A stretch of 64,000 nt of DNA from Balneolaceae bacterium (lineage in GTDB: Bacteria; Bacteroidota; Rhodothermia; Balneolales; Balneolaceae): NCBI GenBank assembly GCA_020832415.1, contig JAFIES010000122.1, positions 1 through 64,000 of the forward strand. Direction: 5' to 3'. Both the position numbers and the translations under genes were made by a program. Shown piece by piece: positions 1-64,000 of this stretch; positions within the stretch are counted from its first letter, which is position 1, and every line of letters starts with the position of its first letter. The notes under the pieces were generated by a model, which saw only the letters and a list, made by a program, of their open reading frames with translations, made no database searches and had not been told where the DNA came from.

Positions 1-148
1 GACTGAACCCGTCATATTGAGCGCAATTCCGAGGGTGCTTTTTCCGAGGAATGAAGTCGAAATATGAGTTTTCGACTTCGTCCCTCCTGAAAAGCGTCGG
101 GACTGCGCTCTAACTGACGATTCTTATAAATGTTATATCGAACTCACG
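1..148. repeat. Palindromic MITE-like repeat, copy 1 (cut by window edge)
   Basis: This non-coding element matches the reverse complement of 17388-17581 along most of its length, including the blocks GACTGAACCCGTCATATTGAG, TTTTCGACTTCGTCCCTCCTG and TGACGATTCTTATAAATG. It ends at 148 with TATATCGAACTCACG, which is one terminal inverted repeat of the other copy; the opposite end lies outside the window. Internally it folds on itself: GAAGTCGAAA pairs with TTTTCGACTTC, and CGTCA..GAGCGCA pairs with TGCGCTC..TGACG. No reading frame is present, so it would be a passenger of some transposase elsewhere, or a structured-RNA repeat. The first is inferred from the paired ends. Confidence 0.75.
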
Positions 149-284
149 TTAAATAATATAACCGTTGAGACTAAGAAAAGCTGTGTTTTAAAACAACAAC
201 TATTCTGTGAATTGAGAATTATTGAAAGAGATAACGCGGAATTATTAAATTTAAGTAGAGAGTAACCACAAAACCGGAGGAGCT

Positions 285-512
285 ATGAACGACGAAATGT
301 ATAACACATCAGCACTTCAGGAACGAGTTAACACGCTCCGGGAGCAGGGATACCGGGGTTATAGGGTAGTGAGCGGCAGAGAGAAAGTAGAAGGAGCCAT
401 CCAGGTTTCAGCGTCCCGGAAAGAGGGGGTAACACTAACCGCTTCGGGTGATACAGTGGATGAGGCATATGAAAATCTCATCGAAAAAATTGATATCACA
501 CTGGACTCTTAA
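285..512 (+). CDS. Small hypothetical protein, 75 aa
   Basis: I do not recognise this protein. It has a good start: a GGAGGA ribosome-binding site lies 5-6 bases before the ATG. It is small, charged and soluble, with a predicted N-terminal helix (about residues 8-20), a central stretch rich in beta-formers, and an end reading GDTVDEAYENLIEKID. That end loosely resembles the strand-helix of HicB-like domains, but no partner toxin gene lies next to it, so I do not name it so. It runs convergently into the OB-fold gene, with ten bases between the stops. Confidence 0.6.
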   Translation: MNDEMYNTSALQERVNTLREQGYRGYRVVSGREKVEGAIQVSASRKEGVTLTASGDTVDEAYENLIEKIDITLDS

Positions 513-522
513 TCTGAAAAAG

Positions 523-954
523 TCATCTGTACCGTGGGTTGAAACTAATTTGATCCGAACCGGTGGCGACGATTTGAGGTGTGCCATCGTGTATGTTTAT
601 TCTGCCTCTAACACAAATAAATCGCTCTGAATAGAGATCTGAAGGAGCTGTTCGCCAGCGGCTCAGATTTTCACCCCAGATAACAACCGTAAATTCCTGA
701 TTGGGATGGTGGGCACCAAAATTGATGAATGTGGGTTTTCCGCCAATATTCTGGATATAAGTGACAGATGCAACGTCACCGCACACTTCGGCAAAAACAC
801 CTGCATGGCCGGCGGCTTCACTATAGGAGATGGAAATTTCAGGAGTTGACTGAGCCGATGGCCTGAAAACCCGTGAAAGCATCAGTGCCAGAAGCAGAAT
901 CACAAAAATAAATGAGATATACCGGGATCTGTATTTATTGAAATTCAAAGACAT
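523..954 (-). CDS. Membrane-anchored OB-fold (tRNA_anti-like) protein
   Basis: A 143-residue protein with an uncleaved-looking hydrophobic segment at about residues 12-28, then a small beta-rich domain. The domain has the pattern of OB-fold tRNA_anti-like domains found in secreted nucleases such as YhcR: CGDVASVTYIQN, then GGKPTFINFG, a hydrophobic strand (FTVVIW) and VRGRINIHDGTPQIV. No nuclease domain is attached, so the protein would be a nucleic-acid or ligand-binding unit on the outer face of the inner membrane. Its start is only two bases from the stop of the lipase gene upstream, so the two are probably cotranscribed. Confidence 0.65.
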   Translation of the reverse strand: MSLNFNKYRSRYISFIFVILLLALMLSRVFRPSAQSTPEISISYSEAAGHAGVFAEVCGDVASVTYIQNIGGKPTFINFGAHHPNQEFTVVIWGENLSRWRTAPSDLYSERFICVRGRINIHDGTPQIVATGSDQISFNPRYR

Positions 955-956
955 GT

Positions 957-1889
957 TTACTCCGGATGGTCAGCGTTCACTTTAGAATGTATCCATTCTA
1001 AAATAGTAACCATAACCTCTTCCCGATTGGTTTCATTGAGCATCTCGTGGCGCCCGCCGGGGTATAGCTGAACGTCCAGTTCATGAATTCCTGAATTCCG
1101 AATAGTTTTTTCAAGATTTTTGATGCCTTTACCCATATTAGAAACCGGGTCATGATCACCAGACAGAACCAAAATGGGGATCTCTTTTGAATGATCGGCA
1201 AACGGTTTGTGAGAATGAATTGCTTTAATCCCCGTAAACAACTGGTAATAAAACGAAGTGGTGCATGTAAAGCCACATAAAGGATCATCGATGTACAGAT
1301 CAACCATTTCGTTATCACGACTAAGCCAGTCAAATTCTGTTCGGTTTGGTTTGAATGTTTTGTTGTAAGCTCCAAAGCTCAGTTTCTCGAGCAGGGGGCT
1401 TTTGGCATCGGCTCCAAAAACTTTTTTAAGGATTGATGAAATCAGAATACCGGCATGCAGCGTGAATGGAGGCTTGCCATTACTGCCTGAATAGATGATG
1501 CCATCAGGATGAACTTCAGAGGTTTGTAAAAGTCGTTGGAGCAGAAACGATCCCATACTGTGCCCTAACATAATAACGGGCAGATCAGGGTATGTCTCTT
1601 TCAGATGTTGGTAAACATCATGAACATTTTCTGTAAGAAGCTCAAAGCCTTTCTCTTCTTCAACAAAACCGAGTTGATCCGGATCCGTTTTTCCGTGTCC
1701 ACGGTGATCGTGTGCAATTACAACGTACCCGCTTTTCGTAAGAAAATTAGCGAATTGATTATACCTGCCGGCGTGCTCAGCCATACCATGTATGATCTGC
1801 ACAGCAGCCACAGGCTTCCGGGGAGGTGTCCATGTGTACAGATATAATGATTTACCGGTTGAATCTTTTAAAGCAGAGGATGATTTCAT
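957..1889 (-). CDS. Alpha/beta hydrolase, monoacylglycerol lipase-like
   Basis: This 310-residue protein belongs to the serine aminopeptidase S33 / monoacylglycerol lipase branch of the alpha/beta hydrolase fold. The oxyanion region is IIHGMAEHAGRY (about 32-43), the nucleophile is Ser111 in GHSMGS, and the likely acid and base are Asp247 (SGDHDP) and His281 (GGRHEM). The family cleaves monoacylglycerols or lysophospholipids; the true substrate cannot be read from sequence. There is no signal peptide, so it is cytoplasmic. First gene of a two-gene minus-strand unit with the OB-fold protein. Confidence 0.85.
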   Translation of the reverse strand: MKSSSALKDSTGKSLYLYTWTPPRKPVAAVQIIHGMAEHAGRYNQFANFLTKSGYVVIAHDHRGHGKTDPDQLGFVEEEKGFELLTENVHDVYQHLKETYPDLPVIMLGHSMGSFLLQRLLQTSEVHPDGIIYSGSNGKPPFTLHAGILISSILKKVFGADAKSPLLEKLSFGAYNKTFKPNRTEFDWLSRDNEMVDLYIDDPLCGFTCTTSFYYQLFTGIKAIHSHKPFADHSKEIPILVLSGDHDPVSNMGKGIKNLEKTIRNSGIHELDVQLYPGGRHEMLNETNREEVMVTILEWIHSKVNADHPE

Positions 1890-2027
1890 GAATTAAACAA
1901 TTGAGCTTTTACAAAATCTATACAATGCAGCATCGAATAGGAAACAATTCTTCTGTTTAATATTTGGTTGTATGAATGTTGAAAAACGCTTATTTTTCTG
2001 TTCTTTGAATTTTTAGAGAATTCATAT

Positions 2028-2104
2028 GCACCCGTAGCTCAACTGGATAGAGTACCTGACTACGAATCAGGCGGTTACAAGTTCGAATCTTGTCGGGTGT
2101 ACCA
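2028..2104 (+). tRNA. tRNA-Arg(ACG)
   Basis: Full cloverleaf: acceptor GCACCCG pairs with CGGGTGT, the D arm is GCTC..GAGT, the anticodon stem-loop is CCTGA-CTACGAA-TCAGG with anticodon ACG (read as ICG, for CGU/CGC/CGA), and the T arm contains GTTCGAAT. The CCA end is encoded (2102-2104). It opens an arginine tRNA cluster that includes broken copies downstream. Confidence 0.93.
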
Positions 2105-2132
2105 TTTTATTGACATAGGCAAATTGCCGTAA

Positions 2133-2196
2133 GCGCCCGTAGCTCAACTGTCCCGAAAGCATTCGGGATGACTTCGGATCAGAAGGTTTGGGGTTT
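2133..2196 (+). pseudogene. Broken tRNA-Arg(TCG) copy
   Basis: The start GCGCCCGTAGCTCAACTG is identical to the intact tRNA at 2305, and TGACTTCGGATCAGAAGG plus TTTGGGGTT also match. Between them the D-arm 3' half and part of the anticodon stem are replaced by the perfect palindrome TCCCGAA-AGCA-TTCGGGA. After GGGGTT the T arm and acceptor 3' strand are missing, so no cloverleaf can form. This is a dead duplicate of the neighbour tRNA. Confidence 0.8.
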
Positions 2197-2304
2197 GGTG
2201 CATGAGCAACTTTTTTAATTGAATTGAAATACTGTACGGACTTGGTTAATGACCGATGGTCAATAAATGAACTATTGGAAATCATAAATCAATAATTAAC
2301 AATT

Positions 2305-2378
2305 GCGCCCGTAGCTCAACTGGATAGAGCATCTGACTTCGGATCAGAAGGTTTGGGGTTCGAATCCCTACGGGCGTA
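2305..2378 (+). tRNA. tRNA-Arg(TCG)
   Basis: Complete cloverleaf: acceptor GCGCCCG pairs with CGGGCGT (first pair G-U), anticodon stem-loop TCTGA-CTTCGGA-TCAGA with anticodon TCG (Arg, CGA), and T loop GGGTTCGAATCCC. The encoded end is ACA rather than ACCA, so the CCA must be added by enzyme. A Rho-independent terminator follows at once. Parts of this gene are repeated on both sides. Confidence 0.92.
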
Positions 2379-2382
2379 CAAA

Positions 2383-2419
2383 AAGCTTCGATTTTTAAAA
2401 AAAGATCGAGGCTTTTTTT
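2383..2419 (+). terminator. Rho-independent terminator after tRNA-Arg(TCG)
   Basis: AAGCTTCGAT pairs with ATCGAGGCTT (one G-T pair) across an A/T-rich loop, followed by a run of seven T. Confidence 0.8.
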
Positions 2420-2471
2420 ATTTGTGTTATTGTTGAAGGGAACAGAGCGTTGATGTTCCGAAGCAGTGCTT

Positions 2472-2538
2472 CGGGGTTCGAATCCCTACGGGCGTACATA
2501 AGAAGCTTCGATTTTTAAAACAGATCGGAGCTTTTTTT
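2472..2538 (+). repeat. Second copy of tRNA-Arg 3' end plus terminator
   Basis: A 27-base exact copy of the tRNA-Arg(TCG) 3' end (GGGGTTCGAATCCCTACGG through GCGTACA) sits 118 bases after the original and is followed by a copy of its terminator (2503-2538) and of the spacer TTTATTTGTG. It has no 5' tRNA half, so it is not a gene. The block looks like a tandem duplication or the scar of integration at a tRNA 3' end. Confidence 0.85.
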
Positions 2539-2593
2539 ATTTGTGCTGGTTCTTGAGGGGAACTGAGCGTTGATATTGCGAGGCAGTACTGTG

Positions 2594-2620
2594 CGGGTCA
2601 AATTTTTATGGGCGTTTACA
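2594..2620 (+). repeat. Third, decayed copy of tRNA-Arg 3' end
   Basis: CGGGTCAAATTTTTATGGGC then GTTTACA aligns with the tRNA 3' end with several substitutions, 122 bases after the second copy. The spacer between copies two and three (GGGGAACTGAGCGTTGAT) matches the spacer between the original and copy two, which confirms a repeat unit of about 120 bases. Confidence 0.65.
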
Positions 2621-2623
2621 TAC

Positions 2624-2669
2624 AGGGTTGAGCTGTGATAATTTAAAATCACTACTCAACCCTTTTTTA
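2624..2669 (+). terminator. Rho-independent terminator
   Basis: AGGGTTGAG pairs perfectly with CTCAACCCT, with an inner GTGAT/ATCAC pair around an A/T loop, and six T follow. It closes the tRNA cluster. Confidence 0.75.
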
Positions 2670-3100
2670 TTGCCCAAGCCATTTCAGCCTATACAGCTCT
2701 ACCACTAAATTGTGACAACCCCTTGAGTATTGGTTCACACAATGAATACCATAGCAGGGTTTTCATCGGTAAGTTTTTCATCAAAAAAGTTTTAAATATT
2801 TCAAAATCAATTGAAAAAAATTGGAATGCTTACACTTTTTTATTAGCCTATTTTCAATAACACGTGCAGGCTTAAAAGCAATTTATTTTAATTGAATTTT
2901 TACCTTGTAATTTCAGTAAGTTGTTAATAAGGTAAAATTAATAAAAACATTAAATTATATATTTGCTTGGTTGTATAAATCCAGAATCAAAGTTGGTAGT
3001 TTAATGTAATCAGAGTAGTAGGATGTATTAGTAGGCATACGGGTAATTAACTGGTATTTAGTTTTAGGGAAAAACGGGGTCAACTAAAAAAAGGATTTAA
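2670..3100. other. A/T-rich leader region before the PAS kinase
   Basis: No gene is visible in this 430-base stretch. It is strongly A/T-rich in its second half. TATATTTG at 2958-2965 fits the Bacteroidota -7 consensus TAnnTTTG and could be the promoter of the kinase, giving a leader of about 130 bases; I see no convincing -33 TTG at the right distance. Confidence 0.35.
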
Positions 3101-6052
3101 GTGAAATTGGAGAAAAAACCAAGTGAACTAATTTTCAATCATTCAAGAGATCTGTTCTGTATAGCGGGATTTGACGGCTTTTTTAAAACATTAAATCCAT
3201 CATGGAGCCGAACACTCGGCTGGACTCTGGAAGAACTTCTTTCCCGCCCCTGGAATGAATTTGTGCACCCGGATGACATTGACAGAACCGAAAATGTTAA
3301 ATCAGAAATAGTGGACGGCAAGGAAGTCTACTCATTTGATAATCGCTACAGATGTAAAGATGGTTCCTATAAATGGTTGGAATGGTCCTCATATCCCTAT
3401 CCTGAAGATGGAATTATGTTTGCGGTGGCAAGGGATGTGACCAAAAGACGGGATGATGAAGAAAAAATCAGACAAAGTGAGCAACAATTTAAATCCCTTT
3501 TTGAAGATGCTCCGGTCTCAATGATGGTGCTTGATAAGGATACAGGGGAAATTGTTGAAGCAAACGAAAAAGCCTGTGAACTATACGGAATAAACAGCCC
3601 CGTTGAATTAAAAAAAATACACATATTTACAGATGAGCCGCCTTACAGTGAGAAAGATGCGTTGAGGTGGTTACAAAAAGCAGTTGAAGAAGGTAAACAA
3701 GAGATTGAGTGGAAGAGCACGATTGGATCCGGAATAGAAAAGTGGCAGATTGTAACCCTCAAACCCATTAATTTTAAGGGATTAGAAAGGGTGTTAGCAG
3801 TTGCTGTTGATATTACAGCACGGAAGAATGCCGAAAAACAGTTCCACATCCTTGTTAACAATTCTTATGATTTAATCTGGATGCTGAGAGCCGATGGGGT
3901 ATTCACCTACGCTTCGCCATCCTGGAAAAGCATCTTTGGTTACGAGCCTGATGAAGTAATAAATAAACCCATGGAGGCTTTTATCCATCCGGATGATTTA
4001 TCTATTTGCACAGATTATATAGAAGAAGTTCTGGAAGCGAAAAAAATTACTATTGGGCCACAATACAGGGTTAAGCACGGCCAAGGTTCCTGGAGATGGC
4101 ATGAGGTTACAATGACACCGGTTTATAACAGCAGGGGTGAATTCGAATATTTTGTGGGTGTATCAAGAGATATTACTGAAAAGAAAGATGCTGAAAACAC
4201 GCTTTTGGATAATCAGAGCAAGTTAAAGCACAGTCACCAAATGATGCAGTATGTAGTTGAAAACAGTAATGGTGCTATTGCCATCCTGGATAGTGATTTA
4301 CATTTTAAATATGTGAGTGAGCGTTTTTTAAGCGAGTATGATGTAAAAGCAAAAGAGATTATTGGCCGCCATCATTATGATGTTTTCCCCGACCTGCCCC
4401 AAAAATGGCGGGATGTACATCAGAGAGTGTTAAAGGGTGAAATTCTGAAAAAAGATGAGGATAGATATGTGAAAGCTGATGGAAATGTTGACTGGACCCG
4501 CTGGGAATGCAGGCCGTGGTATAATGAAAGGAATGAAATCGCCGGTATCATTCTGTACACAGAAGTGATAACAAAATTTAAAAAATCTGAACTGGAGCTT
4601 AAAAAGTTGTCATTAGCAGTAGAGCAGTCTCCGGCAAGTATTTTGATTACCAATACAGAGGGTGTCATTGAATATGTTAATCCCAAGTTTACCGAACTAA
4701 CAGGCTACACTCGGGATGAAGCGATAGGCAATAATCCAAGCATGCTGAAATCAGGAACACAATCGGCGGAGTTCTACAAAGTGATGTGGGAAACTATAAC
4801 TGCCGGCAAAGTTTGGAGAGGTGAATTACACAACCGGAAGAAAAACGGAGAATATTACTGGGAAGATGCAACGATATCTCCTGTATTTAATAGTGCGGGG
4901 GAAATAATAAATTTCCTGGCTGTTAAAGAGGATGTAACGGAAAAGAAAAAAGCAGAAACCAAGTTAATGGAGAGTGAGCTATACCACCGTTCACTGGTAC
5001 AGACCATACCTGATATGATATTTGTGGTAAGTAAAGATGGGACGTTTCTTGACTATAAATCATCTTTTGGTCATGAGCTTTATAATAAACCGGCAGAATT
5101 TCTGAATAAAAAATTAACGGATATGTTACCACCTGACGTTGCTGAAAAACAGATGGATGCCATTCAGAAAAGCCTGGCTACAAAGAGTACGATAGAATTT
5201 GATTATTCATTAACAGTAGAAGGTTCGGACCATTTCTACAATGCAAAAACCACTGGTTTTGGAGAAGACAGAGTTATAACAACAGTGAGAGATATAACTG
5301 ATTATCAAAAGAATCTGGAAAAAATTAAAACTTTGCTGAAAGTTGAAGAGCAGCTTAGCGAAAACCTTCAAAACTTTACGCACATCGTATCTCACAATTT
5401 GAGAATTCATACAGCCAATATGATGGGAATATTGATGATGCTTGAGGAGACAGATCCCGAGCTTTACAAAAATCAATTTATACAGATGTTAGCAGGTTCA
5501 TCAGAAAATCTTGAAGAAACCATCCGTGATCTGAACGAGATTTTGAATATCAAACAGGGAACACGTAAAGATTTCGAAGATTTGGTTGTGCAACAATCAA
5601 TCAACAAAATTGAAGAATATATAGTCCCTGACCCCAAAAAAGAGGGGGTTGAGATTATTAATGAAGTACCTGCAGGCTTAACAGTATATGCTGTGCCGGG
5701 CTATCTGAACTCTGTTTTAATGAATTTAATATCTAATGGGGTAAAGTATCGGTCAAACGAGCGAAAATCATGGATTCGAATATCTGTTGCAAAATGTGGT
5801 GATTATGTTGCTATTAAAGTGAAAGATAATGGTGTAGGTATTGATCTTGCCCGGCATCGAGATAAGCTATTCGAAATGTACAGGAAGTTTCATGATTCAG
5901 ATTCGAAAGGGTTTGGATTGTTTATAACAAAAGTTCAGGTTGAAGCTATGGGCGGATATATTGAGGCAGATAGTGAACCGGGAAAAGGATCAACATTTAC
6001 AGTTTATATACCAAATGGAAAAAATGAAAGAAGTATGGTTGGTAGAGGATGA
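3101..6052 (+). CDS. Soluble multi-PAS sensor histidine kinase
   Basis: A 983-residue kinase with no membrane segment. About six PAS/PAC units follow one another (roughly 8-118, 125-242, 246-364, 380-495, 502-618, 625-735), several ending in the PAC signature DVT/DIT. The phosphoacceptor is His765 in HIVSHNLR, followed by an HATPase domain with N-box MNLISNG (874-880), G1 DNGVGID (909-915) and G2 GFGLF (937-941). It therefore senses a cytoplasmic signal. The start is GTG with AAAGGA upstream. It overlaps the start of a lone receiver gene, its probable phosphotransfer partner. Confidence 0.88.
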   Translation: MKLEKKPSELIFNHSRDLFCIAGFDGFFKTLNPSWSRTLGWTLEELLSRPWNEFVHPDDIDRTENVKSEIVDGKEVYSFDNRYRCKDGSYKWLEWSSYPYPEDGIMFAVARDVTKRRDDEEKIRQSEQQFKSLFEDAPVSMMVLDKDTGEIVEANEKACELYGINSPVELKKIHIFTDEPPYSEKDALRWLQKAVEEGKQEIEWKSTIGSGIEKWQIVTLKPINFKGLERVLAVAVDITARKNAEKQFHILVNNSYDLIWMLRADGVFTYASPSWKSIFGYEPDEVINKPMEAFIHPDDLSICTDYIEEVLEAKKITIGPQYRVKHGQGSWRWHEVTMTPVYNSRGEFEYFVGVSRDITEKKDAENTLLDNQSKLKHSHQMMQYVVENSNGAIAILDSDLHFKYVSERFLSEYDVKAKEIIGRHHYDVFPDLPQKWRDVHQRVLKGEILKKDEDRYVKADGNVDWTRWECRPWYNERNEIAGIILYTEVITKFKKSELELKKLSLAVEQSPASILITNTEGVIEYVNPKFTELTGYTRDEAIGNNPSMLKSGTQSAEFYKVMWETITAGKVWRGELHNRKKNGEYYWEDATISPVFNSAGEIINFLAVKEDVTEKKKAETKLMESELYHRSLVQTIPDMIFVVSKDGTFLDYKSSFGHELYNKPAEFLNKKLTDMLPPDVAEKQMDAIQKSLATKSTIEFDYSLTVEGSDHFYNAKTTGFGEDRVITTVRDITDYQKNLEKIKTLLKVEEQLSENLQNFTHIVSHNLRIHTANMMGILMMLEETDPELYKNQFIQMLAGSSENLEETIRDLNEILNIKQGTRKDFEDLVVQQSINKIEEYIVPDPKKEGVEIINEVPAGLTVYAVPGYLNSVLMNLISNGVKYRSNERKSWIRISVAKCGDYVAIKVKDNGVGIDLARHRDKLFEMYRKFHDSDSKGFGLFITKVQVEAMGGYIEADSEPGKGSTFTVYIPNGKNERSMVGRG

Positions 6053-6425
6053 TAAAGTGCAGGTTTTTTTACTGCGTAAATATCTGGAGAAGAGCAAGCT
6101 GGTTGACAATATTTGCTCGTTTGAAAATGGCAAATTGGCTTATGAAGCGTTAGAAAAACGATCTGCTGCCGGAGAACCATTTCCGGAACTCATTTTTCTG
6201 GATATTAATATGCCAGTATGGGATGGATGGGATTTTTACAGGAGCCTCCAGGAATTACCCGGTAAAGAGACGGTTGTAATATTTATTCTTACAAGCTCTC
6301 TCAGCGAACATGATTATGAGCAGGCAAAACGGTTTGGCCTTAACGACAACTATCTCAGGAAGCCGCTAAATTATCAAGCAGTAGAAACGATCATTAAACA
6401 GAAGGGTAACCTTCAAGCGGGTTAG
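6024..6425 (+). CDS. Single-domain response regulator (CheY-like)
   Basis: A 133-residue receiver domain without output domain. Acidic pocket EDD (8-10), phosphoacceptor Asp60 in FLDINMP, Thr90 in FILTSS and Lys113 in LRKPLN are all present. The gene overlaps the end of the PAS kinase by 29 bases, so translation is likely coupled. I chose the ATG at 6024 because homologous receivers begin directly with this strand and a GGA lies just before it; an in-frame ATG at 6015 is the alternative. As it has no DNA-binding part, it must act by protein contact or in a phosphorelay. Confidence 0.88.
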   Translation: MKEVWLVEDDKVQVFLLRKYLEKSKLVDNICSFENGKLAYEALEKRSAAGEPFPELIFLDINMPVWDGWDFYRSLQELPGKETVVIFILTSSLSEHDYEQAKRFGLNDNYLRKPLNYQAVETIIKQKGNLQAG

Positions 6426-6471
6426 CTTTAATATTGAGACTCGCAACAGGGTTCATTCACCGAAAGAGCTG

Positions 6472-8181
6472 TCAATCCAAAATCGCTCTGTTATCAAATT
6501 TTAGCGTAAATGAAGTACCTTTTTTATTGGAACTATATGAATGTTCACCTTCAATTTGAGCAGTAAGGGTTTCAATCAGAAAAAGCCCCATATTTTTTTT
6601 ACTCTCATCACCAAAGTCATCCGGTAAGGGCGCTCCATTATCGGTAATAACTATCTCAACATTCCCCTCTCTTTCCTGAACTTCGGTTTTAATAAAGCCT
6701 TTCTCCGAATCCTTAAATGCGTGCTTTAAAATATTTGTTATTACTTCGTTTATTATAAGTGAACAGGGTACTGTCTTATTCATATTCAGAAGCACATCCT
6801 CATTGCTAAATTGCAACTCTATTTCAAATGAAGATTGATAGGTTTGAACAATTGTTTTGATGAGCTGCTCGAGGCTGTTGCCAAGATTAATCTGTGAAAA
6901 ACTCTTCGATTGATAGAGCTGTTCGTGAATACTTGCCATTGATTTAATGCGTATAGTACTGTCGAGCAGTTGCCTGCTTAGTTCACCGTTATCAGTCTGA
7001 AGCGACTGCAGCTCGAGCAGGCCTGAAACAACAGCAAGATTATTTTTTACCCGGTGATGAATTTCCGCAAGCAGTGTCTCTTTTTCAGCAAGGGCTTCGC
7101 GAATAGTCTCCTCTGTTTTTTTGAATGAAGTGATATCCTGCATAACACCAAGCATCTGTATCGGGCTTCCATCCGAACTTCTGTTGATGAGGGCCCTGTC
7201 AGAAATATTTACATATTCACCACTTTTTGTTTTGAATAGGTATTCCTTTTCCCAAAATGTTTGGCTGTCTGAATTGATGGAACTCAGAAACGATTCTACA
7301 ACTTTTTCCGATTGATCAGGGTGAATTTTGTCGGACCATGACTTAAGGGTACTCAGTTCTTTTTGTAAGTTATACCCAAAAAAATGGCCTTTATGAGTAC
7401 TCCATTCCCTGCTGTCACTGCTCATATTCCAGTTCCAAATGGCCTCTCTCACCAATTGAGCAATCGTATTGTAGCGTTCATTTACCAGTTCAAGCGCTTC
7501 GCCTTTTTTTCGTAATAAATCTACCGATTTGAGCAGACTCCCCTGCTTATTTTGGAGTTCTTTCTCTAGGGATTTTTGCTTGTTGATAGTCTCCTGAAGG
7601 CCATCCAGCAGTGTTGGTAAAAGAATTACCATCAATAGGTTTACAGCAGCAAAATTAGCTGATAGTAAAATCCAGGAATATCCCGGAATTTCTATGGATG
7701 AGAGACTCTTAATGAACTCTAATCTCACACCCAGTTCATATAAAGCACATAGCGATATATTTATAAACAGTGTTGCGAATCCGGCAGACCTGTTCATGAA
7801 CAGAACTGCAAAAATTGAAATTGTTAGCATGAAAAGAAGTGAAGGGCCAACAGGTCCTTTTGTAAAGAGCAGTGCTGTAATCAGCAAATAACCGGCAAAA
7901 AAGAAGAGTATTTTTCTGTAATAAACATGGAGATTCCGCTTAAACGCTAAGAAAAGCAGTGCAAAAAGGGCTACTAGATTTGTATAGATAATGGCCAGAA
8001 TTCCCAATTCAAAAGCCACCATGTAGGAGGGAATAAAAAGCAGTATAAATATTGGAATGATGTGAATCAGCGTAAATGCAAAAAGTTTATTTCGCCAATA
8101 ATAATGTCCTTCTGAAGGAGTGTGCCCTTCAAGGCAATTAGAAGTAATTCTGTACTTGTACTGCCTCCAGAAGTTATACAT
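6472..8181 (-). CDS. Membrane PAS sensor kinase, HisKA_2 family
   Basis: A 569-residue kinase. Five or six hydrophobic segments fill about residues 33-192, followed by a coiled-coil-like linker (200-235), one PAS/PAC domain (about 236-354, ending GVMQDIT), then a HisKA_2 phosphoacceptor segment (LAEIHHRVKNN, His375/376) and a HATPase domain with NEVITNILKHA (478-488) and TDNGAPLP (513-520). HisKA_2 kinases commonly act in light, stress or quorum responses, often with non-DNA-binding regulators. No receiver gene lies directly beside it on its strand; the receiver ending at 6425 is convergent and belongs to the other kinase. Confidence 0.85.
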   Translation of the reverse strand: MYNFWRQYKYRITSNCLEGHTPSEGHYYWRNKLFAFTLIHIIPIFILLFIPSYMVAFELGILAIIYTNLVALFALLFLAFKRNLHVYYRKILFFFAGYLLITALLFTKGPVGPSLLFMLTISIFAVLFMNRSAGFATLFINISLCALYELGVRLEFIKSLSSIEIPGYSWILLSANFAAVNLLMVILLPTLLDGLQETINKQKSLEKELQNKQGSLLKSVDLLRKKGEALELVNERYNTIAQLVREAIWNWNMSSDSREWSTHKGHFFGYNLQKELSTLKSWSDKIHPDQSEKVVESFLSSINSDSQTFWEKEYLFKTKSGEYVNISDRALINRSSDGSPIQMLGVMQDITSFKKTEETIREALAEKETLLAEIHHRVKNNLAVVSGLLELQSLQTDNGELSRQLLDSTIRIKSMASIHEQLYQSKSFSQINLGNSLEQLIKTIVQTYQSSFEIELQFSNEDVLLNMNKTVPCSLIINEVITNILKHAFKDSEKGFIKTEVQEREGNVEIVITDNGAPLPDDFGDESKKNMGLFLIETLTAQIEGEHSYSSNKKGTSFTLKFDNRAILD

Positions 8182-8277
8182 TCATAGATACCGGTAAAGT
8201 TATAAACAGGACATTGCCCGTTTCAGATCTGATATAAAAGCCAATTTCGTAGTGAAAGTACAGTTTTTTTCTGAAAG

Positions 8278-10218
8278 TTAATGGCCGGTTACTTCCCCGT
8301 CTTCTTCTATGGAGCGCACACGTTCGTCTTTCGCAAGTTGCTCAATTTGAGACGTATTGGCATAAAGAAGAAAAATATTATGCATCAATGTTTTTGTGAT
8401 GGTTACCGGCAATGAGTCCGGTAGCGTACCCTCTTCAACAACAATCAGTATGCGATACTCTTCTTCAGGGTTTTCACGCATCTTCAATCTCAGTTCTTCT
8501 GTAATTTTATTCATGAGAGTTGCATTAAGTTGACCTTCACTTGGTTGGTAGCCGGGACCTTTCACAAATCTTCCCGGCATTTTACCGGTATGTGTGCCAT
8601 TTTCCAAAACCTGAATTCCGTTTACAAATACATGCTCAACTCCCGTTGCATACTGGTGGGGATTTTCGAATGTAGCATGGTCCTGAATGGTTTCGGGATT
8701 AAATAGTACGATATCTGCGTAGTATTCCTCTTTCAGAAAACCCCGGCTGTTTAATTTGAGATTTGTTGCGGGTAATCCGGTTAGGCGATATACAGCATCT
8801 TCGAGAGAAATCAATTGCTGATCGCGGACATACATACCCAGCAACCGGGCAAAATTACCCCAGGCACGCGGGTGCATCCGGCGGTTCAGAACATCACCCT
8901 CCGCAGCAAAAGTGCCGCCATCAGAACCAAAACTCATCCAGGGTATTTGAATCTGTCTTTGCACATTTTCTTCACTCATCAAATAATAGATGGCACCAAT
9001 TCTGTTGTTATCCTCAACGGTAAGTTCAACTGCAGTCCGCACCTCATCATCCGATCCGCGGGCTTCCGCAACCTCAGATAGTGTCATTCCAACATATTTT
9101 TGTAGCTCATCACTGCGGAACCCAACAAGTATAATTCCATCTCTGCCACCTGCCATCAGGTAGAAGTTTTCCCATTCGTCCGAGTGGGTTTTTACCTCTT
9201 CAATGATTTGTTCACGTGTATCAGGATCACTCAATCGTTCAATCCAGCGACTGTGGCCGCCATCTTGCGTCCATGGCGGGAAGATGGCGGCAAGGCTTGT
9301 GGCAGCTGCATTGTAAGTATACATGTTTGCTGTAACAGGCTGGCCTGCGGTACGGGCTGCATCAACCATCTCAATCACGGTATCAAGTTTGTGCCAGTTA
9401 TCTTGCCCGGCAGCTTTCAGGTGATGAATTTCTGCATGGAGATCTGCCTCGCGGCCTATGGTGATAAGCTCTTCTACCGATTCAATAAAGCGGTTGCCTT
9501 CGCTGCGAATGTGCGAAATGTACATTCCATCGTATTGGCTAACCACATTTGAGAGCTCAATCAATTCATCCGTTGATGCGTAGAATGCAGGTGCATAAAT
9601 CAGGGAAGTACCCAGCCCCATAGCACCCTCTTTCATCGCTTCTTCCACCAGGTTTTTCATATTCTCCATCTCAGTGGCCGTTGGCTCCCTGTCATCATAG
9701 CCAATTTCATGAATCCGAACGGTAGTAGCCCCAACAAAAGAGCCGATATTGGTGGATACTCCATTCTCTTCCATCCACTGCAAACCTTCACCAAGTGTAC
9801 GCCAGAGGTGCTGGTCGGAATCTTCTTCCCATCGGTCAATCCGCATCTGTTCATTCAGCGGTCCAATTGATGAACCTTCTCCAAAAAGCTCCAGAGTTAC
9901 CCCCTGTTTGATGCCGCTCATTGATCTGCCATCAGCCATAAGCGGATTAGCCCCCCAGCTTAGCATATTGATAAAACCGGGAGCAATTGCCAATCCTCTG
10001 GCATCCACTTCACGATGGGTGCAGATATCCGGCTCAATGCTGCCTATGGTTTTGATGCGGTCATTCAAGATCCCGAGATCTGCTGTGAAACCGTCGCTTC
10101 CGGTTCCGTCATAAACCACACCATTTCGGATGATGACATCATAGCAATGGTTTTCTTGCACAGGGGCAGGCGGCAAGCTCAGCTGTAAAAACAGTGCTAT
10201 GATAAATGTCAGTTTCAT
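8278..10218 (-). CDS. D-aminoacylase-like amidohydrolase (COG3653), secreted
   Basis: A 646-residue protein with a signal peptide (about 1-20), then the composite beta and TIM-barrel layout of N-acyl-D-amino-acid deacylases. Histidines at the beta metal site are visible in YISHIRSEG and AEIHHLKAAG, and the catalytic Asp in FGSDGG. The usual HxH after APGFI is replaced by NMLSW, and the bridging Cys of the GNCG motif by Glu in GEGSS. Such variant forms occur in Bacteroidota; they may use one metal. Substrate is not predictable. The gene starts five bases after the NYN gene ends, so the two share a transcript. Confidence 0.78.
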   Translation of the reverse strand: MKLTFIIALFLQLSLPPAPVQENHCYDVIIRNGVVYDGTGSDGFTADLGILNDRIKTIGSIEPDICTHREVDARGLAIAPGFINMLSWGANPLMADGRSMSGIKQGVTLELFGEGSSIGPLNEQMRIDRWEEDSDQHLWRTLGEGLQWMEENGVSTNIGSFVGATTVRIHEIGYDDREPTATEMENMKNLVEEAMKEGAMGLGTSLIYAPAFYASTDELIELSNVVSQYDGMYISHIRSEGNRFIESVEELITIGREADLHAEIHHLKAAGQDNWHKLDTVIEMVDAARTAGQPVTANMYTYNAAATSLAAIFPPWTQDGGHSRWIERLSDPDTREQIIEEVKTHSDEWENFYLMAGGRDGIILVGFRSDELQKYVGMTLSEVAEARGSDDEVRTAVELTVEDNNRIGAIYYLMSEENVQRQIQIPWMSFGSDGGTFAAEGDVLNRRMHPRAWGNFARLLGMYVRDQQLISLEDAVYRLTGLPATNLKLNSRGFLKEEYYADIVLFNPETIQDHATFENPHQYATGVEHVFVNGIQVLENGTHTGKMPGRFVKGPGYQPSEGQLNATLMNKITEELRLKMRENPEEEYRILIVVEEGTLPDSLPVTITKTLMHNIFLLYANTSQIEQLAKDERVRSIEEDGEVTGH

Positions 10219-10223
10219 AGAAA

Positions 10224-10961
10224 TTATTTTCGTTTGTCCCGAATATAGAGTGCTTTCGCGTGCCCGTCACCGGTTTTCCGCTCTTCAAAATCGAATAATC
10301 CCATAGCGTTCAACAGTTCGCCAAGCTTTCGGTATCCGTAATTTCGCGGATCAAAACCGGGTGATTGTTTCGCGATATAGCTTCCCACCGGGGCCAGGTG
10401 TGCCCAGCCGCTTTCATCCGATGAAGCATCAATTGCATTGCGAACCAGGTTTACAAGTTTTGTATCCTGTTTCAGAGATGTAGTGGGGCGGCGTTTTCGC
10501 TGTTCGCGCTCATCTTCATCTTTTGCGAGCACTTCTGTGTAGATGAATTTATCACACGCAGCTACAAACGGTTCAGGGGTTTTTTTCTCTCCAAATCCAT
10601 AAACGGTAAGGCCCGATTCACGAATTCGGGCCGCCAGTTTTGTAAAATCGCTATCACTTGAGACCAGGCAAAAGCCATCAAATTTTCCGGTATAGAGCAG
10701 GTCCATCGCATCGATGATGAGGGCACTGTCCGTTGCATTTTTCCCTTTTGTATAACCAAATTGCTGTATAGGCTGGATGGAATATTCAAGCAGCAGCTCT
10801 TTCCAGCTTCGCAGCTGAGGCTGGGTCCAGTCGCCATAAATTCTCTTAACATTTGCCGTGCCATATTTGGCAATTTCGGCAAGTAAATTTTCGGTAATTG
10901 CGGGCTGCGCGTTGTCGGCATCAATCAGTATTGCCAGTCTGTGTGTTTTTTCACTTTCCAT
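10224..10961 (-). CDS. NYN domain protein with C-terminal LOTUS/OST-HTH domain
   Basis: A 245-residue protein. Residues about 7-145 form a NYN (PIN-like) nuclease fold with conserved acidic positions in LIDADNAQ, GKNATDSALIIDAMD and VSSDSDF, typical of Mg-dependent ribonucleases related to LabA/Limkain. Residues about 165-242 look like an OST-HTH/LOTUS RNA-binding domain (GWAHLAPVGSYIAKQ ... YGYRKLGELLNAM). The pairing is known in bacteria and suggests RNA cleavage or processing; the target RNA is unknown. Confidence 0.85.
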   Translation of the reverse strand: MESEKTHRLAILIDADNAQPAITENLLAEIAKYGTANVKRIYGDWTQPQLRSWKELLLEYSIQPIQQFGYTKGKNATDSALIIDAMDLLYTGKFDGFCLVSSDSDFTKLAARIRESGLTVYGFGEKKTPEPFVAACDKFIYTEVLAKDEDEREQRKRRPTTSLKQDTKLVNLVRNAIDASSDESGWAHLAPVGSYIAKQSPGFDPRNYGYRKLGELLNAMGLFDFEERKTGDGHAKALYIRDKRK

Positions 10962-11180
10962 ATCTTAAGTTTGATTCATTTCAGCCGAAAGGTACTAAAT
11001 CAAAGTGAGAACATTTAGTTGATCAGCCACAAGTTAAGTCTATGTACCGTAAAGGTCCCTGCCCGATATTCCATTGATCAGTACTATTGATGGAAAAGAC
11101 GTTGAAATGGAATAAGGTTGATAATGGTTTAAAAAAGTGTGATATAGTAGGATTAGAATTAAAACTAAACCCAATGATTT

Positions 11181-11351
11181 ATGCCAAAGTGTGAAATTTA
11201 CCAGGATATTAAAGGCGAATGGAGATGGAGAAGAACCGATAAGAAAGGTGAAATTCTCGAATTTTCCACACAAGGTTTTGAAAAGAGGGAAGATTGCGAG
11301 AAGAACGGTAAAGAAGAGGGTACCTGTACAAGTTATAAACTTGTAGTCTGA
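11181..11351 (+). CDS. Small DUF1508/YegP-like protein, 56 aa
   Basis: A short gene in the gap between two minus-strand genes. The translation begins MPKCEIYQDIKGEWRWRR, continues with KKGEILEFSTQGFEKREDCE, and ends CTSYKLVV. The order strand (EIYQD), W-R-W-R, turn GE, STQGF, helix start K..DCE matches the single DUF1508 (YegP) repeat, a small beta-alpha fold found as one or two copies in many bacteria, of unknown function. Stop at 11349-11351 lies 12 bases from the convergent hydrolase stop. It is too short for usual length cutoffs, which is why it is easily missed. Confidence 0.7.
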   Translation: MPKCEIYQDIKGEWRWRRTDKKGEILEFSTQGFEKREDCEKNGKEEGTCTSYKLVV

Positions 11352-11363
11352 TTTTTTTCTTTG

Positions 11364-12161
11364 TTATGTAGCCGGTTCCAGGTAAGCAATTGCTATAGCC
11401 GCAAACTGGGCCGGTTTATCGATGAATGCATAGTGCCCCGCATGATCTATGGTTACGAGGGCACTATTTTTTAAACCAGCCTCCATCCGCTTTGCCTGCT
11501 CTAAAGGTGTGGCAAGATCATCTTTCCCCCATATCAGTAAAATTTCGTGTGATATTTTTGGCAGCTCATCATCAAGGTGCTCGGTTACCACATTCACAAA
11601 AGTCTGGCGCATAACGCCACCAAGTTTTTGATAGTCAGACGATCCCAGCCTTTTCCAGACAGCACTTTTCCTTAACCGGCCCAAACCTTTTTCACGCAGC
11701 TTTTCAGGTAATATCAAAAAAGGAAATTTCAGCAATTTAGCGGTGTACTTTTTCACATAAAATTTTGTACTTCTCTTGGGAATCAGGCCGGCTGCACCGG
11801 TAAAGATCACCTTATCAATCCGGGCAGAAATTTCGGGTCGGGTTAATAGCTTAATCGCAACACGTGCACCAAATGAGTGTACAAGAAGGTCAAAGGGTTC
11901 GTTTGGCAGGTGTTTTTGAATAAAATACTCGGTGGCATCAGCATAATCAGATACAGTCCACGGCTTTTTGGGTTTGCCTGAGTTTCCAAATCCCGGAAAA
12001 TCGGGGAGGTAGCAGGTTCGCACCGATTGTAAACGCCCTGTTACAGGAGAAAAGGAAGCAGAACTGCTGCCCCAGCCGTGTAAACACAGAAGTGGTTTGC
12101 CTGTACCGGTTTTGCTCCAGCTGACGGTAGTACCGTTTATTTCGGTAATAAAACTGCTCAT
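11364..12161 (-). CDS. Alpha/beta hydrolase
   Basis: A 265-residue cytoplasmic hydrolase. Oxyanion motif CLHGWGSSS (26-34), nucleophile Ser96 in VHSFGAR, acid Asp215 in WGKDDLATP and base His243 in DHAGHYAF form a complete triad. The nucleophile elbow begins V-H-S instead of G-x-S-x-G, a minor variation. A basic helical insert (about 130-175) forms the lid. Similar to BioH/haloalkane-dehalogenase-type esterases; substrate unknown. It is divergent from the ComEA-like gene. Confidence 0.8.
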   Translation of the reverse strand: MSSFITEINGTTVSWSKTGTGKPLLCLHGWGSSSASFSPVTGRLQSVRTCYLPDFPGFGNSGKPKKPWTVSDYADATEYFIQKHLPNEPFDLLVHSFGARVAIKLLTRPEISARIDKVIFTGAAGLIPKRSTKFYVKKYTAKLLKFPFLILPEKLREKGLGRLRKSAVWKRLGSSDYQKLGGVMRQTFVNVVTEHLDDELPKISHEILLIWGKDDLATPLEQAKRMEAGLKNSALVTIDHAGHYAFIDKPAQFAAIAIAYLEPAT

Positions 12162-12282
12162 TTAAAAAAAGTGTAAGGTTTTGCTGATTTTCGGTTCATA
12201 AATATAAGGAAGCATTTCTACTGTTTGTGTTGAAAATGTTCGGAATGTTCACTGATAGTTTTTAAAGAACCGGGAGTTCCTT

Positions 12283-12810
12283 ATGAAGAGAAAACTTTTC
12301 TTTTTGATTGAAAAACTTGAGATAAACCGCTCAGAAAGAATAGCAGTATCACTGCTTTTTGCTAGTCTGATTTTGCTTGCAGGGGTCAATGCACTGTATC
12401 AACCTGCTGTAAAAACCGATGCAGCGTATTATGCTGAACTGGAGGAGGTGTTTTTAGAGCGGAGCAGAATTGCAGAACAAGAGCACAGGCAGATACTGGC
12501 AAGATACGAGCCAAACCCTCAACCCCAATTGCCGGCTGCAACACCCGAAGTTGCTGAAGCCAGTACCGACACCGTTATCGTGAGGAGTGAATCAGAAGAA
12601 AATGTAACAGAGCATGGCGGCAAAATAAATATCAACACAGCATCGGCGGAAGAACTACAGGAGCTGCCCGGTATTGGCCCGGCATATGCACAGCGAATTA
12701 TCGATTGGCGCGAAGAGAATGGGAATTTCACATCAAAAGAGCAGCTGCTCGAAATTCGCGGAATTGGCGAACGGCGCCTGGAAACCATCAAGCCATTGAT
12801 CACTCTGTAA
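12283..12810 (+). CDS. ComEA-like helix-hairpin-helix protein
   Basis: A 175-residue protein with one N-terminal membrane anchor (about 23-40), a charged linker, and a C-terminal pair of HhH motifs: [20 protein letters not shown] and [16 protein letters not shown]. ComEA proteins bind double-stranded DNA in the periplasm during natural transformation. The linker is long for a ComEA, and no other competence gene is near, so a more general DNA-binding role is possible. Confidence 0.82.
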
Positions 12811-12967
12811 GTAATTCATTTCTTAAAACTTGTTACAAATATTTTATACGGCTTACGCTTTCGTTATTTTCAGGTTGGATTCTCGCTATTTGTACTATCA
12901 GAGGAGGTCTCGTTCCCGTATTTGACAGGAGTGGTATTCTTCTCAAAAAAATTAATCATAACGGAGC

Positions 12968-14515
12968 ATGTCGAACAGAATATTATGGGCTGACGATGAA
13001 ATTGATCAGCTTAAATCACACATCATTTTCCTTGAAAATAAAGGGTTTAACATAACTCCCGTCACCAACGGTGAGGATGCAGTTTCTCTGATTAAAACCC
13101 GCCCTTTCGATATTGTTTTCCTTGATGAACAGATGCCCGGACTTGACGGACTTGCCACGCTGGAACAGATTCAGAATATCCAGCCATCTTTGCCTGTTGT
13201 GATGATTACCAAGAGTGAGGAGGAGTCGATCATGGAGGATGCCATCGGGAATAAGATATCTGACTACCTGATAAAACCGGTGAACCCGAACCAGATTTTG
13301 CTAACCGTAAAACGCATTCTGGATAAGCGAAGAATTCAAAATGAAAAGGCTGCACAATCGTATCTCAAGAACTTTAATGAACTTTCTGCAAAGTTTAACG
13401 ACCGTACAAGCTGGCAGGAGTGGATCGATATCTACAAAACCCTGACCCATTGGGAGCTGAATCTTGAAGCCAGTGATGATGCCCTTCAGCAAGTGTTGCA
13501 AGATCAGTTTCAGCAGGCAAATCAGGCTTTTGGGCGTTTTATCCAATCGGAGTATAAAGGCTGGCTTAAACGGAATCCATCAGAGCACCCGACGTTGAGT
13601 CCGGATCTTCTCAAACGAAAGGTTTTTCCTCATCTTGAAAAAGGTGAAACGGTGGTCTTTTTTCTGATTGACTGCATGCGTTTTGATCAGTGGCTTCTGT
13701 TTCAGAAAATGCTGAACGAATTTTTTACGATAGAAACTGATTTTTACTACTCCATCCTGCCAACGGCAACACCCTTTTCGAGGAATTCAATTTTTTCGGG
13801 CCTTTTTCCCCTCGAAATTCAGCGCCGATATCCCGATTTATGGGAACTGGGACAGGATGAGAAATCTCTGAATCGTCATGAGGAGGAGCTTTTGAAAAAA
13901 CTGTTAACCCGAAATCAGCTGTCAGATCAGGTTAAGTATGAGAAAATCATCCAGCCTGAAGATGGGAACCGTATTGTGGACAAACTGAGTAACTACACTC
14001 AAACAAGTTTTACAACCATTATCTATAACTTTGTGGATACACTTGTTCACAGCAGATCAGATTCAGAGGTGCTCAAGCAGCTTGCTCCCGATGTATCCGC
14101 GTTCAGATCGCTTACGGAAACATGGTTTCAGCACTCATCTCTGTTTAAAATGTTCAGAGAGCTGGCTAATGAAAATGTTACGGTTGTGGTTTCAACAGAT
14201 CACGGTTCCATTCGTTCAATGCGGGATACGAAAGTATTTGGTGATCGTGATGCAGCCACAAATCTTCGCTACAAATATGGCAGGAACCTGAAAGCACAGG
14301 ACAACGCTGCAATTTTTATCGATAAGCCTGCCGAATACCAACTACCTGTTGATCCGCCTGCAAACAGCTACATCATTGCCAAGGAAGACTTTTTCTTTGT
14401 GTACCCGAACAACTACAACAAATTTCAGAATCGCTACAGAGACACCTTCCAGCACGGCGGAGCTTCGATGGAAGAGATGATTCTGCCGGTAGCCACTTTA
14501 AAACCACGCCGCTGA
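12968..14515 (+). CDS. porX: PorX-type response regulator with PglZ domain
   Basis: A 515-residue protein: a receiver domain (about 4-120) with ADDE acidic pocket, phosphoacceptor Asp53 in FLDEQMPG and Lys103 in LIKPVNP; a helical linker (125-205); then a PglZ domain of the alkaline phosphatase superfamily (about 215-510) with [12 protein letters not shown], the nucleophile region [13 protein letters not shown] and metal ligands in STDHGS and HGG. This is the architecture of PorX, which with the kinase PorY controls type IX secretion and can hydrolyse oligonucleotides. PorY is not in the window. It sits four bases ahead of tsaE, an arrangement frequent in Bacteroidota. Confidence 0.9.
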
Positions 14516-14519
14516 CAGC

Positions 14520-14933
14520 ATGAAGAGCGTAACAAGCAGAAGCGAGGCAGAGACAATAGCTATCGCCAAGGAATATACGGGGAGCATACAACGGGGCGAT
14601 ATCGTTTGCCTGCAGGGAAATCTTGGTGCCGGCAAAACTCATTTCGTGCGCGGATTTGTACAGGGGCTTGGTCTTTCGGGTGATGAAGTGAGCTCACCAA
14701 CATTTACCGTAATCAATGAATACGAAGGTACTATGCCAATTTACCACTTCGATTGCTACAGGCTTGAACATTACAAGGAAGCTCTTGAAATTGGTGCCGA
14801 AGAATATTTTTATGGCGATGGCGTTTGCATTGTCGAATGGCCGGAGCGTATTTTAGAGATTTTACCGAACGAAAAGAAATGGATAACATTTAAACAGACA
14901 GGCAAAGAAGAACGGGAAATAAACTTCCATTAG
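14520..14933 (+). CDS. tsaE: tRNA t6A biosynthesis ATPase TsaE
   Basis: A 137-residue P-loop ATPase with Walker A GNLGAGKT (Lys39), followed by SSPTFTVINEY and HFDCYRL, both hallmarks of TsaE/YjeE, and EWPER near the end. TsaE works with TsaB and TsaD to make N6-threonylcarbamoyladenosine at tRNA position 37; tsaD lies at 45904. Likely cotranscribed with porX. Confidence 0.93.
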   Translation: MKSVTSRSEAETIAIAKEYTGSIQRGDIVCLQGNLGAGKTHFVRGFVQGLGLSGDEVSSPTFTVINEYEGTMPIYHFDCYRLEHYKEALEIGAEEYFYGDGVCIVEWPERILEILPNEKKWITFKQTGKEEREINFH

Positions 14934-14943
14934 GCAGTAAAAA

Positions 14944-15228
14944 ATGGCTACAAAAAACAGAAGACTCTCATACCGTTTAGACCTTTTACCTGTGATCTAT
15001 CCCTACCACAGACGGGCATCTAACACCCTTCAGCTGGGTGACCTTGTTTACTACGGCCCATCCCCCGAGTATTATGGAATCGGGGAAGTAGTAAATTCTG
15101 AAGAGAACTATTGCGTGGTCGATTTTCGAGGAACCGGGCTCCTGGGTATCCAGAAAGATGTGTTTTCGAATAAATATTTAATCCCTATCCACAAATTGAA
15201 TTTGGGGCATATTCTCAAATCAACCTGA
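14944..15228 (+). CDS. Conserved hypothetical protein, 94 aa
   Basis: I do not recognise the family. The protein is small, soluble and basic at the start; its centre (LGDLVYYGPSPEYYGIGEVV, then NYCVVDFRGTGLLGI) looks like a small SH3-like or KOW-like beta barrel. It begins ten bases after tsaE and may be the last gene of the porX-tsaE unit. The stop is eight bases from that of the convergent transporter gene. Confidence 0.6.
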   Translation: MATKNRRLSYRLDLLPVIYPYHRRASNTLQLGDLVYYGPSPEYYGIGEVVNSEENYCVVDFRGTGLLGIQKDVFSNKYLIPIHKLNLGHILKST

Positions 15229-15235
15229 GAAGATA

Positions 15236-16639
15236 TTAAGCTTCCCTGTTTGAAATGGCACGGCCTGCCAGCCATAAAAGAATCGCTACAAAAAGGCCAG
15301 GATAGAAAGGTTCAATTCCATAAAATGCATAGGTGCTGTCGCCGGGAGTGAAAACAGTGCCCAGAATCAGCCAGCCAAGAGATACTGCAGTACACCCAAT
15401 AATGGAATAGAGTACAAAGGGTGCCGGAATTCTGAATGGTTTCAGATAAATACCTAAAACCGGCACCAGCAAGCCCGGTATAAAAATAGAGCCGATTACA
15501 TACCAGAGATCAATTACACTTGGGTAGATGATGATCAGAAGAATCCCAAGAACAGCTGAAATAAGAATGCTGATTCTTGTAAGCATATTGGGATTTGCTT
15601 TCGGGAAATACTTCAGCAGATAATCTCGCCCTAACGTTTGGCCGGAGATAAAAAGATAGCTGTCTAAAGTGGACATAATTGTAGCCAGCAGCGATAAGAA
15701 AAAGAGCCCTTTGAAGCCGATTGGCAGAATCTGGTCGGCAAGTATCGGGTAGGCCAAAACAGGCTGTTCCAGCCCCGGCCCTAAAATGGCAAACGCGTAC
15801 AATCCGGCAAAACAGGTTAAAAAGTCGAAGCCCATCCAGAATCCGATGGAGTAAAACACTCCTTTTCGGGCGGTTTGAGGGGATTCTGCTGCTGCTGCCC
15901 GCTGATGAAAACTGGGGTCTACAAAGGTCCATAGTGCAATAAAAAACCAGACAAGAATATACTGCCAGGTGTAGCCACCGGTGATATCAAGATGGCCTGA
16001 TGGAAGATCTGCGAGCAGGGTGCCAAATCCGCCAAACTCCTGAATTGCGAAAATCAACAGAATAATGAAACCGCTGAACATCAATACAACCTGCAAAATA
16101 TCTGTGCGTAATACAGCGCCAAATCCGCCAATGGTAATGTACAGAACAGAAAAGAGGGCAACCAACGACGCGTAAAAGAGGAATGGAGCGTCTCCGCCGG
16201 TAAGAAACTGGAACAGTAACCCAAGCATTAAAATGTAGGGAGCGGGGCTAACAAGAATAAATATCGGGAGGGCACTGATGCGCCCGGCACGTTTACTGTA
16301 ATAATTTGAAATGGCCTCGGGAATAGTGAGTGCTTTATTGAGCCGGATTTTACCGGCGAGAAAAACTGCAAATAGTGCAGAAAATACATAAAAGGGTACA
16401 CCAAGAATTAGCCACTGCGATATACCAAACTGATAACTCCACTCCCCGATACCGAGAATTCCGCCATACCAGGTAGACACAAGTGTTGCAATAAATGCGG
16501 GCAGAGTTACTTTACGCCCGCTAAGCAAAAAATCTTCTTCAGACTCGGCTTTCCAACCTTTTTTCCAGCTGAGCCAGATAAGGAAAAAGAAATATACTGC
16601 TACGAATGACCAGTCGATCCAGGAGAATTGTGAGGACAC
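15236..16639 (-). CDS. Sodium:solute symporter (SSS family)
   Basis: A 467-residue inner-membrane transporter with about 13 hydrophobic segments over its whole length, starting with the SSS hallmark of helix 1 (DWSFVAVYFFFLIWL) and the loop FLLSGRKVTLPAF. The family takes up solutes with Na+. It starts with GTG, whose G is the last base of the thiN stop codon (TAGTG), so translation is coupled to thiamine pyrophosphokinase. That linkage suggests thiamine or a precursor as cargo; this is inference from context only. Confidence 0.83.
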   Translation of the reverse strand: MSSQFSWIDWSFVAVYFFFLIWLSWKKGWKAESEEDFLLSGRKVTLPAFIATLVSTWYGGILGIGEWSYQFGISQWLILGVPFYVFSALFAVFLAGKIRLNKALTIPEAISNYYSKRAGRISALPIFILVSPAPYILMLGLLFQFLTGGDAPFLFYASLVALFSVLYITIGGFGAVLRTDILQVVLMFSGFIILLIFAIQEFGGFGTLLADLPSGHLDITGGYTWQYILVWFFIALWTFVDPSFHQRAAAAESPQTARKGVFYSIGFWMGFDFLTCFAGLYAFAILGPGLEQPVLAYPILADQILPIGFKGLFFLSLLATIMSTLDSYLFISGQTLGRDYLLKYFPKANPNMLTRISILISAVLGILLIIIYPSVIDLWYVIGSIFIPGLLVPVLGIYLKPFRIPAPFVLYSIIGCTAVSLGWLILGTVFTPGDSTYAFYGIEPFYPGLFVAILLWLAGRAISNREA

Positions 16640-17265
16640 TATTCCGTTGTTTTGTGATTTACAAGAAGTAGAAGGTCTCCCTTTTTAAATTCAATTTCGA
16701 CTGTTTTTTTCACCGTTTTATTGGAGCTGCCATCCTGCACACCATTTTTTAGAATTCCATTGGTAAGAGAGTATTGCAAGCCTTTGGTTGTAATTCCTTC
16801 CACAGTACCGGAAAGCGGATAGAGAGAGATAGACGTACCGGGCTCAAAATCCCGCTGAAATGGAGATTCAATCAGCTCTATGGTACAGTAATGGTCTAAA
16901 AAAAGAATGTTCTTAAACTTTGGATGAAATTGCAGCAGTACAGAGAGATTTTTAAGTGTATGATCAAGGCGCCGGCCCGTTGCGCCAACAACAATCACAT
17001 CAGATGCTGATTTGTCAAGAGCTAAATGGAGTGCTTTTTCAAGGTCGTTGGTTTCCTGGTCGCTGTCTTTCACGATTTCTGCTTCCTCACTTCCTGATGG
17101 ATTGTAGCTATCCAGATCACCCACAATGTAATCCGCCCTGATGCCAAGGCTGGCAGCATGATGAGCACCGCCATCGGCTGCAATAATCAAACCGGCACTG
17201 CTTACATGTGCTTTGAAAAATGAGAGAGGGGGTATTTCACCATCACAAAGTATAACTGCTTTCAT
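16639..17265 (-). CDS. thiN: Thiamine pyrophosphokinase
   Basis: A 208-residue enzyme that transfers pyrophosphate from ATP to thiamine, giving thiamine diphosphate. Typical motifs: ILCDGEIP, AADGGAHHA (30-38), DYIVGDLDS (45-53) and DQETNDLEKAL, which bind substrate and Mg; GATGRRLDH follows. Only salvage is implied, as no thi biosynthesis gene is in view. No TPP riboswitch was found in the 120 bases ahead of it. One-base overlap with the SSS transporter downstream. Confidence 0.9.
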   Translation of the reverse strand: MKAVILCDGEIPPLSFFKAHVSSAGLIIAADGGAHHAASLGIRADYIVGDLDSYNPSGSEEAEIVKDSDQETNDLEKALHLALDKSASDVIVVGATGRRLDHTLKNLSVLLQFHPKFKNILFLDHYCTIELIESPFQRDFEPGTSISLYPLSGTVEGITTKGLQYSLTNGILKNGVQDGSSNKTVKKTVEIEFKKGDLLLLVNHKTTE

Positions 17266-17387
17266 AGATTTAGTCGATTGAACGGATCTGTAAACTAATC
17301 AAAATGGGAATATTGGTTTGCTATCCATCGCCAGAAGCGGGATTTTTGATCACTTAAAAGATAGCAGTATCAACGTTCTTAAATTAA

Positions 17388-17581
17388 CGTGAATTCGATA
17401 TAACATTTATAAGAATCGTCAGTTTGAGCGCAGTCCCGACGTAATTCAGGAGGGACGAAGTCGAAAACTCATATATCGCTACGCGTGCAACAGATGAGCG
17501 ACTTCTCCCGATTGAACTGCATCGGGATGCGCTCAATATGACGGGTTCAGTCATATTGTTCATTTTTATATCGAACTCACG
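17388..17581. repeat. Palindromic MITE-like repeat, copy 2
   Basis: This complete copy lies in inverse orientation to 1-148. Its ends, CGTGAATTCGATATA (17388-17402) and TATATCGAACTCACG (17567-17581), are inverted repeats with one mismatch. The body holds several smaller palindromes, among them GGGACGAAGTCG-type arms and TCCCGAT..ATCGGGA. The inner hairpin differs from copy 1 in sequence but keeps pairing, which suggests that the fold matters or that this part mutates by inverted-repeat gene conversion. No coding capacity. It lies between divergent genes thiN and nrnA. No clear target-site duplication is visible. Confidence 0.8.
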
Positions 17582-17638
17582 GCAAATTATGCCAAATTGG
17601 TTGCAAAAATTGAACGTAAAGCCTGAAAGAGAAAATAT

Positions 17639-18604
17639 ATGTTTGAAACATTTCTATCGAAGATAAACAATCACAAGAAAATCGGGGTAATTTCCCACAT
17701 TCGGCCGGATGGCGATTGCATCGGTTCACAAATTGCGTTATGCCGCTGGTTGAGTAGAAACGGCTATTCTGTTTATGCGTTCAATGATGATGATATACCC
17801 GAAAATCTGCAATGGATGCTGCCTTATTTTCAAATCGAAAAGCCGGATGAAGAAAAATTTGAGCAATGCGATCTCTTTATTCTTGTTGATGGTAACGCAA
17901 CACATCGGTTCGGCACATTCGAAAATTGGCATGCAAACAGCGATGTACCTGTGTGGATAATCGATCATCACCCAAACCCGGACGATGGATTTGAAGTAGC
18001 TATCTCAGAGGTGAATGCATCATCAACCTGCGAGCTGGTTTACCGCCTCTACAAAGAGCATGATATCAGCCAGATAGACGCAGAAACGGCAAAGGCACTC
18101 TATACCGGAATTATCACAGACACGGGCTCACTGCAGTTCGACAGCGTAACCCCCGAAACGGTTGAAATTACCGCAGATCTGCTTCGGATTGGAAACTTTA
18201 AGCCGAACGAGATTGCCGAAGCAATTTATTCAAATAAAACCCTTTCACAGGTTAAATTACTGAGCCTGGCTCTTAAAACGATAGAGTTGCACAAGAATAA
18301 TCAGATAGCAGTAATGTACGTTACGCAAGAAATGCTAAATGATACCGGTACCACATACTCCGATTGCGAAGGGTTCGTTAATTATCCATTAAGCATTGAA
18401 AACGTAAAAGCCGCAATTTTGATGAAAGATCATGGTGAAGAGGGTGTTCGAATGAGCCTTCGATCGAGAAGTAATGTGGATGTAAATCTCTGGGCGAGAG
18501 AACTCGGGGGCGGGGGACACAAAAAAGCTGCAGGCGCATGGCACAAAGGCCCTCTTGAAACTGCGATTGACGAAGTAATGAATATTGGTTCAAAACAACT
18601 CTGA
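17639..18604 (+). CDS. nrnA: DHH-family phosphoesterase (NrnA-like)
   Basis: A 321-residue cytoplasmic enzyme with DHH domain motifs SHIRPDGDCIGS (His20, Asp24, Asp26), VDGN (83-86), DHHPN (109-113) and DTGSLQFDS, and the DHHA1 substrate motif GGGGHKKAAG near the C-terminus. NrnA proteins degrade oligoribonucleotides from 2 to 5 nt and dephosphorylate pAp. The next gene starts directly at its stop codon. Confidence 0.88.
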   Translation: MFETFLSKINNHKKIGVISHIRPDGDCIGSQIALCRWLSRNGYSVYAFNDDDIPENLQWMLPYFQIEKPDEEKFEQCDLFILVDGNATHRFGTFENWHANSDVPVWIIDHHPNPDDGFEVAISEVNASSTCELVYRLYKEHDISQIDAETAKALYTGIITDTGSLQFDSVTPETVEITADLLRIGNFKPNEIAEAIYSNKTLSQVKLLSLALKTIELHKNNQIAVMYVTQEMLNDTGTTYSDCEGFVNYPLSIENVKAAILMKDHGEEGVRMSLRSRSNVDVNLWARELGGGGHKKAAGAWHKGPLETAIDEVMNIGSKQL

Positions 18605-19822
18605 TTGAAAATCTGCAAACGTCATATCCTCACTTTATCGGCACTGTTGTTTTTAGCAGCTTGTACGATTGAGCCCGCCAACGAAACCGCTGCTGAGCCT
18701 GAAGAAATGCCATTTTCTGCAGCATTTGTTGAAAACAATGATCAGTTTCTTGAGGAGAACTTACCGGAAGATCAGATCCTTGCAACTACCGGGGAGATTT
18801 CAGCCGGGCGTGCGAATGCCATCACAGCAGCCGTGGAAAGTGCGAGCTCAGCCGTTGTAAGTATCATGGCAACTGAGCCGGTTCAGCAATTTGAAACCTT
18901 GCAGGATGAATTTTTCAGGTTCTTTTTCGGGGGGCAGCTGCCGCGCGAGAATACAAATATGGGTTCCGGTTTCATCATCAGTGAAGATGGCCTTATTGTA
19001 ACCAATCAGCATGTGGTTGGGAAAGAACCGACTGAAATCATCATACACACCATTTACGGAGATTCGTATGAAGCAGTTCTGCTTGGCAGTGATGAGCTGA
19101 CCGACCTGGCACTGCTCCGGATAAAATCGGATAAAGAGGTGTTCCCTTTTGTGCAGTTTGCCGACTCGGATGATATTATGGTGGGGGAGTGGGCAATAGC
19201 TCTCGGCAATCCTTTTGGCCTGTTTGATGATGGCCAGCCCACGGTAACTGTGGGTGTGGTAAGTGCAATCAATCGTGATTTCAGGGCAAACCCAAACAAT
19301 CCCAGAATTTATATCGACATGATACAGACCGATGCGGCGATCAATCGCGGGAATTCGGGTGGTCCGTTGCTCAACAGCGAAGGGCAAGTAATTGGTGTGA
19401 ATACATTTATCTATACCGGCGGCACAAGTGCCGGTTTTGTAGGATTGGGTTTTGCAATTCCCAGCAACAGGGTAGACAGAATTATCTCACAACTGCTCAA
19501 CCGCGGTGTGGTTACGCTTGACTATGATCCCGGGATGGAGTTTACCTCTATGACCGAGCAACTTGTGTACCGCTACAGGCTGCCCTATGTGCAGGGCTTA
19601 CTGGTAACCAGTGTGAATAAAAACGGACCGGCTTACGAAAGTGGCATTATGCCGGGAGATATCATCGTAAAAATAGGACCGGAACGCGTAGTGAGCGAAA
19701 TGCACGCACGGGCACTGCTCAGGGATTATGAAGAGGGAGATCTGATGCATGTTGAGCTGCTGCGGGAAAATGAGCTATATGAGACAAAGATGAATCTGCG
19801 GCAAAAAATTTCTGCGAATTAA
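18605..19822 (+). CDS. HtrA/Deg-type serine protease lipoprotein
   Basis: A 405-residue periplasmic protease. The N-terminus is a lipoprotein signal with lipobox LAAC (Cys20). The trypsin-like domain (about 70-290) has His136 (TNQHVVG), Asp167 (ELTDLALL) and Ser251 (NRGNSGGPL). One PDZ domain follows (about 305-400; GLLVTSVNKNGPAYESGIMP), so it resembles DegS/DegQ-size forms rather than two-PDZ DegP. The start is TTG, directly after the nrnA TGA stop; no better start gives a signal peptide. Quality control of envelope proteins is the likely role. Confidence 0.88.
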   Translation: MKICKRHILTLSALLFLAACTIEPANETAAEPEEMPFSAAFVENNDQFLEENLPEDQILATTGEISAGRANAITAAVESASSAVVSIMATEPVQQFETLQDEFFRFFFGGQLPRENTNMGSGFIISEDGLIVTNQHVVGKEPTEIIIHTIYGDSYEAVLLGSDELTDLALLRIKSDKEVFPFVQFADSDDIMVGEWAIALGNPFGLFDDGQPTVTVGVVSAINRDFRANPNNPRIYIDMIQTDAAINRGNSGGPLLNSEGQVIGVNTFIYTGGTSAGFVGLGFAIPSNRVDRIISQLLNRGVVTLDYDPGMEFTSMTEQLVYRYRLPYVQGLLVTSVNKNGPAYESGIMPGDIIVKIGPERVVSEMHARALLRDYEEGDLMHVELLRENELYETKMNLRQKISAN

Positions 19823-19828
19823 AAACAA

Positions 19829-19865
19829 AAGCCGCACGGTTTAAAATATCCGTGCGGCTTCTTTT
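19829..19865 (+). terminator. Rho-independent terminator after HtrA gene
   Basis: An 11-base perfect stem AAGCCGCACGG / CCGTGCGGCTT with a ten-base A/T loop, then CTTTT. Confidence 0.88.
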
Positions 19866-20036
19866 AACTCTTGATTCCGTAAATCATCTCTTGCAGTATC
19901 GCGGTTATAGCTTCCGCCTTAATAAATAGTCTATACGTATGAGCCAAAAAAAGTGAAAACCTTACACTTTTATTTGAAGTTTTTTTCAAATGTGCGTTTC
20001 TGAATAAAGAAAGCAGATTTTCACTATCTTCTAGCC

Positions 20037-21044
20037 ATGATTATTGAAAAAGAAAATCCCCAAAAAACAGAATATATGCTTGAAGTGCCGGATGGCCAGT
20101 CATCAGATATCCGGCTGGATAAGTACATCACTTCATTTGTTCAAAATGCTACCCGTAATAAAGTTCAAAAAGCAATAAAGGACGGGTACGTTCTTGTAAA
20201 CGGAAAGAGAGAGAAAGCATCGTATGTGATGCAGCCCGGTGATAAAATTGAAATTTCACTGCCCAAGCCGCCTCCGGAAAAAGCAAAACCGGAAGAGATG
20301 GATCTGAACATCGTGTACGAAGATGATGATCTGCTGATAGTAAATAAAGAGTCGGACCTGGTGGTACACCCTGCATACGGCAATTGGACAGGAACACTGG
20401 TTAATGGATTACTTCATCACACAAAAAGCAATCTTGCAAATGCAGATGAAGAGACTCTTCGGCCGGGAATTGTACACCGCCTTGATAAAGATACAAGCGG
20501 GCTTTTGGTTGTTGCAAAGAATGAAGTAACGCATCAAAAATTGTCCAAACAGTTTGCCAAAAAGAAACCGGACCGTACCTATTGGGCCATTGTTTGGGGA
20601 TACCCGCCGGAAACAGGCACCCTTGAGAGTTATCTTGGAAGATCTCCCCGCGACAGAAAAATAATGACCGTTTTAAAAGAGGGTGGTAAACTGGCCATAA
20701 CCCATTTTACCCGGCTCGAACAGTACGATCATCTTGCCCTGCTCGAAGTACAGCTTGAAACAGGCAGAACGCATCAGATTCGGGTGCACTTACAGCATGA
20801 AGGATTTTTCGTTTTTGGAGATCAAACCTATGGCGGCGATACTGTTCGGTATGGCCCCAACACCGGTTCAAGAAAAAATATGTTCAAAAATATGTTTGCA
20901 AAACTTGGCCGGCAGGCGCTTCATGCCAAAACCCTGGGATTTGTGCACCCAACAACCGGTGAAAAGGTTGAGTTTGATTCGCCTTTGCCCGAAGATTTTC
21001 AGTTTGTGCTTGATAAGCTCAGAAACAATTGTAAACCAGAATGA
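20037..21044 (+). CDS. RluA/RluD-family pseudouridine synthase
   Basis: A 335-residue enzyme with an N-terminal S4 RNA-binding domain (about 25-85) and the catalytic domain carrying HRLDKDTSGLLVVAK, where Asp150 is the nucleophile. The layout fits RluD, which modifies 23S rRNA helix 69; RluA-type members with other targets cannot be excluded. It leads a plus-strand run with GldC and AccA. Confidence 0.9.
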   Translation: MIIEKENPQKTEYMLEVPDGQSSDIRLDKYITSFVQNATRNKVQKAIKDGYVLVNGKREKASYVMQPGDKIEISLPKPPPEKAKPEEMDLNIVYEDDDLLIVNKESDLVVHPAYGNWTGTLVNGLLHHTKSNLANADEETLRPGIVHRLDKDTSGLLVVAKNEVTHQKLSKQFAKKKPDRTYWAIVWGYPPETGTLESYLGRSPRDRKIMTVLKEGGKLAITHFTRLEQYDHLALLEVQLETGRTHQIRVHLQHEGFFVFGDQTYGGDTVRYGPNTGSRKNMFKNMFAKLGRQALHAKTLGFVHPTTGEKVEFDSPLPEDFQFVLDKLRNNCKPE

Positions 21045-21056
21045 TGTAATGTAACC

Positions 21057-21392
21057 ATGTCCAATCAGTCAAAAAAAATAGGTATCGAAGTAAAACTCGA
21101 TGAAAAAAATATCCCGGAAAGTATTGAATGGTCGGCTACCGACCTCCAGGGTTATGATAAAGCTAGCTGCCGGGCAATGATTCTTGCCCTGTGGGATCAT
21201 AAAAACAAAGATACACTACGGCTCGATCTGTGGACAAAAGATATGACCATCGATGAGATGAAAATTTTCTTTCATCAAACATTAAAAAGTATGGCAGATA
21301 CACTCGAAAATTCCACCAATGATGAGCGAATCAGCGGTGATATGAGGGATTTTTGCGACTACTTTGCCGAAAAAATGGAGATTGTCGAATAA
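21057..21392 (+). CDS. gldC: Gliding motility protein GldC
   Basis: A 111-residue soluble protein with the GldC pattern: KKIGIEVKLDEKNIPESIEW near the start, ILALWDHKNKDTLRLDLWTK, then DEMKIFFHQTL and MRDFCDYF. GldC is known from Flavobacterium gliding genes but is widely conserved in non-gliding relatives; its molecular role is unclear. No other gld genes are in the window apart from the regulator porX. Confidence 0.85.
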   Translation: MSNQSKKIGIEVKLDEKNIPESIEWSATDLQGYDKASCRAMILALWDHKNKDTLRLDLWTKDMTIDEMKIFFHQTLKSMADTLENSTNDERISGDMRDFCDYFAEKMEIVE

Positions 21393-21399
21393 CAGAAGC

Positions 21400-21433
21400 T
21401 TTGGCAATCCAAACAGATTAGTTGTTATATTGA
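21400..21433 (+). promoter_or_regulatory. Possible Bacteroidota-type promoter for accA
   Basis: TTTG at 21400-21403 and TATATTGA at 21426-21433 are 22 bases apart and approximate the -33 TTG / -7 TAnnTTTG pattern. The accA start is 34 bases downstream. Weak, by inspection only. Confidence 0.3.
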
Positions 21434-21466
21434 AAACAAAAACCTGCAATCAGCAAAACCAGCGCT

Positions 21467-22435
21467 ATGCAATATCTCGATTTTGAACAGCCCATTGAAG
21501 AGTTAGAAAAGAAAATTGAAGAGCTGAACGATCTCTCAGTTGGGGATGAAGTACTGAAACCCGAAATTGACAGGCTGCGGAAAAAAGCCGACCAGCTGCG
21601 TGAATCCATATTTACCAATCTTACCCGATGGCAGCGTGTTCAGCTTGCCCGCCATCCGGAACGCCCGTACACTCTGGACTATATCGACCTGATCACTGAA
21701 GATTTTATTGAACTGCATGGCGATCGTTTTCATGCGGATGATAAAGCGATGGTTGGAGGGCTTGCAACCATCAGCGGAGAATCGGTGATGATTATTGGCC
21801 ACCAAAAAGGGCGGGATACAAAATCAAGGCAGTATCGGAATTTTGGCATGGCCAATCCGGAGGGTTACCGGAAAGCGTACAGGCTGATGAAAATGGCTGA
21901 GAAATTTAAAATCCCCGTTGTTACACTGCTCGATACACCCGGTGCTTTTCCCGGTCTGGAAGCAGAAGAGCGCGGGCAGGCAGAAGCCATCGCGCGAAAC
22001 CTGAAAATGATGGCCGTGCTTGAAGTTCCAATCATCAGTATTGTAATTGGTGAAGGAGCCAGTGGCGGCGCCATTGGTATCGGGATGGGAAATGAGCTCT
22101 ACATGATGGAGAATACTTGGTACTCCGTAATCTCTCCAGAATCGTGCTCATCCATACTTTGGAAGACATGGGAATACAAAGAGCAGGCCGCATCTGCACT
22201 AAAACTCACAGCGAAAGATCTTCTTGAACTCAAAGTAATCGACGGAGTGATTGCCGAGCCACTTGGCGGGGCACATCGTAATTATAAAAAGTCGGCCGAG
22301 GCAGTAAAAGATCAAATCCTTAAAAGTCTGAAGCGTCTAAAGAAAATGAAACCCGCCAAACTGATCGATCAGCGAATCGAAAAATATGCAGCCATGGGTG
22401 AGTGGGAAAAAGCTTCTTCCAAATCGAGCTCTTAA
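21467..22435 (+). CDS. accA: Acetyl-CoA carboxylase carboxyltransferase subunit alpha
   Basis: A 322-residue subunit that with AccD moves the carboxyl group from biotin to acetyl-CoA, giving malonyl-CoA for fatty acid synthesis. The N-terminal helical pair (about 1-50), [13 protein letters not shown], and the crotonase-fold motifs [18 protein letters not shown] and [12 protein letters not shown] are all present. Length is normal for AccA. accD, accB and accC are not in the window. Confidence 0.95.
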
Positions 22436-22447
22436 CGGTAGATTTTT

Positions 22448-22879
22448 ATGATTGAATTTCCTGACAGAGAGCCAATTATCAGCTACAGGCATCTGCTCAG
22501 AAGCCGTTATGGCGAAACCGATAAGATGGGTTACGTTTACTACGGGCGATATTTCGAATATTTTGAAGTTGCCCGTACGGAACTGATCCGCTCTCTGGGA
22601 TTATCCTACGCCCGCCTCGAAGAGGATGGTTTTATGTTGCCGGTGATCTATTCTCAGATAGAGTACAAATCGCCAATACATTACGATGAAGAGATGACTA
22701 TAGAAGTGATCATCTATAAAAAACCTGTAGTAAAACTGGAAACCTGGTACCGCGTTTACACGTACCGGCAGACCGAGCCTCATATTCTGGGGCATGTAAA
22801 TCTCTGTTTTACCAATGCTGAGAGCAGAAAACCTTGCAAAGCACCCGATTATTTTCTCGATCTGGTGAAAGAAAAATAG
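22448..22879 (+). CDS. Acyl-CoA thioesterase, YbgC/FadM family
   Basis: A 143-residue single hotdog-fold protein. The catalytic region reads RYGETDKMGYVYYGRYFEYF; in this family an Asp or Glu at the ETD position polarises water. It probably hydrolyses short or medium acyl-CoA. It follows accA by twelve bases, which ties it to fatty-acid metabolism. Confidence 0.85.
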   Translation: MIEFPDREPIISYRHLLRSRYGETDKMGYVYYGRYFEYFEVARTELIRSLGLSYARLEEDGFMLPVIYSQIEYKSPIHYDEEMTIEVIIYKKPVVKLETWYRVYTYRQTEPHILGHVNLCFTNAESRKPCKAPDYFLDLVKEK

Positions 22880-22882
22880 CCA

Positions 22883-23329
22883 ATGCAGCACGTTTGGCTT
22901 TATACAGGGATTCTCGCTGCACTGATTTTTCTGGTGATTATTTCATTAGGAGGAGGGATTTGGGGTGCAGAACAGACCATCGGCCACTGGACAGGAAACC
23001 TGTTGCAAGGCGTATGCCACCAGATGCCACAACGATCGTTTTCAGTTAATGGTGTTCAGATGGCAGTAAATACCCGATGTTTTGGTATATTTGCCGGGTT
23101 GTTAGCCGGCTGGGTAATGATACCCTTTATTGTACGGTTAAGAGCAGGTAAAAATTGGACATTACGCTTACTTTTAGTTACCGTAATGCTTCAAATAGCT
23201 GATTTTGTGGGAAACCTGATCGGGTTATGGGTAAATACGAACATCAGCCGTTTTTCGCTGGGTCTGCTCCTGGGTTTTGCAGTCTCAATGGTGATTTCTG
23301 AACTTTTTAAATCAAAAAATTCAAAGTAA
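22883..23329 (+). CDS. DUF2085 membrane protein
   Basis: A 148-residue inner-membrane protein with three or four hydrophobic segments. It has the DUF2085 marks: LLQGVCHQMPQRSF followed by TRCFGIFAGLLAGW, with paired Cys-His and Cys residues. Function unknown. It starts three bases after the thioesterase stop and is in the same run. Confidence 0.8.
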   Translation: MQHVWLYTGILAALIFLVIISLGGGIWGAEQTIGHWTGNLLQGVCHQMPQRSFSVNGVQMAVNTRCFGIFAGLLAGWVMIPFIVRLRAGKNWTLRLLLVTVMLQIADFVGNLIGLWVNTNISRFSLGLLLGFAVSMVISELFKSKNSK

Positions 23330-23333
23330 GATT

Positions 23334-23918
23334 ATGAGTGACGTCGAAATTAAATCAGAAGATAAATTTACTTTTGCCAACTACTGGCCAAGTCTTGTAA
23401 TTGTAGGGGCAATTTTTAGTCTCATTAGTTTTGTTGTGGGTCTCTTCTTTGGCTATCAGCAGATTAATTCTGAGCCTGCCGGTTCTTTTTTCTCTCCGTT
23501 TATGCTCAGCAGCGGGGTAATCTGCCTGTTAACTGCTTTCGCAGGTATGGTAACGGTATGGCACTACACAAAAGAAATTTCCCCGTTTCTTAAATTAGGA
23601 CAGGGCGCGGCACTTGGTTTTCTAACCGGTGCTGTAATAACCGTTCTGAGTGTGATTTTAAGTGAGCTTTGGGTGATGCTTTTTGACCCGGAGTACACAG
23701 AAAAAATTCTCCAGTCGATGATAGCAAACATCGAGGCGATGGATATGCCTTCATCAACAAGAGAAGATATGATTGATGCAATGGCCGACTCTATGGATAC
23801 ACAGCAGTCCTTTTTCAGACAAATCTTTTGGGGAATTCCCGTAACCGGCCTTCTTAACCTGCTCACCGCTCTTATTGGCGTGAAAGTGTTTGCCAAAAAA
23901 GATGAGGAGACATTCTAA
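23334..23918 (+). CDS. DUF4199 membrane protein
   Basis: A 194-residue protein with four hydrophobic segments (about 18-40, 55-72, 86-110 and 165-185) and a hydrophilic loop between the last two, as in DUF4199 proteins of Bacteroidota. Function unknown. A second, more divergent DUF4199 protein is encoded at 59436. Confidence 0.78.
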   Translation: MSDVEIKSEDKFTFANYWPSLVIVGAIFSLISFVVGLFFGYQQINSEPAGSFFSPFMLSSGVICLLTAFAGMVTVWHYTKEISPFLKLGQGAALGFLTGAVITVLSVILSELWVMLFDPEYTEKILQSMIANIEAMDMPSSTREDMIDAMADSMDTQQSFFRQIFWGIPVTGLLNLLTALIGVKVFAKKDEETF

Positions 23919-23923
23919 AACGA

Positions 23924-24841
23924 ATGAGCAGTTTAGATAATAATCCTTACTCTTATCAGCAATCTTGGGCAGAACGCAACGGTTTTGCCCACTGGGCCAT
24001 TGTAATGATATGGCTCGTGTTAGCTTTTTTGCTGTTTCAGGTTGTGGCCGGATTTGTGTTTGTGGGCCTGATGTTTATATCGGGTGAATTTACAGATACA
24101 AGCAACATCGCAGAACTGATGACAAGCCGTATTGATCTGCTGTTTATCGGGAATTCTGCAGGACAGATTCTGTTCATCGGTCTGGCCACGTTTATTGTAA
24201 CAAGGCTCCATACAGCCGGCGAAGGAGTACGTGATTATCTTCGCCTCGGTTGGGGGCAAGACACATTAAAGTATATACTTTTTGGCGGCCTGCTGATATT
24301 GGTTGCACAGCCAATAGTAATCTATCTGGGCTTTCTGAACTCACTGCTTCCGGTGCCGGAGTTTTTTACTGACCTGCAAGTGGGTCAATACGAAATGATT
24401 CAGCAATTTTTAACAATGGAAGGCATTTTATTGTTTGGATTGATAAACGTAGCACTTGTGCCTGCCATTTGCGAAGAGGTACTCTTTCGCGGATATGTTT
24501 TACGATCATTCGAGAAAAGCTGGGGTATTATTGCAGCAATTGTAGTTTCAAGCATTGTATTTGGATTGTTTCACATACAGCTTGGGAATATCATACCACT
24601 GGCCACTTTGGGTGCCGTACTTGCACTGATGACCTGGCTTAGCGGATCTATCTGGCCGGCGGTAGTTGCACATTTTTTAAACAATGGTGCAGCTGTGGTA
24701 GCCGGGATAAACTTTCCCGAATTAATGTTTCAGGATATGACCGCGGAAGCCCTGCCACCGGTTTGGGTACTTTTGGTGAGTATCGTTTTGAGTGTTATAC
24801 TGATTGTAACTATGTTTCGTCACTCAACCTATACTGAATAA
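23924..24841 (+). CDS. CPBP family intramembrane glutamic protease
   Basis: A 305-residue protein with about eight membrane segments. The Abi/CAAX-protease core is complete: EEVLFRG (Glu184, Glu185, Arg189), FGLFHIQLG (His217) and HFLNNGAA near the end. The family includes Rce1-like prenyl proteases and bacteriocin-immunity proteins; substrate unknown. Confidence 0.88.
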   Translation: MSSLDNNPYSYQQSWAERNGFAHWAIVMIWLVLAFLLFQVVAGFVFVGLMFISGEFTDTSNIAELMTSRIDLLFIGNSAGQILFIGLATFIVTRLHTAGEGVRDYLRLGWGQDTLKYILFGGLLILVAQPIVIYLGFLNSLLPVPEFFTDLQVGQYEMIQQFLTMEGILLFGLINVALVPAICEEVLFRGYVLRSFEKSWGIIAAIVVSSIVFGLFHIQLGNIIPLATLGAVLALMTWLSGSIWPAVVAHFLNNGAAVVAGINFPELMFQDMTAEALPPVWVLLVSIVLSVILIVTMFRHSTYTE

Positions 24842-24851
24842 TCGCGTTTTT

Positions 24852-25139
24852 ATGTTCCGAGGGTCAAAGCCAAATGAAATTAACAACTGGGTATGCGTGC
24901 TTGAAAAAGGCACGGAATACGAAGTTGAGCTGGCAAAAAGTTATCTTGCCAGCCTGAAGATCCCATCGAATATTCTGTCGAAAAGGGATTCATCCTACAG
25001 CCTGAATATCGGAGAAATGTCGATGGTTTATCTGTATGTACCGGCTGACTTCGAAAAAAAAGCCCGAAAAGCCCTGCAAGCCCTCAATGAACAGGAAGAT
25101 ATTGAGCCAACAGATGATGATAAAAACCCGGATAATTGA
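24852..25139 (+). CDS. DUF2007-like small protein
   Basis: A 95-residue soluble protein starting WVCVLEKGTEYEVELAKSYL and containing a VYLYVPADFEKKARKAL motif, the alternation expected of the DUF2007 ferredoxin-like domain (putative signal transducing or PII-like). The C-terminal tail is acidic. Its stop codon overlaps the TTG start of cdsA. Confidence 0.68.
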   Translation: MFRGSKPNEINNWVCVLEKGTEYEVELAKSYLASLKIPSNILSKRDSSYSLNIGEMSMVYLYVPADFEKKARKALQALNEQEDIEPTDDDKNPDN

Positions 25140-25936
25140 GTGAACTAAGTAAAAGAGTTCTGTTTGGTGTGCCTGCAGCAGCCTTTGTGCTGGTAATTAC
25201 ATGGTTTGGAGGGATGCCATTTGAAATCCTGATGGCTCTATTGGCTGGTTTTACACTCTGGGAAGTACACAGGATTGTAACTTCGGCCAACAGCCCCGAT
25301 TATTTTCCACTCTCAATTCTTCTTGGATTTACATTTTGGATCTTCCCCGTTTTGCCGGAGAGTATTGTCTTGTCGGTTTCTTCTGTGCTGTTACTTGTAA
25401 CCGTATGGGCAATCATCGATAAAAAGAGCGAAGCCTCCGGCCGATGGCTTAGCACACTTTTCACCGGAATCTACGCACCCTTTGGGTTTTTTATGATTGT
25501 ACAAATCCGCAATCTGGGCATTGAGCTTGATGGATTCTGGCTTACACTTACGCTCTTTTTGATGATATGGGGTAATGATGTGTTCGCCTATTTTGGCGGC
25601 AAAACATTTGGAAAGCGGCCACTCGCCCCAAAAATCAGCCCCAAGAAAACCATCGAAGGGTTTCTTTTTGGGTTTTTAGGAGCAGCTGCCGGTTATTTAA
25701 TTGTTTACTTTTTGGCAGATCCATTTCCGCTTACTATATGGCATCTGCCAGCTGCTGTAATCTTAATAAGTATTTTTGGTCCGCTGGGTGATATTGCTGC
25801 AAGTAAACTGAAAAGGCTTGCAGATGTGAAAGATTCATCGGCTCTTCTGCCCGGACATGGCGGGCTTTTCGACAGATTCGATTCCATGATCTTGTCTGCA
25901 CCATTCATCTTTTTCTATTTTTACTTTTTGCTTTGA
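25136..25936 (+). CDS. cdsA: Phosphatidate cytidylyltransferase
   Basis: A 266-residue inner-membrane enzyme that makes CDP-diacylglycerol from phosphatidate and CTP. About seven hydrophobic segments and the signature KDSSALLPGHGGLFDRFDS (about 235-253) are present. The start is TTG inside the DUF2007 stop (ATTGAG), so translation is coupled; no ATG lies near the homologous start. Confidence 0.93.
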   Translation: MSELSKRVLFGVPAAAFVLVITWFGGMPFEILMALLAGFTLWEVHRIVTSANSPDYFPLSILLGFTFWIFPVLPESIVLSVSSVLLLVTVWAIIDKKSEASGRWLSTLFTGIYAPFGFFMIVQIRNLGIELDGFWLTLTLFLMIWGNDVFAYFGGKTFGKRPLAPKISPKKTIEGFLFGFLGAAAGYLIVYFLADPFPLTIWHLPAAVILISIFGPLGDIAASKLKRLADVKDSSALLPGHGGLFDRFDSMILSAPFIFFYFYFLL

Positions 25937-25976
25937 TCAACAGGATTGATTTTCAATCCCTAAATGTTATACAGGC

Positions 25977-26882
25977 ATGGATACCAAACAGATACTTATT
26001 ACCGGCGGTACAGGATTTATTGGAAATTACCTCTCATCCGAACTGTTAAAACAGGGACATTTCTTAACGCTTGTTACGAGATCACCCGAAAAATATGCAG
26101 ATCAGCAGGCAGAAAATCGTACATACATCGGGTGGGGAGATGATCTTGATGAAGCAATTCCACAATCAGATGTTATCATCAATCTTGTGGGGGAGAATCT
26201 TTTTGGCCAGCGCTGGAGCGAATCAGTAAAAAAACGGATCTACGATAGCCGTATTGAATCAACCAGAAAGCTTGCTGAAGGTATTCAAAAAGCGAAAAAA
26301 CGTCCGGAGCTGTTTATCTCGGCATCGGCGGTTGGAATTTATGGTGATTCAGGAGATAAGGAGCTGGATGAAGCAAGCCCTGCCGGAGATGATTTTTTAG
26401 CCAACGTTTGCTCAGACTGGGAGAGTGAAGCTCTGAAAGCTCAGGATTACGGTGTTAGGGTTGCTATTCCAAGAATCGGTATTGTACTTGAAGAAGATGG
26501 AGGAGTAGTGGAGAAGATGCTGCTGCCTTTCAAAATGTTTGTGGGCGGGCCCATCGGAACTGGAAATCAGTATGTACCATGGATCCACATGAAAGATCTT
26601 TGTGATGCCATTCTTTACCCAATAGAAAACAGTGAGATGTCAGGCCCATTTAATGCTTGCGGACCAAATGCAGCTACCATGAACGAGCTCGCTAAAAAAA
26701 TGGGGTCCGTGATGGGGAGGCCATCCATATTCAGGGTTCCGGAATTTGCGCTCAACATTGCACTTGGTGAGGCAGCTCAGCCTGTTCTGAGCAGCCTGAA
26801 TGTAAAACCGAAAGTACTTGAAGTTTCCGGTTTTGAATTTATCTATAGTGACCTTGAAGAGGCACTTGCAGATATTCTATAG
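25977..26882 (+). CDS. TIGR01777-family NAD-dependent epimerase/dehydratase
   Basis: A 301-residue short-chain dehydrogenase of the extended type: Rossmann motif GGTGFIG (9-15), ISASAVGIYG with the active Tyr, and the C-terminal DUF1731 segment (about 250-300) ending near SGFEFIYSDLEEAL. Related to YfcH and cell-division inhibitor SulA-like annotations; actual substrate is unknown. Confidence 0.87.
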   Translation: MDTKQILITGGTGFIGNYLSSELLKQGHFLTLVTRSPEKYADQQAENRTYIGWGDDLDEAIPQSDVIINLVGENLFGQRWSESVKKRIYDSRIESTRKLAEGIQKAKKRPELFISASAVGIYGDSGDKELDEASPAGDDFLANVCSDWESEALKAQDYGVRVAIPRIGIVLEEDGGVVEKMLLPFKMFVGGPIGTGNQYVPWIHMKDLCDAILYPIENSEMSGPFNACGPNAATMNELAKKMGSVMGRPSIFRVPEFALNIALGEAAQPVLSSLNVKPKVLEVSGFEFIYSDLEEALADIL

Positions 26883-26896
26883 CCAGGAATGCTCTC

Positions 26897-29557
26897 TTAA
26901 GGACTCTCACGCCGGGTGAAATATACTGTCCAGCACTGCAGCCCATCTCTTGTCTGGGTAATAATCTCCTTATTGCCATCTCCAAAAAAGTCTGCAATCA
27001 CAGGAAATCTCATTCCTGTTGAGGGCAGTTCTGCGTGTCTTTCTCCACTGAGAATATCCCACGCATAAAGTCTGCCAAAATCCGCAAGAGCGATGATATC
27101 TTCTCTGCTGTCACTGTTTATATCAGCAATAAATGGTGAAAAGTGTTCGGCAGCCGGTTGTCCGAGAGATTGCGTGAAATGCAGCTCACCGGTTGAATCG
27201 TATAAGAAAATGGATCCATTTGATGATTGCAGAAGTACAAACTCATCCCGGAACAGGCCATCATCACCGCGAAGCATTACCGATTGTGCAAGCGGTGTGG
27301 AATTCAGACTGCTGTTTGAAACCGCCAGGGATTGAACGTAGAGCGAGTCAGAGCGATGTGTGGTGGAGAATTCATCAGAAAAAAGAGCAGACGTACCAAT
27401 ACTGTACAAATTGCCGTCGTAACCTGAGGCTACAATATGGTTTCGAAATTTGGCGGGTGAGCCACTGATCTGGGTGGACAGGAACACAGGAAACCCGTTT
27501 CTTCTCTGCCCGTTTATATTCCAGGCATGCAGTGCATTTTCAGCAAAAACAAACAGTGACTGCTGCCCGGCTATCTCGCTGATCAACGGCCTGGACCGAA
27601 CGGTGGAATTAGTGCTTTGCGGCCAGCCGTTTATTGCCTGCCCGCGGGCATTCAGGATGTGAACCCGGCGATCTGCGGTTGCGAGGATCATTTCAGACAC
27701 ACCGTTTCCGGTTATGTCCATCACAGTTAATGGTGTGGTAATGGCTTCACCAAGCTGTACGGGGAAATTTGGCAGAATCTCACCTTCGCGGTTCCAGGCA
27801 TACACTTTGTCGCCCGCAGCCTGCATGATGATATTTTGGTTGTTGCCGTACCAATCGTAAACCACAGGTGAACCGATCGGTTCGTCCATCTCTGTATCAA
27901 CTTGAAGAACAAGCGTTCCATCTGTTGCGAGAACGTAAACAAACCCGTCATCTGCAGAAAAAACCACTTCATTTCGGGAGCTGCCGGTTATGTCGGCAAG
28001 TACTGCTTTTCCGGTTATTTCTGCACCACCAATAGGAAATACCCACTGATCGCGGAATGGGCGCTCGGTTCGTTCCTGTTCGAAGTTGGTTAAGTTAATC
28101 CGAAGGGATTGTCCATCTTCACTGAGTTGCGTAGTTGCCACAAAACGGTCGAACTGCCCAAGCAGAGTGCCTATGTAATTTTGCGGGTAGAGCCATGGCT
28201 GAATAAACCTGCCAAACCGGGCGGCATCCACATAGGTAATTGAACTGAGTGAGGATGGGTACGACTGCCTGACTTTTTGGTAATCATCATCAAAAAACAT
28301 CACTCTTCGTCGTTCGGCATCACCTCCAACACTTTCGGCAAGTCCGTTTCGCTGGGCGATGGCTGCAACTCTGTCGTACAGGGTTATGTAGAAATCTGTA
28401 TTTGGATAGATCTCAGAACCAAAAAGCTTTCCAATAATTTCGCTGTTAATGAAATAGGTTTGATCGTTTCGGATGGCCAAACCTTCATCTGCAAGTTCAT
28501 CAAATACAGCTTTCACCCTGGAGGAGTTTTGCAGGGTTCGTAAATAGAGATACTCACTTGTACTGGCCGGTCCTGAGTCTGCAAATGAAACAAAAGCAGC
28601 TTCATTTCCAAGATATTGCCTCAGATCCCGAATCAATGTTTGGTTTGCATTCAGGTAGTTATCGGTATCTGTTTCTGCTGCAAGCTGCTCCAGGTCGATG
28701 TTTATGGGTGATGATCTGAAAATGGAGAACGCCGCAGCATTAATGGGGATATATCTGTCGAGAGTAAATCCGGCTGGCTGAGATGAATAGAGCCTCACAA
28801 AGCTGGATTTCTCTGCATCAAGCTCTACTTCGCCGCTGAATTGCCAGCTCCACTCTTCCCCATTTGACTGCTGAAATTGGAAAGATGCTGCATTTGTGCC
28901 CTCAAATATATCGTACAAAAAAGGACGATAGGTAACCTGTGCAAATTGCCGTGTCAGCAAATCCATGGCAGGCATATTAAAAACTACAGAACCGGGTGTT
29001 ACTTGATCTTGCGTTAGACTGACAGCATTTGCACGATTATTAACGGCCCTGATAATATTCTCAATGGCCATGCTCGATTCGGAAAAAACAGTATATGAGC
29101 CAAGCTCAACAATGAACAGTACACGATCGGAAAAGAATAGTTTCTCGATTGTTACTCCTGAGAAATCGTAATTCTTTTGCTCAAATTCCGGCTGATAGTT
29201 GCCGGTTAAATAATCAATCAACCCCGGTTTTTGTTGTGTTACCCAGGCAGGTTGCCAGTCGTTCGATGTGTCGGGGTAAAGAAACATGGCTTCCACCAAA
29301 AGTGATTCATCCGTACCGGCCTGAATATTCGAGACCAGCTGAAATGCAGAGGGGCTGATATCATCAAAAAGCGGAATGATGGGCGATGATAACATTTCAT
29401 CGAGAGAGGTGCCGGCTTCGGGAACTATTACAAAAAGCGTGGAGCCGGGTACAAATTCAGACCAGTGATCAACCGTTGGTTTACCACATCCCCAAAAAAG
29501 AAGAACAAGAAGCAGAATGAATGAACTAATTGAACGTTTCGAATGATTGATTAACAC
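26897..29557 (-). CDS. Large lipoprotein: DUF3352-like part plus beta-propeller
   Basis: An 886-residue protein with lipobox FWGC (Cys about 24). The first half (about 30-490) resembles DUF3352 proteins: FVPGSTLFVIVPEAG at the start and YLGNEAAFVSF in the middle. The second half (about 505-880) has repeats like DITGSSRNEVVFSADDG, DITGNGVSEMILATADRR and DINSDSREDIIALADFG, each D-x-N/T-G-x-x-E, the calcium-binding FG-GAP/VCBS-type blade pattern with PQQ-like strands. It should sit on the outer or inner membrane facing the periplasm. Role unknown. Divergent from the BatA gene. Confidence 0.7.
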   Translation of the reverse strand: MLINHSKRSISSFILLLVLLFWGCGKPTVDHWSEFVPGSTLFVIVPEAGTSLDEMLSSPIIPLFDDISPSAFQLVSNIQAGTDESLLVEAMFLYPDTSNDWQPAWVTQQKPGLIDYLTGNYQPEFEQKNYDFSGVTIEKLFFSDRVLFIVELGSYTVFSESSMAIENIIRAVNNRANAVSLTQDQVTPGSVVFNMPAMDLLTRQFAQVTYRPFLYDIFEGTNAASFQFQQSNGEEWSWQFSGEVELDAEKSSFVRLYSSQPAGFTLDRYIPINAAAFSIFRSSPINIDLEQLAAETDTDNYLNANQTLIRDLRQYLGNEAAFVSFADSGPASTSEYLYLRTLQNSSRVKAVFDELADEGLAIRNDQTYFINSEIIGKLFGSEIYPNTDFYITLYDRVAAIAQRNGLAESVGGDAERRRVMFFDDDYQKVRQSYPSSLSSITYVDAARFGRFIQPWLYPQNYIGTLLGQFDRFVATTQLSEDGQSLRINLTNFEQERTERPFRDQWVFPIGGAEITGKAVLADITGSSRNEVVFSADDGFVYVLATDGTLVLQVDTEMDEPIGSPVVYDWYGNNQNIIMQAAGDKVYAWNREGEILPNFPVQLGEAITTPLTVMDITGNGVSEMILATADRRVHILNARGQAINGWPQSTNSTVRSRPLISEIAGQQSLFVFAENALHAWNINGQRRNGFPVFLSTQISGSPAKFRNHIVASGYDGNLYSIGTSALFSDEFSTTHRSDSLYVQSLAVSNSSLNSTPLAQSVMLRGDDGLFRDEFVLLQSSNGSIFLYDSTGELHFTQSLGQPAAEHFSPFIADINSDSREDIIALADFGRLYAWDILSGERHAELPSTGMRFPVIADFFGDGNKEIITQTRDGLQCWTVYFTRRESP

Positions 29558-29666
29558 TGAATATCGAATAATATGTTTGTTAGGGATTGGTTATAACCAT
29601 AGCTTAATGATCCTTTACAGTTATGTTCCCAACTGTAAACCTGTCAAGGTAAAAACTTTTTGATAA

Positions 29667-31778
29667 ATGAGTTTTCTTAATCCGCTTTTTTTATTTGCTC
29701 TCTTAACGGTTGCAGTACCTCTTTTGATATATTTGCTGAATATCAAGAAACCAAAGAGAATTCAATTCTCCACACTTGCCTTCTTTGAATCGCTCAAAAC
29801 CACGGCTCTCAAACGGATCAAAATAAAACGGTGGCTGCTCCTGGCGGTTCGTGTTCTTGCAATTATTGCACTTGTAATTGCTGCTTCACGGCCATTTTTA
29901 CCACCGGAATTTGGATGGGCGAGCAGCCAGGAACCAAAGGTGATTGGTGTTCTGATTGATAACAGCCCATCGATGGAACGTGTTGACCGAAACGGGCCAT
30001 ATTTTGAGCAGGCTGTAAACCTCGCAAGCGAACTGCTTTCACTTGCAGAAAATAACGACAGGGTTGTGGTGAATGTAACCAATGGAGAATCTCTGAACCT
30101 GCCGCCACTCACCAGGCAGGCGGCCGATCGCAGGCTTGCAGAGATCGAAATAGTAAATGCGGGTAATTTTCTTGCTGAACGGATTCGTACAATTCGAAAT
30201 CAATTCGAATCAACCGGAATGAGCAACTCGGTACTCTACCTGATTTCTGATGCGCAGGAAAGCCAGTTTGCGGATCTTTTGGAGGAAGAGTTTGAGGAGT
30301 TCGGGAATCTTCGTGTGCAGATATTGAAAGTTGGGGATTCTCAAACAGTAAATGTTGGGTTTGAACGGGTATCTATTGAATTGGGGGGACTTGAAGAGGC
30401 CTCATCGGTACAGCTTCGTTCTGAATTGAGAAATTTCGGTGATGGTGATGCAAACAACATCTCACTCAGTCTGCTTATTGAGGAGGAGTTAATATCTCAG
30501 CAATCACTAAATATTGAACAGGGGGCAACGCGGGATGTGGTTTTTGATGTGCCCATCGGTGATAGCAGAAATATAGCGGCCGAACTTCTGATTGAAGGAG
30601 ATGAACTCTCGTTCGACAACCGATATTATGCAGCAATCAGGCTTCCTGAAACGCGTGAAATTCTTGTTTTGAATGAACCGGGTGCATCACGAAGTATGCA
30701 GTCGTACCTCACCCCTTTGCTCGAGGCAGCAGCAGATGAATCAAACCGGTTTGAAATCCGCTTTGAAACAGCAGATGCCATTCAGGTTTCCGATATCTTC
30801 CAGTTCGATGCGGTTATTCTCGATGGCATCCGAAATATCCCGGATTTTTTAAGTCAGTCATTACTTGAGCATGTTCAGGCCGGAGCCGGACTTTTATTGC
30901 TGCCGGCAGCTGATGGAAGTGTAGCCAGTTACAATCGCCTGTTGAGTTTCAGCGGTTCGGGCAGTTACACAAATGTAACGGGCAGTTACGGGTCGTTCAG
31001 CCCGATCGACAGAATGGCTGCACCCACAGAAGGCCACCCCATTCTCGATATGATTTTCGACAAGCAGGAAGAGGAGGAGATCCGGCTGAATGTGCCTGAA
31101 ATATTTTACTACTATGAAATTGATACCCGCGATCGTGGTGCTGATGTAACCATCCTCAGAACAACTACCGGCCGGCCACTCTTGAGTGAAGCTCGTGTTG
31201 GTAGCGGCAGGTTTATCTACTCCGCACTTGGAAGTGATCCGGGTTGGTCTAACTTCCCGATAAAACCATTCTTTGCCCCGTTGATGTATCGTACGATCGA
31301 TTATCTTGTGCAGGGTGAGGGTGCTGTCATTCAATCCCATACACTTGGTGAAACATTTCGTGCCATGCCGGGTGCCGGATTCGATTCTGCAGAGCTAGAA
31401 ATAGGCGGTGAAACTATATTGCCCGAAGTTCGGCAAACATTCCGCGGCAGTGAAATTATCTACCCGGCTGTTGAATGGACCCCCGGCTGGCTGCAGATAC
31501 ATTCCGGTGAAAACAGGCTGCTTTTTTCGGTTAATCAGCATGCAATGGAATCAGCGTTAAATGCGTTATCATCTACAGAACTTGAGGAATCCCTTGCCGG
31601 CAAATTTGAGCGCATAGCAGTATCAAGCGTGGCAGATGACAGATCCGGTTTTCTTGCCGAACTCGAAATGGCCTCTTTTGGCCGCGAAATTTGGTATTGG
31701 TTTGTTTTAATGGGTATCCTTTTGTTACTATTAGAATCATTAATCTCCCGACACTATAAAGCTGAAACTATTGAATGA
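29667..31778 (+). CDS. BatA-type membrane protein with vWA-like domain
   Basis: A 703-residue protein. The N-terminus (FLNPLFLFALLTVAVPLLIY) and basic LLNIKKPKRIQFS match the BatA/aerotolerance N-terminal domain, with a second membrane helix at 56-73. A vWA-like domain follows with metal-site motif DNSPS (98-102), then a glutamine-amidotransferase-like region, and a last membrane segment at about 676-696. In Bacteroidota such proteins often accompany MoxR ATPases; none is here. It overlaps the next gene by four bases (ATGA). Confidence 0.8.
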   Translation: MSFLNPLFLFALLTVAVPLLIYLLNIKKPKRIQFSTLAFFESLKTTALKRIKIKRWLLLAVRVLAIIALVIAASRPFLPPEFGWASSQEPKVIGVLIDNSPSMERVDRNGPYFEQAVNLASELLSLAENNDRVVVNVTNGESLNLPPLTRQAADRRLAEIEIVNAGNFLAERIRTIRNQFESTGMSNSVLYLISDAQESQFADLLEEEFEEFGNLRVQILKVGDSQTVNVGFERVSIELGGLEEASSVQLRSELRNFGDGDANNISLSLLIEEELISQQSLNIEQGATRDVVFDVPIGDSRNIAAELLIEGDELSFDNRYYAAIRLPETREILVLNEPGASRSMQSYLTPLLEAAADESNRFEIRFETADAIQVSDIFQFDAVILDGIRNIPDFLSQSLLEHVQAGAGLLLLPAADGSVASYNRLLSFSGSGSYTNVTGSYGSFSPIDRMAAPTEGHPILDMIFDKQEEEEIRLNVPEIFYYYEIDTRDRGADVTILRTTTGRPLLSEARVGSGRFIYSALGSDPGWSNFPIKPFFAPLMYRTIDYLVQGEGAVIQSHTLGETFRAMPGAGFDSAELEIGGETILPEVRQTFRGSEIIYPAVEWTPGWLQIHSGENRLLFSVNQHAMESALNALSSTELEESLAGKFERIAVSSVADDRSGFLAELEMASFGREIWYWFVLMGILLLLLESLISRHYKAETIE

Positions 31779-32362
31779 GCTTTTCAACTGACATATACAG
31801 TTTATTCGTTTTGCTTCTGGCGCTGTTTACGTTAGGCTCAACGCTTCTTGCGGCATACACCGTGGCAAATGCGTTCAGGCTGAGAAATATTCGTATCAGC
31901 TGGAAGTCGGGTAAACTTGGCGGATATCCTCTCTTCTCCACACTGTTCCTCGCATTCTCCATTGCCGTTACAGTTTTGGTCTATATTAATCAGATTGATC
32001 AATACTACACTATAATGAGCTGTTATGTTTGGATGGGCACGGCATGGTTTGTATCGAGTTACTTTACGTCGAAAGCGTATATTACCGATCACGGCATCGT
32101 AAAAAATATTAACGACCCTTCGCAAACAATTGCATGGCATCAGATCAACGATTATGTAGAGAAACCCTCATCAAAAGGATCTGATTATGTGTTTATCTAT
32201 CAGGAGCAGACTGAATCGATGCTTAGCAAACGCCTGATTCGCCTCGAACTTTTTGTGCCCGACAGAAAGACCGGGAAGTTCGATAAGATAGTAGCCCTGA
32301 AGATTGGCAAGATCATGACACCCGTTGCTGATTCATCATTCGATTTTAAAGCGTTCGAATAA
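31775..32362 (+). CDS. Hypothetical membrane protein with PH-like tail
   Basis: A 195-residue protein with membrane helices at about 8-30, 48-67 and 73-92, then a soluble part starting SKAYITDHGIVKN and IAWHQINDYVEK, the order seen in bacterial PH-like domains attached to membrane anchors. I cannot assign a named family. Start codon overlaps the stop of the BatA-type gene, so a joint role is likely. Confidence 0.62.
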   Translation: MSFSTDIYSLFVLLLALFTLGSTLLAAYTVANAFRLRNIRISWKSGKLGGYPLFSTLFLAFSIAVTVLVYINQIDQYYTIMSCYVWMGTAWFVSSYFTSKAYITDHGIVKNINDPSQTIAWHQINDYVEKPSSKGSDYVFIYQEQTESMLSKRLIRLELFVPDRKTGKFDKIVALKIGKIMTPVADSSFDFKAFE

Positions 32363-32391
32363 GATTATTTTCAATTTTACCACACTCTAAT

Positions 32392-33678
32392 TTGTTAGAA
32401 GATTTAAGAAAACCCTCACTTGAGAAAGAACGAGCAGTACTTATCGGGCTATTTGGTCCCGATGTGCCCAGGGGGCTTGCGGAAGAGTATATCGATGAAT
32501 TGATGCTCTTGAGCGATACGGCAGGTGCCAAAACAGTAGAAAAAATATTACAGAATCGTCCACACCCCGATCCTACAACATTTGTTGGAAAAGGAAAGCT
32601 TAATGAGCTGAAGCAGGTTGTGGCAGAGAAAAATGCAGACATACTCATTTTCGATGATGATCTCTCCTCCACACAAATTCGAAATATCGAGAAGGTAACC
32701 AAAGTAAAAGTGCTCGATCGCAGCGGTTTAATTCTCGACATTTTTGCATCACGAGCAAAAACAGCCGCTGCAAAAACGCAGGTTGAGCTGGCTCAGCTTC
32801 AATATCTCTTACCACGCCTCACCAGATTCTGGACTCACCTCTCCCGCCAAAAAGGTGGAATTGGAACAAAAGGGCCCGGAGAAACACAGATTGAGACCGA
32901 CCGCCGTTTAATCGGGAAACGAATTTCTACACTTAAAGAGAAGCTCGAAAAACTCGATAAGCAGCGCACCACACAGCGCAAAGGTCGCGAAAGCAATGTA
33001 CGTGTGGCACTTGTTGGTTATACCAATGCCGGTAAATCAACTTTGATGAATGCCCTGGTTGAAGCAGATCTGTTTGCTGAGGACAGACTCTTTGCAACAC
33101 TCGATTCTACTGTTCGCCGGTTTGAGATGGAAAATCACGAAGTACTACTATCCGATACGGTTGGATTCATCAGAAAGCTTCCGCATCATTTGATTGAGAG
33201 TTTTAAATCCACGCTTGATGAAGTTCGGGATGCCGATATTCTCCTGCATGTTGTGGATGCATCAAGTAACATGATTGATGAGTATATTACCATAGTAAAA
33301 GAGACACTCGAAGAGCTGAATATCAAAGGGTACAAGACAATTTTGGTTCTCAATAAAGTAGATAAACTGAAGCCTGAAGAAGTTGTTGAGCGGCAAAAGG
33401 AGTATCCCGGCGCACTTTTTGTTTCAGCTGCTCGCGGAATCGGGCTAACTAAGCTCGAAGAACGCCTCGAAAAACTTATTGAAGAAGATTATGTTACTTT
33501 TTCTTACAATGTACCGTTGTCTCATTATAAAGCGGTGGCATTTCTCCATGAAGCGGCAAATGTAACCAGCGAAAAATTTGAAGGTAACTTTGTGCTGATT
33601 GAAGGCAGTGTGGCAAAAGCCGATCAAAAACGTTTTGAGGCGATACTTTCAGAAATTAATCCGATAGAACAGGTGTAA
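32392..33678 (+). CDS. hflX: Ribosome-associated GTPase HflX
   Basis: A 428-residue GTPase with the HflX N-terminal domain (about 10-175; RPHPDPTTFVGKGKL, SRQKGGIGTKGPGETQIETD) and G domain motifs GYTNAGKS (about 209-216), DTVG and NKVDK. HflX splits stalled ribosomes during heat stress. The start is TTG; no ATG fits the conserved start. Directly followed by a CBS gene after one base. Confidence 0.93.
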   Translation: MLEDLRKPSLEKERAVLIGLFGPDVPRGLAEEYIDELMLLSDTAGAKTVEKILQNRPHPDPTTFVGKGKLNELKQVVAEKNADILIFDDDLSSTQIRNIEKVTKVKVLDRSGLILDIFASRAKTAAAKTQVELAQLQYLLPRLTRFWTHLSRQKGGIGTKGPGETQIETDRRLIGKRISTLKEKLEKLDKQRTTQRKGRESNVRVALVGYTNAGKSTLMNALVEADLFAEDRLFATLDSTVRRFEMENHEVLLSDTVGFIRKLPHHLIESFKSTLDEVRDADILLHVVDASSNMIDEYITIVKETLEELNIKGYKTILVLNKVDKLKPEEVVERQKEYPGALFVSAARGIGLTKLEERLEKLIEEDYVTFSYNVPLSHYKAVAFLHEAANVTSEKFEGNFVLIEGSVAKADQKRFEAILSEINPIEQV

Positions 33679-33679
33679 T

Positions 33680-34348
33680 GTGTTAGCCAGGAATCTATTA
33701 AATACCGATTTTAAACCACTGCGGCCCGATAGTCCCGTTTCCATGGCACTTGCCAAGATGGATGCCTGGCAATCTTCGAGCATTCCGGTTGTGGAGAGTG
33801 TAACAAATACATGTGTTGGCCATATTCTGTTTGATGATATTGCCGAATTTGCGGATGAAAGCACCCCGATCTCGGAAACTGAACTCAGAAACCCCATTTA
33901 TGTAAACGAAAATCAGCACATTTTCGAAATTGCACGGCTCATGCTTCAGCACGAGGTGAGATTAATTTCCGTGGTGGATGATACGGGTGGCTACATCGGC
34001 ATCATTGAAATAAAGCAGGTTCTTGAGGCTCTCTCAACCATGCTCAATATTGGAACAGCCGGTTCTGTGATCACCATTCAGATGTTTAAAGCAGATTTTA
34101 CTCTTGCCGAGCTGGTTCACCTCATAGAAACTGAAGGTGCCAAAATTCTGGGCCTGACAGTAGAACAGCCCGACATGGATGATTCCGTGATTCGAATCTC
34201 TATTAAATTAAGCCTTAAAGACACATCTGCCATTGTCTCTTCACTACAACGCCACGGCTATCTAACCACTACAGAAAACAGAAACGATATCTACCAGATG
34301 GATATGACATCAAGAGCAGATGAACTGATGCGTTATCTCGATCTGTAA
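33680..34348 (+). CDS. CBS-domain protein
   Basis: A 222-residue protein. Two CBS motifs span about 1-125 (SMALAKMDAWQSSSIPVVES and HEVRLISVVDDTGGYIGII), and the rest (about 130-220) looks like an ACT-like domain (GSVITIQMFKADFTLAELVHL). Such proteins sense adenosine nucleotides or amino acids, target unknown. Start GTG, one base after the hflX stop, so probably cotranslated. Confidence 0.75.
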   Translation: MLARNLLNTDFKPLRPDSPVSMALAKMDAWQSSSIPVVESVTNTCVGHILFDDIAEFADESTPISETELRNPIYVNENQHIFEIARLMLQHEVRLISVVDDTGGYIGIIEIKQVLEALSTMLNIGTAGSVITIQMFKADFTLAELVHLIETEGAKILGLTVEQPDMDDSVIRISIKLSLKDTSAIVSSLQRHGYLTTTENRNDIYQMDMTSRADELMRYLDL

Positions 34349-34396
34349 AATCCTGAAATTGAAAAGGTTTTTCGGGAACAATAATGCGTGAGTTGA

Positions 34397-34404
34397 TATA
34401 TTTG
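34397..34404 (+). promoter_or_regulatory. Possible -7 element before the TPR gene
   Basis: TATATTTG matches TAnnTTTG, 42 bases ahead of the start codon. The -33 region is not convincing. Confidence 0.3.
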
Positions 34405-34445
34405 ATAGGATGTTTTCACCATCATTTACACAGACCGAATGATTC

Positions 34446-37430
34446 ATGAGCCGTAATTTCTCTTATTTTTTTATCGTAGTTTTTACCCTGTTCTACTCTG
34501 ATGTCTTTGCTCAATCTCATCAGGATTCATACAGCAGAAGCTTTCAGGCCGGGCTTGATCTCTTTGAACGAGGGCTGTATGCCGAAGCTCTGCCGTTTTT
34601 TAAAAGTGCAAAAGAGAGTAGTGAAAACGAAATTAACAGAGAAACGGCCGATTTTTACAAAGTTCGGGCCTACACTCAAATTGATTCATCAGGCACCGAC
34701 ATTCATGTAGACCGTTTTGTACAGGCGTATCCCGGAAGTAACAGGGTGGCTGTTTTGCTTCGGGAAGTTGCAGAACAACACCTCGATCGAGGTGAGTATG
34801 CACACGCTATTCGCAGAATGGATCAGGCGCTGAACTTTCCGCAATCCTACATGGAACGTGCAGAACTCTACTATAACCTGGGAGAAATAGCTGCCGAAAA
34901 CGGTGATTATGAACTCGCGCGGGGATATTTCCTGAGCCTGTCTGATGAGCACAGAAGAAGTATTTGGTCGCCGGCTGCTCTATACTCTCGAGGCCGCCTC
35001 TACCTTGAAGAGGAACGATTCACAGAATCTGCAGATGCATTTGAGCTTTTAAGAGAACGCCACCCAAATACCGCAATGGCGCGCCGTATTGGTACGGCTT
35101 TGGGGGAATCGTATTATCAGCAGCGAAAGTATCAAGAGGCAATTCAGGCATTTCGGGATGCGGTGCCTTATCTGGACGAAGAGAACCGAACCAAGGCTTA
35201 TTATCTGATTGCTGAGAGTTACAATGCATTAAATGCGTATTCAGATGCAACCCGATACTATCGGGAATTTTTAAGACGGGTTGATGATCCGCATGAAGCA
35301 AGAATTGCACACTACGGGTTGGGCTGGGTTTTTCATAAGCAGGATATTTTTCACTGGGCAGCCCGTTCATTTGAAGAAGCTTCATCTGGGGATGATGACA
35401 TTGCACGCCGTGCGCTGTACTATGTGGCAGTAAATGAAAAACTTGCCGGACGATTAAATGTGGCACTCAACAGGTTCAGGGAATTTGGAGATCGGTTTGG
35501 CGAAGGAGTTTTTTATGAGCAGGCTTATTTCGAATGGGCTGTTACAGCACTTGAAGCCGGCCAGTACAACGAGGCTATTGAAGTACTGCTGCCGCTGGCG
35601 AGAAATTATGAACGGCTCGAAAATCCGGGGCAAATCCTCACATTTCTGGGAGAAGCTTACTACGCCAATAGTGAATATACACGCGCTATTGAAGCATTTG
35701 ATCTTGCCAGTCAGGTAGATCAGCTCGATCCAGCTTTGAAACGGCAGGCAAGGTTTCAGAGAGCCTGGGTAATGTATTTTAACCAGGCATATGCACAATC
35801 TCAGCCTGATTTTGAAAGTGTTTACAATGAAGCTCCCGAATCAGAACTGGGGCAGGAAGCACTTTTCTGGAGTGCAGATGCAAATTATCAGATTGGTGAG
35901 TATGGGCGGGCTGCCGAGCAGTTCGGGAGGTTTATCCGCAATTACCCAAACCACGAAATGATTGGCGCTGCAAAATACAGCCTTGGCTGGTCGTACTTTA
36001 TGATGGGTGATTTCGAAAACGCAACCGGACCACTGATCGATTTTTTGAATAATTATGAGCCACCAACAATTGCACTCTTTCCTTATGACACGGACACCCG
36101 ACTGAGAATTGGCGACGCATTTTTTGCACAGGGTAAATATCGGGAAGCGATGGAGTATTATAATGCAACAATCGGGGCAGACCCGGGAGGCGATTACGCA
36201 ATGTATCAGGTTGCAAACAGCCACTACAGAATGAACCGTAATTTTGAGGCTGTAACGCAGTTCAGAAGGTTGCTTCGGATCTACCCGTTCAGCCGGTTGC
36301 GTGAACAAGCCCAGTACAACATCGCCTACATCTACCTGAATACCGGTAACTATGATCAGGCCATTGAAGAATTTGAAACGGTTATCAGGCGTTTTCCCGG
36401 AACCGAGTGGGCTGCCCGTTCGCAGTATAACATTGGTGACTCATATTACAACGCAGGCCGGTTTGATGAAGCCATTGCAGCGTATAACAGAGTTCTTGAA
36501 GAGTATCCCCGCAGCCAGTATATCATCGAAGCGATAGACGGAATTCAATTTGCCCAGCTTTCAGCCGGTGGATCTGATACAAGTACAGACATTTTAGAAG
36601 ATTTTCTTGCCGATAATCCCACTTCCACCACCGCTGATCGGCTTCGTTTCCGTCAGGCAGAAAATGTGTTTCAGTCAGGTGATTATGATGGTGCTGTAAG
36701 AGAATTCAGGCAGTATCTGCGCATCACAAACAACCGGAATTTAATGCCTGAAGCATATTACAATATGGCAGATGCTTACCAAAGATTAGGGCGTAAGCAG
36801 GAAGCTGCAGAAACGTATGAAACACTGCTCAACGATTTTCCTGAATCGGAACGTGCAGCAACATCACTTGCAGAGCTTGCACGCATCCAGCTTGAACTCG
36901 GTAACTATAACGAATCGATCAGCCGGTTTGAGCAGCTTGCAGAAAAAGATTCGCGCTATGAGCAGGAAGCATTTCTCGGAATTGGAAATGCCAATCTTGC
37001 ACAGCAAAATAACAGCAATGCCCGGCAATACTTTGAAAGGGTTCTCTCGATCAATCCCGATAACGATGCGGCAAAAAATGGCCTTGGTAAAGTGCTCCTC
37101 AGAGATGGCCGGGTAGATGAAGCCAGAAGATTTTTTGTAAATGTAGCTGAGAATAACTCCACAGAAATTGGTGCAGAGGCACAGATGATGATTGGCGAAA
37201 GCTATCTTGTCGAAGGTGATCGCGATTCTGCACTTGAGGCTTTCTCAAGGGTGCGTGTACTTTTTGAAGCCTATTCAGACTGGGTTGCTGAAGCTCAATA
37301 TAAAACAGCAGAAGTGTACATTCGTCAGGGACGCCGTGGTGATGCCATTTCTCTGCTGAACGCCATTATAGACTCCTACCCTGATACTGAAGGCGCCAGA
37401 AAAGCCCGCAGATTACTTCAAAGCAATTGA
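34446..37430 (+). CDS. Exported tetratricopeptide repeat protein, 994 aa
   Basis: A signal peptide (about 1-22, ending DVFAQ) is followed by TPR repeats over nearly the whole length. Typical units include YYNLGEIAAENGDYELARGY, AQYNIAYIYLNTGNYDQAIEEF and SQYNIGDSYYNAGRFDEAIAAY, about 34 residues apart. Some blocks (RFPGTEWAARSQY, DFPESERAATSL) resemble YbgF/BamD-type TPRs. It probably serves as a periplasmic scaffold for envelope assembly; the partner is unknown. aroA starts five bases later. Confidence 0.85.
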   Translation: MSRNFSYFFIVVFTLFYSDVFAQSHQDSYSRSFQAGLDLFERGLYAEALPFFKSAKESSENEINRETADFYKVRAYTQIDSSGTDIHVDRFVQAYPGSNRVAVLLREVAEQHLDRGEYAHAIRRMDQALNFPQSYMERAELYYNLGEIAAENGDYELARGYFLSLSDEHRRSIWSPAALYSRGRLYLEEERFTESADAFELLRERHPNTAMARRIGTALGESYYQQRKYQEAIQAFRDAVPYLDEENRTKAYYLIAESYNALNAYSDATRYYREFLRRVDDPHEARIAHYGLGWVFHKQDIFHWAARSFEEASSGDDDIARRALYYVAVNEKLAGRLNVALNRFREFGDRFGEGVFYEQAYFEWAVTALEAGQYNEAIEVLLPLARNYERLENPGQILTFLGEAYYANSEYTRAIEAFDLASQVDQLDPALKRQARFQRAWVMYFNQAYAQSQPDFESVYNEAPESELGQEALFWSADANYQIGEYGRAAEQFGRFIRNYPNHEMIGAAKYSLGWSYFMMGDFENATGPLIDFLNNYEPPTIALFPYDTDTRLRIGDAFFAQGKYREAMEYYNATIGADPGGDYAMYQVANSHYRMNRNFEAVTQFRRLLRIYPFSRLREQAQYNIAYIYLNTGNYDQAIEEFETVIRRFPGTEWAARSQYNIGDSYYNAGRFDEAIAAYNRVLEEYPRSQYIIEAIDGIQFAQLSAGGSDTSTDILEDFLADNPTSTTADRLRFRQAENVFQSGDYDGAVREFRQYLRITNNRNLMPEAYYNMADAYQRLGRKQEAAETYETLLNDFPESERAATSLAELARIQLELGNYNESISRFEQLAEKDSRYEQEAFLGIGNANLAQQNNSNARQYFERVLSINPDNDAAKNGLGKVLLRDGRVDEARRFFVNVAENNSTEIGAEAQMMIGESYLVEGDRDSALEAFSRVRVLFEAYSDWVAEAQYKTAEVYIRQGRRGDAISLLNAIIDSYPDTEGARKARRLLQSN

Positions 37431-37435
37431 TATAG

Positions 37436-38722
37436 ATGACTGAAAATGTAGAACCGGTTAAAACCCTGAAAGGTAAACTGGTACCTCCGCCCGATAAATC
37501 GATCTCACACAGATCGGCTCTTTTTGCAGCCATTTCAAATGAAAAGAGTGTGATAAAAAATTATTCACAGGCTGCTGATCCTCAAAGCACACTGGCCTGC
37601 CTTAAACAGCTTGGTGTTGAAATTCATCAGCAAGGTACAGAAGTAACCATTTATGGTGTGGACAGAGATGGATTATTAAAACCGGAGGCTCCATTGGATT
37701 GTGGAAATTCAGGGACTACCATGCGTCTTCTTGCAGGAATTGCAGCCGGAGCCGGAGTAGATTGCAGTATGATTGGAGACGCATCACTTTCAGCCAGAAC
37801 AATGAAGCGTATTATTGCGCCATTGACTGAAATGGGGTGCAATATATCTGGCCGGGATGGAGCGTTTGCCCCTCTGAAAATCGGGCCACACCGGGGAATT
37901 CGCGGTATGAGATATCCGCTGCCTATTGCAAGTGCGCAGTTAAAATCGGCCGTTCTTTTAACGGGGCTCTTTGGTGAGGAGCCAACGGAGATTGTAGAAA
38001 TTGTACTCAGTAGAGATCATACAGAACGCCTGCTCGAATTGAAATCAGAGCCGTTTGGAACGGGTAAAATTATCCGAAGCAGCAGGGGTGATCTGCTTCC
38101 GGCTCAAAATTACACAGTACCGGGCGATTTTTCTGCCGCTGCATTCTGGCTTGTTGCAGGCAGTATACACGATGGGGCTGAAATTGAACTTGAAGGCACA
38201 GGTTTGAACCCAAGCCGGATTGCTGCACTTGAGGTTCTCAATCAAATGGGTGCAAATATCGCTGTCGAAAATCCACGATCAGAAGGAAAAGAGCCGGTTG
38301 CCGACTTAAAGATTAAACCTGCTGACTTAAAAGCAATCGATCTAGATCCGTCACTTGTACCCAACTGCATTGATGAACTCCCCGTGCTGATGGTTGCCAT
38401 GTGTTTTGCTGATGGTACCTCAACCATTACCGGAGCAGAAGAGCTGCGGCATAAAGAGACCGACAGGCTTTCCGCAATGGCAGAAATTTTAAACCGTGCA
38501 GGTGCATCAATAGAAGAGAAAGATGATGGTATGCTGATTCACGGTAATCCCGCATTTACGCCGAAACCGGCAACATTCCCAACCTGGCACGACCACAGAA
38601 TGGCAATGGCAGCAGCTGTTCTCGCAACGCGTTCTGATGGCACATCTCAAATAGAAGATGCAGAGTGTACTGCCATATCCTATCCTGAATTCTGGACACA
38701 TCTGAACCAAATTAGCAGGTAG
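37436..38722 (+). CDS. aroA: 3-phosphoshikimate 1-carboxyvinyltransferase
   Basis: A 428-residue EPSP synthase that joins phosphoenolpyruvate to shikimate 3-phosphate in the shikimate pathway. Motifs: PPDKSISHRSALFAA at the start, LDCGNSGTTMRLLAG (82-96), a central RDHTERLL, and ELRHKETDRLSAM. Length is standard. Glyphosate-site class was not judged. Confidence 0.95.
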   Translation: MTENVEPVKTLKGKLVPPPDKSISHRSALFAAISNEKSVIKNYSQAADPQSTLACLKQLGVEIHQQGTEVTIYGVDRDGLLKPEAPLDCGNSGTTMRLLAGIAAGAGVDCSMIGDASLSARTMKRIIAPLTEMGCNISGRDGAFAPLKIGPHRGIRGMRYPLPIASAQLKSAVLLTGLFGEEPTEIVEIVLSRDHTERLLELKSEPFGTGKIIRSSRGDLLPAQNYTVPGDFSAAAFWLVAGSIHDGAEIELEGTGLNPSRIAALEVLNQMGANIAVENPRSEGKEPVADLKIKPADLKAIDLDPSLVPNCIDELPVLMVAMCFADGTSTITGAEELRHKETDRLSAMAEILNRAGASIEEKDDGMLIHGNPAFTPKPATFPTWHDHRMAMAAAVLATRSDGTSQIEDAECTAISYPEFWTHLNQISR

Positions 38723-38844
38723 ATCCGCAAAACTGGCATCAGTTCACAATTCTGAAATTTATCTATGTCAATACGTCAGTGAAGGGGTGAGCTGCAGATA
38801 GTTGGCACTGAGGTTGCTCTATAGAAGTAAAAATTAAATGAACT

Positions 38845-39276
38845 ATGAGCAATTTCACAATCGACATCGAAAAACAGTTATCAAAACTCGGCAAAGATAT
38901 ACAGCAGTTTGTTGAAAAAATTGCGCCGGCAGAAACAGCGAACGGGCATTTTAGTCCCGACTGCGACATTACAGAGAGCAGCTCAACGTTTTCTGTGATG
39001 ATGGATCTTCCCGGTATGAAGAAAAAGCAGATTAAAATTGAGCTTAAAGACAGAGTGATGACTGTGAGCGGTGAACGTGAACTCTATTTGGAGGATGGCG
39101 AAAAGAGGAAAAAAGCTGAACGAAAATTTGGCTCTTTTTCCCGTTCATTTGCCATTCCGCAAAGTGCAGATGAATCGAGCATAAGTGCAACATTCAGCAA
39201 CGGAGTGCTACATATCTCATTAAATAAAACGGGTGAAGAGGATGAAGAATCCTCAAAATCGATCCCGATTTCATAA
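38845..39276 (+). CDS. Small heat shock protein, Hsp20 family
   Basis: A 143-residue holdase chaperone with an alpha-crystallin domain (about 38-135): FSVMMDLPGMKKKQIKIEL, FGSFSRSFAIPQSAD and SATFSNGVLHISL. The C-terminal IPI motif used in oligomer packing is present (SKSIPIS). It lies 51 bases ahead of dnaK and is probably heat-induced together with it, but no CIRCE-type operator (TTAGCACTC-N9-GAGTGCTAA) is visible. Confidence 0.92.
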   Translation: MSNFTIDIEKQLSKLGKDIQQFVEKIAPAETANGHFSPDCDITESSSTFSVMMDLPGMKKKQIKIELKDRVMTVSGERELYLEDGEKRKKAERKFGSFSRSFAIPQSADESSISATFSNGVLHISLNKTGEEDEESSKSIPIS

Positions 39277-39327
39277 GACATTAAAGAATATAATTAACGA
39301 CAAAAATAACGTTCAAAGGAAACAATT

Positions 39328-41256
39328 ATGGGTAAAATAATAGGAATTGACTTAGGTACCACAAACTCCTGTGTGGCAGTAATGGAGGGAAATGAACCTG
39401 TAGTCATTCAGAATTCAGAAGGCGGCAGAACAACACCATCTGTAGTAGCATTCTCGAAAGACGGAGAGCGGCTTGTTGGCGCACCTGCCAAACGACAGGC
39501 TATCACAAATCCGGAAAAAACCATTTCATCCATCAAGCGATTTATGGGCCGGATGTTTAACGAGGTTAAAGAGGAGACCAGCCAGGTATCATACAATGTT
39601 GTAAAATCAACAGATGATGGCACTGCCCGTGTAAAAATTGACGATCGCAACTACGCACCGCAGGAAATTTCTGCCATGGTTCTGCAAAAAATGAAGCAGA
39701 CAGCAGAAGAGTATCTCGGTGAAAAAGTTACAGAAGCTGTAATTACCGTACCGGCTTATTTTAATGATGCACAGCGTAAAGCCACTCAGGAAGCAGGTAA
39801 AATTGCCGGTCTTGATGTGAAACGAATTATTAACGAACCAACAGCGGCTTCACTGGCTTACGGCCTTGATAAAAAAGATAAAGAGCAGACTATTATCGTT
39901 TATGATCTTGGTGGTGGAACGTTCGACGTATCCGTTCTGGAACTTGGTGATGGCGTTTTTGAAGTAAAATCAACCAGTGGTGATACCCACCTTGGTGGTG
40001 ACGATTTTGACCAAAGGCTCATCAACTTCCTTGCAGATGAATTCAAAAGAGATGAAGGAATTGACCTGCGAAAGGATGCAATGGCTATGCAGCGATTGAA
40101 AGATGCAGCTGAGAAGGCAAAAATTGAGCTCTCAAGTTCACAAAAAACAAATGTGAATCTGCCATTCATTACTGCGACAGACAGCGGACCAAAGCACCTA
40201 AATATCGATGTTACCCGAGCCAAGTTTGAGCAACTGGTTGATGATCTTGTGAAGAGAACCATCACCCCGTGCGAAAAAGCACTCAAAGATGCAGGCCTTG
40301 GAAAAGATGGCATTGACGAGGTAATCCTTGTTGGTGGTTCAACACGAATTCCAAAAATTCAGGAAGTTGTTAAAGAGTTCTTCGGAAAAGAGCCCAGCAA
40401 AGGTGTAAACCCCGATGAAGTGGTAGCCGTTGGAGCTGCAATTCAGGGTGGAGTTATGACCGGAGATGTGGATGATGTGGTACTCCTCGATGTTACTCCG
40501 CTTACCCTTGGTATTGAAACCCTTGGTGGCGTGATGACAAAACTGATTGAGGGTAATACAACGATACCAACTCAAAAAGTTGAAACATTCTCAACCGCAG
40601 CCGACAGCCAGAGCAGTGTGGAGATTCACATTCTGCAGGGTGAGCGCGCGCAGGCAAGAGATAACAGAACGCTTGGCCGGTTTCACCTTGATGGTATTCC
40701 ACCGGCACCAAGAGGCGTGCCTCAGATTGAAGTAAAATTCGATATTGATGCAAACGGTGTGCTCAATGTAAGTGCTAAAGACAAAGGGACCGGCAAAGAG
40801 CAGAGTATTCGAATTGAGTCTTCATCCGGCTTGAGTGATGAGGAGATCAACAAAATGAAGAAAGCTGCCGAAGAGCACGCTGAAGAGGACAAGAAAATCC
40901 GTGAGAAAATCGAAACCCTTAATAAGGCTGATTCTCTCATCTTTTCAACAAGAAAACAGCTTGAAGAGCACAAAGATAAAATCTCGGAAGGGAACATCAC
41001 CAAGATTGAAGAAGCCCTTACCAAGCTTGAAGAGCTCCACAAAGCTGAAAATGTAGAAGGTATCGATCCGGCCATTGAAGAGCTGAACCAGGCCTGGGCT
41101 GCTGCATCGCAGGAGATTTACCAGGCTGCTGAAGCAGAACAACAAGCTGGCGGCGAAACTGCCGATGCTGGTGAAGCATCAGCAAGTAGTGAAGGCAACG
41201 ATGCCGTGGATGCCGACTTTGAAGTTGTTGAGGATGAAGAAGATGATAAAAAGTAG
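39328..41256 (+). CDS. dnaK: Chaperone DnaK (Hsp70)
   Basis: A 642-residue Hsp70 with [42 protein letters not shown], the linker [15 protein letters not shown] and an acidic C-terminal tail. AAAGGA precedes the ATG by eight bases. grpE and dnaJ are not beside it, so the usual partners lie elsewhere. A strong terminator follows. Confidence 0.97.
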
Positions 41257-41280
41257 ATAGTCATCCGCTTCCAAAATTTG

Positions 41281-41320
41281 AAAGCCTTTCTCCGTAAACC
41301 GGGGAAAGGCTTTTTTTATT
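41281..41320 (+). terminator. Rho-independent terminator after dnaK
   Basis: AAAGCCTTTCTCC pairs with GGGGAAAGGCTTT across a short loop (one non-Watson-Crick position), then a run of T. It reaches into the last codons of the convergent DUF4438 gene and may stop transcription from either side. Confidence 0.85.
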
Positions 41321-42326
41321 GCCGCAAATTAAGCAGGTACTTCAGGTTGGAGTTTTCGTCCATAACAGGTTTAATATTTCCTGAAGGTGAAGTAAACAGT
41401 GTGGTTACTCCCGGGCCATGTCCGGCAACTGTACTGATTCCGTGAGACACCACGCCGATGGTCCATGCCCCTTCTCTGTAAATTCTGCCATGGGCATTAT
41501 CGGCATCCCGAATGGCTACAATGTCGCCGAGGCGCAGAGAATTGAGGTTATAGCGTTCATTCACGCCTTCATCAAACATCTGGATATCGTAATCACCGGA
41601 GTGCACACTATTGCGGCCAAGACCCGACCCCATGATTTTTGCTGGAATAATGTGGGTAACCGGAACCACAAGCTTTCCATCCGCATTGACACCCATTCCG
41701 TTTTCCGTGAATGCATCAAGCAGGGTTGGTGATACATTTCGAATGTAAAGATCTTCGATATTTTGTGTTTCCATACCAAGCCCCACCACTCTGATCTGCA
41801 TGCGGTCGCCGATGTTTAGTACGTCGTACACTTCATCATCAAACTCAACCATCACATTTTCGATGCCACCATGTTTGCCGATTACCTTGCCGGTTTTACC
41901 CTTTGCATCTCCTGAGATAATTCTGACGGAGTTACCAATTTGAGCAAGAATATTGAGTGCCCGCTGGTCATCTCCGTTATTCGTTATGCTTACGGAAGGT
42001 TCAACGTGATCACCAGCCATATGCACCGCTGAATCTCCAACACGGAAATTATAGGTAATACTTCCGGTGCCGGGCAAGGCTCTTGCAGTTCCTTCCGGTG
42101 ATATCCGGTAAGTGGCTGGTGTGATAAACGGTTCGCGGACAAACCCCGTAACGGCCATCTCCACAAGTTGATCCCGGTTTACTTCCAGTGGTGTAAGCCC
42201 CGAATCTGTTTGATGGTTGCTGAGCAGGCTATCTGCTCCGGTAAAAGAAAAAAATAACAGTAGCAGGAGAGTAGAAAACATAACGTTGTTAGTGTTTTTT
42301 GTGAATAATTTTTTGAGACTGTGCAT
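41316..42326 (-). CDS. DUF4438 protein, exported
   Basis: A 336-residue protein with a signal-like start (LLLLLFFSFTGA) and the DUF4438 body: GSITYNFRVGDSAVHMAGDHVEPSVS, GNSVRIISGDAKGKTGKVIGKHGG, and HSGDYDIQMFD. A KOW-like beta segment is seen around GDAKGKTGKV. Function unknown. I place the start at 42326, because the longer frame would run into nadB and add no conserved sequence; an internal ATG at 42281 is also possible. Confidence 0.75.
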   Translation of the reverse strand: MHSLKKLFTKNTNNVMFSTLLLLLFFSFTGADSLLSNHQTDSGLTPLEVNRDQLVEMAVTGFVREPFITPATYRISPEGTARALPGTGSITYNFRVGDSAVHMAGDHVEPSVSITNNGDDQRALNILAQIGNSVRIISGDAKGKTGKVIGKHGGIENVMVEFDDEVYDVLNIGDRMQIRVVGLGMETQNIEDLYIRNVSPTLLDAFTENGMGVNADGKLVVPVTHIIPAKIMGSGLGRNSVHSGDYDIQMFDEGVNERYNLNSLRLGDIVAIRDADNAHGRIYREGAWTIGVVSHGISTVAGHGPGVTTLFTSPSGNIKPVMDENSNLKYLLNLRQ

Positions 42327-42448
42327 ATGATAGCAAAACAAGGAAAATTTTAAAAAAACCACGATCCAGATACCCCGGAAAACCTTTTTGAGTGGTTCTG
42401 ACAAATAAAGATTATATTTGAGCCCCCATTTTAAACAACTCTTCAGTA

Positions 42449-44032
42449 TTGAGCTTCGAAACAATCAAAACAGACTTTCTTATTGCAGGAAGCGGACTTG
42501 CGGGTTTATACGCGGCACTCCATGCATCGCAATATGGTTCGGTAATCCTTGTAACTAAATCGGGCCTTACTCTGAGCAGCAGCCACTGGGCACAGGGCGG
42601 AATAGCAGCTGTGATTGATGCTGATGATAGTTTTGAAAAACATATTTCCGATACACTACAAGCCGGCAGGGGATATTGTAACTCCAAGGCTGTAAAAATT
42701 CTTGTGCAGGAGGGTGCAGAGAGAGTTCAAGAGCTGATTAAATCGGGTATCCCGTTTGACAGAGTGGAGAATTCACTGCAATTAGGTCTCGAAGGGGGGC
42801 ATTCGTCGCGCAGAATTGTGCATGCGGGCGGTGCATCAACGGGAAGGGTATTGGTTGAGTTTTTAATTGAGGAGATCAAAAAAAATGACCGGATCCGGAT
42901 TTTCGAACACGCCTGTATCTATACGCTTTTAAGTAACGACAATCGCTGCCATGGTGCCATGATGAAACTTTACCGGCAGAATAAAACAGTACAGGTTTTA
43001 AGTAAAGCAGTAATATTGGCAACCGGTGGCTATTCAGGGCTTTTTCAGCGCACTACAAATCCTTACACATCATCGGGAGATGGCTTGTGGCTTGCCTACA
43101 ATGCAGGTGCGGTATTAAGAGACCTGGAGTTTGTGCAGTTTCACCCGACGGCTTTTTATAGCCGCAGCCAGGTATTTTTGATCAGCGAGGCGTTGAGAGG
43201 CGAAGGGGCGCGCTTGTATAACGCAGCCGGTGAACGGTTTATGCTGAAATACCCGGAGGCAGAACTTTCGCCAAGAGATGTTGTTTCTGCCGAGATTTTA
43301 AATCAGATCAAAAAACAGGATAAACCATATGTTTACCTTGATGTTACTCACCTTTCTGTGGATGAAGTCAGGCAGAAATTTCCTGAGATCATCAGCCGGA
43401 TTGAACACTGTGGAATTGACATTAGCAATCAGGGGATCCCGGTAGCACCGGCAGCACATTACTGCATTGGTGGGGTGGAAACCGGTTTGCACGGGGAAAC
43501 GTCCACAGAGGGTTTGTTTGCGTGTGGTGAAGTTGCCGTAACGGGTGTACACGGCGCCAATCGTCTTGCCAGTAATTCGCTGCTTGAATGCCTGGTTTTC
43601 AGCAAGAGAGCGGTTGATTATGCGAGCGAAAATTTAAATATAAAGTGGCAGGTGCCTGTGCCTCAAAACGAGCTCTCAATCTCGGAAGATCTGAAACAGC
43701 CATTTTTACTGCAAAAGCAGGTTGTTAGCAAAATGTTGAACCGGTATGCCGGAATCGAGCGCTCCGGTGAGGAGCTGCAGGTAGCCATTCATAAATTACA
43801 CAGTGAGCTGAAATCACCTCTATACAGACAGGGGAATGAGTATTTTTTCATCAGAATGAGAGAAATGCTGCGAATTACCGAGATGATTTTTGAAGCAGCT
43901 CTGCACCGAAATGAAAGTATTGGTGTGCACAAGCGAACAGATTATCCTGAGAAAAACCAGTTCATGCAAACCATTCGTTTTCACAAGTCTGATTCAGAAA
44001 AATTAAAAATCTCAAATAGTGATGTATCCTGA
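42449..44032 (+). CDS. nadB: L-aspartate oxidase
   Basis: A 527-residue FAD enzyme converting aspartate to iminoaspartate, the first step of de novo NAD synthesis. FAD motif IAGSGLAGLYAAL (12-24), SSHWAQGGIAA, and the flavin-site motif HPTAF (about 231-235) and RGEGARL; a C-terminal helical domain. Start TTG; its stop shares a base with the nadC start (TGATG). Confidence 0.95.
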   Translation: MSFETIKTDFLIAGSGLAGLYAALHASQYGSVILVTKSGLTLSSSHWAQGGIAAVIDADDSFEKHISDTLQAGRGYCNSKAVKILVQEGAERVQELIKSGIPFDRVENSLQLGLEGGHSSRRIVHAGGASTGRVLVEFLIEEIKKNDRIRIFEHACIYTLLSNDNRCHGAMMKLYRQNKTVQVLSKAVILATGGYSGLFQRTTNPYTSSGDGLWLAYNAGAVLRDLEFVQFHPTAFYSRSQVFLISEALRGEGARLYNAAGERFMLKYPEAELSPRDVVSAEILNQIKKQDKPYVYLDVTHLSVDEVRQKFPEIISRIEHCGIDISNQGIPVAPAAHYCIGGVETGLHGETSTEGLFACGEVAVTGVHGANRLASNSLLECLVFSKRAVDYASENLNIKWQVPVPQNELSISEDLKQPFLLQKQVVSKMLNRYAGIERSGEELQVAIHKLHSELKSPLYRQGNEYFFIRMREMLRITEMIFEAALHRNESIGVHKRTDYPEKNQFMQTIRFHKSDSEKLKISNSDVS

Positions 44033-44883
44033 TGCTACGGAAGCAAGAAACTGAATCGGCAATGCAAGAAATCATTACCCGGGCCCTGGAAGAAGATATT
44101 GGGCCGGGAGACGTAACCACCGAAGCTGTAATTGATGAAGAAAAACAAGCTAAAGCTGTTTGGATTGCAAAACAGGACGGCGTGATATCCGGCCTGTATA
44201 TTGCAGAACAGGTGTTCAGACGGCTCGATGTGGGTTTGATGTGGACACCGCTGTTTGGTGAGGGTGAGCGCGCAAAATCCGGAGATGTATTGGTGAGATT
44301 TTCCGGCAGGGCCAGGGCCTTGCTTACGGCTGAACGGACAGCCCTGAATATTGTACAGCGGATGTCGGGCATTGCCACGATGACAGCAGCAATGGCAGAA
44401 TTGATTGAGGGCAGTGGAGCCACCATTTTGGATACACGTAAAACCGCACCCGGATTGAGGGAATTTGATAAACTGGCAGTAAAAGCGGGGGGCGGATCAA
44501 ATCATCGATTGGGGTTGTACGACATGGCCATGATCAAAGAAAACCACATTCGGGCGGCTGGATCTATTGCCGAGGCCGTTAGAAAAATCAGAAAACAGCA
44601 CACTTCCATCAAAATAGAAGTAGAAACCACCAACCTGAACGAAGTAGATGAAGCTTTGAGGGCAGGGGCCGATATCATCATGCTCGATAATATGGATCTT
44701 GAAACCATGCGCAAGGCGGTAGAGCGGATAGGAGGAAAAGCCAAAACAGAGGCATCCGGAAATATTACAAACAGTCGGATCAAACAAGTGGCAGAAACCG
44801 GTGTCGATTTTATTTCATCTGGTGCACTTACCCATTCGGTTCAGGCGTTCGATATCAGTCAGCAGATTACAGATATTTTTTAA
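44032..44883 (+). CDS. nadC: Nicotinate-nucleotide diphosphorylase (carboxylating)
   Basis: A 283-residue quinolinate phosphoribosyltransferase, the third step in NAD synthesis. Key stretches EEDIGPGDVTTEAV, RTALNIVQRMSG, DTRKTAPGLR, KAGGGSNHRLGLYDM and ITNSRIKQVAETGVDFIS are present. Overlaps nadB by one base and precedes nadA. Confidence 0.96.
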   Translation: MLRKQETESAMQEIITRALEEDIGPGDVTTEAVIDEEKQAKAVWIAKQDGVISGLYIAEQVFRRLDVGLMWTPLFGEGERAKSGDVLVRFSGRARALLTAERTALNIVQRMSGIATMTAAMAELIEGSGATILDTRKTAPGLREFDKLAVKAGGGSNHRLGLYDMAMIKENHIRAAGSIAEAVRKIRKQHTSIKIEVETTNLNEVDEALRAGADIIMLDNMDLETMRKAVERIGGKAKTEASGNITNSRIKQVAETGVDFISSGALTHSVQAFDISQQITDIF

Positions 44884-44925
44884 TTCGTGAGACCAATTTA
44901 ATTCAAACAAAATAATCAGATACCT

Positions 44926-45876
44926 ATGTACAACCAGGCCACCAAAGAGTTGGTAAACCAAATTGATGCCCTGAAAAAAGAGAAAAATGCCGTGATCCTC
45001 GCGCACAACTACCAGATTGGAGAAGTGCAGGACATTGCTGATTTTGTAGGTGATTCTCTTGAACTATCTCGCAAAGCAGCAACAACCGATGCAGAGGTGA
45101 TTGTGTTTTGCGGCGTTCATTTTATGGCAGAAACGGCCTCTATTATCTCTCCGGATAAAAAAGTGTTGATACCCGACCTTGAAGCAGGTTGTTCGCTGGC
45201 CGACAGTATCACCGCAGAACAGCTTCGCGAATGGAAGGCTGCCCATCCGGGTGCAGTGGTGGTGGCCTATGTGAATACAACAGCTGAAGTGAAATCGGAG
45301 TGTGATTACTGCTGTACATCCTCCAATGCGGTGGGTATTGTTGAAGCGATCCCCGAGGATAAAGAGATCCTCTTTTTGCCGGATCAGTTTCTCGGGGCCT
45401 ATGTGGAAATGATGACCGGCCGGGAGCTTCACATCTGGAAGGGTGCATGCCACGTACACGAGAATATTGGTGAGATCAATCTCGCAGAAAAACAGAAAGA
45501 ATTTCCCGATGCCGAATTTTTGATACACCCGGAATGTGGCTGTTCAACATCGTGTATGATGAAATCAGCCATGTATTTCGATTGTAAGGACGGCCATGTT
45601 TACAGTACCAGTGGTATGCTGAGCCGGGCACGAGAATCAGAGGCAGAAACGTTTGTAGTAGCAACAGAAACAGGTATTCTGCACAGAATGGAAAAAGAAA
45701 ATCCCGGTAAAAAATTCTACGCTGCCAACGAAGATTCAGTGTGTGACTACATGAAAATGATTAACCTCGAAAATGTTCGGGATGCGTTGCTCTACGACCA
45801 GTTTGAGGTGAAAGTGCCCGAAGATCTTGCGAAAAAAGCGTGGCTGCCGATTGAGAGAATGCTTCAAATTTCCTGA
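44926..45876 (+). CDS. nadA: Quinolinate synthase
   Basis: A 316-residue iron-sulfur enzyme that joins iminoaspartate and dihydroxyacetone phosphate. ILAHNYQIGEVQD, IVFCGVHFMAETA, and the cysteines in FCGVHF, CDYCCTSSNA and HPECGCS provide the 4Fe-4S ligands. With nadB and nadC the whole route to nicotinate mononucleotide is encoded in 3.4 kb. Confidence 0.96.
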   Translation: MYNQATKELVNQIDALKKEKNAVILAHNYQIGEVQDIADFVGDSLELSRKAATTDAEVIVFCGVHFMAETASIISPDKKVLIPDLEAGCSLADSITAEQLREWKAAHPGAVVVAYVNTTAEVKSECDYCCTSSNAVGIVEAIPEDKEILFLPDQFLGAYVEMMTGRELHIWKGACHVHENIGEINLAEKQKEFPDAEFLIHPECGCSTSCMMKSAMYFDCKDGHVYSTSGMLSRARESEAETFVVATETGILHRMEKENPGKKFYAANEDSVCDYMKMINLENVRDALLYDQFEVKVPEDLAKKAWLPIERMLQIS

Positions 45877-45903
45877 TTGAGCAAAATCAAACAAAAAATC
45901 TGC

Positions 45904-46908
45904 ATGAAAGTTTTAGGAATAGAAACTTCTTGTGATGAAACCGCAGCATCGGTTATTGCTGATGGAACCATCCGTTCGAATGTGATTGCATCGCAGGCGG
46001 TGCACGAAACGTTTGGTGGCGTGGTACCTGAACTCGCTTCGCGGGCACATCACAAAACGATTTGGCAAACCGTTAGCCAGGCTCTTGATGAAGCATCCGT
46101 AACAGCAGATGATGTTGATGCAATTGCTGTAACCCGGGGCCCCGGACTGATGGGATCTCTGCTTGTCGGGCTGAGTTTTGCCAAAGGGCTTTCGATCTCT
46201 TTTGACAAACCGCTGATCGGTGTTAATCATATCGACGCGCACATGTACGCGAATTTTATCGAGCATGAGGAGGTGTATCCATTTGTGGCACTGATTGTAT
46301 CCGGTGGCCATACGAGACTTGTCTATTCTGATAAACTATTTTCCCACAAATTATTGGGAGATACACGTGATGATGCTGCCGGTGAAGCGTTCGATAAAAT
46401 CGGTAAAATTCTTGGGTTGCCATATCCGGCAGGCCCGGAGGTTGATAAGAGATCGAAAAATGGAAATCCGGATTTTCATGATTTTCCACGATCGATGATT
46501 AAAAAGGGGCTCGACTTTAGTTTTTCCGGGCTAAAAACCAGTGTTCTTTACTATGCACAAGAGATGGGAGAGGAGTTTGTACAGAAGAATCTGGATGATA
46601 TTTGTGCGAGTGTGTCAGCCGCGATTACTGATGTACTCACAGCAAAACTCAGGCGAGCCGTTCAGCAGACAGGCGTAAAAAATGTGATGCTTGCCGGTGG
46701 TGTATCAGCCAATTCCATGCTGAGAAGCAAAATGGAAGACTTATCAAAAAAAATGAATCTTCATTTGATGATACCTTCCATTCAGTATTGTACTGATAAT
46801 GCAGCAATGATTGCAAAAACAGGCCAGCTTAAAGCACGCGAGGGCTTATTCGATTCTCTTGAAATTAAACCATTTGCACGTTTAGACTTCCTGAAAGAAA
46901 GCAGTTAA
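45904..46908 (+). CDS. tsaD: tRNA threonylcarbamoyltransferase TsaD
   Basis: The catalytic partner of TsaE in t6A formation (ASKHA fold). MKVLGIETSCDETAAS at the start, HHKTIWQ metal ligands, RGPGLMGSLLVG, NHIDAHMYAN, and SGGHTRLV. I use the ATG at 45904, which gives the usual family start; an upstream in-frame TTG at 45877 abuts the nadA stop and would add nine residues. Confidence 0.95.
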   Translation: MKVLGIETSCDETAASVIADGTIRSNVIASQAVHETFGGVVPELASRAHHKTIWQTVSQALDEASVTADDVDAIAVTRGPGLMGSLLVGLSFAKGLSISFDKPLIGVNHIDAHMYANFIEHEEVYPFVALIVSGGHTRLVYSDKLFSHKLLGDTRDDAAGEAFDKIGKILGLPYPAGPEVDKRSKNGNPDFHDFPRSMIKKGLDFSFSGLKTSVLYYAQEMGEEFVQKNLDDICASVSAAITDVLTAKLRRAVQQTGVKNVMLAGGVSANSMLRSKMEDLSKKMNLHLMIPSIQYCTDNAAMIAKTGQLKAREGLFDSLEIKPFARLDFLKESS

Positions 46909-47049
46909 TTGCCTGTTTTTTGTGGAAACCATCTTGGATCTGAAAAAAATCAACATAGTAAAATTTCTTTTTTTAATATTCTGAAAGATGAACTTCGTTG
47001 AAGAATACGGAGTTACAAATAGTACAGAGTTTTATTACCCTAACTGATT

Positions 47050-49296
47050 ATGGCAAAAGTAGATACAGATTTTAGCACCCGGATTGATCAATTTGGTCTG
47101 GATGCAAAACAGAGAAGTTCGCTGGCTTCCCTAATTAAGCTATGTCATAATCATCTGGACTCCACGGATGAAGAGATGATAACACGCGCATTTAAACTGT
47201 GCTGTAAATCTCATGAAAATGTAACCCGGGCATCGGGTGAGCCCTATTATGAGCATCCGTTAGAAGTAGCCAAAATAATGGCAGAAGAGTTCAATATCGA
47301 TGATGTTTCTGTTGCTGCTGCTCTTTTGCATGATACCGTTGAAGATACTCCCGTTACGCTGGATCAGATTGATGAACTGTTTGGCCCGGCGGTAAAACAT
47401 ATTATTGACGGGCTTACCAAAATATCCGGTGTTTTTGAAAACCGTGATACCAAGCAGGCAGAAACATTTATGAAGCTCTTGCTCTCCATGGCAGAAGATA
47501 TCCGTGTGGTACTGATAAAGTTTGCAGACCGGGTTCATAATATGCGAACCATCAAACATCTGCCAAAACAAAAACAGCTCAATAAAGCTACAGAAACAAT
47601 GGAGCTGTACGCTCCGCTTGCGCACAGATTCGGGCTTTTTCGGATCAAAAATGAGCTTGAAGATCTCTGTTTTAAGGTGATTGACCCAAATTCCTACAAG
47701 TTTATCGGCCGTAAACTTCGGGAAAAAAAAGAAGCCAGAGAGCAGTTTATCGATGAATTTATGGATCCGATAAAAGAGGAGCTCTCAAACCAAAAATTTC
47801 GTTTCGAAATTAAAGGCCGGCCAAAACACATCTACTCCATCTACCGGAAAATGCAGATGCAGCAGAAGCCTTTCGAAGAAATTTATGATCTGTTTGCAAT
47901 CCGCATTATTCTTGAAGATCCGCACACAAAAGAAGATTGCTGGAGAGTTTATTCTGTAATTACGGATTGGTACACACCTATACCAAAGCGGTTCAGGGAT
48001 TTTATCTCGGTACCAAAAGCGAACGGTTATCAATCGCTGCACACCACGGTGATCACCAAAAAAGGGCGCAAGGTAGAGGTACAGATTCGCACACGAAAAA
48101 TGGATAACATTGCAGAACAGGGGCTTGCCGCTCACTGGAAATACAAAGAAGGAAACAGCAGCGGCAACAAAGAACTCGACAAATTTGTGCACTGGGTGCG
48201 TGATGTGCTTGATGCTCCCCGGCCGGATGCCGCTACAGAATTTGTAAAAGATTTTCAGCTGAACCTTTATCAGGATGAAATCTATGTATTTACTCCCAAT
48301 GGTGAGCTGAAAACGCTGCCCAATGGTGCCTCCTGTATCGACTTTGCGTTTGAGATTCACAGTGAAATTGGTGAACGGGCTATTGCTGCCAAAGTAAATG
48401 GTAAAATGGTGCCGCTTCGGCAGAAGCTAAAATCGGGCGATCAGGTTGAGATAGTTACCGGTAATAAAGTGAACCTGAATCCCGACTGGATGGGTGATGT
48501 GGTTACTCATAAAGCCAAAGCAAGGCTTCGGCAGTTTACCAAGCAAAAAGAGAGAAGAGTTGCCAACGAAGGCCGCGACATTTGGGAGAAGAGAGCCGCC
48601 AAAGGGAAAGTTGAAATTACCGACCAGGAGCTCACCAAAGTTGCAAAACGGTTTAAGTTTAATGACACACAAGAGATGTTCTATGAAATTGGAACAGGTG
48701 CTTTTGAAGTGAACGAGCTTTTTAAGGTTGTTAAACAACTGAAAAGCAAAGGGCGGCTCGACAAAGATGATGAGGATGAGTTTAAGAAAGATCAGGGTGC
48801 CACGATTCCGGAGGAGTATTATAAATCGGCACGTTCTGTTGGTGATGGCAATGCTCTGCTTGTAGAGGGCGAACTGGATCATGTAAAATATTCGTACGCC
48901 AACTGCTGCAATCCTATTCCGGGCGATAATGTGGTTGGTTTCTTAAGCCGAAATGGTGATGTGAAAATTCACCGCTCAAACTGTAAAAATGCTCACCATC
49001 TCATTAAAACAGACAGCGAGAGAATTATTGACATTTCATGGGCGAGAAATATTGAAAACCAGTTTTTGGGTGCGATTAAAGTAATAGGAGAAGATCGGGT
49101 TGGGTTGGTGAATGATATCACCGAGGTTCTTTCGAAGTCTCTTCAAACCAATATGAAAAGCATTAATGTAAATAGTGATGGCGGTATGTTTGAAGGAATA
49201 ATTACGGCCTATGTGAACGATCTGAAGCATCTCGAAAAAATTATTAAACGACTTGAGAGAATTGATAGCATAAAAACCGTAATGAGATATGAGTAA
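47050..49296 (+). CDS. Bifunctional (p)ppGpp synthetase/hydrolase (Rel/SpoT)
   Basis: A 748-residue long RSH protein: HD hydrolase domain with HDTVED (94-99), synthetase domain with RFRDFISVPKANGYQSLHT, TGS domain (about 405-465; IYVFTPNGELKTLP) and C-terminal ACT domain (about 670-748). HD motif residues are intact and the RFRD variant fits a bifunctional enzyme. Controls the stringent response. Single copy in the window. Confidence 0.95.
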   Translation: MAKVDTDFSTRIDQFGLDAKQRSSLASLIKLCHNHLDSTDEEMITRAFKLCCKSHENVTRASGEPYYEHPLEVAKIMAEEFNIDDVSVAAALLHDTVEDTPVTLDQIDELFGPAVKHIIDGLTKISGVFENRDTKQAETFMKLLLSMAEDIRVVLIKFADRVHNMRTIKHLPKQKQLNKATETMELYAPLAHRFGLFRIKNELEDLCFKVIDPNSYKFIGRKLREKKEAREQFIDEFMDPIKEELSNQKFRFEIKGRPKHIYSIYRKMQMQQKPFEEIYDLFAIRIILEDPHTKEDCWRVYSVITDWYTPIPKRFRDFISVPKANGYQSLHTTVITKKGRKVEVQIRTRKMDNIAEQGLAAHWKYKEGNSSGNKELDKFVHWVRDVLDAPRPDAATEFVKDFQLNLYQDEIYVFTPNGELKTLPNGASCIDFAFEIHSEIGERAIAAKVNGKMVPLRQKLKSGDQVEIVTGNKVNLNPDWMGDVVTHKAKARLRQFTKQKERRVANEGRDIWEKRAAKGKVEITDQELTKVAKRFKFNDTQEMFYEIGTGAFEVNELFKVVKQLKSKGRLDKDDEDEFKKDQGATIPEEYYKSARSVGDGNALLVEGELDHVKYSYANCCNPIPGDNVVGFLSRNGDVKIHRSNCKNAHHLIKTDSERIIDISWARNIENQFLGAIKVIGEDRVGLVNDITEVLSKSLQTNMKSINVNSDGGMFEGIITAYVNDLKHLEKIIKRLERIDSIKTVMRYE

Positions 49297-49452
49297 ATAA
49301 CTCTATGTTACGTAGGTGCAAACACTTATATTGTCAAATCGTCAAAAAATTTCTATGTGCTTAGTATAATACTTGCTATTTTTGTTACATATAAGCTGAT
49401 TATTTGATACGCTTACATATTAAATAACAAAACGTAATAGACATAGGATAGT

Positions 49453-49767
49453 ATGGTGACTTACACAAAACGAGATATTGTTCGGACTGTAGCTGATAAA
49501 ATGGACGTTCCGCTTAATCAGGCAGAACCGTGGGTCGATTCAGTAATTGATGCCCTAAGAGGCAAAATGATGGACGCAGACCCTACATGCAGAATTGAGC
49601 TCAGAAACTTCGGAGTATTTGAAGTAAAAGAGACCAAAGCGAAGCCAAAGGCAAGAAACCCAAAAACAAATGAAGTGATTTATGTTCCGGCTCATCGCAA
49701 AACCCACTTCAAGCCAAGCAAAAAGCTGAAAAAATTCCTTAAGCAACCGCTTGATGAATTAAAATAA
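49453..49767 (+). CDS. HU/IHF-family DNA-binding protein
   Basis: A 104-residue protein with the HU fold: helices about 5-42, then RIELRNFGVFEVKETKAKPK and the DNA-contact arm ARNPKTNEVIYVPA. A basic tail of about 15 residues (KPSKKLKKFLKQ) exceeds the core. It is the first gene in a unit with ruvX, def and fmt. Confidence 0.9.
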   Translation: MVTYTKRDIVRTVADKMDVPLNQAEPWVDSVIDALRGKMMDADPTCRIELRNFGVFEVKETKAKPKARNPKTNEVIYVPAHRKTHFKPSKKLKKFLKQPLDELK

Positions 49768-49776
49768 GGGCTTCCC

Positions 49777-50208
49777 TTGGCAGAGTATGGCAGAATCTTG
49801 GGTGTAGATGTGGGGAGTAAACGTGTTGGTTTAGCAAGAACCGATTTGTTACGAACCATAGCCAGTCCCATTGGTACATTTACGCCCAAAGATTCTTTTT
49901 TAGAGATAGAGAGACAAATAAGAACAGAGGGGCCTGTTAGCGGGATTGTTATAGGATGGCCACTTACCACAGAGGGTGAACCTACAGATGCAACCCGTAT
50001 TGTAATTGATTATATTGCTGCACTGAAAAAAAAGTTTAAGAACACCAAAATCTACAAGATGGATGAACGTTTTTCATCCCGTCAGGCAATGAAAATAATG
50101 GTAGAGTCCGGTGTGCCAAAACGAAAAAGAAATAAAAAAGGCAGGCTTGATCAAGCTGCTGCCGCATTAATTTTACAACAGTTTTTAGAGGCGCGTCCCG
50201 AAATTTGA
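49777..50208 (+). CDS. ruvX: Putative pre-16S rRNA nuclease / Holliday junction resolvase YqgF
   Basis: A 143-residue RNase H-fold protein with LGVDVGSKRVGLAR at the start, VIGWPLTTEGE and DERFSSRQA, which carry the acidic metal ligands, and DQAAAALILQ at the end. Start TTG, since a nearby ATG is out of frame. Confidence 0.92.
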   Translation: MAEYGRILGVDVGSKRVGLARTDLLRTIASPIGTFTPKDSFLEIERQIRTEGPVSGIVIGWPLTTEGEPTDATRIVIDYIAALKKKFKNTKIYKMDERFSSRQAMKIMVESGVPKRKRNKKGRLDQAAAALILQQFLEARPEI

Positions 50209-50209
50209 T

Positions 50210-50776
50210 ATGGCAATCTTACCTATTGTAACATACAACGACTCCGTTCTCCGGCAAAATGCAGAGCCGGTTAAAGAAAACAGCGAAGAACTACAACAGC
50301 TCATCGATAACATGTTTGAAACCATGTACAACTCAAATGGGGTTGGATTGGCTGCTCCGCAAATTGGTAAATCAATCCGTTTATTTGTGGTTGATACCGA
50401 TGTGATGACGGAAGAGCTTGATGACGAAGAAGATATCGGGCCGCTTGTTTTCATCAATCCTGAAATTGTAAAAACAGATGGTAACGAAATCAGAATGGAA
50501 GAGGGATGTCTGAGCATTCCGGAGGTTAGAGACGAAGTAAACCGACCTGAAATGGTTGAAGTTTCCTATCTCGACAGGGAGTTTAACAAACAACTAATCC
50601 GAACCGAGGGTTGGCTTTCAAGGGTGATTCAGCATGAGTACGATCATCTGAAAGGTGTGCTTTTCCTGGATCATATCAGTGCATTTCGTCGGCGTCTGCA
50701 TCGATCGGCACTTCGGAAAATTGAAAATGGCAAACTAGATATCTCATATCCCGTATTTCCAAAAACCGGAGTTTAA
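50210..50776 (+). CDS. def: Peptide deformylase
   Basis: A 188-residue metalloenzyme that removes formyl from nascent proteins. GVGLAAPQIG (44-53), EEGCLSIPE with metal ligand Cys100, and QHEYDHLKG with His142 and His146 are intact. It precedes fmt by three bases, a classical pairing. Confidence 0.96.
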   Translation: MAILPIVTYNDSVLRQNAEPVKENSEELQQLIDNMFETMYNSNGVGLAAPQIGKSIRLFVVDTDVMTEELDDEEDIGPLVFINPEIVKTDGNEIRMEEGCLSIPEVRDEVNRPEMVEVSYLDREFNKQLIRTEGWLSRVIQHEYDHLKGVLFLDHISAFRRRLHRSALRKIENGKLDISYPVFPKTGV

Positions 50777-50779
50777 GAG

Positions 50780-51703
50780 ATGAAGCCGCTCAAAATTGTT
50801 TTTATGGGATCGCCTGATTTTGCAGTTCCCAGCCTTGAGAAGCTGTATGTGTCAGGGCATAAAATTCTGGCTGTAGTGAGCAATCCGGATAAACGCAGAG
50901 GGCGACGGAGCAAGCCCGTTCCAACCGCTGTAAAAGGCAAAGCACTCGAACTAAATCTGCCCACAATTGATGTTGAAGATGTAAAGTCTGATGAGTTCAG
51001 CAATCAATTACATTCACTTAATCCGGATCTGCTGGTTGTGGTTGCATTCAGAATTTTACCGGCATCAATCCTGGACATTCCCAAAAAGGGCTCTATTAAT
51101 CTGCATGCATCCCTTCTTCCCAAGTATCGTGGGGCAGCTCCCATACACTGGGCCATCATAAATGGAGAAAAGAAAACAGGCTGCACCGTATTTTTTCTGA
51201 ATGATGTGGTGGATACCGGAAAAATCATCGGGACGATTGAAACGCCCGTGGGAGATATGGAAACAACAGGAGATATCTACAAACGGCTTAAAGATATTGG
51301 CAGTGATTTGCTTCTGGATTGTGTAAACCAGATCTCAAATGAAAGTTATTCCCTGAAAGAGCAGGATGATACAAAAGCCACACCTGCACCAAAACTATTC
51401 AGAGAGAATACCAGGATCGATTTTGAGCAAGATGCACAAACTGTACATAACTTTATTCGCGGACTGAACCCCTTTCCCGGAGCCTGGTGCACCTATGCCG
51501 GGCAAAAAATGAATATATACAGATCTAAACCCGAGCTAAACGTGAATCTCAAACCGGGAACTTTGAAATCTGTTGAGAAAAGTCTGTTGGCAGGATGTGG
51601 AAATGGTTCAGTTGAACTGCTGGAAGTACAACTTCCCGGTACAAAAATTTTAAGTGGCGCTGAATTTGCCAATGGTTACGACCTTGACGAGCAGCTTTAC
51701 TGA
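50780..51703 (+). CDS. fmt: Methionyl-tRNA formyltransferase
   Basis: A 307-residue enzyme that formylates Met-tRNA(fMet). MGSPDFAVPSLEKL at the start, INLHASLLPKYRGAAPI with the catalytic Asn/His region, and the C-terminal domain with FIRGLNPFPGAW are present. Complements def directly upstream. Confidence 0.96.
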   Translation: MKPLKIVFMGSPDFAVPSLEKLYVSGHKILAVVSNPDKRRGRRSKPVPTAVKGKALELNLPTIDVEDVKSDEFSNQLHSLNPDLLVVVAFRILPASILDIPKKGSINLHASLLPKYRGAAPIHWAIINGEKKTGCTVFFLNDVVDTGKIIGTIETPVGDMETTGDIYKRLKDIGSDLLLDCVNQISNESYSLKEQDDTKATPAPKLFRENTRIDFEQDAQTVHNFIRGLNPFPGAWCTYAGQKMNIYRSKPELNVNLKPGTLKSVEKSLLAGCGNGSVELLEVQLPGTKILSGAEFANGYDLDEQLY

Positions 51704-51798
51704 GAAGGCGATATCTTTTTTATGAAGTTAAATCATGATTTTACAATACCATCCAATCGTAATAGTTAATTTGATCGAACCGGTAAATTTTGAATAAC

Positions 51799-51823
51799 AA
51801 GGTTGATTAAATCAACTTTTTTT
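51799..51823 (+). terminator. Rho-independent terminator after fmt
   Basis: AAGGTTGAT and ATCAACTTT pair (one G-T) around a TAA loop, followed by T residues. Confidence 0.65.
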
Positions 51824-51881
51824 GTGATATACTCACATCCGAAAACAAGAATCTTTTTTAAATCTATAATGTAACATACAC

Positions 51882-52574
51882 ATGGAGCTTTCACCTTTAC
51901 TACAAGCGGCCAAAGAAGGAAATCTGAATCAGGTTAAAGAGTTGCATCTGGAGGGGGCAGATCTGAATGAGACGAACAAGAGTGGGTCAACAGCTTTGAT
52001 TTATGCTTCAGAAAACGGGCATATGCCTGTTCTTAAATATCTCATAGAAAATGGGGCAGACCCGGCCATCACAACCAAAATGGGTGGCACCGCACTGAAT
52101 CGTGCTGCAGAAAATGGCAGTATTGAAATCATGAAGTTTTTGCTGGACAACGGCACACCGATCGGCAACCTTGCTCTTATCGTTGCAGCCAGAGAGGGGA
52201 ATCTGGAAGCAGTGGAGCTTCTCATTAAACATGGAGCTGATGTGAACGCACAGCAGCGATGGGGCCAGACTGCACTGATGCTTGCGGCTCGTGAAGGCCA
52301 TACAGCCATTGCTAAATTTCTGCTCGACGCTGGAGCCAATGTGCGTTTAAAAGACAAAAATGGGGACACGGCACTGAACATTGCTCTCGATAACGATAAC
52401 CCGGACATCGTAATGCAGCTGAGGAGAGCCGGCGCAAAAGCACAAACTCGTAAAGTTGTTACACCGGTGCAAACTGATGAAGACGATGATGATGACGCTG
52501 GAGACGTTGACGACCTGATCAGCGATGATGGAGATGTGTCTCCAGAAGATGTAGATCTTGACGAAGAGATATAA
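51882..52574 (+). CDS. Ankyrin-repeat protein
   Basis: A 230-residue protein with about five ankyrin repeats in residues 4-185 (GSTALIYASENGHMPVLKYL, GGTALNRAAENGSIEIMKFL, GQTALMLAAREGHTAIAKFL) and a very acidic tail (about 198-230). No signal peptide, so a cytoplasmic protein-contact module. Its partner is unknown. Confidence 0.88.
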   Translation: MELSPLLQAAKEGNLNQVKELHLEGADLNETNKSGSTALIYASENGHMPVLKYLIENGADPAITTKMGGTALNRAAENGSIEIMKFLLDNGTPIGNLALIVAAREGNLEAVELLIKHGADVNAQQRWGQTALMLAAREGHTAIAKFLLDAGANVRLKDKNGDTALNIALDNDNPDIVMQLRRAGAKAQTRKVVTPVQTDEDDDDDAGDVDDLISDDGDVSPEDVDLDEEI

Positions 52575-52781
52575 ATTTCCGGCAATAAATTGAAGATTTT
52601 AAACTCTGGTTGGAAAGAATATCTTCGGAACAGAATAGAAGCGCTTTCAATCTTTAAATAATGTTATTCATACATTTATCTGCCTCTAAAAATGGATTGA
52701 GAGTGAATAATAAGTTATTTTGTAGAGATTAAATGACTGCCGGAAGGCAGAAAAGTTAAATTGAAAATGGAGTAAAATTTT

Positions 52782-53780
52782 ATGGCAAAAGTAAAAGTAG
52801 GGATTAATGGATTCGGACGTATCGGGAGACTAGTTATGCGTGCAATCCTTGAGCATCAAAGTGATAAGGTTGAAGTAGTTGGAATAAACGATCTTACCGA
52901 TGCAAAAACACTGGCTCACCTGTTTAAATACGATTCTGCACAGGGCAAATTCAAAGGTGAAGTATATGCCGATGGAAATGATCTTGTGATCAACGGAACA
53001 AAAATTGGTGTTACAGCCGAAAGAGATCCTGCAAACCTGAAATGGGGAGAGCGTGGAGCAGAAGTAATTATTGAATCAACAGGAATTTTCCGTGATGCAA
53101 AAGGCTGTGCAAAGCACATTGAAGCCGGTGCCAAAAAAGTAATTATCTCTGCACCTGCCAAAGGCGATATTCAGACAATCGTATTGGGTGTTAACGACAA
53201 TGAAATCGATAAGAACAATACCGTTTATTCGAATGCAAGCTGTACAACAAACTGCCTTGCCCCGATGGTAAAAGTTCTTGATGAGAATTTCGGTGTTGAA
53301 AAAGGATTCATGACAACCATACACGCCTACACAGGCGATCAGGCATTGGTTGACGGCCCGCACAGTGATCTGAGAAGAGCACGTGCCGCTGCTACCAATA
53401 TTATACCAACTACAACCGGTGCTGCTGCAGCTGTTGGTTTGGTACTTCCTCATCTGAATGGCAAGCTTGATGGTGGCGCTGTTCGCGTTCCTGTTCTTAC
53501 AGGTTCACTAACCGATTTCACAGCAGTTGTGAAAAAAGGAACAACCGCTGATGAAGTTCTGGCTGCATTCAAAAAAGCTGCAGATGGTGATCTGAAGGGA
53601 ATCCTTGAGTACAGTGAAGAAGAGCTTGTATCCACTGATATTATTGGTAACCCGCACTCATGTATTTTCGACAGCGGAACCATCAAAGTGGATGGCAATC
53701 TTGTGAAAGTGATTGGCTGGTACGATAACGAAGCCGGTTACTCTGCAAGAACTGCAGAACTGATTACACGTATTGTATAA
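52782..53780 (+). CDS. gapA: Glyceraldehyde-3-phosphate dehydrogenase
   Basis: A 332-residue type I enzyme with NAD motif GINGFGRIGR, catalytic Cys154 in SNASCTTNCLAP and NNTVYS preceding it, and WYDNEAGYSAR near the end. Glycolysis and gluconeogenesis. Single gene with its own terminator. Confidence 0.96.
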   Translation: MAKVKVGINGFGRIGRLVMRAILEHQSDKVEVVGINDLTDAKTLAHLFKYDSAQGKFKGEVYADGNDLVINGTKIGVTAERDPANLKWGERGAEVIIESTGIFRDAKGCAKHIEAGAKKVIISAPAKGDIQTIVLGVNDNEIDKNNTVYSNASCTTNCLAPMVKVLDENFGVEKGFMTTIHAYTGDQALVDGPHSDLRRARAAATNIIPTTTGAAAAVGLVLPHLNGKLDGGAVRVPVLTGSLTDFTAVVKKGTTADEVLAAFKKAADGDLKGILEYSEEELVSTDIIGNPHSCIFDSGTIKVDGNLVKVIGWYDNEAGYSARTAELITRIV

Positions 53781-53817
53781 CAGTTTCTTCGGAAGTATCA
53801 CTTCTGAATACAATTTC

Positions 53818-53851
53818 AAAGCCCGCAGCTTAAAAGCTGCGGGCTTTTCTT
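53818..53851 (+). terminator. Rho-independent terminator after gapA
   Basis: AAAGCCCGCAGCT / AGCTGCGGGCTTTT perfect stem with a four-base loop TAAA, then T-rich sequence. Confidence 0.92.
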
Positions 53852-53887
53852 TTATACAGAAGTTTTGATTGGGGGAGAGCTCATTTT

Positions 53888-53944
53888 TTATCGCTGAATG
53901 TGTTTTGCTCCGACGTACACTTTGGGGATGATTATCAGGTTAGA
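53888..53944 (-). pseudogene. Remnant of an amidohydrolase gene 3' end
   Basis: Read on the minus strand, this ends in NLIIIPKVYVGAKHIQR then TAA. The intact amidohydrolase at 54645 ends in NLKSILDVYIGAKRIQR with the same codon frame; about 47 of 57 bases match. Upstream of this the similarity stops. It is a decayed tail of a tandem paralogue; the rest was lost, probably when the repeat next to it arrived. Confidence 0.7.
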
Positions 53945-53997
53945 CTTTACTTTTGTATTAGTACGCCACACCTGTATTTCTATTTTTGAATAATTAC

Positions 53998-54250
53998 TAA
54001 CCTGAGTTCGATTCTAAATCATCGTTTATGTAAATCAAAAGTCCCCTCCTTTTCAAGGAGGGGTTCCTCTTTTTACCCGCGAAGCGATTTAGGGGTGGTT
54101 GAAAAACAGGAAACATCCAATTTTCTCGGTTTATAGGTCTAAACAAAATCTTTTAAACACTCCCAGCCCCTCCCCCCGAAAAGATCGGGATCATTGACTT
54201 ACGGAGGAGGGGAGCATCTTTTATTGCAATTTAAAATCGAACTGAGGTTA
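53998..54250. repeat. MITE-like element with 22-bp inverted ends
   Basis: The left end (53998-54019, TAACCTGAGTTCGATTCTAA..) and right end (54229-54250) are inverted repeats with 20 of 22 positions matching. The 200-base core contains CCCCTCCTTTTCAAGGAGGGG and its partner near 54170-54215, a motif I recall from Bacteroidota intergenic repeats. No coding. The ends share TGAGTTCGAT with the 1-148 and 17388-17581 repeats, suggesting one mobilising enzyme. Confidence 0.72.
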
Positions 54251-54258
54251 CTAGAGTG

Positions 54259-54530
54259 CGAATTTTCAGATTGGCTAAATCTTTCCCGTACTTTTGGCTT
54301 GACCCAAAAGTACCAAAAAGTCAAGACGGTGAATTCCCGAGGCGTCCGTTTCAGCTATGCGGAACGAATCCAAGGCCCCGCCTTGTGAATTTCCAAATCA
54401 TGGTAAATTTAATCCCTGCGTGGCTTAGGATTCGTAAAGCACCGTTACGCTTTACGAACCGGGAATTCAAGGTCGAAGAGGCTTATTGCAGGTTTGGATT
54501 CCTTTACTTTTTTAAAGATTAAGTGGTTTC
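54259..54530. repeat. Palindrome-rich intergenic repeat
   Basis: Nested hairpins mark this block: GTACTTTTGG-CTTGAC-CCAAAAGTAC (54288-54313, perfect 10-bp stem), TTCGTAAAGC..GCTTTACGAA (54431-54458, perfect), and GAATTCCCG at 54331-54339 pairing with CGGGAATTC at 54460-54468. Resembles the CTTGACCCAAAAGTACC family of repeats I recall from other Bacteroidota genomes. The two long frames that cross it are artefacts. Confidence 0.65.
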
Positions 54531-54644
54531 AGGTTGCCCGAAGTGTTCATTATAGATTAATGCCTAACTGATCATCAATCATTGAAAAATGCAAAGTAAA
54601 AAAATGTGGAAATCGGGAATAAACTTTAATCTGATTCTGTTTGT

Positions 54645-55949
54645 TTATCGCTGAATGCGTTTTGCTCCGATGTAAACGTCGAGGATGGATTTCAGGTTTG
54701 AGATATCATCAAACGGATTCTCTTCAACTACCACAAAATCGGCCCATTTTCCGGCTTCCAGGGTTCCGAGTTCCTCATCTATTCCCATACACTCTGCGGC
54801 ATATCGGGTGGATGATTGTAATATCTCAGCCGGTGTCATTCCGGCATCCTGCATCATTTGCATCTCAAGATGTTCAAAATAGCCTTGAAAACGTGCAGGC
54901 GGTCCACTGTCGGTTCCCATGGCCACACGTACACCGGCATTATGCAGGGCAACCATATTCTCTTTTGCCAGTGGCAGAGCATCCCTGAAATAGTCAGCAG
55001 CGGCACCTGTAAAAACCTCCTGAACCTCCGGCCGTTGAAGCTGTTCAAGTACTTCAGGGTTTGCGTATTCGAGAAAGAAAGGATCATCGAAAAAATCGGG
55101 CCGTTCAGAGTAAACATAAACAGAGAGTTCACGTGTGAGTGTTGGTGTAATACACACATCCCGATCGAGCATCAGATCAATCAATTCGCTATCAACGGGC
55201 TCGTCTCTTACACTGTGGGCAATCAGATCACCGCCACTCTGAACAATTCCTTTTGCATCTTCAAGGTAAACGATGTGTGCAGCCAGCTTCAGGTTACGTC
55301 TGTGAACTTCATCGATGATGGCACTGTACACCTCAGGTGACATTTTCTCACGCTGGCCTAATCCATCATCCACGCGAATTTTCATCCAGTCGGGGTTGTA
55401 CCGGTTGTTTCGTTCTACCTCTTCTGCAGCTTCATCCGGTGTATCTGCACTGAGTACATCTCCGGCGAGGAATACACGTGCCATCCCACGTTCAACGGGA
55501 TCCATATTATCGCGGACAAGAAATGCGTGATACGGTTCATCACCCAAACTTACAACCGTTGTTATGCCATAGGCAGCAGAAAGCTTAAGCTGCCTCACTA
55601 CATTATCTGTTGTGTGGGCCTGTGCGCTTGTGTCAAGTCCATCAGCCATACCTATGTGACCATGGGCATTAATCAAGCCGGGCACCACAAAAGCACCGCC
55701 AAGGTCTACGGTTTGGGCATTTTCAGGGAAATCGTGATCATTCATATCAAGAATGGACACAACGCGGCCATCCCGGGTAACAAGTGCTGCATTTTCCTGC
55801 ATGTTTTGATCAGTGCCGTTCCAAATTGTTGCATTGGTAAATATCAGCAGATCATTTTCATCTTCGCTGCTGCAGGCTGTAAATGAAATCATTAAAAGGA
55901 GTACCATCAAAAGAGTAAGAAGTCTCGTGTAATTCATTTTATCAAGCAT
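54645..55949 (-). CDS. Amidohydrolase, imidazolonepropionase-like lipoprotein
   Basis: A 434-residue metal-dependent hydrolase with lipobox FTAC (Cys26), metal motif NAHGHIG (His96, His98), KIRVDDG, then LAAHIVY, IAHSVRDE and GTDSGPP, as in the secreted amidohydrolases of COG1228. Located at the periplasmic membrane face; substrate could be a dipeptide or imino compound. An in-frame ATG at 55937 is an alternative start with the signal intact. A degraded sister gene tail lies 700 bases downstream. Confidence 0.85.
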   Translation of the reverse strand: MLDKMNYTRLLTLLMVLLLMISFTACSSEDENDLLIFTNATIWNGTDQNMQENAALVTRDGRVVSILDMNDHDFPENAQTVDLGGAFVVPGLINAHGHIGMADGLDTSAQAHTTDNVVRQLKLSAAYGITTVVSLGDEPYHAFLVRDNMDPVERGMARVFLAGDVLSADTPDEAAEEVERNNRYNPDWMKIRVDDGLGQREKMSPEVYSAIIDEVHRRNLKLAAHIVYLEDAKGIVQSGGDLIAHSVRDEPVDSELIDLMLDRDVCITPTLTRELSVYVYSERPDFFDDPFFLEYANPEVLEQLQRPEVQEVFTGAAADYFRDALPLAKENMVALHNAGVRVAMGTDSGPPARFQGYFEHLEMQMMQDAGMTPAEILQSSTRYAAECMGIDEELGTLEAGKWADFVVVEENPFDDISNLKSILDVYIGAKRIQR

Positions 55950-56056
55950 TGGTTTAGTAGAAAACAGGTTTAAGATACCATGATCTAAAGATCAAAACAT
56001 TCGTTAACGGCATCTTAAGAGGGTTCTGGTTGAAAGTCAATCTGCATAAAAACTGT

Positions 56057-56251
56057 TTACATGTTTCTCATGGCAGGCCCAACATTAAACACCATGAAAG
56101 CCATCCAAATGATCAGAATAATCAGCAGAAATAAAAGCAGTAACAGCATTAGCCGGTTGATGTCGCCGGTACGGGTAAGTACGATTTTACGCTTTTTATA
56201 TACCACGAAAACCAGTACAAAAAGCAGCAGTATGAAAGGTGCTATAGCCAT
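56057..56251 (-). CDS. Small membrane protein, 64 aa
   Basis: Two hydrophobic helices (about 5-22 and 34-56) separated by a basic loop KKRKIVLTRTGD make up nearly the whole protein. No family recognised. It follows metZ by 48 bases on the same strand and could be the last gene of that unit. Confidence 0.5.
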   Translation of the reverse strand: MAIAPFILLLFVLVFVVYKKRKIVLTRTGDINRLMLLLLLFLLIILIIWMAFMVFNVGPAMRNM

Positions 56252-56299
56252 GATTAATGATAAAGTAAACGGTGAAACTTCACATACAAATCTGCCGGA

Positions 56300-57469
56300 T
56301 CAGAGCAAGGCCTGTTCCACATCAGCAATAATATCTTCGTGTTGCTCCAGACCAATGGCAATTCGAATCAGGCCGGGAGTTATACCCACAGAGACTCGCT
56401 CTTCTTCACTCAGTTTAGAGTGAGTGGTTGTGGCGGGATGCGTTACAATGGTTCTGGTATCACCAAGATTTGCAGATCGGGATAGGAGTGAGATCTTATC
56501 AATAAACTGCATGGCCTTTTCAATGCCTCCTTTTATCTCAAAGCAGACCACTCCGCCGCCTCGTTTCATCTGCTTTTTGGCCAGTTCTAACTGCGGATGA
56601 TCTTTGTGAAACGGATATTTTACAAACTCTACATGTGGATGATCGCCTAAAAATTGTGCCAGTTTCTCGGCATTGTCGCAGTGGCGCTCCATACGAACGG
56701 CAAGTGTTTCGAGGCTTTTACTGAATAGCCACGCATTAAATGGTGATAGTGCGGGGCCGGTATGCCGGGTGAAGAATCGGATTTTCTCCATGTATGTTTC
56801 ACTGCCAACAATCACCCCGCCGATGGCACGTCCCTGTCCGTCGATAAATTTTGTGGCCGAGTGCTGCACAAGATCGGCACCAAAATCGATCGGCCTCTGC
56901 AAATATGGGGTTGCGAAACAGTTATCAACCACAAATATGAGGTTGTGAGCTTTGGCCAGATTGCCGGCCCATTCGAGGTCAATAAGGTCGAGCCCGGGAT
57001 TTGAGGGTGTTTCGAGAAAAAGCATTTTTGTGTTTGGCTGAATGAGGGATTCCCACGATTCAGGATTGCCGGTATCGGCGTAGGTGAAAGAGATTCCCCA
57101 TCGGGGTAAAATTTGGCTGAGAATTTGATGAGATGAACCAAATAGCGATCGGGAAGCCAGCAGATGATCTCCCTGATTGAGCAGGCCGGCAAGACAACCA
57201 AATACTCCCGCCATGCCAGACGCCGTAGCCACACCACTTTCGGCACCTTCCATTGTGCAGATTTTGGCAATGAATTCGTCGGTATTGGGGTTGGAGTACC
57301 TGCTGTAGACGTTTCCTTCTATCTCGTTGGCAAACATGGCCCGGGCATGCTCGGCCGATTCGAACGTAAAGCTGGAGGTCATGTATAGCGGAGTGGAGTG
57401 CTCACGTTCACCGGTAGAGGGAGTTTGCGTTCGGATTGCATCCGTTTCAAAATGGTTCTTTTTTGGCAT
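56300..57469 (-). CDS. metZ: O-succinyl/acetylhomoserine sulfhydrylase (MetZ-type)
   Basis: A 389-residue PLP enzyme of the Cys/Met metabolism family; the Schiff-base lysine is Lys207 in HSATKFIDGQGRAIGG. YSRYSNPNTDEFI and ETPSNPG are the cofactor-site stretches. It converts an acylhomoserine and sulfide to homocysteine; cystathionine gamma-synthase or methionine gamma-lyase activities are close relatives and cannot be excluded. The OsmC gene is just upstream. Confidence 0.87.
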   Translation of the reverse strand: MPKKNHFETDAIRTQTPSTGEREHSTPLYMTSSFTFESAEHARAMFANEIEGNVYSRYSNPNTDEFIAKICTMEGAESGVATASGMAGVFGCLAGLLNQGDHLLASRSLFGSSHQILSQILPRWGISFTYADTGNPESWESLIQPNTKMLFLETPSNPGLDLIDLEWAGNLAKAHNLIFVVDNCFATPYLQRPIDFGADLVQHSATKFIDGQGRAIGGVIVGSETYMEKIRFFTRHTGPALSPFNAWLFSKSLETLAVRMERHCDNAEKLAQFLGDHPHVEFVKYPFHKDHPQLELAKKQMKRGGGVVCFEIKGGIEKAMQFIDKISLLSRSANLGDTRTIVTHPATTTHSKLSEEERVSVGITPGLIRIAIGLEQHEDIIADVEQALL

Positions 57470-57524
57470 ATTGCTATCTGAATATTCAGGGGGTTTAGAT
57501 TGCTCTCTGGCCTCAAGCCTTAGA

Positions 57525-57941
57525 TTATGCTGTTATCTCAAAACTGCTCGTAATTTTTGCCGTTTTTTCCAGAGTTTTTGATACCGAGCAATACTTGGTA
57601 AGTGAAAGATCAATTGCCCGGGCTACTTTGTTTTCATCCAGATCGCCTTTAAAGATAAAGTGAATGTGGATCGATTTGAATTCAGAGTAGCTGCCCACAG
57701 AAACTCTGTCTCCCGTAACTTCAATTTTCAGGTCATCGGGATTTTGCCGCTGCTTTTTGAGGATTCCCACCACATCAATGGCAGAGCAGCCACCCGCTGC
57801 AGCAAGAAGCATCTGCATGGGCCGGAACCCTCCGTTGATGCCGCCAATCTCACCGGTGCCATCCATCTGAAGAGTGATGCCATCTTCGTTTTTTGCTTCC
57901 ATGTGTACGGCATCATTCAGCCGCTGAATCGAAATTTTCAT
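57525..57941 (-). CDS. OsmC-family protein
   Basis: A 138-residue peroxidase-fold protein with both catalytic cysteines: GGCSAIDVV and KYCSVSKTL. The family reduces organic hydroperoxides, although some are redox carriers. I chose the ATG at 57941; the TTG one codon upstream is unnecessary. Same strand as metZ. Confidence 0.86.
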   Translation of the reverse strand: MKISIQRLNDAVHMEAKNEDGITLQMDGTGEIGGINGGFRPMQMLLAAAGGCSAIDVVGILKKQRQNPDDLKIEVTGDRVSVGSYSEFKSIHIHFIFKGDLDENKVARAIDLSLTKYCSVSKTLEKTAKITSSFEITA

Positions 57942-57944
57942 CAA

Positions 57945-58291
57945 AATGTCTGTTTAGTGATTGTTTGAACAGAAAATACCGAATTTTTGGGTAGGTTTGT
58001 GGATGTTAATGGGAAAAGAGAAAAGTGATCTGCTGCGCATGCTGTTTTAATGACAACCGGCTCATTTTCTCTTTGGTTGATGCAGATCTCGATCTGAAAG
58101 TTTTAGTACCGATTAAATGATTTAATCGGAAGGTTTTATCGGCTGGATGAGCTTATTATCGGAACAAAATAGTCGCCTGTTTGCGGAAAGAGTTGTTTTG
58201 AATTATTATGCGGAGAAATTGTCTGTTTTATTAGATGAGGACAAATAGATGTTATGCCTCCTCTCCTTACAATAAAATAGCACTTGATTAA
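57945..58291. other. Gene-free stretch with a palindrome and a small open frame
   Basis: CCGATTAAA-TGA-TTTAATCGG (58109-58129) is a perfect 9-bp inverted repeat without a T-run, so an operator rather than a terminator. A 33-residue frame (58147-58248, MSLLSEQNSRLF...LLDEDK) has no visible ribosome-binding site; frame just before the palindrome also ends in a stop. Possibly decayed coding DNA; I give no function. Confidence 0.35.
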
Positions 58292-58309
58292 GTTAACATT
58301 ATTGTTAAC
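58292..58309. promoter_or_regulatory. Putative antitoxin operator
   Basis: GTTAACA-TTAT-TGTTAAC is a perfect 7-bp inverted repeat nine bases ahead of the toxin start, the usual position for autorepression by an HTH antitoxin. Confidence 0.55.
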
Positions 58310-58318
58310 ATTTAGCCT

Positions 58319-58675
58319 GTGAAAGAAATCAAATTCTATAAAACCGCATCAGGCAAAGTTCCGGTCAAAGAGTTTTTAGATTCTTTGAGTTCAAAGCATG
58401 CTCAAAAAGTTGCCTGGGTGTTGGAATTAGTTGAAAGACTGGATCAGGTACCCGTGCAATACTTCAAAAAGTTAAAAAGCACAGATGATATCTGGAAGGT
58501 ACGTGCCAGAGTCGGATCCAACAGTTTTCGGATGTTGGGTTTTATAGATGATGATGAGTTTGTCATACTCACTAACGGATTTGCCAAAAAATCACAGAAA
58601 ACACCGAAAAAAGAAATTAAACTGGCAGAGCAGCGTAAGGCTGATTATCTGTCTCGAAAAGGAGGTAAACTATGA
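58319..58675 (+). CDS. RelE/ParE-family toxin (HigB/Gp49-like)
   Basis: A 118-residue protein with the Gp49-like pattern [38 protein letters not shown], then [17 protein letters not shown], which is diagnostic of HigB-type mRNA interferases. Start GTG. It overlaps the antitoxin by four bases (ATGA). Toxin first, antitoxin second is the HigBA order. Confidence 0.88.
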
Positions 58676-58950
58676 GTGATCTTCAAACATATATTAGCGA
58701 CCGAAAGAAACGAGACCCTGAATTTGCAAAAGGATATGATGAAGGGTTCCGTAGCTTCAAAATCGGAGTTCTTCTTAAGCAAGCCCGTGAGGAGGCCGGT
58801 CTGACTCAGGATGAACTTGCCAAACAATTAAACACAAAAAAAACAGCCATCTCACGAATTGAGAATCACGCCGAAGACATTCGGCTATCAACTTTGGAGA
58901 AGTATGCCCAGGCATTTGGGAAAAAGCTCAGAGTTGAACTTGTGGAGTGA
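58672..58950 (+). CDS. XRE-family antitoxin (HigA-like)
   Basis: A 92-residue protein with N-terminal helical region that should bind the toxin, and a helix-turn-helix (about 33-85; [31 protein letters not shown]). Pairs with the toxin in front of it and likely binds the inverted repeat ahead of the operon. Confidence 0.87.
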
Positions 58951-59066
58951 GGCAGGCATAACCAGCGGTTCGTGAGGATTTGTTTTTACTTTGGATCGTT
59001 GGAAAATGTGATGTCTCAACACACAATCGCCAAACCATTATGGCGCATCATAAAACTTAACACTCT

Positions 59067-59432
59067 ATGAAACCGACACCGGAACACAATGAACGAATGG
59101 CTAAACTGACATTCGCATCGGTTTATCCGCATTACATCACAAAAGTTGAGAAAAAAGGGAGAACCAAAGAAGAGTTACACCGGGTTATTGAATGGCTTAC
59201 AGGCTACAATGATGATAAACTGTAAGAATTGATTAATGAAAAAGTAACCTTTGAAGCGTTCTTTAAGAGTGCAAAACTGAACCCGAATGCTCACTTGATT
59301 ACGGGCGTAATTTGCGGTTATATGATAGAGGAGATAGAAAACCCCCTTACGAAACAAGTTAGATATCTCGACAAGCTGGTGGATGAACTGGCGAAAGGCA
59401 AAAAAATGGAAAAAATCCTGAGAACTTCTTAA
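59067..59432 (+). pseudogene. DUF2200 gene interrupted by an in-frame stop
   Basis: The reading frame runs from ATG at 59067 (MKPTPEHNERMAKLTFASVY) to 59432, 121 codons, with a TAA at 59223-59225 between KL and ELINEKVTF. The part after the stop ([40 protein letters not shown]) continues in the same frame, so no base is lost. A CAA to TAA change is the simplest cause. Either the gene is dead, or the sequence has one error; the second half has a TTG at 59229 that might restart. Confidence 0.8.
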
Positions 59433-59435
59433 GCA

Positions 59436-59951
59436 ATGTCGTTAACGAACATAACTCAAAAAAAACAGATGAAATCATACAAAACTGAACTAAAATGGGC
59501 ATTGCTATTTACAGGTATGATGCTTTCTTGGATGGTGATGGAGAGACTTGTTGGTGTTCATGATATACATATTGATAAGCATGTAATCGTAACGAATCTG
59601 ATTGCAATTCCTGCAATCGCAATCTATGTATTTGCTCTGCTCGACAAAAGAAAGAGAGATTATAACGGTTACATGAGCTATAAACAGGGGGTAGTCTCAG
59701 GATTCGTCATCACATTAATCGTAACAGTATTCAGCCCTCTTACTCAAATTATCACGTCAACCATTATTTCGCCGGATTACTTCACCAATATGATTGAATA
59801 TTCCGTGGAGAGTGAAAAAATGACCCGAAATGAAGCAGAAAATTTTTTCAATCTGCAAAGTTATCTGAAGCAAGTGGTTATAGGAACACCCATCATGGGT
59901 TTCATAACTACAATAATTGTGGCCTTTTTTACAAAGAAAACCAAGAGCTGA
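59436..59951 (+). CDS. DUF4199 membrane protein
   Basis: A 171-residue protein with four hydrophobic segments (about 21-40, 50-68, 84-105 and 140-165) in the DUF4199 pattern, as in the protein at 23334. ATG at 59469 gives a start closer to the family usual (MKSYKTELKWALLF). Function unknown. The start lies three bases after the DUF2200 stop. Confidence 0.72.
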   Translation: MSLTNITQKKQMKSYKTELKWALLFTGMMLSWMVMERLVGVHDIHIDKHVIVTNLIAIPAIAIYVFALLDKRKRDYNGYMSYKQGVVSGFVITLIVTVFSPLTQIITSTIISPDYFTNMIEYSVESEKMTRNEAENFFNLQSYLKQVVIGTPIMGFITTIIVAFFTKKTKS

Positions 59952-60092
59952 GAACATACGGATAAGATTATTTTTATATAAAAGTATCTAAATATACAAT
60001 TGAGTACATTAATAATAGATGCATAATCGCCGGATGAATTCGGAGAAAAAGTGGTCTGTCAACCGGCTTAAACCACATCTAATGGGGTTGAT

Positions 60093-61250
60093 ATGAATGC
60101 AGAAGCTGACGAAAGTTCATTAAAAGAGCGCTTTGAAGAACTTATCTATGGATCTGAAAGCTTTTTTGGAGAGCTGATTAAAAACTCATTTGATATGATT
60201 GTACTACTCGATTCAGATGGATTACAGCATTACGTAAGTGAATCATGCGAGAAAATTTTGGGCTACAAACCCGATGAATTAATCGGAATTGATGTAATTG
60301 AGGAGATGATACATCCCGAGGATAAACAGAAGACTTTTGAGGGATTGAAAGGAATCATAGAAAAGACAAAATTCGGGGGCACTCAGTACCGGCATAAACA
60401 TAAGAACGGCAGCTGGGTTTATCTTGAAACATTTGGCACAAACCAGCTGGATAATCCCTTAATTAAGGCTGTTGTGCTTAATGTACGTGATGTTACAGCG
60501 CGAAAACAGAGTGAAGAAGCACTGTTGGAAAGTGAGGCACGGTTAAATCAGTTAATTGCTACAAAAGATAAATTCTTCTCAATTATCGGGCATGATTTGA
60601 GAAATCCCTTTGCAGGTATTATCGGTTTGAGCGAATTGCTGATCAAAGAAGTTGAATCTGAAAATTACGATGACGTTGCTGATTATGCGCACTTAATACA
60701 TGATTCATCCATCAAAGCGATGGATCTGCTTACAAATCTGCTGCTGTGGTCGAGAACTCAAACAGGCCGGTACGATTATCAACCTGATCACTTCAACATT
60801 ACGGAAATTATTAAAGAAGAAATTGAACTTCTGAGAGACAGCGCAAACCTGAAATCAGTGGCAATTGACTGTGTTACAAAAGAAAATATTTCTCTGTTTG
60901 CAGATAAATCGATGATCAAACTCGTAATCAGAAATTTAATATCAAATGCAGTGAAATTTTCATATTCCGGAAGCAGCGTTATCATTACCGTTGAACCATC
61001 CGAGGATAAAATAATGGTGAACATTACCGACAGCGGAATGGGAATTGACCCTAAACAGCTGGAGGTTCTGTTTCAGCTTGATAAAAGGTACTCAACTGCG
61101 GGTACAAACAATGAGATGGGATCCGGTTTGGGCCTGCTGCTTTGCAAGGAATTCATTGATCTTCACAACGGAGAAATTTGGGCAGAAAGCGAACCCGGCA
61201 AAGGAAGTACGTTCTCATTCTCAATTCCCATTTTTGATACGTTTGCCTGA
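60093..61250 (+). CDS. PAS-domain sensor histidine kinase
   Basis: A 385-residue soluble kinase: one PAS/PAC domain (about 24-137), HisKA with His167 in SIIGHDLRNPF, and HATPase with NLISNAVKFS, DSGMGID and GSGLGLLLCKEF. No receiver gene adjacent, so an orphan kinase. It faces arsS convergently. Confidence 0.9.
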   Translation: MNAEADESSLKERFEELIYGSESFFGELIKNSFDMIVLLDSDGLQHYVSESCEKILGYKPDELIGIDVIEEMIHPEDKQKTFEGLKGIIEKTKFGGTQYRHKHKNGSWVYLETFGTNQLDNPLIKAVVLNVRDVTARKQSEEALLESEARLNQLIATKDKFFSIIGHDLRNPFAGIIGLSELLIKEVESENYDDVADYAHLIHDSSIKAMDLLTNLLLWSRTQTGRYDYQPDHFNITEIIKEEIELLRDSANLKSVAIDCVTKENISLFADKSMIKLVIRNLISNAVKFSYSGSSVIITVEPSEDKIMVNITDSGMGIDPKQLEVLFQLDKRYSTAGTNNEMGSGLGLLLCKEFIDLHNGEIWAESEPGKGSTFSFSIPIFDTFA

Positions 61251-61261
61251 TCAATTCAAAC

Positions 61262-62308
61262 TCAAGTAACTGCCCCGCCACAACTGCTGCCGGCACCGGC
61301 CGTACAGCCAAAACAGTGCTGATTAACCACAATTTCGCGGCTGTTAAGTTTTTTGAGATTCCAGTTTTTAATGTGATCGGGTGCTCCGTGATTGGTTTTC
61401 ATTTGGAGCATCTGGTTGAAATCGCAATCGTACAGCGAGCCATCCCACCCAATGGATATGGTATTTCTGCACATCACACCCATAGCGGCAGATGGGTTAA
61501 AAGAAGTGATCAGCTTTTCCATGTACTCCTCGAGGTTGCCGCTCATCACAAGAAAATGTAAATAGCGGCTTATCGGTAAATTTGTAATGGTAAAGAGATC
61601 ATTAAAAACAATTGAATGGTCATTCCACAAGCGCTCTTTGTAATCCTGTTTGAGCGACTCCTGATCGGGAGGTAAAAAGGCTCCAACCGGATTATATACA
61701 AGATTGAGCAGAAGGCCGGTCTCCTCTTTGCCGTACCCGATCTCATTCAGAATCTTAAGCACCGTCATCGATTTGTCGTAGGTTCCTTCACCGCGCTGTA
61801 TATCCGTCCGCCGCTTACTGTAGAAGGGGAGTGAACAGGTGATTTCAACACCGCGATCGGCCATAAACTGTGGCAGGTCTTCAAACTTTCGGGTATCGAG
61901 AATGGTCAGGTTTGAACGCACGATAATATGTTTGCCCAGTTTCGAAACTTCATCAACAAACCACCGGAAATGAGGATTCATTTCAGGGGCGCCGCCGGTG
62001 AGATCGACAGTTTGAATATCAGAATCTTTGAGAGCATCGAGGCAGTATTGCAGCGTCTCTTTGGTCATGATCTCCTTCCGGTCCGGTCCGGCATCCACAT
62101 GGCAATGTTTGCAGGTCATATTGCACATGTAACCTACATTGATCTGGAAAATTTCGATACCTGTTGGTTTGAGCGGTAAAAGGCCTATCTCATCCAGTTT
62201 TTTCTCAAACTTGTCGAGATTCTTCACTTTGTCGTTATGATTGTTGATGACATCAATCTGAACATTCGGATCAGAAAGAGAGTGGCTTTGTGCGATCAGG
62301 GACTTCAT
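61262..62308 (-). CDS. arsS: Arsenosugar biosynthesis radical SAM protein ArsS
   Basis: A 348-residue radical SAM enzyme. The cluster motif is Cys62-Cys66-Cys69 (CNMTCKHC), and a Cys-rich C-terminus (Cys332, Cys335, Cys343) may bind a second cluster, as in TIGR04167. It makes the ribosyl-arsenic bond from dimethylarsenite in arsenosugar synthesis. An arsM methyltransferase, usually nearby, is not in the window. A tandem repeat lies just ahead of its start. Confidence 0.86.
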   Translation of the reverse strand: MKSLIAQSHSLSDPNVQIDVINNHNDKVKNLDKFEKKLDEIGLLPLKPTGIEIFQINVGYMCNMTCKHCHVDAGPDRKEIMTKETLQYCLDALKDSDIQTVDLTGGAPEMNPHFRWFVDEVSKLGKHIIVRSNLTILDTRKFEDLPQFMADRGVEITCSLPFYSKRRTDIQRGEGTYDKSMTVLKILNEIGYGKEETGLLLNLVYNPVGAFLPPDQESLKQDYKERLWNDHSIVFNDLFTITNLPISRYLHFLVMSGNLEEYMEKLITSFNPSAAMGVMCRNTISIGWDGSLYDCDFNQMLQMKTNHGAPDHIKNWNLKKLNSREIVVNQHCFGCTAGAGSSCGGAVT

Positions 62309-62314
62309 ATTTTT

Positions 62315-62352
62315 AGTGAAAAGTGAAAAGTGAAAAGTGAAAAGTGAAAAGT
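62315..62352. repeat. Heptamer tandem repeat (AGTGAAA)
   Basis: Five exact copies of AGTGAAA plus a partial AGT, between arsS and the peroxidase-like gene, starting seven bases upstream of the arsS start on the minus strand (read there as TTTCACT). Such repeats can change in copy number by slippage. Confidence 0.95.
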
Positions 62353-62394
62353 TGTATTGTCTGATTAATTAAAAAATCTTCTTCAAGACTCAAC

Positions 62395-62736
62395 CTACAT
62401 ACTAAGCTTATCTACCTTATTCATCATCTGTACACCGTGTACAAGTGAGGCGCCGCCTCGAATGGCTGTTGCAACATGTACGGCCTCCATCATTTGCTCT
62501 TCAGAATAGCCTTTTTCGAGGCTCTCTTCCGTATAGGCATCAATGCAGTAGGGGCATTGCACAGCGTGCGCAACGGCAAGTGCAATCAGTGATTTTTCCC
62601 TGGCAGAGAGAGCACTGTCAGCAAATACGGTTCCGTAGTAGTCAAAAAATTTATCAGCCAGCTCTTTTTGAAACTCGCCTACGTTGCCAAACTTTTTCAG
62701 GTCGTCCGGGTTGTAATATGTCTTTTCCATAGTCAT
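62395..62736 (-). CDS. Arsenosugar-associated peroxidase-like protein (AhpD fold)
   Basis: A 113-residue carboxymuconolactone-decarboxylase/AhpD-like protein with redox motif CPYC (Cys61, Cys64) in HAVQCPYCIDAYTE; the AhpD histidine four residues on is Tyr here. The type usually accompanies ArsS (TIGR04169). It lies upstream of arsS on the same strand. Confidence 0.84.
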   Translation of the reverse strand: MTMEKTYYNPDDLKKFGNVGEFQKELADKFFDYYGTVFADSALSAREKSLIALAVAHAVQCPYCIDAYTEESLEKGYSEEQMMEAVHVATAIRGGASLVHGVQMMNKVDKLSM

Positions 62737-62947
62737 TTAAATAGTAAGATGATTGGTTTTTATTCACTACGAAGTTATAGTATTTGTGGATTGGAAAAAT
62801 TACATATTCTCAGGCTCAATAATTCCAATCAATCAGTGATGTGCAAGGTACTCATCCGGGAATTGCAGTTTATCACAAAAGATTAAACTGATAGATTGCG
62901 GATAGAAGGTACTTAAAAAATTCATTTCAGCGGCGTACTTTAGTGAT

Positions 62948-63571
62948 ATGGATTTGAAGAAAAAAGATGAGAAAATCAGTGCATCAGCCAGAATTATTCC
63001 GGATTTGATGAAACTGGGAACCGTAAAAACATTTGAGAAAGGAGATGTTCTTTTTCAGGAAGAGAGCCTTATACAGACCATCCCGATTATTATTTCCGGA
63101 AGCGTAAAAGTTTACCGTACGGATGATGACTACAAAGAGATTTTGCTCTACTACCTTACCGAGGGTGAAACGTGCATTATGTCGCTTTTTGGTGGAATGT
63201 ATAACGAAACGAGCAAGGTGAAAGCCGTTGCCAGTGAAGATAGTGAGATTTTAATGCTGCCGGTTTATAAAGCAGGCGCACTGATGAAAACGCACCCCGA
63301 CTGGATCGATTACATCTTCAGTTTGTATCACCAGCGATTTACCGAACTGCTCGATGTGGTAAATGCAGTTGCGTTTAAAAAACTGGATGTGAGATTACAT
63401 GATCTGATCAGTAAGAAGGCCGAAATTACAGGTACAAAAACCCTGATGATCACACACGAAGAGCTCGCCAACGAACTGGGCACGGCAAGAGTGGTGGTTT
63501 CCCGGCTGCTGAAACAGATGGAGAAAGAGAGCCTCGTGAAACTGGGCAGAAATCAAATTACTCTTCTGTAA
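62948..63571 (+). CDS. Crp/Fnr-family transcription regulator
   Basis: A 207-residue regulator: cyclic-nucleotide-like binding domain (about 15-125; KGDVLFQEE, LTEGETCIMSLFGG) and helix-turn-helix (about 165-200; TRVVVSRL-type recognition in ELANELGTARVVVSRLLKQM). No FNR-type cysteines are evident near the N-terminus. Divergent from the arsenosugar genes and followed by a thiol-redox pair, so it may control either side. Confidence 0.88.
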   Translation: MDLKKKDEKISASARIIPDLMKLGTVKTFEKGDVLFQEESLIQTIPIIISGSVKVYRTDDDYKEILLYYLTEGETCIMSLFGGMYNETSKVKAVASEDSEILMLPVYKAGALMKTHPDWIDYIFSLYHQRFTELLDVVNAVAFKKLDVRLHDLISKKAEITGTKTLMITHEELANELGTARVVVSRLLKQMEKESLVKLGRNQITLL

Positions 63572-63642
63572 CAAAAGTGACTGAGTTTAAAATAAGTGTT
63601 CAGTAGTTTGTTGATGTTCTATCAATCATAAAACAGAAAACA

Positions 63643-63891
63643 ATGCTTGCAGCAGTAAAACAACAACTACTTACAAACTGGCACCCCATGCGTTGGGTGG
63701 CCCTGGGTATTTCACTTATTCTCGGTTTTAACTGGCTGGTGAACAGCGCACCTGTTTCAGGGTTTATAGCACTCTTTTTTCTCTTTCAGGCAGTTACCAA
63801 TACGGGCTGTTTGGCAGGCCAGTGTGCTCCGGCAAGGCATCAGATGAGTGATGAAAACGAAGAAATTACATACGAAGAAATCAAAAAATAG
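63643..63891 (+). CDS. DUF2892-like small membrane protein
   Basis: An 82-residue protein with two hydrophobic segments (about 18-33 and 38-52), followed by TGCLAGQCAP, a Cys pair seen in YgaP-like DUF2892 proteins associated with rhodanese and thioredoxin genes. Thioredoxin begins twelve bases later. Confidence 0.72.
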   Translation: MLAAVKQQLLTNWHPMRWVALGISLILGFNWLVNSAPVSGFIALFFLFQAVTNTGCLAGQCAPARHQMSDENEEITYEEIKK

Positions 63892-63903
63892 ATCAACAAA
63901 CGA

Positions 63904-64000
63904 ATGGAAACACAAATAAAAGAGAAGAGCTTTTCAGAAATCATCAAAGGGGATACTCCCGTACTTGTAGACTTTTACGCAGATTGGTGCGGTCCCTGTA
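63904..64000 (+). CDS. Thioredoxin (5' part, cut by window end)
   Basis: The visible 32 codons begin [16 protein letters not shown] and reach [13 protein letters not shown], the thioredoxin active site. The rest is outside the window. Confidence 0.9.

Follow-up and report, generated by a model that had tools for sequence, protein, structure and literature searches.

Tandem tRNA 3' ends behind a tRNA-Arg gene in Balneolaceae and their possible origin from homing-endonuclease insertions

Introduction

Why should a tRNA-Arg gene be preceded by a broken copy of itself and followed by two further copies of its own 3' end? This arrangement lies near the start of a 64,000-nt stretch of DNA from Balneolaceae bacterium (contig JAFIES010000122.1 of assembly GCA_020832415.1, positions 1 to 64,000 of the forward strand), which as a whole is referred to here as the window. 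The original prediction for this locus offered two explanations, a used integration hotspot or a slippage array. We compared the same tRNA loci in related genomes, as had been proposed, and found both empty and occupied forms. The genomes are mostly draft bins and contigs end in these arrays; genomes and loci of relatives are given by our own numbers.

Structure of the tRNA-Arg locus

ARAGORN and Rfam agree with the prediction of two intact tRNA-Arg genes, ACG and TCG (Table 1). The broken TCG copy between them does have the palindrome described in its D arm, and it is more than the 5' part for which it had been taken, since besides the 5' end a stretch running from the anticodon arm to within the T-stem is retained in 27 of its 28 nt. 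The 18-nt palindrome pattern has one site in the window (0.00 expected) and seven in the whole genome of 3.94 Mb, and palindromes of the same kind also break tRNA copies in relatives. Because the 28-nt spacer behind the ACG gene precedes the intact TCG gene in relative G002 and the broken copy in the window, we assign the broken copy to the ancestral TCG position; the intact TCG gene at 2305 is probably the newer of the two. In another relative, G003 (L047, L002), three tandem 5'-end copies of tRNA-Arg(TCG) lie upstream of that tRNA, and at least two of them have TCCCGAGACGTCGGGA as a palindrome in their D arm; this arrangement mirrors the arrays of 3' ends.

The two extra tRNA 3' ends are present as foreseen, at about 120-nt spacing and with the last one decayed. 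Both sit in a 116-nt repeat of 72% identity spaced by 120 nt. Their repetition together with a terminator is true of the stems after the intact tRNA and after the first copy, but the array ends in a third, different stem that is probably the native trailer. Chance as the origin of the window repeats is excluded by their identities and by their recurrence in relatives. Rfam, searched for known RNAs across the array, gave nothing but tRNA above threshold, no GIY-YIG gene was found in the window, and none of the ORFs listed downstream of the array as far as position 9000 resembles an integrase. The window's own genome encodes five PF00589 genes, none of which is on the window's contig.

Table 1. 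Features of the tRNA-Arg locus, in positions of the window
Feature	Position	Strand	Remark
Intact tRNA-Arg (ACG)	2028..2104	+	ARAGORN and Rfam
Native spacer from the ACG gene to the ancestral TCG position	2105..2132	+	28/28 nt shared with relative G002 (L036), in which an intact TCG gene comes directly next
Broken copy of tRNA-Arg (TCG), standing where the TCG gene was ancestrally	2133..2195	+	Agrees with the intact gene over 2133-2150 and 2169-2195; ends in the T-stem at GGGGTT
Perfect palindrome TCCCGAAAGCATTCGGGA in place of the 3' part of the D arm	2151..2168	+	Sole match in the window
Spacer between the broken and the intact TCG gene	2196..2304	+	No blastn match in the loci of relatives examined
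Intact tRNA-Arg (TCG)	2305..2379	+	ARAGORN and Rfam
Terminator-like hairpin behind the intact TCG gene (cassette trailer)	2380..2417	+	
Core of cassette 1: GAACAGAGCGTTGATGTT and hairpin CCGAAGCAGTGCTTCGG (2458-2474)	2440..2474	+	Genus-wide core
First extra tRNA-Arg(TCG) 3' end, GGGGTTCGAATCCCTACGGGCGTAC	2473..2497	+	25/25 identical to 2355-2379
Terminator-like hairpin behind the first extra 3' end	2500..2536	+	
Core of cassette 2, with decayed hairpin (GCGAGGCAGTACTGTGC at 2578-2594)	2560..2594	+	
Second extra tRNA 3' end, decayed	2595..2619	+	In register with the first; 10/25 identical ungapped
Last terminator-like hairpin, differing from the previous two	2624..2669	+	Inverted repeat with arms 2624-2639 and 2648-2663

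A hairpin core behind many tRNA genes

Units like those of the window were identified by DNA search in genomes of the same genus, each with the 3' end of the particular tRNA that stands before it. Their common part is a 41-nt hairpin core, AGATCTGAGCGTTGATnTT[GC]CGAAGCAGTGCTTCG[CG], which a pattern scan allowing up to 3 mismatches located in 19 of the 22 same-genus genomes. In 13 genomes outside the genus the same scan found the core only as two single matches with 3 mismatches, and the reversed-pattern control gave no match. The exact core together with the universal T-loop motif GGTTCRA occurs in 28 stretches among 84,980 species genomes, nearly all titled Balneolaceae or its genera and including Rhodohalobacter sulfatireducens and Fodinibius halophilus; a single bin, with no more than 'Bacteroidetes bacterium' as its title, accounts for three of the stretches.

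The cassettes are ~100 to 175 nt long, rarely 0.5 to 1.4 kb, and the one hairpin core is common to many tRNA types, among them tRNA-Arg (ACG, TCG and TCT), tRNA-Pro (GGG and CGG), Met, fMet, Ala, Asn and Glu. The core usually lies 65 to 98 nt behind the end of the tRNA, and after it, for at least 10 tRNA kinds, the 3' end of this very tRNA is repeated, starting at the T-loop. Matching of cores to tRNAs was assessed with 60 non-redundant cores that have a tRNA at most 1.2 kb upstream: the own tRNA's 3' end comes next after the core in 40 of them (with 6 mismatches or fewer in 22), and for 41 no tRNA type matches better than their own. Cores are also found behind tmRNA (ssrA), followed by tmRNA-like 3' ends, at L085, L090, L095, L098, L323 and L324, with the tmRNA itself called in L090, L095, L323 and L324. 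The core additionally occurs in G021 (L188-L207) and G001 (L101-L104, L207) as a dispersed repeat of ~130 nt, with a left hairpin, away from tRNAs. At a contig end in G000 (L040; G000:C80), tandem CAGGGTT repeats precede a cassette starting with a tRNA-like GTGTAC end, and this array runs off the contig.

Such rows might also arise without a mobile agent, from slippage or unequal recombination that duplicates units locally in tandem. The two window units do resemble each other, and many arrays are almost identical internally (L092, L100), so that duplication surely amplifies units. Against it as the origin stand the trailers, which are often unrelated before and after a copy (L036, L043, L092, L099), the empty alleles described below and the presence of the same core behind unrelated tRNAs. 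Duplication is thus disfavoured as the origin and quite unlikely as the full explanation, and what survives of the predicted slippage array is later tandem amplification only.

The core is conserved as a hairpin, with 863 of 903 pairs kept and compensating changes, compared to 828 in the best of 1000 shuffles. A conserved hairpin would suit a functional small-RNA array under selection, for which there is a precedent in Escherichia coli K-12, where three tRNA 3' ends from the T-loop on, spaced by 178 nt, follow tyrV and are annotated as the ncRNA rttR. Selection for such an RNA is nevertheless very improbable here, given that cores come and go between species, that terminators precede the copies in the window and that the second window unit is decayed.

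The compensating changes, which include the closing pairs, would also suit single-stranded hairpins as the recombining form, either as attC-like cassettes moved by an integron integrase or through Y1 transposition of the IS200/REP type. The genus has both integron integrases (TIGR02249, 417 bits) and Y1 transposases, and an HTH and PIN gene pair in one tRNA-Pro cassette (see below) is typical integron cargo. The integron integrase was at first a strong candidate on account of an IntI gene beside smc and of the hairpin core, but it failed on co-occurrence, as the presence of IntI does not track that of the core among genomes, and the repeats beside IntI are ordinary attC-like ones, unlike the core. 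Y1 transposases (REP/RAYT, IS200/IS605) are missing from core-bearing G006 and G010, the Y1 genes of the window's own genome have no core hairpin beside them, and IS608-like guide pairing of TTGA with TCAA was ruled out by shuffles, pairing between core and T-loop being no better than in these (328 versus a mean of 332). We accordingly regard hairpin recombination as having only a slim chance of being correct. The smc-linked integrase adjoins the 3' end of an SMC-like gene at G000:C26:23936-24892 (L160, L167), and integron-type arrays beside IntI are present in relatives (L208, L213, L216).

Empty and occupied tRNA sites

The fMet locus provides both forms of a site. In G018 it is empty, with tRNA, native terminator and flank contiguous. 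The native flank lies behind three 133-nt core cassettes in G006, and in G000 and G005 it lies behind a GIY-YIG gene and a palindrome-broken tRNA copy. At the locus of the window itself, G002 has a cassette with an unrelated trailer between tRNA-Arg(ACG) and the 28-nt spacer, where the window has none. An intact gene upstream and a displaced 3' part downstream are found both in the window (2305-2379 versus 2473-2497) and in the fMet alleles, and this insertion geometry is well supported.

The same geometry, a restored tRNA with a displaced 3' end, is produced by tyrosine integrases, for which the tRNA 3' end serves as att site and extra copies would be the attR of integrated or decayed elements. 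Att sites in the T-loop are known, for example that of phage Ms6 at tRNA-Ala (PMC1762012), and integrase genes are present ~1 kb behind tRNA-Arg(TCG) in G005, G015 and G023 (L020, L025 and L022, respectively). The cassettes share with tyrosine-integrase elements a duplicated tRNA 3' end, restoration of the tRNA and use of the same target gene in relatives, but differ from them in being units of ~100 to 175 nt without an integrase and in having one core at many tRNA types, at least 10 in addition to tmRNA. The short units are gene-less, the gene-bearing cassettes read here carry no integrase, and core-bearing G010 and G021 have two full-length enzymes of Xer size and only fragmentary tyrosine recombinase besides. 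Ordinary integrase scars are therefore an unlikely source, if one to be kept in mind. The predicted integration hotspot holds in outline, through the empty and occupied alleles and the integrases near tRNA-Arg(TCG) in three relatives, but not in the form of ordinary att scars, because the core is shared by many tRNA types, the units are so short and the gene present in several of the cassettes and next to many tRNAs is that of a small GIY-YIG nuclease.

GIY-YIG genes beside tRNAs

Small GIY-YIG ORFs have a same-strand tRNA 12 to 232 nt upstream in 24 of 46 cases with enough upstream sequence, a sample that was partly chosen; in the subset taken by score alone the tRNA is directly upstream in 10 of 21. 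With 36 tRNA matches across 3.94 Mb, we estimate that about 0.1 of the 46 would have such a neighbour by chance. The tRNA-linked proteins comprise 80 to 95 aa and a GIY-YIG domain only (PF01541), in which the catalytic-type residues Y5, Y16-x-G18, R26, H30 and E63 are invariant in 22 proteins, and lack a separate C-terminal DNA-binding part such as the phage nuclease SegB has. On a tree of the proteins the tRNA type has to change 8 times, against a minimum of 7; shuffling gave a mean of 16.5, and none of 200 shuffles went as low. This clustering could reflect vertical inheritance at orthologous loci, not homing.

The order at these loci is intact tRNA, terminator, GIY-YIG ORF, palindrome-broken tRNA copy and native flank, the palindrome lying in the anticodon loop of the broken copy at the fMet, Gly and Asp loci. 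The ORF lies inside the insert at related loci L136/L279, L284, L285 and L291, and at some loci it extends into the broken copy's 5' portion. In G100 (L354, ~979-1707, minus strand) the end of a GIY-YIG ORF directly abuts the 5' end of the RNase P RNA gene, as others end in tRNA copies; at GIY-YIG loci that lack a tRNA, one RNase P RNA was the only Rfam match.

Arrays with both GIY-YIG ORFs and cores are present at tRNA-Pro (G000, G017) and tRNA-Met (G016, G019). The tRNA-Pro(GGG) cassettes of G000 (L152:12367-14267; G000:C47, minus strand) have a GIY-YIG gene between cores, and cassette 3 of this array carries a pair resembling HTH_17 and PIN_3, similar to a toxin-antitoxin system. G008, G011 and G018 possess GIY-YIG genes and no core within 3 mismatches. 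Most Balneolaceae sampled have 6 to 16 PF01541 matches per genome, compared with mostly 1 to 5 elsewhere in the class, and the same GIY-YIG and tRNA arrangement occurs in some family members outside the genus; it was found at none of 11 high-scoring GIY-YIG loci in two other families. We found no report of GIY-YIG genes beside bacterial tRNAs in the open-access literature, which is weak evidence of novelty.

Candidate mechanism

The best reading of these loci, and one that we consider fairly probable, is that they are insertions of tRNA-targeted homing endonucleases that bring a replacement tRNA 3' end with them, the ORF-less cassettes being derivatives. In the window, short elements would have inserted into the T-loop of tRNA-Arg(TCG), so that the tRNA tails would be displaced 3' ends. 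Each element comprises first a new 3' end for the tRNA, then ~70 nt of terminator and trailer, and last the hairpin core; on insertion the tRNA would be made whole again at the left junction, and the 3' end that it had before would come to lie behind the core. The forms in relatives that carry a GIY-YIG gene between trailer and palindrome would be the autonomous ones: their nuclease would cut the tRNA gene in a loop, and repair would copy the element in (homing). The gene-less cassettes of 100 to 175 nt may then be mobilized and amplified by the same cuts together with ordinary recombination. As the window has no GIY-YIG gene, its array probably consists of derivatives only. Integron integrases, Y1 transposases and tyrosine integrases all fit worse than the nuclease as agent. 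We infer from the comparisons above and below that the nuclease would be this agent, that it may cleave at the T-loop and that the short cassettes may depend on it. The GIY-YIG inserts, with a palindrome mostly in the anticodon loop, and the core cassettes, which join at the T-loop, may also be two systems that share targets.

A broader and more tentative proposal, which at present we would sooner doubt than accept, is that of a chromosomal tRNA cassette system in which units of ~100 nt to 1.4 kb that end in the common hairpin core join at the T-loop GGTTCRA and accumulate in tandem behind many tRNAs and tmRNA, restoring the tRNA each time. Such cassettes would occasionally carry cargo (a GIY-YIG gene, the HTH and PIN pair) and would be moved in trans by the small single-domain GIY-YIG nucleases, with no integrase.

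Relation to known systems and implications

The homing reading has parallels in phages and in fungal mitochondria, and the interpretation of the window locus as gene-less derivatives draws on both, namely on the T-loop motif of SegB and on the mitochondrial geometry. SegB of phage T6 is a GIY-YIG homing endonuclease that cuts inside tRNA genes; the motif it prefers reads RAWTSGAAC, which on the opposite strand gives the T-loop sequence GTTCSAWTY (PMC13096335). Tandem amplification of the tRNA-segB segment needs the nuclease activity of SegB and involves microhomology between the tRNA 5' end and the segB 3' end (PMC13096335). The loci described here resemble those of the free-standing T-even SegB in that a GIY-YIG nuclease is encoded beside tRNAs, in that the SegB motif corresponds to the T-loop where the core cassettes join, and in that some ORFs end inside a tRNA 5' copy, comparable to the microhomology at segB. 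The motif match helped to suggest the nuclease as the likely agent. Unlike SegB, the proteins here are single-domain, encoded on bacterial chromosomes and known from sequence, and what is repeated is a tRNA 3' end, whereas with SegB it is a whole tRNA plus the nuclease gene.

In fungal mitochondria, mobile endonuclease ORFs are associated with duplicated gene 3' ends in atp6 of Allomyces and in atp6, atp9, cox2 and nad3 of Glomus (PMC3630166). These ORFs (LAGLIDADG, and GIY-YIG in atp9) bring a working replacement 3' part, the native 3' part being displaced downstream (PMC3630166). The bacterial loci likewise have a replacement 3' end in front of the endonuclease ORF and the native 3' end behind it, but the targets are chromosomal tRNA genes instead of mitochondrial protein genes, the displaced copy has palindromes and there are gene-less tandem cassettes. 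This geometry is known from fungal mitochondria, and we found no report of it at bacterial tRNA genes in the open-access literature. The tpr repeats that give RttR at E. coli tyrV are also tandem tRNA 3' ends that start inside the T-loop downstream of a tRNA; unlike the window units they are 178 nt long, lie at one locus and are without the shared core, and the 2 kb inspected around them contain no GIY-YIG gene.

The homing reading, if true, would connect tandem amplification with GIY-YIG cutting of the T-loop in a way open to direct test, and it would suggest an origin for the similar repeats at E. coli tyrV. It would also explain the tandem tRNA tails and broken tRNAs of the Balneolaceae, a bacterial family whose tRNA genes would have been colonized by homing endonucleases that bring their own 3' end, as in fungal mitochondria.
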